Virus record (IMG/VR): IMGVR_UViG_3300023219_000109
Span: 1 to 20,356 of that record
Length of the DNA: 20,356 nucleotides
DNA from: a virus
Direction: 5' to 3' (one strand)
In this document: positions 1 through 20,356 of the stretch, one piece after another
How the letters are laid out: the number at the start of each line of letters is the position of its first letter
Numbering within the stretch: position 1 is the stretch's first letter
The notes under the pieces: model-generated
What the model was told of the DNA's origin: nothing
Databases searched by the model: none
What the model saw: the letters and a program-made list of their open reading frames with translations, nothing else
Program-made: the position numbers and the translations under genes

Positions 1-18
1 GACGCGTCGAGGATCGGA

Positions 19-870
19 CTAGTGCTGAGGAGAGAATAACAGAAATTGAGGTCCCTCTGCAGTAGCTGCAAGAGCTGAGAACGTCCCCACACCAGCACCA
101 GACTGGAGGATACTTTCAACAGCTATAGCTCTACGAGGCCCAAGAAGCTTAGCTAGCCCACCGATCATTTGTTTGAAGGGTCCAGACCTCAAGACCGGCC
201 CTACGATGGGCGGAACAAGCGGTGCCACCATGTAGGTGTTTTCATCCAAGAGCATAGCTGGCATCGCGAGGATCTCCCCAGCGGTCTTTGCAACTAGACT
301 AGCCTCCTCAGCCATTTGCTCCAAGTGAACTTGGACATCCTCCGTTCCAAGGAACTCAAGTTCCACCGGCCCAAGGAATTCTTCATGTCTCCGATGTGAG
401 TCTGCCTGAACAAAGTTCCGAAATCTTTGAACCTCACGAGCCATTTCTGTAGGTGAGAGTTGACGATCATCGGGAAAGAGTGGAGCGATGATTCTTGGAG
501 TATCTAGTTTCTTGCCTCTTGAGTCAGGGAGAGTCTCCAGTGTTTCATCAATAAAACGAACCGCCCCTCGGAACCCAAGTCCTGCAACTGCTCCAATACG
601 AGCTACTGCACCCGGAGTTGGAGCCTCTCGCTCACGGCGAAGTTCCTCAATCCTACGTTGGACTAAGATTTGTTGTGTGGTCTCAGTAACTACGCGACCT
701 CTTCGGCCAGATGCTCCTAGAAGAAACTCATCAAAGGGATCCAGAGCTTGTTCTGCTCGCAACTCTGCTACCCGAGATTGACCCCGCAAGGCTCGAATCC
801 TCTCAAGTGGATCAGGTTGATTAGTAACTTGAGTCAAGGGTTTTCTCAGCCAGTTCCTGTTTAGTTCCAA
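19..870 (-). CDS. Putative internal virion / DNA-ejection protein (possibly truncated)
   Basis: This is the last gene of the ejection block. The N-terminal 90 residues are charged and helical (LERIRALRGQSRVAELRAEQ near residues 22-41). A Gly/Ala patch follows (GAVARIGAVAGLGFRGAV, about 87-104). The C-terminal third is hydrophobic, with a possible membrane-interacting stretch (MVAPLVPPIVGPVL, about 214-227) and an Ala/Gly-rich end. Position after coiled-coil virion proteins suggests a counterpart of a T7 gp16-type ejectosome component, but 283 residues is far shorter than that family, which exceeds 1000. The stop lies only 18 bases from the window edge, so a longer protein broken by an edge error is possible. 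The longest frame starts at a TTG with no ribosome site. A TTG at 789 has GAGAGGA 8 bases upstream and would give 256 residues. Function is inferred from position only. Confidence 0.6.
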   Translation of the reverse strand: MELNRNWLRKPLTQVTNQPDPLERIRALRGQSRVAELRAEQALDPFDEFLLGASGRRGRVVTETTQQILVQRRIEELRREREAPTPGAVARIGAVAGLGFRGAVRFIDETLETLPDSRGKKLDTPRIIAPLFPDDRQLSPTEMAREVQRFRNFVQADSHRRHEEFLGPVELEFLGTEDVQVHLEQMAEEASLVAKTAGEILAMPAMLLDENTYMVAPLVPPIVGPVLRSGPFKQMIGGLAKLLGPRRAIAVESILQSGAGVGTFSALAATAEGPQFLLFSPQH

Positions 871-1030
871 GAGCTACAAAACATAAGTCCTCACCAAAAA
901 GCTCGTACTTACAGAAGCGTTTCTCTTGAGCCTCAGGGTGAGGTACAATGATACTTACAGCATTCTCACTCACTACCCGCATTTCATTGTTGTAAGGTCC
1001 TCCGACACATTCCCGTGCTACAGTTGACAT
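821..1030 (-). CDS. Small hypothetical virion-operon protein, 69 aa
   Basis: Not recognised. The 69-residue product has a compact mixed composition (SIIVPHPEAQEKRFCKYELF in the middle) and no membrane segment or known motif. It is kept because its ATG overlaps the stop of the upstream coiled-coil gene by one base (TGATG), a coupling used repeatedly in this operon. The preceding gene's last bases carry the Gly-Gly codons GGAGGTGGC, which can act as a ribosome site. It overlaps the longest frame of the next gene by 50 bases. If that gene instead starts at 789 there is no overlap, which makes this small gene more plausible. Its place between ejection proteins suggests a minor virion or assembly factor; that is inference. 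Confidence 0.55.
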   Translation of the reverse strand: MSTVARECVGGPYNNEMRVVSENAVSIIVPHPEAQEKRFCKYELFGEDLCFVALGTKQELAEKTLDSSY

Positions 1031-2331
1031 CAGCCACCTCCAGCTTCCTGTTGTAGCTTTGTTGCGAGGGCGTCTACCTCCTCATCACTGCCCTGGGGGA
1101 GTTGTCGAAGAGCCTCAAGAATGAATATATCTCGGGAAGTGTCTAGAGTTGAGGGACCCGTTGGGGTAGTGAGGCTTCTGGATGGAGCCTTTTCACCCTT
1201 AGCTTCTCGAAGTAAAACTCGTTGCTGTTTCACAAATGCTTCCATTGTGGTCAAGAGGCTTTGTGGTGCTCCGATTTCTTTAAGTGTTTTAGCTTGGAGT
1301 TGCATGAAGCGTAGGGCTGCTTCGTTCCTAGCGAGTGGGGTCTCCGCAGAAAGCACAGCGTCTCGTGCATCACTAACTCCCTTAATTTGGATCACTATAT
1401 TTTGAAAGTCTTGAGATGTAGGAGGCAGTGCATTAGTCTCACCGAGATTTGCAGAGATCTGTTGAGCTGTGAGAATATCCTTAGCTCGTATAACATCACC
1501 CTCATGACCTACGCCTCCAGGTCGTTCAGACCCAGTTTTCTCAAGTCGGTTTGTAAGTCTCTTAAGCTGATTCCTATCCGTGGTTATTTGAGCGGAAGAC
1601 CTAGGTCCTCGGGCTTGTTCAGCCTCGAACCGCTCTCTTGCGAACTCAAGTTCCTGTGTTCCAAGCTCCGTTTGACCTCGCGTTAATGCTTGTTGGATGG
1701 TCTCAGCTGGTTTAGTAACTCCGAGTTCTCGTCGTTTCTGTAGAATCTGAGTAGTAAGACTATCGGGAAAGGCTAAGGCATGTGCTTGTGCAGTACCTTC
1801 TACCTGAAGCTGTGTAGCTAATCTGTTTGCCTCAATTTGATTCTGTACAAGAGTTGAGTTGAACTCAGCCCTGTTTTCTGCAAGTTCCCTTCGCTGGTCT
1901 TGGATTGCTCCAGCAACCGCATTAGTAGCTAGAGATCTTCCTACCAACCCTTTAATCCCAGCTACATCAGCCGCGTTTTCTCCAAGAGCTATAATCTCGT
2001 CTTGAGGGAACTCTAGTGGGTCAGTCGGCAGAGGTGGACCAATAAAAGTTGAGTCTTTCGTGATCTTCTCTCCCTTTCCAGCCCGTACTGCCTCACGAGC
2101 AGTTTGTCGAACAAACTCAAAATCTCGGAGGTTGTTTGCATCTCGTGCAGCCTCGAAGTTAGCTTCCTGCATTGCAATTCTAAGTTGCTGGGATCGAACA
2201 TCTCGGGCACGATCTTCGGCCTGAGCAGCTCGTTGAACTTGAACCGCCTGATTTTGGCTTCTGAGTGCCGCGATCCTGAACCCCGCAATGAGTCCACTTG
2301 TGATTGGTTTATCTGCGAATGCTTGGCTCAT
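1030..2331 (-). CDS. Putative internal virion protein, long coiled coil
   Basis: The 433-residue protein is rich in Ala, Gln, Glu and Arg. After a short apolar segment (ITSGLIAGFRIAAL, residues 10-23) there is a long heptad-like helix to about residue 80. More helical stretches lie around 140-185, 215-260 and 330-390, and the linker near 260-285 is Pro/Gly-rich. There is no enzyme motif. The composition and the position directly after the GNAT-like and Gly/Gln-rich genes match the internal core proteins of T7-like podoviruses (gp15 position), which form the ejectosome that lengthens the tail across the host envelope. The ATG overlaps the upstream stop (ATGA) and has GGAG 10 bases before it. 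The role is inferred from gene order and helix content; no homology could be tested. Confidence 0.7.
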   Translation of the reverse strand: MSQAFADKPITSGLIAGFRIAALRSQNQAVQVQRAAQAEDRARDVRSQQLRIAMQEANFEAARDANNLRDFEFVRQTAREAVRAGKGEKITKDSTFIGPPLPTDPLEFPQDEIIALGENAADVAGIKGLVGRSLATNAVAGAIQDQRRELAENRAEFNSTLVQNQIEANRLATQLQVEGTAQAHALAFPDSLTTQILQKRRELGVTKPAETIQQALTRGQTELGTQELEFARERFEAEQARGPRSSAQITTDRNQLKRLTNRLEKTGSERPGGVGHEGDVIRAKDILTAQQISANLGETNALPPTSQDFQNIVIQIKGVSDARDAVLSAETPLARNEAALRFMQLQAKTLKEIGAPQSLLTTMEAFVKQQRVLLREAKGEKAPSRSLTTPTGPSTLDTSRDIFILEALRQLPQGSDEEVDALATKLQQEAGGG

Positions 2332-2993
2332 GTCTGTCTACTCCCTATGCCGCCGGAGGCAAAAATACCTTGAGCTACTGGAGAACCAAGTTGACCGCCT
2401 CCAGGTTGTTGACCGAGGAGGTTTGCCGTTGCAAGCGTTGTCCCTGCACCCAAGAGATCACTTAAAAGATTAAACCCAAATCCTGGTTGCTGGTTCACTA
2501 TTCCTTGAGTCTGAGTTCCAAGGAACCCAAGGGCCTGGTTGGCTGGGAGGAACCTCAGACTCTCAATCCCTCCCAGGGCTTGAGCACTTTGTGCAGCGTT
2601 GCGTGCTGGGAAACCCAGGATCTCAGGAAGCATCCTCGCGAAGTCTCCCTGGGCTGAACTTAGAATATCCCCAAGAACATTAGCCCTCGTAATACCTCGT
2701 CGTGAGCTAAGCGACCCACCGATTCCTGCAAACCCCAGGTCAATCCTAGGTGCGATTTCACGATCAAAGGTCCGCAGGCTTGGATCAAGAAAACCCTGTT
2801 GAAAGATCTCCCTAGCAAGCTCCGGTCCTCCACCAAGACCGCCCAGGACTTGCTGCTGGAGTTCAGAAATCCCCGGGATCTCAGTACCCAACTGACCTCC
2901 AAAGAACTCCCCTAGTCCAGGTAAAAGGTTTCTTTGTTCTCTTGAAAGAGTACTTTGGGCTCGTGGCCCACCAGTTTGAAATGCATTACCCAT
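2328..2993 (-). CDS. Putative internal virion protein, Gly/Gln/Leu-rich
   Basis: The 221-residue protein has a recognisable central signature, EIAPRIDLGFAG followed by GGSLSSRRG (about residues 79-101). In other podovirus genomes, proteins with a pattern of this kind (I-x-P-x-I then FAG then S-x-RG) sit just before coiled-coil ejection proteins; this is recalled and was not searched. The rest is Gly-, Gln- and Ala-rich with amphipathic helices. The C-terminal third (FNLLSDLLGAGTTLATANLL, about 174-193) could insert in a membrane. This fits a T7 gp14-position protein, which is ejected into the outer membrane. The start is supported by GGGAGG 9 bases upstream and an 8-base overlap with the preceding gene. 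Moderate confidence in class, low in exact role. Confidence 0.68.
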   Translation of the reverse strand: MGNAFQTGGPRAQSTLSREQRNLLPGLGEFFGGQLGTEIPGISELQQQVLGGLGGGPELAREIFQQGFLDPSLRTFDREIAPRIDLGFAGIGGSLSSRRGITRANVLGDILSSAQGDFARMLPEILGFPARNAAQSAQALGGIESLRFLPANQALGFLGTQTQGIVNQQPGFGFNLLSDLLGAGTTLATANLLGQQPGGGQLGSPVAQGIFASGGIGSRQT

Positions 2994-3447
2994 CTTTGAA
3001 AACCTCCCTTGAGCGATCGAGTAACTTCTGTTCTATGCCCTGCAACTCAAGTTTCACAACAACTGCGTGCTGTGTGAAACCCACTCTACGATAAAGAGCT
3101 TCAATGCTTCGTTGCGTCTCAGCTCGGATTTCCTCTTTCCCAAGTGCTATTGCCCAGTTGAGGATTCTTAAAAAGAGTTCATCCGAGATCTTTGTCGAAG
3201 TACCTTCAAGTGACCAAAACTGAGCGATCCACACGTGGGGTCTAGCAAGGTCAAAGGAAATAGTGAAGGCTATGAGTTCACCATCACGTGTGGCTTGCAG
3301 GACCTGGATTTTCTCTGGCGTCAAGGTCATAGCACCTTGGATTACCTTAAGAAACTCACTCGCATCCTGGTCTTCTTCGATAACAAAATGCTTTGTGAAC
3401 TCTGCTACTTTGGTAGCTTCTCTGATTCTACCAATCTTGACTGTCAC
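2986..3447 (-). CDS. GNAT-fold acetyltransferase-like protein of the virion block
   Basis: The 153-residue layout follows the GNAT N-acetyltransferase fold. Strands IQVLQAT and ELIAFTISFD (47-66) are followed by a strand VWIAQFW (72-78), a helix FLRILNWAIALGK (92-104), and the closing ALYRRVGFTQ then VVVKLEL (117-135), where LYRRVGF is the typical last-helix signature. The acetyl-CoA pyrophosphate loop (R/Q-x-x-G-x-G/A) is not visible: residues 80-88 read LEGTSTKIS. Catalysis is therefore doubtful. A gene annotated as GNAT-like occurs at the equivalent gp13 position in some T7-like phages, so a structural or assembly role in the virion is likely. The start is GTG with AAAGGA upstream, 15 bases after the preceding stop. 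A true acetylase of a host or virion protein remains possible. Confidence 0.72.
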   Translation of the reverse strand: MTVKIGRIREATKVAEFTKHFVIEEDQDASEFLKVIQGAMTLTPEKIQVLQATRDGELIAFTISFDLARPHVWIAQFWSLEGTSTKISDELFLRILNWAIALGKEEIRAETQRSIEALYRRVGFTQHAVVVKLELQGIEQKLLDRSREVFKDG

Positions 3448-3462
3448 TAGATCATCCTTTCC

Positions 3463-4233
3463 TTAATAATAACCAAACGAGAGCCAAACCCACGGTGGTG
3501 CACCAGCGAGTGGCCAGCCTGCTCCACCTGGACCTCCACCAGTAACTCCACTCTGGAGTCTCATTATGTGGAATCTACTCTCAATGAACTCATATCTTAT
3601 CTCAGGTGCTGGTCCAGGGGGTTCGTCTTGGTGAGCTATGCACTCAGTATTAATGATAATGCCTTCACGGATAGGAAACACTGCTGCATAGGAGATTCCT
3701 TCGTTTTCTCTAACGCTGAGCCAACCACCACGAGGGATAAAAGCGAATTGATCTTCTTGTAAAATGAGTCTTGAGTCTATCAAGGGCAAGTTGGGAGCGA
3801 ATGGTACAAGATCACGTGATCGATCAAACCCCAGTTCATAAGCAATATGGTAAAGACCGTCCTTGAGAATCTTAACTGCTCCAGTACTTTGAATCTCGAA
3901 CACATCCTCATCTAACCAAGGTACTATGAGAGGGTCTGTCTCCCAAGGAATGTTTGCTTCTGGTGGAGTGCCCCAACCAGTCTGACCACCAGTAATAAAG
4001 TCACTACTGAACAGGAACTCTGATAGACCATTTCGCTCTTTTAGGGTCATAGAAACTGCTGGAATTTTTGCCAGTCCTGGAGGATCTCCAGGGGGGTCAT
4101 TGAAAGTATTATCGAGCTTTGCTCCAAGTCTACGAAGGTACTCAATAACTTTGAAGTGGAATCTAGCTAGTTCCTCAGGACTTTCCACATTAGGTTGCAA
4201 AGGTAACGGTTCACCAGAGAAGACAGAACTCAT
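3463..4233 (-). CDS. Putative tail-associated protein, N-terminal helix plus jelly-roll-like domain
   Basis: The gene is read from the ATG at 4233, giving 256 residues. That ATG overlaps the nozzle stop (ATGA) and has a perfect AGGAGG 6 bases upstream, so the longer frame beginning at 4257 is rejected. A helix (ELARFHFKVIEYLRRLGAKL, about 20-39) could form a trimeric coiled coil. Pro/Gly linkers follow, then a beta-rich domain with DGLYHIAYELGFD and GGWLSVRENEG, a pattern resembling TNF/C1q-type jelly rolls used in phage fibres. The tail is Gly/Pro/Trp-rich and ends in VWLSFGYY. The gene lies between the nozzle and the ejection genes, so it probably attaches to the short tail. It may be a fibre or fibre adaptor; no sequence family is claimed. 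Confidence 0.65.
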   Translation of the reverse strand: MSSVFSGEPLPLQPNVESPEELARFHFKVIEYLRRLGAKLDNTFNDPPGDPPGLAKIPAVSMTLKERNGLSEFLFSSDFITGGQTGWGTPPEANIPWETDPLIVPWLDEDVFEIQSTGAVKILKDGLYHIAYELGFDRSRDLVPFAPNLPLIDSRLILQEDQFAFIPRGGWLSVRENEGISYAAVFPIREGIIINTECIAHQDEPPGPAPEIRYEFIESRFHIMRLQSGVTGGGPGGAGWPLAGAPPWVWLSFGYY

Positions 4234-6044
4234 CTTGGTCCTCCTGGGTTTACCCAAGCTCGGATTTGGAACAATGAGAAATCTTCTAACGAGTCAAACT
4301 TAAACCTAACTGTTCGTCCAACAATGTCTAGGTCTTGTTGGTAAAATCTTGGCTCAGGTTCAAGTACAAAATCAGCTTTGAGTAACGTAAAACTTGCACC
4401 CCGGTCAACAGAAACTGAGACATTTACTTTAGTACCACTTGCCTCAAAGTCTAACTCCACACATCGACCGAGCTGAGAAAGATAACTGGGAAGCGTGAAG
4501 TCCATAGTCTCGTAGCTCTCTTCTACAGCTACAAGGTTGTCCTTAAAGACTCCTTCGGTTACTAAAAACACGTCGCCGACCGCTGAGCCGAAGACACGTA
4601 CAGGGAAGAGAACTTGTTCTCCCTCCTCACCCCACTGACCGAGTTCATCTCCCCAAGTAGTATTTGCTGGTTCCCAAGGAGCATCATCCCAAGTGTAGTT
4701 ATGACGATTCGTGAAGAAGCCAAAGGTCGTAGGAACATCTGCATAAACATCCTTAGCCCAAGAGATCTCGGTGATTCTTGTAAGGTCATAAACTCCTGTA
4801 TAAATTGTCGAGGTTCCATCTAGCTGGGGAACTGAGAAGAACAAGGTTCTCTTAGAATAATCATTGAGTGCAGTTAGTCGGTGTAGATTTTCTTGGTCCT
4901 TGTTACCTGCATAATCATTGTAGATTGCTTCACCAATGACTAGAAGACCTCGTGAGCCATCAAAAATATAAAAGTTCTCCTCGGCTACGAAGACGTGCCC
5001 AAGGTCAATGGAGATTATGGAACCTGCAGAGGCGAGTCTCGTGCCTGTTGGGATTGTAGCCTCAAAGGCAAATACTGCATCGCCGCCCAGAAAGGTAGCA
5101 AGATGAATGGTATCAAAGGAATAAATAGCAAGACGATCTCCGAGTGGCTCCATGTGGACTAGTTCGAGTTCAGCTTCATGAAGGAGCTGGATTCCGGTGG
5201 AACCCGAAACGAAATCATCAAAATTTCCTGCGTTAGACCAAGCTATGCTTTGGAGTTCTTGCAAACCTGCAAGCTGAAGTCCACCGACAAAGAGGTGATC
5301 ACGAAAGACTGCTACTGTGTTGCAGGTTTGAAACTCTGGAAAATCTACATCCCACCTTATGAAAGTACTTGCAAGTAATCCATCCCAAGTTCTAGGAAAG
5401 TCCTCTCCGTTAGTGATTAGAAGTCTGCGTCGGGTTGTACCGGAGGTCAAGTCTACGTCTGTGATATCTACAAATCTGATTGAGTTCTCTGCTGGTGTAT
5501 CAAAGGCTTCGGTGCTGGCCGGGTCAATGCTGATGATGTTTCCGGCAACTGTAGCTGAAGGGATGGCTTCCGCGACTACAATGTCTGTCGCTGTTGTACT
5601 TACTACGGTATAAGCTCCAGCGTTGGCTCCTGAGTCAACAGAAAACAAGAACCCAGGGGCAAAGAACGGTCTTACTGCGGCTACAGTGAAAGTCTTTGTG
5701 CCTTGGTTTACTCCTGTGATCGTGTCACTCAGCTGGCCTTCAGTGATGTCTACCCACTCGTCTATGTTGGTGTCATAAGCATACTGGCGTTGAGAAGTGA
5801 GAGCTACAAGAATTGGGATTCCACCCAGGGGACCAAACTCAATGAGTCCAAGGACTCGTCCCACGAGTCGAACCCCGAGTTGCAAGTAACCTGCTCGGCG
5901 ACGAATGATACCATCACGAACAGTTACGTTTTTGAGCCTAGGAGAAAGACTAGGATTTAGTCTTGTAGTTGGCGGTGAGGTAGCAAGTCCCCGAAGGGGG
6001 ACGTTGGAGTCTAGGGGAACAAAGTTTCTCTGGTCTGCTCTCAC
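4230..6044 (-). CDS. Putative tail nozzle / tubular protein B-like (T7 gp12 position)
   Basis: The 604-residue protein is the largest in the window and almost all beta. Its N-terminus carries the arrangement typical of podovirus nozzle proteins: a segment ending in SLSPRLKNVTVRDG and then IIRRRAGY (about 33-54), comparable to the 'L-x-N-x-x...x-G-x-x-x-R-x-G' start of T7 gp12-type proteins. Repeated blade-like segments follow (LGLIEFGPLGGIPILVALTS, DHLFVGGLQ, HVFVAEENFYIFDG, RTLFFSVPQLDG), suggesting a beta-propeller core. In the family these form the hexameric distal tube through which DNA leaves. The GTG start overlaps the previous stop (GTGA). Position after the adaptor and before ejection genes agrees. 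It is somewhat shorter than T7 gp12 (about 790). Confidence 0.75.
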   Translation of the reverse strand: MRADQRNFVPLDSNVPLRGLATSPPTTRLNPSLSPRLKNVTVRDGIIRRRAGYLQLGVRLVGRVLGLIEFGPLGGIPILVALTSQRQYAYDTNIDEWVDITEGQLSDTITGVNQGTKTFTVAAVRPFFAPGFLFSVDSGANAGAYTVVSTTATDIVVAEAIPSATVAGNIISIDPASTEAFDTPAENSIRFVDITDVDLTSGTTRRRLLITNGEDFPRTWDGLLASTFIRWDVDFPEFQTCNTVAVFRDHLFVGGLQLAGLQELQSIAWSNAGNFDDFVSGSTGIQLLHEAELELVHMEPLGDRLAIYSFDTIHLATFLGGDAVFAFEATIPTGTRLASAGSIISIDLGHVFVAEENFYIFDGSRGLLVIGEAIYNDYAGNKDQENLHRLTALNDYSKRTLFFSVPQLDGTSTIYTGVYDLTRITEISWAKDVYADVPTTFGFFTNRHNYTWDDAPWEPANTTWGDELGQWGEEGEQVLFPVRVFGSAVGDVFLVTEGVFKDNLVAVEESYETMDFTLPSYLSQLGRCVELDFEASGTKVNVSVSVDRGASFTLLKADFVLEPEPRFYQQDLDIVGRTVRFKFDSLEDFSLFQIRAWVNPGGPR

Positions 6045-6739
6045 ACTAGGAACCTTACTCTAGTTGCTTGTTCTGAGAAGTAAGTTTTTGTTCCAAGTGT
6101 TTGAGTTAACCTCATGAAATCGCCGGGGTTGAGAATGAAACTACCTTGGAGCAAAAACCCAATGGTCCCACCGGTAGCATCATCGGGTTTATCAATACCG
6201 GTGTTCTGAGTCTGGAACGTGACAAATGCACCACCAGCCTTTTTGTACTCTACCTCTTGTGTTTGGTTCGTGGTCTTGTAAAAGTAATTCCAGTTAAAGA
6301 ACTCTGCGAAAGTCCCGGTGTTTTCGTAACCCCCAGATGAGTTGAATGCAGCCTTTACATCAACTAAGGTTCCGTCGTGTCTAATGGGTGATTGCACGAA
6401 CGTTGGTTGTTGGGGTGAGGCAATCACCCAAGCAGAACCAGTCCAATAGAAAAGTTTATCATCATCTGTGTCTACATAAAAGCGTCCTTCGTCTTGAGCG
6501 TCTAGGGCAGTAACACCGTCAGGTTTCGTAGTTGGGGCTGTAGTTGCTACTACAAAACCTCTAGCCGAGCCTTCAAGATGCTCACCACCAACTCCTGCAG
6601 CGTCTGGATCAACGTGTTCTTTTGCAACACGCTTTCCAACAGCTTGTCTAAGTGAGAGGATTTCCAACGCTCCATCTCGCCTAGGGTCAGTTAGGACTGG
6701 AGCATTCTCGTCCCAGCTATCTTCATCTGTGTTTGCCAT
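6041..6739 (-). CDS. Virion structural protein, connector or fibre-like
   Basis: The 232-residue protein has an acidic N-terminus with DSWDENAPVLTDPRRDGALE (7-26). A helical stretch follows, then the segment DEGRFYVDTDDDKLFYWTGS (about 83-102). This 'GR-x-Y-x-D-T-D-x-x-x-L-x-x-W-x-G-x-x-W' element is common in phage structural proteins as a small beta repeat near fibre or capsid domains. The C-terminal half is beta-rich and ends in RVRFLV. It sits between the adaptor and the nozzle, so it may be a head-tail joining, spike-attachment or tail-side decoration protein. Its start has GAGG 6 bases before the ATG, and the upstream stop lies inside this ribosome site. The exact function is unknown. 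Confidence 0.65.
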   Translation of the reverse strand: MANTDEDSWDENAPVLTDPRRDGALEILSLRQAVGKRVAKEHVDPDAAGVGGEHLEGSARGFVVATTAPTTKPDGVTALDAQDEGRFYVDTDDDKLFYWTGSAWVIASPQQPTFVQSPIRHDGTLVDVKAAFNSSGGYENTGTFAEFFNWNYFYKTTNQTQEVEYKKAGGAFVTFQTQNTGIDKPDDATGGTIGFLLQGSFILNPGDFMRLTQTLGTKTYFSEQATRVRFLV

Positions 6740-6747
6740 AGGTTACC

Positions 6748-7422
6748 TCAAGGGACTTTTCTAATGAATGGATCCAGCCAGAAGTTTGGTGGAACCCTTC
6801 TATCTAGAACGGCTCCAACAAAGGGCTGGAGGACTATGTCAGTTGCCGTAACCTTGTCAAGTGCTCTAACAGCAGCCAGTTCGTCTTGGAACAAAGCTAA
6901 CCATCCTGCGGCATCCTCACTTTGCTGTAAGGACAAGAAGACCCAGTAACTTCCATAAGCAGTTACCGCAGCATCAGCACCATCAAAAAGTATGAGGTCT
7001 GAGTCCGCAACCAAGGCCGGGTGGTTACGATAGTATGAGTATGCAAAGTTATAAGCCTGGTCGGTGATGGGAACTACATGCAGGGTCTTGCCTTGGAGAT
7101 AGCCACACGCGGGTCTAGCAGCAGCCATTGTTGCAACATCAGGGAAACGCTTTACTACGAACTCTTTGATAAAAATCGGCAACGGGTAAGAGTTCGTTCC
7201 ATCAATGATGCGGAACTCAGTGAAGCGTAACCCATCAGCTACCAAGGCCACACTGCTTGTGGAAATGAGAATTACACCGGTGGCGTCGGACTTGAGCTGA
7301 GACCACAGTCTGGCCGCGGATATCTTGGTCATTGCAAGGTTAATTGCAATGTTAATGAGGGAGTCTTTGTCTGTTCGACCTGTGGACTCCCGGACGGCGG
7401 TTCGGGCAGTTACAAGGTCCAT
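6748..7422 (-). CDS. Putative head-tail adaptor protein
   Basis: The 224-residue protein begins with MDLVTARTAVRESTGR followed by DSLINIAINLAMTKISAARL (19-38), the N-terminal helix arrangement of podovirus adaptor or connector proteins that dock under the portal. A beta section then reads LRFTEFRIIDGTNSYPLPIF, followed by KTLHVVPITDQAYNFAYSYY (111-130), a pattern seen in adaptors in which a 'Y-x-Y-Y' strand precedes the C-terminal helices. The C-terminal helices are AAVTAYGSYWVFLSLQQSED. Position after the capsid and decoration genes and before the nozzle supports the call. The start lies 3 bases after the previous stop with no strong ribosome site, so translation probably depends on coupling. 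Assignment is by architecture and context. Confidence 0.68.
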   Translation of the reverse strand: MDLVTARTAVRESTGRTDKDSLINIAINLAMTKISAARLWSQLKSDATGVILISTSSVALVADGLRFTEFRIIDGTNSYPLPIFIKEFVVKRFPDVATMAAARPACGYLQGKTLHVVPITDQAYNFAYSYYRNHPALVADSDLILFDGADAAVTAYGSYWVFLSLQQSEDAAGWLALFQDELAAVRALDKVTATDIVLQPFVGAVLDRRVPPNFWLDPFIRKVP

Positions 7423-7425
7423 GGG

Positions 7426-7869
7426 TTAGTCTGGGCAATCAAGAAGTACAATGTCAGGTGAAGTCAAGTCTAAGACTACTCCATAGACCTTAAGTTCACC
7501 AGTGGCCTGAGCAAAGGCCTTCGTTGTTGCAGAACTGATGATTCCACTACCCACGACTGGGGTTCCCGTGATGTCTACTGCAAGTGTAGCGGATATTCCT
7601 CCGATCTGAACCCAGCCAAAGTTATTAGCTACATGAGCTGCAACAGCTACACCAGCAACGACGAGGGCTTGTGTCGCAGAACCGGCAACCTCACTGGCGT
7701 TATAAGTTGCGAGTGAAGCATACTTTACAACGTCACTCAGGACTACCGAGGCTGTAAACTTGACATACTTGTATCGTTTGCCATTCTCTTGCCGGATGTC
7801 ACCGAGGTTATCCTGGGCAGAGTCATCCGAGTCTGTAAGATCTGTGATAAAAATTGTTTTCAAGGGCAT
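7426..7869 (-). CDS. Putative capsid decoration or head-stabilising protein
   Basis: The 147-residue protein is small, beta-rich and low in charge. KRYKYVKFTASVVLSDVVKY (31-50) is followed by an Ala/Val-rich section and NNFGWVQIGGISATLAVD (about 82-99). Segments of the 'FGW-x-Q-x-x-G' kind are typical of small phage head decoration proteins (DUF2190-like and head-fibre-like groups). Position directly after the capsid gene supports this. The ATG has TGGAGG 12 bases upstream and GAGG close by, and an imperfect 12-base hairpin lies just before this site. It could cement the capsid lattice or carry a head fibre. The family link is an impression from short motifs. Confidence 0.6.
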   Translation of the reverse strand: MPLKTIFITDLTDSDDSAQDNLGDIRQENGKRYKYVKFTASVVLSDVVKYASLATYNASEVAGSATQALVVAGVAVAAHVANNFGWVQIGGISATLAVDITGTPVVGSGIISSATTKAFAQATGELKVYGVVLDLTSPDIVLLDCPD

Positions 7870-7886
7870 TTTTCAGAAGCCTCCAG

Positions 7887-7913
7887 CTGAGAAGTTGAAA
7901 ATCAAACTCTCAG
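7887..7913 (-). other. Hairpin between capsid and decoration genes
   Basis: The 54-base gap after the capsid stop contains an imperfect inverted repeat: CTGAGAGTTTGA and TCAACTTCTCAG on the minus strand with a TTT loop. Pairing is 12 positions with one G-U and one mismatch. No T-run follows, so it does not look like a complete intrinsic terminator. It ends 6 bases before the GGAGG site of the next gene. It could stabilise or be a cleavage point in the transcript between a high-demand and a lower-demand product; that is inference. Confidence 0.4.
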
Positions 7914-7922
7914 GTTTAGGGT

Positions 7923-8954
7923 TTACGAGTAAGTGAGTCTTCCATTACGACGGGGCTGGTTAGTGTACATGTTCAGGAAGGAGAGAATGTGAGCAATACG
8001 AGTCGTTTGAAGTGGGATGGGTTTGAAGTCCGTCATGTCGAACCAAACCATGGGGTCAAACTTAACTCTGATGAAATCGGTGTTGAGCATCACGACCTCA
8101 TTCACTGTCTGGTCCTTGCTCCATGTGAGAGGCTTGCCCTTGAAACGCAAGGCCTCAAAGCCAAGGTTCGTAAGCATTGCTGTTTCGTCTTGGATGATCT
8201 GGATCTTGTCTTGGGCAAAGTCCTCGTAGATTTCGAAGATTGCTTGGGTTACAAGAATAATGTTCGGTGGGCTCTGATTTCCATGAATCGTGTTATAAAG
8301 ACCTTTGAGATCATCTAAGAGGTCCGTCGCAATACTTGCTAGCGTACCTGCTCTGTAAATTCCACCCCACCAGGGGTTAGTACCAGCCGGATCTGGAATG
8401 GTGTTCCCGTTAGCATCCGCAATATAAGCACTCGGTCGATTAATTCGACCATAAGTTCCACTCGTCTTATTTGCGTCTGGTGGGATGAGGTCATTGATTC
8501 CTTGGAATGTTCGTCCGGTTTCAACGGACTTGAATGCACTCCAAATGTTTGCCTCAAACTTTTGCTCCATACCATCAAGAGCACCCTCAAGTCTTAGACC
8601 TACATAGTCCTTGATCTTTGTTGGACCAGCATTCTTTTGGTCATCAAAGGTGTCTCGCTGGACATGGGTTGCAATAGCTTTCCAATCCCAGATAGCCATG
8701 GTTTCAAGCTGCGGTTCACCCTGTGGGAGCAAATCTCCCTTAGCGATGTCTACAGCGTCTTGTTCGCCGTGGCGAATGGTCTCAGTGATGAACTCACCAC
8801 CGACTTGGGGACTGAGGCTTCCAGCATTGTTTAAGATTGCCCAGACCACTGTAGCATTCAAGACGTTGTCAATAGCTTCTGTCTTGATATCAAACCAAGT
8901 GGTCATGAACTTGTCATCAATCAGTCTTGTCAGGGTTGGCAGATTATCAGCCAT
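7923..8954 (-). CDS. Major capsid protein (HK97 fold expected)
   Basis: The 343-residue length and position right after a scaffold-like gene are what a podovirus major coat protein shows. The N-terminus is helical (LPTLTRLIDDKFMTTWFDIK, 5-24). GGEFITETIRHGEQDAVDIA (52-71) would fit the extended loop and first strands. IWDWKAIATHVQRDTFDDQK (88-107), with the spine helix GALDGMEQKFEANIWSAFKS (124-143), follows the usual coat order. The C-terminal beta sandwich includes PNIILVTQAIFEIYEDFAQD and LRFKGKPLTWS. No cross-linking motif is evident. The ATG has AGGAG 11 bases upstream, a rather long spacing. The gap to the scaffold gene is only 14 bases. The call rests on order, size and helix pattern. 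Confidence 0.85.
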   Translation of the reverse strand: MADNLPTLTRLIDDKFMTTWFDIKTEAIDNVLNATVVWAILNNAGSLSPQVGGEFITETIRHGEQDAVDIAKGDLLPQGEPQLETMAIWDWKAIATHVQRDTFDDQKNAGPTKIKDYVGLRLEGALDGMEQKFEANIWSAFKSVETGRTFQGINDLIPPDANKTSGTYGRINRPSAYIADANGNTIPDPAGTNPWWGGIYRAGTLASIATDLLDDLKGLYNTIHGNQSPPNIILVTQAIFEIYEDFAQDKIQIIQDETAMLTNLGFEALRFKGKPLTWSKDQTVNEVVMLNTDFIRVKFDPMVWFDMTDFKPIPLQTTRIAHILSFLNMYTNQPRRNGRLTYS

Positions 8955-8968
8955 CGGTTAGTTAACTC

Positions 8969-9631
8969 CTAATATCCAAGGTCACTGAAGTCTTGTCCGT
9001 CGAGTGCTTCTTTGAGCATAGCACTACGACCCTTTCGACCAGGTGGACGCTTGACAGGTTTGGTTGTGGGGTTACGCCTCGCAGCAGTGTTGGAGGCTGG
9101 CTTTTCAGTAAAGGTTACTGGATTAGCCAAATCCAGACCTCCCTTACGGCTCTTGGCGATGATGTAAAGTTCAGGGATTTTGAGGTTAGGAAGCTCCTTC
9201 GAGAGTTGAACCATCTCGGTCTTAAACTCATCAAAGTCTGAGAACTTCTCACGAGCCTTTGTAACTTCGGCTAGGATTTCTTTCTGAGCTCCTTCAACAG
9301 CATGACCTTCAACAGCCTCTAGGCGTTCTGTAATTGGTCCTATTTGGTCCTCTAGAAGTTTCGCAAGGTGACCTATAATGCCACGGTTAGGGTCATCTTC
9401 AGGAAGATCCTTAACAAGATCTTTCGCCTTCTCCTCAACTGTAGGCTTGGGTTCTGGTTCTACAGTTTCAACTGTGACCTTCTTTCCTGCCTGTTTGGCT
9501 TCAAGTACAGCCATCACATCGGGATCACTTAGAAGGTTTGTCAGGTCGCTGTTCTGTTCAAGTTTCTCAACTCGTTCATCAAGCTCGTGCTCAATGATCT
9601 CTTCTTCAATAACTTCAACTGGATCACTCAT
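8969..9631 (-). CDS. Capsid assembly scaffold protein
   Basis: The 220-residue protein is highly charged and largely helical, as scaffolds are. The first 90 residues are very acidic (EVIEEEIIEHELDERVEKLE, 5-24), with a Pro/Glu linker EPEPKPTVEEKAKD. A central coiled coil follows (LAKLLEDQIGPITERLEAVE, about 89-108). The C-terminus turns strongly basic (RRNPTTKPVKRPPGRKGR, about 185-202) and ends in a short helix and acidic tail. A basic helical C-terminus is the usual coat-binding end in podovirus scaffolds such as P22 and T7. It directly precedes the capsid gene, which is the conserved order. The ATG overlaps the previous stop (ATGA). No protease gene is present, so the scaffold is likely released intact. 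Confidence 0.82.
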   Translation of the reverse strand: MSDPVEVIEEEIIEHELDERVEKLEQNSDLTNLLSDPDVMAVLEAKQAGKKVTVETVEPEPKPTVEEKAKDLVKDLPEDDPNRGIIGHLAKLLEDQIGPITERLEAVEGHAVEGAQKEILAEVTKAREKFSDFDEFKTEMVQLSKELPNLKIPELYIIAKSRKGGLDLANPVTFTEKPASNTAARRNPTTKPVKRPPGRKGRSAMLKEALDGQDFSDLGY

Positions 9632-9957
9632 GGTGTCTCTGGAGCTTTCTCTGTCTCAGTCTTAGTCTTAGTGACTTCATCGACAGCCTTTGAGGGTTGG
9701 TTTTGTTTTGCACGTTCGTTTTCTAAAGCATCAGTTTCTTGAATAGCGTTCCTCAGCTCATCACGTTTTTCTTTATCCTCTCTAAGTTGTTCTGTGATCT
9801 TTCTTTGTTTCCTACGTCGTCTACAATCATCAAACTCAATATCAATAACCCGATGGATCAACCGCTTGTCCTTGAGTGTAAGCATCTCATCATTTATGCG
9901 ACACCTCCAAGTCCCTGTGGCGTCTCCAATTTGAATTCTTGGGGCATTTGTTCCCAT
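9628..9957 (-). CDS. Small charged protein between portal and scaffold genes
   Basis: Not recognised as a named family. The 109-residue product has a small N-terminal part containing GDATGTWRCRINDEMLTLKD (12-31). This is followed by a very basic stretch (DDCRRRRKQRKITEQLRED, about 43-61) and a Lys/Glu-rich helix with a low-complexity Thr/Glu/Lys end. The basic helix could bind DNA, RNA or the acidic scaffold. The ATG has GGAGAC 5 bases upstream, and the stop overlaps the scaffold start (ATGA), so the two are probably co-translated and may act together in head assembly. The role is inferred from neighbours only. Confidence 0.65.
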   Translation of the reverse strand: MGTNAPRIQIGDATGTWRCRINDEMLTLKDKRLIHRVIDIEFDDCRRRRKQRKITEQLREDKEKRDELRNAIQETDALENERAKQNQPSKAVDEVTKTKTETEKAPETP

Positions 9958-10018
9958 CGGTCGTCTCCTAGTTACTTAACGAGCTGGCGGGAAGGTTCGT
10001 GGTTTTAGGAATCGTTGT

Positions 10019-10282
10019 CTAAAGCAACGCTGCACTTGAGCACTGGTTCTCTTTACACCATTTTCTAAGGTCCTTTCTAGTCTTGAAGTGGGTTCCATTC
10101 TCAGATGCATGCTCAAGGAACACGCCGTCCTTCGGCCAGAAGTCGCTCTCTGTGTGGAACCGGGAGAAAACATTATCTACCTCCGCCCTGCAACAACTGC
10201 TGGGGGGGTGTGGCTTGTCCATTGCGTGGAGGACTTCCTCTACCTTGTTGCATTTGCGGCATCTGACGTCGTACATCGGCAT
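10019..10282 (-). CDS. FmdB-like zinc-ribbon protein
   Basis: The N-terminus MPMYDVRCRKCNKVEEVLHA matches the FmdB-type regulatory zinc-ribbon family, which opens MP-x-Y-x-Y-x-C-x-x-C followed by an EEVLH-like strand. The first metal pair is C8 and C11. The second pair is unusual: adjacent cysteines C30-C31 (PSSCCRAE) replace the normal C-x-x-C. Two later cysteines (KWCKENQC, residues 75 and 81) may contribute. The length is 87 residues. Such proteins are common beside phage portal genes, but their role is not established. The ATG has GAGGA 6 bases upstream. The gene overlaps the 3' end of the portal gene by 110 bases in another frame. The conserved start and ribosome site make the overlap credible. 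Confidence 0.75.
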   Translation of the reverse strand: MPMYDVRCRKCNKVEEVLHAMDKPHPPSSCCRAEVDNVFSRFHTESDFWPKDGVFLEHASENGTHFKTRKDLRKWCKENQCSSAALL

Positions 10283-11882
10283 CGAAAATCCTCGAGAATG
10301 CTGGGTCGTTTGTTTTGTTAAGGAGGTATTCTTGCAGGGCTGCTGGGTTCACTGAGGGGTCTTGGCTGAAGGTAGCATAGAGTTGTAAGGCTTCAAACCG
10401 CATTTGACGCTCGAAGGCTTCGTCAACGAGGTCAATTTGGTAAGTATACTTGCCATTGAGGTCACCGCCTCGGAACTGTTGCCATTTGGTTGCACCTTCC
10501 TCACCTACGACTTGGACGAACCTTGGGAAGGTCCAATGCTTGAAAACAATTCCGTTGATGACTTTCATAGTATCAACGTAGAGGTTACGCACTTGGAGCC
10601 CTCGACGAGACATTCTGAGTTGGGAACTTTGAGCTACGGTGGCTGCCTCAGTTGCAGTCTTTCGACCACTGGAGAACTCTCCGACTTGGTTTCTAGAAAA
10701 ACCAATCTGCTCACGAGCATTAGCTCGCAGAAGTTCTTCCTCTTGAACCAGGAAAAGATTCGGGGTAACCTGGAACGTTTTAACTGCTTTGTCTATGTCT
10801 CGGCCACCTGTGATTTCTAACACTGCACCAACTTCTGGGGAGGCAAGTTTCTGTAAGTTTCCTTCGTCAATTATGCCCTCATCAACGATGATCTTGAGAA
10901 CCGAGAGCCTGCGTTGCTTGGCTCGTTGAACTGCTGTGTCCGAGAGTTCGTTTTGAATGTGAAGAAGATAAAAAGCGTCTGGGGTTGTCCAAAAAGCTCT
11001 AGTTCTTGGGGTAAAGGCAAGTGAGGTATAAGGTAACCGGTTGTTAATCATCAGAGCGTTTATGTCATTTCTGATGAACTTGTCCTGGTCTGGAACGACT
11101 GCGAAGATTCTACCACTGCGTCGGTCCATGATTTCAAAGAACTCAACCCACTCCGGGCCTTCAGTTCTGTGACCCAGGTTAACTGTTATCGCAGTTCGGT
11201 AACTGTTGGTGAAATCTCGTATGGAGATGTTTGGTTTAAGGTTACGTGTGTTTGAGTACTTCGTATCTGCCTTGAGATCATCTATGTGGCGTACCAGCCG
11301 ATGCGCAATCCACGGAGTGTTATCGATGTCCATCACACCCCAAGGGAGGGTTATGTCCTGGGGTAGAACTGCTCGAACCCACGGCATTCCAGGGTTGATG
11401 GTTGAGTCAAACTCAAGTCTTCTAGTTCCCTGACGATTTAGTTGCGTGAGGGTCATTCCAAGTTGAAGATCTCCACCGACATCTAACGTTGGGTCATAAC
11501 CATACTCAGAGTCAAAACCGATTTTGAGAATCCCTCGCCCAAACAAATATGCGTGGAGACTTGCTGTATCAACAGCTTCAGCGACTTTGAGTTCCTCCAG
11601 GAGTGTGTTGTCTAGAGATTGCAAAATCGGAGCTCGATCCACAGAGCCCGGCGTTTGAGGTTTCACTCCAATTTTGGGACTTGGTGAGGTGACTTGAGCC
11701 AGCATGGCGTCACCCTGGGACAAGAATATATTCGGTCCATCGTTGAGCATAGACTGGTGGACGTTGTAGTAAATGGCTTCAAGCTCTCCCCAACGGTCTT
11801 CCAGGCCAAAGAGCCTTCGATACTCTAAGCCATCTCTAATGTGGTCAAGCCAGTCTTGTGGGGTTGGATTCTTGTGTGACAT
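10173..11882 (-). CDS. Portal protein
   Basis: The 569-residue protein follows the large terminase directly and has the size of podovirus portals. The N-terminal region has WLDHIRDGLEYRRLFGLEDR (11-30). Next comes the clip and wing region with LLEELKVAEAVDTASLHAYL and GRGILKIGFDSEYGYDPTLD (115-134), the usual 'G-x-G-x-x-K-x-G-x-D' element after a helix. The stem and crown helices follow: HIQNELSDTAVQRAKQRRLS (307-326) and SSGRKTATEAATVAQSSQLR (about 406-425), a 'T-A-T-E' helix typical of portals. The Pro/Gln/Gly-rich C-terminal 36 residues overlap the FmdB-like gene. Twelve copies would form the DNA channel and dock terminase. The ATG is 1 base after the terminase stop. Confidence 0.88.
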   Translation of the reverse strand: MSHKNPTPQDWLDHIRDGLEYRRLFGLEDRWGELEAIYYNVHQSMLNDGPNIFLSQGDAMLAQVTSPSPKIGVKPQTPGSVDRAPILQSLDNTLLEELKVAEAVDTASLHAYLFGRGILKIGFDSEYGYDPTLDVGGDLQLGMTLTQLNRQGTRRLEFDSTINPGMPWVRAVLPQDITLPWGVMDIDNTPWIAHRLVRHIDDLKADTKYSNTRNLKPNISIRDFTNSYRTAITVNLGHRTEGPEWVEFFEIMDRRSGRIFAVVPDQDKFIRNDINALMINNRLPYTSLAFTPRTRAFWTTPDAFYLLHIQNELSDTAVQRAKQRRLSVLKIIVDEGIIDEGNLQKLASPEVGAVLEITGGRDIDKAVKTFQVTPNLFLVQEEELLRANAREQIGFSRNQVGEFSSGRKTATEAATVAQSSQLRMSRRGLQVRNLYVDTMKVINGIVFKHWTFPRFVQVVGEEGATKWQQFRGGDLNGKYTYQIDLVDEAFERQMRFEALQLYATFSQDPSVNPAALQEYLLNKTNDPAFSRIFDADVRRQMPQMQQGRGSPPRNGQATPPQQLLQGGGR

Positions 11883-11883
11883 C

Positions 11884-13467
11884 TTAGTATCTTCCCACGT
11901 AGTCTAAGACTCCAGGAGTACACATGGGCTGGTAAACCGGGCTAAGTTCTCGTCTTGTAGATCCTCGACTGCGGAGGGAGGCGACGGCTCCATCAAGAGA
12001 CATTGCATCGTCTCGTGGGTCTTGCTTCTTGTAACCGGGTGGATTTCTTGTGATTGCCCAAAGTTGCTGCTGCATAGCGAGGGCATCAGGGAGGTCGTCG
12101 TGTTTGCCGAGTGGGAATTTAAGGAGTTCAGACTCCAGAGCTTTCATCCATCCACGAAGGTAAATTGAGCCAGCAGCAAAGATGGGCTGGAGTCCTGTGA
12201 TTGCATGAAGTTTGGCGTCCTTACCGCTACGAGTTAGTTGCTCAATAAGAAAGTACACCCCTTCCTGACGCATTAATTCCTTAAGGGTGTAGTCTAAAGA
12301 CTTCTGGAACGCCACCGCCTCATAACCTACTACATTGGGCTTGTACTTAATGACGTGATCTAAGACTGCACTTGCAAGGTCTCCAGGATTGCAACGCTCA
12401 CGGAAGTAATCAAGGATAAAAATGTTCCCAGTCATCAAGTCCTTACCAGTAGTCATTACGACGGAGTAATCTGTGTCTCCGGTTTTCGCAAGGGCGGGGT
12501 CTGTGGCTGGATCCACAGTAGTAAAGACTTGGAGAGTGTTTCGACAGGGCTCAATCTCATAGTAGTTGAACCAACTTTGCTTAAACATCATGTCTTCATC
12601 ACGAACTGGGGTGTTCATGTAAAGACAATTGAACATGTAGGGTCCTAGGGCATGTTCAAGTTGCTCTAAGGTATTGGATGGGAATCGCTCAGGGTAAGTA
12701 ATTTCACCGGTCGCTGCAGGCTTTCCAGTCTCTGGGTCTTCCCTACAGGCTCTAGTCATTACTCGGTAGTGGGGTTCGTTTTCTTTAATCCACTGGATGA
12801 GGTCTTGATCGTACCAGCGGGTTCCAACCACTAGGACTTTGCCCGACGAGGGGTCGTTGAGAAGTGGTAACACATTGGTCCTGTGCCAACCAATAGCCTT
12901 CTCAACGTCCCCATGCGTCGGGGCCAGAGAAGAATCCACACCTAGTTCATCAACATCCGGTGCCACAGTATCGTCTTCAATGATGACATCGTAGTGACGT
13001 GAGACTACTTTCACTCCGGTGCCTGCGGCCTCGAAAGTTGACTCCGGGTGCGGCTTCGAGCGATGAAGACAGAGGCTATCTGCTGTCCAGCGATCAGCTT
13101 TTTGCGGGAGGAGTTCCGGGAAAAGAGCTCGAAGGAGACCATTCTTTTCCCACTGTTCTCGAATGACTACTAGCTTTTTACAAGCGTTTGTTGCCGAGTT
13201 CTGAACAAGGAGAATCCTAATGTCTGGGTCCCGAATCGCAAGCCACATTGAGTAGCAGATTGAGCAAAGTGTGGTCTTGAGCCAACCACGTGGGAGGACA
13301 ATGAGCTTGCGGGTTGCGTCCTCATCCATGAGGTCATCACAAATTCTCTTGTGAATATGCGGCACGATCCAATCATACTGCAGCACACCCTTAGCAAAGA
13401 AGTAAAGGTCGTCCTTTGCCATTTGACGAAGGACGACGAGATCAAGGTTTTCTGGGCTTGCGACCAT
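11884..13467 (-). CDS. terL: Terminase large subunit (ATPase and nuclease)
   Basis: The 527-residue packaging motor has both expected domains. In the ATPase domain, VLPRGWLKTT (57-66) is the Walker A in the 'RG-x-L-K-T/S' variant found in many phage terminases. YDVIIEDDTV (159-168) is Walker B with the catalytic acid, and VVGTRWYDQDL (213-223) is the coupling motif. The RNase H-like nuclease domain shows FTTVDPATD (D319), VVGYEAVAFQ (E383) and GKHDDLPDALA (D457, D458, D461), which supply the metal-binding acids. It pumps genomic DNA through the portal and cuts the concatemer. It sits between the small subunit and the portal in the standard order. The gene starts 7 bases after the small-subunit stop with a weak ribosome site. 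Confidence 0.95.
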   Translation of the reverse strand: MVASPENLDLVVLRQMAKDDLYFFAKGVLQYDWIVPHIHKRICDDLMDEDATRKLIVLPRGWLKTTLCSICYSMWLAIRDPDIRILLVQNSATNACKKLVVIREQWEKNGLLRALFPELLPQKADRWTADSLCLHRSKPHPESTFEAAGTGVKVVSRHYDVIIEDDTVAPDVDELGVDSSLAPTHGDVEKAIGWHRTNVLPLLNDPSSGKVLVVGTRWYDQDLIQWIKENEPHYRVMTRACREDPETGKPAATGEITYPERFPSNTLEQLEHALGPYMFNCLYMNTPVRDEDMMFKQSWFNYYEIEPCRNTLQVFTTVDPATDPALAKTGDTDYSVVMTTGKDLMTGNIFILDYFRERCNPGDLASAVLDHVIKYKPNVVGYEAVAFQKSLDYTLKELMRQEGVYFLIEQLTRSGKDAKLHAITGLQPIFAAGSIYLRGWMKALESELLKFPLGKHDDLPDALAMQQQLWAITRNPPGYKKQDPRDDAMSLDGAVASLRSRGSTRRELSPVYQPMCTPGVLDYVGRY

Positions 13468-13474
13468 TTAGTTC

Positions 13475-14107
13475 TTAGGTGTTCCTGGTCCCATTCGGTG
13501 AGTCGGTTTCCCGGGGTCTGGAACTGAGGGAGTGGCTCTCGGGGGTTTCTTCAACATCGCGGTGTTCCCTTTCGGTGGGGTCGGCTGAGGTGCCGTTGGT
13601 TGCTGATTCATTGTACCTGCCATCTTGGGACTCCTTCATTGCTATGACCAGAAGGTTTGCTTGCTCGCCGTTGAGCTCAACATTTATGACTGGTCCAGAA
13701 TTGTTGGGACCGGCTTCTTTTGGGAAGACCCGATCGAGGATTGCGAGTGAGGCTTTCAGTTGAGTGTTTTCATTGTCTGAGTCCATGAGTGCCTCGACAG
13801 TGTTTGCTGCACACATCGATGCACCTTCGAGAATAGATCTAGCCTTTCCAAGAACCGCATTACGATCCAAGTCGAGAATCTCAGATTCCTGCGAACCCTC
13901 TCGCCGACGTCGCATCTCAGCTTGGGTTAAAGGAGCTCGAAGAACCAATCCAACGGTTTTAGGGTCTATGTCTAGTGTCATTGCAATGGTCTTGTTATCG
14001 TGACCTGCAAGAGCTAAGTCGATGATTTTATGGTGTCGAGGAAGGAGCCGTTGGCGATCTTGCCTAGTTCGAAAAGTGTCATCAGGGAGTTTTTTGAGTG
14101 TGCCCAT
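13475..14107 (-). CDS. terS: Terminase small subunit
   Basis: The 210-residue protein carries an N-terminal helix-turn-helix (HHKIIDLALAGHDNKTIAMT then DIDPKTVGLVLRAP, about 25-59), the DNA-recognition element of phage small terminases. A basic linker (EMRRRREGS) and a helical oligomerisation region follow (KARSILEGASMCAANTVEAL, about 88-107). LNGEQANLLVIAM comes next, then a disordered Ser/Glu/Arg-rich tail that probably contacts the large subunit. It would recognise the packaging start site. The gene lies immediately before the large terminase, the normal pairing. The ATG has AGGA 7 bases upstream and follows the preceding stop by 1 base. Motif and position agree well; the exact subfamily is not assigned. 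Confidence 0.85.
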   Translation of the reverse strand: MGTLKKLPDDTFRTRQDRQRLLPRHHKIIDLALAGHDNKTIAMTLDIDPKTVGLVLRAPLTQAEMRRRREGSQESEILDLDRNAVLGKARSILEGASMCAANTVEALMDSDNENTQLKASLAILDRVFPKEAGPNNSGPVINVELNGEQANLLVIAMKESQDGRYNESATNGTSADPTEREHRDVEETPESHSLSSRPRETDSPNGTRNT

Positions 14108-14108
14108 T

Positions 14109-14918
14109 CTAGATTCCTGAGGTTACATATGAGGCTGTGGCGGTTCCTGCAGAGACTTTAAAGATAATCTCGAAGATGTCTCGGGTTTCCTTTGCTCTGG
14201 GTGCAATATAAACCGGGATGCTCTGGCCAGCTTCAAGCTCAAAGAAGTCATCTACGATTCCTGGGACTTTAAACTGAACCGGCTGAGCAGAACCTGTGTC
14301 ACATTGTACTGTAAGTTCAATGACCTTTTTACCTAAGGCGAAGGCAACCCCGGTGGTGGAGGTGATTGCTAGGGCATTTTGAGCGTCTAACAACGTGTAA
14401 ACAATATCTAGGGTCATGGAACCGGACACTCGGAACACCTTGGCTCCAGAGTTCGTAGCTACAAGTATGACTCCAATTGCAGAGGTAAGTCTCTCGTAAT
14501 CTGGTCGTCGGAGAACCTCCTCAAGTGCATCTGCAAAATCGGGAGAGGCTACTGGAGAGGTTCCAATTCCAGTAGCTGACCAAGTTGTACTAGCAGTTGT
14601 GACACGGGGTACACGAGTGTCTGCTACGTCAGCAAGTGTTACCACGTCTGGAGAATCATCTACATCTTCACAGTGGATTTCAACTTCCGGGTCATCACTT
14701 GAGAGATCAACAGCTGAGAGAGTTAGGGTAGCTGAGGTCACATTTGCCCCACGTGGGATGTTGAGACCAGTGAATCTGAAGAGACCAGTGAATCTTAATC
14801 CTGCTGTAAGACTATCAGTAAGGATCACTATGTCTGGGTTTGCAGCAAAGAGTGTACCATCCAGGCGTTCATGAGCAGTCTCAGTTACAACTTGGGCAGA
14901 GAGGGTTGTTGTACTCAT
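14109..14918 (-). CDS. Beta-rich virion protein (DNRLRE-like domain), decoration or adhesin candidate
   Basis: The ATG at 14918 is chosen because it overlaps the previous stop (ATGA). The longer frame to 15014 would overlap the neighbour by 100 bases. The 269-residue product has an N-terminal domain with GLRFTGLFRFTGLNIPRG and NVTSATLTLSAVDLSSDDPE. This is the 'R-F-x-G-x-x-I-P-x-G-A-x-V-x-x-A-x-L' pattern of DNRLRE-like beta sandwiches used in secreted and phage surface proteins. The second domain (ALAITSTTGVAFALGKKVIE, then AQPVQFKVPGIVDDFFELEA) looks like a small beta barrel. It lies just before terminase with other beta-rich genes, so head decoration or host attachment is likely. An in-frame tandem repeat of six residues lies in the first domain. 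Confidence 0.68.
   Translation of the reverse strand: MSTTTLSAQVVTETAHERLDGTLFAANPDIVILTDSLTAGLRFTGLFRFTGLNIPRGANVTSATLTLSAVDLSSDDPEVEIHCEDVDDSPDVVTLADVADTRVPRVTTASTTWSATGIGTSPVASPDFADALEEVLRRPDYERLTSAIGVILVATNSGAKVFRVSGSMTLDIVYTLLDAQNALAITSTTGVAFALGKKVIELTVQCDTGSAQPVQFKVPGIVDDFFELEAGQSIPVYIAPRAKETRDIFEIIFKVSAGTATASYVTSGI
14763..14795. repeat. Short in-frame tandem repeat, 18-base period
   Basis: The 15-base string GAGACCAGTGAATCT occurs at 14763-14777 and again at 14781-14795, exactly 18 bases apart. On the coding strand this inserts six residues and gives RFTGL twice in the beta-rich virion protein. It looks like a recent slippage or duplication that kept the frame. Confidence 0.85.
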
Positions 14919-15136
14919 TTGAAAATTCCTTTTACTCGCCACGGAGGACGTCGGTATCTTACTAGTACACCTGAGACTGCTACAGGAGCGTCTGCTAGGA
15001 TCCCAGAATAGCAACCTAGGGCATGCTGACGATCGCCAGCATCTATTGTGCCGTCGGGGAAGGGGAAAGTTACGTCCATGAACTCGTTAAAGAAGTTCAG
15101 ACTTGAACCACGTTTACTAGCTGTGTCCAATGCCAT
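14915..15136 (-). CDS. Small conserved-type phage protein, 73 aa
   Basis: The 73-residue product opens MALDTASKRGSSLNF and then has PFPDGTIDAGDRQHALGCYS (26-45). The layout '(G/A)LDT-x-x-KR-x-S then PDG-x-I-x-x-x-DR-x-H-x-x-x-x-Y-x-G' is one often seen in short proteins encoded beside phage structural genes, and no function is established for them. It has no membrane segment. It is bound to its neighbours by TAATG at its start and ATGA at its stop, so it is probably co-translated with the two beta-rich proteins around it and may be a small assembly partner. Recognition comes from memory of the pattern and was not searched. Confidence 0.72.
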   Translation of the reverse strand: MALDTASKRGSSLNFFNEFMDVTFPFPDGTIDAGDRQHALGCYSGILADAPVAVSGVLVRYRRPPWRVKGIFK

Positions 15137-15870
15137 TACGGGCCTCCTAACATCTTACCCTTGTCATAGGTGACTGTATCATCAGAGACCGCAGATTTCT
15201 GGTCTATCGTAGTCCCATTGTCTGCAAAGAGCGTTCTCTGTGTTGCGGTATTCGTGCTACGATTTCTGAGGGCCTTGTAAATGAGGCCGACGGCCTCAGC
15301 AAGCGTGGGTGTTACTGTAGGAGTCACTTGTCCAGGTAGGGTTATTGTTTCATCCGACAATGGAACAGCAGTTAGTCCATCACCAGCTGTTCCAATTGTA
15401 GTCACCAATGCTGCAAGTGCTGTTGCTGTAGCAATGTCCTCAGCAGAACCAGCAACGAGGGTTACATCTACTTCTGGGACACCAGCAACAGAGGGAGTTG
15501 CTACCGCAGTTCCAAGCCACTTCGTAACATCTACCTCTTCAAAGCGATTCTCGATTGAGAAGTATCCAACTGTCTCACCTACGACTGACACTCCATCGAC
15601 TGTGCCAGTAGTAATAACGATATCGTAGTCTTTTCCTGCCTCATAACCACTAGCCGCAGCAAGGATTACTCGGACGTGGTTGAGGCCAGTCCTTGCGTCG
15701 AAGTCCACAGTAAGGGTGATCCCTGCTGTGATCTCCGTTGTACTGTTGGCCTCATACGCCGAAAGAACAGGAGTACCAGCAAGTGTAAAGGGTGCTCCTG
15801 TAGTGAACCTACGTGAGGTAAACTTAAAGTTAAGTGTTGATTCTAGCTTTCGGTTTCCTTTATCACTCAT
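15136..15870 (-). CDS. Beta-rich phage structural protein, fibre or decoration candidate
   Basis: The 244-residue protein has an N-terminal beta domain with GAPFTLAGTPVLSAYEANST (25-44), then TAGITLTVDFDARTGLNHVR (48-67), and SGYEAGKDYDIVITTGTVDG (74-93) followed by GYFSIENRF. This order (FTLAGTPV, T-x-DFD-x-x-TGL-x-HV, Y-x-x-G-x-DYD-V-x-T-x-GTVDG, FS-x-ENRF) is a recurring phage module near fibre and decoration genes. The middle is Ala/Val/Thr-rich, with possible repeat strands. The C-terminal part (LAEAVGLIYKALRNRSTNT, about 188-206) is a helix often placed before a final beta hairpin. It is probably exposed on the virion. The ATG overlaps the LamG gene stop (ATGA). The precise role is unknown. 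Confidence 0.68.
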   Translation of the reverse strand: MSDKGNRKLESTLNFKFTSRRFTTGAPFTLAGTPVLSAYEANSTTEITAGITLTVDFDARTGLNHVRVILAAASGYEAGKDYDIVITTGTVDGVSVVGETVGYFSIENRFEEVDVTKWLGTAVATPSVAGVPEVDVTLVAGSAEDIATATALAALVTTIGTAGDGLTAVPLSDETITLPGQVTPTVTPTLAEAVGLIYKALRNRSTNTATQRTLFADNGTTIDQKSAVSDDTVTYDKGKMLGGP

Positions 15871-16649
15871 GCTATGAGTCCTCCGCTACCAGCTAATGCT
15901 GGGCGACCTCCTGCCAACTTCCAGTCAAGGTTATCAGTCGGTGCTCCTGCTGCCACATCCCACAACTCAACCGGGTCGGGCTCGCGGAACGGAGCAAACA
16001 CGTCCTGTGATATCTCGTACGACTCCAACGCACTAAATGCTCGATCCCACATTCCAACGAAACCGAACTCACCGGTGAAAAGAAACGTTGCATCTGGTCG
16101 TGCACCAAAGGCATAAGCTTCAGCTGGTGGGACATACGCTTGGGTATCAGTACCATCCAGCACGCCATCCACATAGAGTGCCTGTGCCCCAGCCCTGTGT
16201 GTCACAATAAATACAGCCCATGTATTGAGGGGAGTAACAATGGTTCCAGTTATTACAGCGGTATAGTTCAATTGCAAACTTCGTGACCCAGCATTGAATC
16301 TTAGTTCCTGTTGCTGGTTGCCGTTTGCGATCAGCATGGGGAAGTTTCCTGAAGAGGTAAACTTAGCAAGCACGACCCATGTGAGGGCGTCCGGCATAAC
16401 AGGAGTTGTATCCAACAATACTCGATCGCCCGTCCCATCAAAGTCGATCGCACCACCATGTAGAGAGCCTACCCAATCTGTTTTGGGATCCATATCGGTA
16501 AGCGTACCATGGGATCCACCAACAACATCTGGAACAACAGAGCCCGCACCCTGATTAAACAGCCACGCATGCCTGAGACCCTGTGAGAGCGGGTGCGACC
16601 AATCTACGGCGGGGGATCGTGGCACAGGTTTGGCGAGCGGTATTTGCAT
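15867..16649 (-). CDS. LamG / concanavalin A-like domain protein
   Basis: The 260-residue protein is a single LamG-like jelly roll of the Laminin_G_3 type. After a Pro-rich lead, DWSHPLSQGLRHAWLFNQGA (16-35) begins the domain. WVGSLHGGAIDFDGTGDRVL (59-78) is the 'G-x-x-L-x-FDG-x-x-D-x-V' core, LTWVVLAKFTS the next strand, and QALYVDGVLDGT (about 155-166) the 'L-Y-V-D-G' hairpin. FTGEFGFVGMWDRAFSALES (about 191-210) is the final signature, in which the W-D-R-A-L/F-S-x-x-E segment is diagnostic. Such domains bind carbohydrate or protein and occur in phage decoration and adsorption proteins. The start overlaps the previous stop (TAATG). The domain call is strong; host-glycan binding is inference. 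Confidence 0.82.
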   Translation of the reverse strand: MQIPLAKPVPRSPAVDWSHPLSQGLRHAWLFNQGAGSVVPDVVGGSHGTLTDMDPKTDWVGSLHGGAIDFDGTGDRVLLDTTPVMPDALTWVVLAKFTSSGNFPMLIANGNQQQELRFNAGSRSLQLNYTAVITGTIVTPLNTWAVFIVTHRAGAQALYVDGVLDGTDTQAYVPPAEAYAFGARPDATFLFTGEFGFVGMWDRAFSALESYEISQDVFAPFREPDPVELWDVAAGAPTDNLDWKLAGGRPALAGSGGLIA

Positions 16650-17260
16650 TATTCAAAGTCCGTCACTTCAATATACCTAGCACGAACTGCAACATCCGCT
16701 CCAGTTGCACCCTCAGCCTTGTAAATTACACGCCACTTTGTTACACCTGAGAGATCAAGCTTCATAGAGAAGTGTTCAGCATCGGAGAAAATGACGTCAC
16801 CTATCTCCTTTTGGAAATCGAGGTCATCAACAAGATCAATTGAGGTATCGGTTACAACCTTGTCAATCTTGTGCCATTCAGAGTTGTTGTCAGCGGTGTC
16901 ATCTGTGATGTAAATAACGTCGTCGGCAACAAATCCAGCCGTGAGTGTAACAGCAATAACGGCTGTCCCAGCGACCTCCTGTGCATCAAGTGCCTCATCA
17001 CCTGGAGTCGCGTTGGACACTGTAAACTGTGCGACTGTCACCCATGCGTCCTCAACACCTGCACCCTCAAGCGACGTTTGTACATAGAACGAGCCGGGGT
17101 TAGTGTTGGCTGTTGCCTCAATCAGAGCGTGCGACATATGCACAGTGGCCCACAACGAACCAGCCGTTGGCGTGATGTCAGCACCATATACGCTGTTTGG
17201 GTGCGTTATATGCTGGTGAGCAATCGCGTCGGCTACCACTGCTTGGGTAAAGTTTGCCAT
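16649..17260 (-). CDS. Hypothetical beta-rich virion protein
   Basis: The 203-residue protein is not assigned to a family. It is acidic, rich in Thr, Val and Asp, and predominantly beta, with GSLWATVHMSHALIEATANT (34-53), FYVQTSLEGAGVEDAWVTVA (58-77), and FVADDVIYITDDTADNNSEW (109-128) followed by HKIDKVV. The middle segment resembles a small insertion that senses a 'landing' or 'difference' measurement in other structural proteins, but no motif is diagnostic. TAATG overlaps on both sides place it in the decoration block between a 119-residue protein and the LamG protein. It may be a head- or tail-surface protein with the LamG product as partner; this is inference. Confidence 0.6.
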   Translation of the reverse strand: MANFTQAVVADAIAHQHITHPNSVYGADITPTAGSLWATVHMSHALIEATANTNPGSFYVQTSLEGAGVEDAWVTVAQFTVSNATPGDEALDAQEVAGTAVIAVTLTAGFVADDVIYITDDTADNNSEWHKIDKVVTDTSIDLVDDLDFQKEIGDVIFSDAEHFSMKLDLSGVTKWRVIYKAEGATGADVAVRARYIEVTDFE

Positions 17261-17619
17261 TATGGTACATCCACGTTGCGACCGAACTGGCTAAGTCGGT
17301 CTGTGAGTTGTAAGGTCTTTGCTGTCTTGCGGGAGTTGTACAGCCCCTCAGCCGCCGCTTGGGGGTCGCCGTCTCCGAGACGTACGCTCTCGACGTGTTC
17401 AAGAAGAGCCCCGGACTGGATGCGTGCCTTATCAGTTGCAGTGATCGTGCCACCCGTACCATCACCATCGGGCAGGATAGTAGTTCCGCCGATGTCAGAT
17501 GCTACAAGTGCTGTTCGCCATGGGACACCAGCAGAGTTGTTACTAGACGGAACTGGGAAATGCATCACGACCCGCCAGCGGTTACCTGTGTCGCGTTCGA
17601 GAACGGTGATGTTTGCCAC
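17260..17619 (-). CDS. Hypothetical virion-operon protein, 119 aa
   Basis: The 119-residue product has a beta-rich N-terminus (MANITVLERDTGNRWRVVMH, 1-20; here M is encoded by GTG). A PWRTALVASDIGGTTILPDG segment and a Gly/Thr linker follow, then a helical C-terminus (GALLEHVESVRLGDGDPQAA). No known family is claimed. The GTG start is supported by AAGGAGA 6 bases upstream, one of the best ribosome sites here. The stop overlaps the next ATG (TAATG). The helix 'DKARIQSGALLEHVES' with a Pro-rich lead resembles small adaptor proteins that dock one structural protein onto another, but the role is not demonstrated. Confidence 0.62.
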   Translation of the reverse strand: MANITVLERDTGNRWRVVMHFPVPSSNNSAGVPWRTALVASDIGGTTILPDGDGTGGTITATDKARIQSGALLEHVESVRLGDGDPQAAAEGLYNSRKTAKTLQLTDRLSQFGRNVDVP

Positions 17620-17630
17620 CGGGTATCTCC

Positions 17631-17825
17631 TTAACTACTTGAACCACAAGCACCCTCGTACTTTACTGCTAGGTCTATGACTCGGGCTATGAATTCTGCA
17701 CAATTAATGTCACCGTCGAGCCAGTCCTGAAGTATCTCTGCATAGGGAATAATGATCCAATCAAAGTAGTCTAAGGAACAATTAAGATCCTCAGGTGGAA
17801 CTGGGGGTGGGCAGTCATGAGCCAT
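17631..17825 (-). CDS. Small acidic four-cysteine protein, 64 aa
   Basis: The 64-residue protein is not recognised. It is acidic, with four cysteines (C5, C16, C42, C60) and a Pro-rich start (HDCPPPVPPEDLNC, residues 3-16). A helical section DYFDWIIIPYAEILQDWLDG (19-38) follows, and the end is NCAEFIARVIDLAVKYEGAC. The spacing would allow a metal site or disulfides. It has no signal peptide. The ATG overlaps the previous gene by 11 bases and has GAGGA 8 bases upstream, so it is likely real. It sits between the lysis-like cluster and the structural block and could belong to either. No function is offered. Confidence 0.55.
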   Translation of the reverse strand: MAHDCPPPVPPEDLNCSLDYFDWIIIPYAEILQDWLDGDINCAEFIARVIDLAVKYEGACGSSS

Positions 17826-18174
17826 TTACGTTATCCTCAGAGAACGCTTCAATGATTAAGTCCAATGCTTCTTGTCTCTCCTCAGTTGCAGCTTCGGGAC
17901 GGGTTTTTAAACCCTCCAGAGCTTCTACCGTTTCCTTTTTACTCATAACTTCTACTACCTCTCGTAAAACCCCTCGATCTTCTAAAGTCCAACCCGTTTG
18001 GGTGGGTAAAAGATCTGTGGCTATGGAGCTTCCAGTAACTAGAATCAAACACGTGACGATCACCCATCCCTGTTTTCTGGAGCTGCGAGATACTTCTTGA
18101 GGGCTCGCGTAAGCAGGCGTTGGGTTTCCTGGTCCTCTTGGGTCCCTGTTTGGTTCTTGATCATCTCGTGCCAT
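17815..18174 (-). CDS. Single-pass membrane protein of the lysis-like cluster
   Basis: Read from the ATG at 18174 (119 residues), which has GGAG 5 bases upstream. A hydrophilic Pro/Arg-rich leader of about 37 residues precedes one membrane segment (WVIVTCLILVTGSSIATDLL, about 38-57). A charged helical tail follows, with GVLREVVEVMSKKETVEALE in it. An alternative GTG at 18063 overlaps the upstream stop (GTGA), as most junctions here do. It would make the hydrophobic stretch an N-terminal signal anchor and give 82 residues. The N-in, C-out layout with a helical outer domain resembles an inner-membrane spanin subunit, but the helix is short. The longer start implies a 115-base overlap with the holin-like gene, so the start is uncertain. 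Confidence 0.55.
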   Translation of the reverse strand: MARDDQEPNRDPRGPGNPTPAYASPQEVSRSSRKQGWVIVTCLILVTGSSIATDLLPTQTGWTLEDRGVLREVVEVMSKKETVEALEGLKTRPEAATEERQEALDLIIEAFSEDNVNGS

Positions 18175-18359
18175 CGTTTCTCCAATTCTCGTTTGTCCAT
18201 CCAATTCCAAAGTAAAACGCAGAACAGAATAACTCCTACTCCACCACTCTTTACTGCTTCGAGGATTGTAGCTGGCTCCGCTTCGACTATGCCGAGGACT
18301 GCAAAGCCAAGAAGTCCAGCTCCTGCGGCGACGAAGGTTGCAGGCTCAGGAGAGATCAC
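18060..18359 (-). CDS. Putative holin-like protein, two membrane segments
   Basis: The 99-residue protein has two hydrophobic segments: ATFVAAGAGLLGFAVLGIVE (about 7-26) and GGVGVILFCVLLWNWM (about 39-54). A charged helix with alternating Lys, Arg and Glu follows (DKRELEKRWHEMIKNQTGTQ, 55-74), ending in a basic LLTRALKKYLA. Small size, two segments and a charged cytosolic tail match class II-type holins or holin-like accessory proteins. The GTG start overlaps the stop of the lipoprotein-like gene (GTGA). With other membrane and lipoprotein genes adjacent, a lysis role is reasonable. Holins have no conserved motif, so this is architecture only. Confidence 0.62.
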   Translation of the reverse strand: MISPEPATFVAAGAGLLGFAVLGIVEAEPATILEAVKSGGVGVILFCVLLWNWMDKRELEKRWHEMIKNQTGTQEDQETQRLLTRALKKYLAAPENRDG

Positions 18360-18778
18360 TGGGAGTCCTCCGGGGGTTTCTTAGAGCCCTTCATGTAATG
18401 CATTCCACCAGCTCCACCTCCTACTCCCACTCCAGCCATGGTCATTGCGATCCACCACGGCATGTGCTGGCCATCCTCAAGGTTGTCTAGCTTTGCGAGT
18501 TGAACTCGATGGTTTTCTTCAACAAGCTCATGAAGTTTCGCAAGTTCGGTTTTCATCTCAATCTTGAATGCAATCATCTCAGTACTTAGCTCGGTGAATC
18601 TTGTGTCAGTTATGCGTTCCCTGAGCATTACATTGTCTGCACTCATGTCATCAAGTCTGGCGTCCCCTCGGTCAAGTCTCGTTATTACTGGGTCTGGCTG
18701 TCCAAGGGCTGGTCCAGCGACGCAGCCCTGAAGGACTCCAAGGGCCAGAACCGGGAGTGTTAGTCGTTCCTTGAGCAC
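18356..18778 (-). CDS. Candidate unimolecular spanin (lipoprotein with C-terminal membrane segment)
   Basis: The 140-residue protein starts with a short signal (MLKERLTLPVLALGVLQGC), in which LQGC could serve as a lipobox with C19 as the lipid anchor; Gln at -2 is uncommon. A long charged helical middle follows (VMLRERITDTRFTELSTEMI, about 50-69, then ELAKLHELVEENHRVQLAKL). Near the end is one hydrophobic segment (WWIAMTMAGVGVGGGAGGMH, about 107-126) with a basic tail KGSKK. Outer-membrane lipid at one end and inner-membrane segment at the other is the layout of unimolecular spanins such as phage T1 gp11 (134 residues), which fuse the two membranes in lysis. Known ones are often beta-rich between; this one is helical. 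The start is GTG with GGAGG 10 bases upstream. Confidence 0.6.
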   Translation of the reverse strand: MLKERLTLPVLALGVLQGCVAGPALGQPDPVITRLDRGDARLDDMSADNVMLRERITDTRFTELSTEMIAFKIEMKTELAKLHELVEENHRVQLAKLDNLEDGQHMPWWIAMTMAGVGVGGGAGGMHYMKGSKKPPEDSQ

Positions 18779-18779
18779 T

Positions 18780-18872
18780 TTAACGCTTCCTCCGCTTGGC
18801 CGTAGTTCGCCTGACCTTGGCTTTCTTTTTAATCACCTTGCGTTGCCTGGGTGTGTGACCGTGGAGTGCCAT
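18780..18872 (-). CDS. Tiny Lys/Arg-rich peptide, 30 aa
   Basis: A 30-codon frame that most gene callers would drop. It starts MALHGHTPRQRK and ends TTAKRRKR; 14 of 30 residues are Lys or Arg and there is no acidic residue. Three features support it. AAGGA lies 7 bases before the ATG. The ATG overlaps the stop of the lipoprotein gene (TGATG). The following gene's GTG lies one base after its TAA, with GGAGG inside its own end. It overlaps the end of the 75-residue gene in another frame. It could be a cationic outer-membrane-disrupting lysis peptide, a nucleic-acid condenser or merely a translated coupling leader. No homology is claimed. Confidence 0.5.
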   Translation of the reverse strand: MALHGHTPRQRKVIKKKAKVRRTTAKRRKR

Positions 18873-19056
18873 CACTTTGTCCTTGTTGGTTGAGTGCTCT
18901 CAGGAACTTCCAATCTACGCTGTCTCGGAGGGCCCTGATCTCTCCAAGCTCCTCGGGCGTTAGCTCGCGGTTGGCTTCCTGAGCCTCTTGCACGAGCTCG
19001 GTAAGCTCGTTGGCCGTCGTAAGTAGGAGTCGAATTGCTGCTAAGGCCTCTAGCAT
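18829..19056 (-). CDS. Small helical phage protein nested over the lipoprotein gene
   Basis: The 75-residue product is a helical hairpin-type protein: LEALAAIRLLLTTANELTEL (2-21), VQEAQEANRELTPEELGEIR (22-41), then a short helix and a Ser/Gln/Thr tail. The pattern 'L-x-x-A-x-x-L-x-x-L-V-x-x-A-x-x-x-x-R-x-x-T-x-E-E-L' resembles small proteins of unknown function encoded beside lipoprotein genes in phages (recalled, unsearched). The ATG has GGAG 8 bases upstream. It overlaps the last third of the lipoprotein gene by 185 bases in another frame. Its protein-like sequence suggests it is the main coding frame there, and the lipoprotein's Arg-rich tail may be the passenger. Confidence 0.6.
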   Translation of the reverse strand: MLEALAAIRLLLTTANELTELVQEAQEANRELTPEELGEIRALRDSVDWKFLRALNQQGQSDGTPRSHTQATQGD

Positions 19057-19363
19057 TTGGGGTCTCCAGCTTTATGTAAACTCTGAGCATTGCGTCCATC
19101 AGAGTTTGAAATTCAACCTCTGAGGAAAAGTCTTCCCCACGCGTAAGTGCCTCAGACCAAGAGTCCAAAAGAGTCCTAGCCTCAGATCTCACAACCTCGA
19201 ACTTTCGAAGATCCTCTGTGGAGACCTCACCCGCCAGGGCTAGAACTGTCACGGCACTCACAGTAGCCCGGTAAGATGAGTCCGCGAACTGGTATCGTTG
19301 AGCGGAGCTTAGATTGCAGCCGCTGAGGAGTGCCAAGACCACAACTAAAACGAGGGGTTTCAC
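18872..19363 (-). CDS. Putative outer-membrane lipoprotein
   Basis: The 163-residue protein opens with a textbook lipoprotein signal: MKPLVLVVVLALLSGCNLSS, with lipobox LSGC and C16 as the lipidated residue. Ser/Asn after the cysteine does not signal inner-membrane retention, so outer-membrane sorting is expected in a Gram-negative host. A helical domain follows (RYQFADSSYRATVSAVTVLA, 22-41, then RKFEVVRSEARTLLDSWSEA) to about residue 102. The last 60 residues are Arg/Ala/Pro-rich and overlap the 75-residue gene in another frame. The GTG start overlaps the previous stop (GTGA), and its own stop couples to the tiny basic peptide (TGATG). It could be an outer spanin-like subunit; it is much longer than a typical Rz1. 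Confidence 0.68.
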   Translation of the reverse strand: MKPLVLVVVLALLSGCNLSSAQRYQFADSSYRATVSAVTVLALAGEVSTEDLRKFEVVRSEARTLLDSWSEALTRGEDFSSEVEFQTLMDAMLRVYIKLETPNARGLSSNSTPTYDGQRAYRARARGSGSQPRANARGAWRDQGPPRQRRLEVPESTQPTRTK

Positions 19364-19554
19364 TTCTGGTCCTCCGAACTCATGTCTCCGTCTCGGGACT
19401 GCGTGAGTCCTAGTGCTATTGCGATGACTCCTCCAGCCTTGCCCCAGTCCTTGACTTCGGCCACCGGGATTTCAAACTCAGCGGCCAAAAACAAGGCTAC
19501 TCCCACGAGTCCTCCAAGGGTTGTTTTCCAATTGACCTTGAAATTCTTAACCAT
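19360..19554 (-). CDS. Small membrane protein, holin-like
   Basis: Read from the ATG at 19554 (64 residues), which has GGAG 9 bases upstream. The longer frame from a TTG lacks support. A basic start (MVKNFKVNWKTTLGGL) leads into a hydrophobic segment (TLGGLVGVALFLAAEFEIP, about 12-30). A weaker second segment follows (AGGVIAIALGLTQS, about 40-53), and the tail is acidic. The 'NWKTT-x-x-G' start followed by two short hydrophobic stretches is typical of small phage membrane proteins often placed in lysis modules. Its stop overlaps the lipoprotein start (GTGA). A holin or holin-accessory role is inferred from architecture and neighbours. Confidence 0.6.
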   Translation of the reverse strand: MVKNFKVNWKTTLGGLVGVALFLAAEFEIPVAEVKDWGKAGGVIAIALGLTQSRDGDMSSEDQK

Positions 19555-19555
19555 T

Positions 19556-20203
19556 TTATTGTTCTCCAACTACAAACAGGTTAAATCCACCACTAATGTC
19601 TGAAGAACCAAAGGATCCTTCACCTTGAAGTTTCAAAATACATGGTCCCTCAAGCGGGCGTAGAGGACGGACATCATGAGGTGTAAAGGTTCCACCGGAT
19701 GTTGATAAGTCTCCGGTGAACTTCGTGAGAAAGTTCAGCAACTCTACATCCGGTTCTGGATTCATTAACAGTCGGTGGTTTATTCTTTTTGGAATAAGAC
19801 TCATCCCATCAAATGAAAAGTACAAATGTGTCAGAAATCCAGTTGAACCTCTAGGTATTCCATAAATCCCCATCAACGTTTGACCCACACCCACGTTTAT
19901 CTGGGCTGTAACCGTCCCATCCACAGTTGCTGTCACGGTTATCTTGCCGATGTTTACATCAGTTGCACCCTTCGTCAGAACCTCTACTCTATGAATAATA
20001 ACGTATGATCTTATAGTACTTACTGGAGTAAGCCCATTCATGCTTACATCTTCGAAGCTTTCATCACTTTCCCAGGTTTCAAGTCCCCAAACTCGAATAG
20101 TTCTTGAACCAGCTCCGCCTAAGGTGTCTCCGGCATCTGAGCTAACCACCTCATGAATCCTAGCTTGCGTTGGTGCAACCCAGATTGGTTGATTATCTAC
20201 CAC
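19556..20203 (-). CDS. Hypothetical beta-rich protein, first gene of the operon
   Basis: The 215-residue product is mainly beta: GSRTIRVWGLETWESDESFE (32-51), YVIIHRVEVLTKGATDVNIG, KITVTATVDGTVTAQINVGV, and YGIPRGSTGFLTHLYFSFDG. A near-terminal helix reads NFLTKFTGD, and the end is GGFNLFVVGEQ. This looks like a compact structural or decoration protein rather than a lysis protein, but no family is recognised. The longest frame starts at a GTG (20203) that has no ribosome site and lies between the promoter's -10 and the predicted transcript start. A GTG at 20149 with AGGA 8 bases upstream would fit the promoter and give 197 residues. The next gene starts just after its stop. Confidence 0.62.
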   Translation of the reverse strand: MVDNQPIWVAPTQARIHEVVSSDAGDTLGGAGSRTIRVWGLETWESDESFEDVSMNGLTPVSTIRSYVIIHRVEVLTKGATDVNIGKITVTATVDGTVTAQINVGVGQTLMGIYGIPRGSTGFLTHLYFSFDGMSLIPKRINHRLLMNPEPDVELLNFLTKFTGDLSTSGGTFTPHDVRPLRPLEGPCILKLQGEGSFGSSDISGGFNLFVVGEQ

Positions 20204-20232
20204 ATTCTACCACACTATTCGGCTCAAGTCAA
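20204..20232 (-). promoter_or_regulatory. Sigma70-type promoter with extended -10
   Basis: On the minus strand TTGACT (20232-20227) is followed by a 17-base spacer and TAGAAT (20209-20204). TGG directly precedes the -10, giving an extended -10. Spacing is ideal, and the elements match five of six (TTGACA) and four of six (TATAAT). It points into the all-minus operon and lies immediately before its first gene, so it is the best candidate for driving the block. The predicted transcript start is near 20197. Confidence 0.6.
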
Positions 20233-20244
20233 GCTTTAGCTTGA
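20229..20244. repeat. Inverted repeat overlapping the promoter -35
   Basis: TCAAGC TTTA GCTTGA forms a perfect 6-base stem with a four-base loop (7 bases if the loop is tightened). It covers four of the six -35 bases. An operator-type palindrome or a cruciform is possible; no T-run makes it a terminator. Confidence 0.5.
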
Positions 20245-20246
20245 AC

Positions 20247-20270
20247 AAACTTCACCTTTTGTGAAAGTTT
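20247..20270. repeat. Hairpin upstream of the promoter
   Basis: AAACTTCAC and GTGAAAGTTT pair over nine bases with one bulged A and a CTTTT loop. It lies 15 bases outside the -35. No T-run follows on either strand, so an intrinsic terminator is unlikely; an operator or upstream structure is possible. The remaining 86 bases to the window end carry no gene longer than ten codons and no tRNA pattern that I could see. Confidence 0.4.
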
Positions 20271-20356
20271 CCTGCAAACACCTAACATCCAGGACCAAGT
20301 GTGCTCAATTTAGACTAGCCCACCGAACTACTAACCCCCACCCACATGGTTGTAAC

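Follow-up and report, generated by a model that had tools for sequence, protein, structure and literature searches.

Between two lipoprotein genes of a viral contig lies a 30-codon frame of strongly basic composition, and the question is whether it encodes a protein and, if it does, of which kind. An earlier note on this DNA had proposed an overlooked gene for a cationic peptide that disrupts the outer membrane during lysis, with nucleic-acid binding as the main alternative. The window spans an entire IMG/VR record (20,356 bases) with all evident genes on the minus strand and is apparently a fragment of a tailed-phage genome: it encodes the terminase large subunit (TerL; 13467-11884, minus strand), the portal (11882-10173, minus strand), a capsid protein common to the related loci L002-L004 (8954-7923, minus strand) and tail-type proteins. 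The frame, denoted pep30 (18780-18872, minus strand), belongs to a run of small genes upstream of these.

Sequence, junctions and neighbours of the frame

Read on the minus strand from 18872 to 18780, pep30 translates as MALHGHTPRQRKVIKKKAKVRRTTAKRRKR, and the minus-strand letters at the locus run ...CAACAAGGACAAAGTGATGGCACTCCACGG...CGGAGGAAGCGTTAAAGTGCTC. The ATG is at 18872 and the TAA at 18782-18780. Seven lysines and seven arginines are found among the 30 residues, with no aspartate or glutamate, and the 3.6-kDa product has a charge of +14, a pI of about 12 and a mean Eisenberg hydrophobicity of -0.74. Strongly hydrophobic residues (ILVMFWY) account for 17% of the peptide and aromatic residues are absent. 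The best 18-residue helical moment is 0.35, against a shuffle mean of 0.42, and is equalled or exceeded by 69% of the shuffles.

A Shine-Dalgarno-like site, AAGGA (18880-18884, minus strand), precedes the ATG with a spacer of 7 nt, the TGA of a 163-aa lipoprotein frame overlaps the ATG in a TGATG, and a single base (18779) separates the TAA from the GTG (18778) of a 140-aa gene, the Shine-Dalgarno-like site of which, GGAGGA (18788-18793, minus strand), is located within the 3' end of pep30. Thirty residues, 14 of them lysine or arginine and none acidic, AAGGA 7 nt before the start, TGATG and a GTG one base beyond the stop had all been listed in the earlier note, and all are exact to the base.

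The 163-aa lipoprotein frame (18872-19363, minus strand) begins with MKPLVLVVVLALLSGC and is preceded by a gene for a 64-aa membrane-type protein (19360-19554, minus strand). From about residue 104 to 163, it runs out of frame through ORF75 (18829-19056, minus strand), which encodes a small helical-type protein of 75 aa; pep30 is in the +1 frame relative to ORF75 and shares its last 44 nt. Downstream of pep30, the 140-aa gene (18356-18778, minus strand) is followed by the gene of a holin-like candidate, 99 aa long with two hydrophobic segments and a weak match to PHROG 2429 (E=0.05; 18060-18359, minus strand), and by that of a 119-aa single-TM protein (17815-18174, minus strand). The description of the locus as a lysis-type cluster holds for the lipoprotein and membrane genes, but matches to endolysin or holin families were lacking, and the window, a partial contig for which not every protein was compared with every library, showed no recognisable endolysin.

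The claimed coupling of pep30 to the lipoprotein gene is exact as regards TGATG, but the C-terminal third of the lipoprotein frame is doubtful. Over the overlap region, that is, the last 61 codons of this frame, the codon log-odds are +20 bits for ORF75 versus -2 for the lipoprotein frame, so that the best coding signal sits in ORF75 and the coupled TGA belongs to a frame with a questionable end. The chance that the lipoprotein frame stays open for about 60 codons through ORF75 (19056-18872), as it does, is 0.5% by simulation; the empirical estimate is about 2% (8 of 333 genes read from the start and 114 of 6,855 windows). This unlikely openness is weak evidence that the extension is real and, with it, a coupled gene chain, in which the 64-aa gene overlaps the lipoprotein gene by 4 nt, the latter overlaps pep30 by 1 nt, a gap of 1 nt leads to the 140-aa gene, and this gene overlaps the 99-aa gene by 4 nt. 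As an observation on the contig itself, the stretch 19056-18872 (minus strand) is either an overlapping-gene pair or contains a shifted frame.

The 140-aa protein has a u-spanin-like layout, with an LQGC lipobox after a hydrophobic signal, a coiled middle and a C-terminal stretch of 21 uncharged, weakly hydrophobic residues (106-126; MPWWIAMTMAGVGVGGGAGGM; KD 0.98); the lipobox cysteine is its sole cysteine, leaving no periplasmic one. A lipobox, a C-terminal transmembrane domain and the lack of a periplasmic cysteine are among the layout criteria for u-spanins (PMC6139136). The lipobox departs from the consensus [LVI][ASTVI][GAS]C at position -2; deviant lipoboxes such as LNGC are listed for spanins in the same work (PMC6139136). 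The protein resembles the u-spanin gp11 of T1 (PMC6139136) in its lipoprotein signal, its lack of a periplasmic cysteine and perhaps its C-terminal stretch and, like u-spanins of this type, is encoded by a small gene in a membrane and lipoprotein cluster, but it differs from u-spanins in the glycine-rich, weakly hydrophobic character of the C-terminal stretch and in the off-consensus position of the lipobox. No detectable relatives or family match were found for the 140-aa protein.

Rarity, coding signal and search for relatives

To assess how often such a frame arises by chance, we drew new synonymous codons for ORF75 according to the codon usage of the genome itself, so that its protein stayed the same, and dinucleotide-shuffled the 50-nt gap that follows it. 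Of the simulations, 1.7% contained a frame of 24-60 codons that had an ATG and a Shine-Dalgarno site and ended at the next start, and 0.06% contained one that in addition had at least 40% lysine and arginine and at most one acidic residue, corresponding to a window-wide expectation of about 1.6% across some 27 junctions; the charge thresholds were chosen after the peptide was known, so that these figures overstate the evidence. When the junctions of called genes were surveyed in the window and in 65 loci of related viruses, 820 in all, pep30 was the only uncalled junction frame to combine such a charge with an ATG and a Shine-Dalgarno site. The genome is tightly packed, with 24 of 27 junctions no longer than 15 nt; the 50-nt gap that would be left without pep30 is therefore an outlier.

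Other measures are neutral or point the other way. With codon log-odds of -2.6 bits over its 30 codons, pep30 is neutral in codon usage and gains no coding support, and the frame was not selected by a simple codon-plus-SD gene caller. Over ORF75, the frame was open in every synonymous resampling and the ATG arose in 51% of them, so that half of the feature follows from the residues of ORF75 itself. The antisense strand of 773 kb contains seven comparable frames that are rich in lysine and arginine and carry a Shine-Dalgarno site.

No homologue of pep30 was detected in Pfam, PHROGs or the PDB, and a tblastn search of 50,697 phage records at E<=10 yielded no match. Degenerate DNA for GHTPRQRK gave 33 matches in IMG/VR and GTDB, none of which was in a comparable short basic frame, and blastn of the 1.5-kb region found no match. 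Related loci were obtained with TerL, MCP and portal probes; in 67 of them TerL is 27-58% identical, and a few others were added. Only these three probes retrieved relatives from IMG/VR, none of which has the neighbourhood of pep30, whereas the u-spanin-like protein and ORF75 retrieved none, and a GTDB scan with the 604-aa tail-type protein also gave no match. When all proteins of the cluster were compared with the related loci by tblastn, nothing beyond noise was found for the lipoproteins, ORF75 or pep30.

The earlier note had suggested looking for the frame at the same place in related phage contigs. It was not found there, but the nearest relatives (about 55% identity in TerL and MCP) lack the entire neighbourhood of pep30 as well, and at such a distance its absence is neutral, neither supporting nor refuting the gene. 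In L032, a lipoprotein gene is followed by a 69-aa gene in a layout resembling that of the lipoprotein frame and ORF75, with no basic frame after it. This pair was considered as a syntenic counterpart and rejected, since BLASTP showed no similarity; it is an analogue at most.

Small basic proteins are a feature of the related loci, where they are concentrated next to the terminase. They accounted for 12 of 45 small calls up to 800 nt from TerL, as opposed to 2 of 139 elsewhere (Fisher p=8e-7), in a count based on a simple codon-plus-SD caller, with a few non-independent calls and with TerL-centred loci. These proteins, encoded in L011, L015, L018, L039, L048, L053, L064, L066 and L067, are of several unrelated kinds; for instance, they comprise 31 aa in L018, 52 aa in L011 and L039, 53 aa in L048 and 37 aa in L053, and those of L064 and L067 match PHROG 2423, a family of unknown function. 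The 52-aa basic gene of L011 starts 1 base after a membrane-protein gene. The L018 protein (1160-1255; MPSHTPITKLQKGAHVALKKKKPKKKAPKKS), encoded between an unknown gene and TerL, nearly equals pep30 in size and composition, with 31 residues, 11 of them lysine or arginine and none acidic. The basic proteins of the relatives (31-80 aa) share with pep30 their shortness, their richness in lysine and arginine, the few or no acidic residues and the packing among late genes, but there is no sequence similarity, and most of them lie no more than 800 nt from TerL, whereas pep30 is about 5.3 kb away, among lipoprotein and membrane genes.

Readings of the frame

An overlooked small gene at pep30 is plausible but unproven: the frame fits the tight packing and is unlikely by chance, in agreement with this part of the earlier proposal, but codon usage is neutral, no homologue was found, and translation is putative. 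Tentatively, our first choice among the readings is that pep30 encodes a coupled small nucleic-acid-binding protein; its translation, its binding and its role are all inferred, the binding from composition only. The start and stop geometry, the rarity among simulations and junctions, the filling of the 50-nt hole, the low hydrophobicity with high pI, and the presence of small basic proteins by TerL in the relatives all argue for it. Features expected of small basic nucleic-acid-binding phage proteins, namely a high content of lysine and arginine, the lack of a signal or TM segment and the scarcity of acidic residues, are found in pep30. Against it stand the codon log-odds, the gene caller that passed over the frame, the lack of a homologue in IMG/VR and GTDB, searched with the GHTPRQRK codon pattern, and in the phage records, Pfam, PHROGs and the PDB, the distance from TerL, and the analogous junction of L032 that has no basic frame. 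The alternative named in the earlier note fits better than lysis, although pep30 has no family match and is not adjacent to the terminase.

Under this nucleic-acid-binding reading, ribosomes that finish at the TGA of the lipoprotein frame, or are recruited by AAGGA, would start at the overlapping ATG, and pep30 would be a real, non-conserved mini-gene giving the 3.6-kDa, +14 peptide. Translation would end a single base short of the GTG that starts the 140-aa gene, and the ribosomes may re-initiate there. The peptide, in which about every second residue is basic and none is acidic, is hardly hydrophobic and has no signal sequence; it would remain cytoplasmic and act through electrostatic binding to DNA or RNA, which is also the likely mode of action of other small basic late proteins in these phages. 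If translated, pep30 would be another very short basic gene hidden in a packed phage late operon and skipped by gene callers.

The reading that ranks next, a serious possibility, is that of a chance frame, in which an open frame rich in lysine and arginine, yielding no product, results by accident from the C-terminal codons of ORF75 and the purine-rich, Shine-Dalgarno-bearing 50-nt spacer. Purine-rich spacers of this kind do read as lysine and arginine, and the neutral codon usage, the lack of a homologue, the openness of the frame in every resampling of ORF75, with an ATG in about half, and the seven antisense frames are all consistent with it. What speaks against chance is that geometry and charge coincided in so small a share of the simulations and at none of the other junctions, and that the spacing is precise on both sides, with TGATG at one end and 1 nt at the other.

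It is rather doubtful that pep30 serves as a translational bridge, being translated to carry ribosomes over the 50-nt gap and to tune the u-spanin-like gene while the peptide itself matters little. The stop 1 nt before the GTG, the predominance of overlapping or abutting junctions in the genome and the location of the Shine-Dalgarno site of the 140-aa gene inside pep30 would suit this role; however, 14 basic and no acidic residues would be superfluous in a bridge, the 140-aa gene comes with its own Shine-Dalgarno site, and RNA structure prediction around pep30 gave nothing notable (z=+1.2) that would have to be opened.

The lysis reading, in which a minimal polycation disrupts the outer membrane once holin and endolysin have acted, appears improbable. 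Its model is the disruptin gp28 of phage phiKT, reportedly described by Holt et al. 2022. Charge and the lipoprotein and membrane gene neighbours speak for a lysis peptide; the helical moment, the low content of hydrophobic residues and lack of aromatic ones, the u-spanin-like protein encoded next door, the position of similar basic proteins of the relatives by the terminase, and the lack of a recognised endolysin in the window speak against it. According to a paper that cites this work (PMC12819732), the archetypal disruptin is a short helix of amphipathic character and came to light through the question of how spanin-less phages breach the outer membrane. Like the archetype, pep30 is a short cationic phage peptide (+14 in 30 residues) near lysis-type genes, but it is not amphipathic, is hardly hydrophobic and has a u-spanin-like gene directly downstream, itself without a homologue and in a partial contig. 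Given a helical moment below the shuffle mean, pep30 does not show the amphipathic helix of a disruptin and is unlikely to work like one; the outer-membrane role proposed earlier is not borne out. Still less probable is that pep30 is a non-amphipathic polycation acting in outer-membrane lysis alongside a u-spanin, unlike the one known disruptin.

Equally far-fetched is the idea that the basic stretch forms the end of ORF75 or of the lipoprotein, reached by programmed frameshifting or separated by an assembly error: basic tails are common, pep30 is in the +1 frame of ORF75 directly after the AAG TGA of the lipoprotein frame, and the sequence is a single metagenomic contig, but no slippery heptamer was seen by eye, pep30 has its own Shine-Dalgarno site and ATG, and the stop of ORF75 is normal.

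A conserved frame at the TerS 3' end and a gap after the portal

The search for frames spanning junctions also brought up an unannotated, basic, proline-rich frame (13623-13468, minus strand; MAGTMNQQPTAPQPTPPKGNTAMLKKPPRATPSVPDPGKPTHRMGPGTPKN) that covers the 3' end of the gene for the terminase small subunit (TerS) out of frame and has a stop abutting the ATG of TerL. Counterparts of about 45-52 aa are present in L009 (2282-2428), L011 (7197-7334), L012 (643-786), L013 (3086-3244), L015 (1666-1815), L016 (680-832) and L018 (553-702), that is, in eight viruses including the window, and most of QQPTAPQPxPPK...MFxKRPSSxxGSDxGxPKH recurs in them. Each has an in-frame ATG preceded by an AAGGAG-like site (AAGGAA in L009 and GGGAG in L012). 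No match to a Pfam or PHROG family or to a phage record was found. In some of these viruses TerS contains the conserved block, but in L015 the whole block falls past the TerS stop; hence, TerS alone cannot explain it. Judged from this conservation, the frame is predicted to be an overlooked gene, one better supported than pep30, which has no such conservation yet. This conserved and previously unmodelled TerS-overlap gene is thus a firmer target than pep30.

Elsewhere in the window, a zinc-ribbon-type gene is represented in the 215-nt gap after the portal (10172-9958, minus strand) by its C-terminal part (WPKDGVFLEHASENGTHFKTRKDLRKWCKENQCSSAALL), with no recognisable N-terminal cysteine ribbon; in relatives, for example L003 (8722-9060), the gene is intact at this place.
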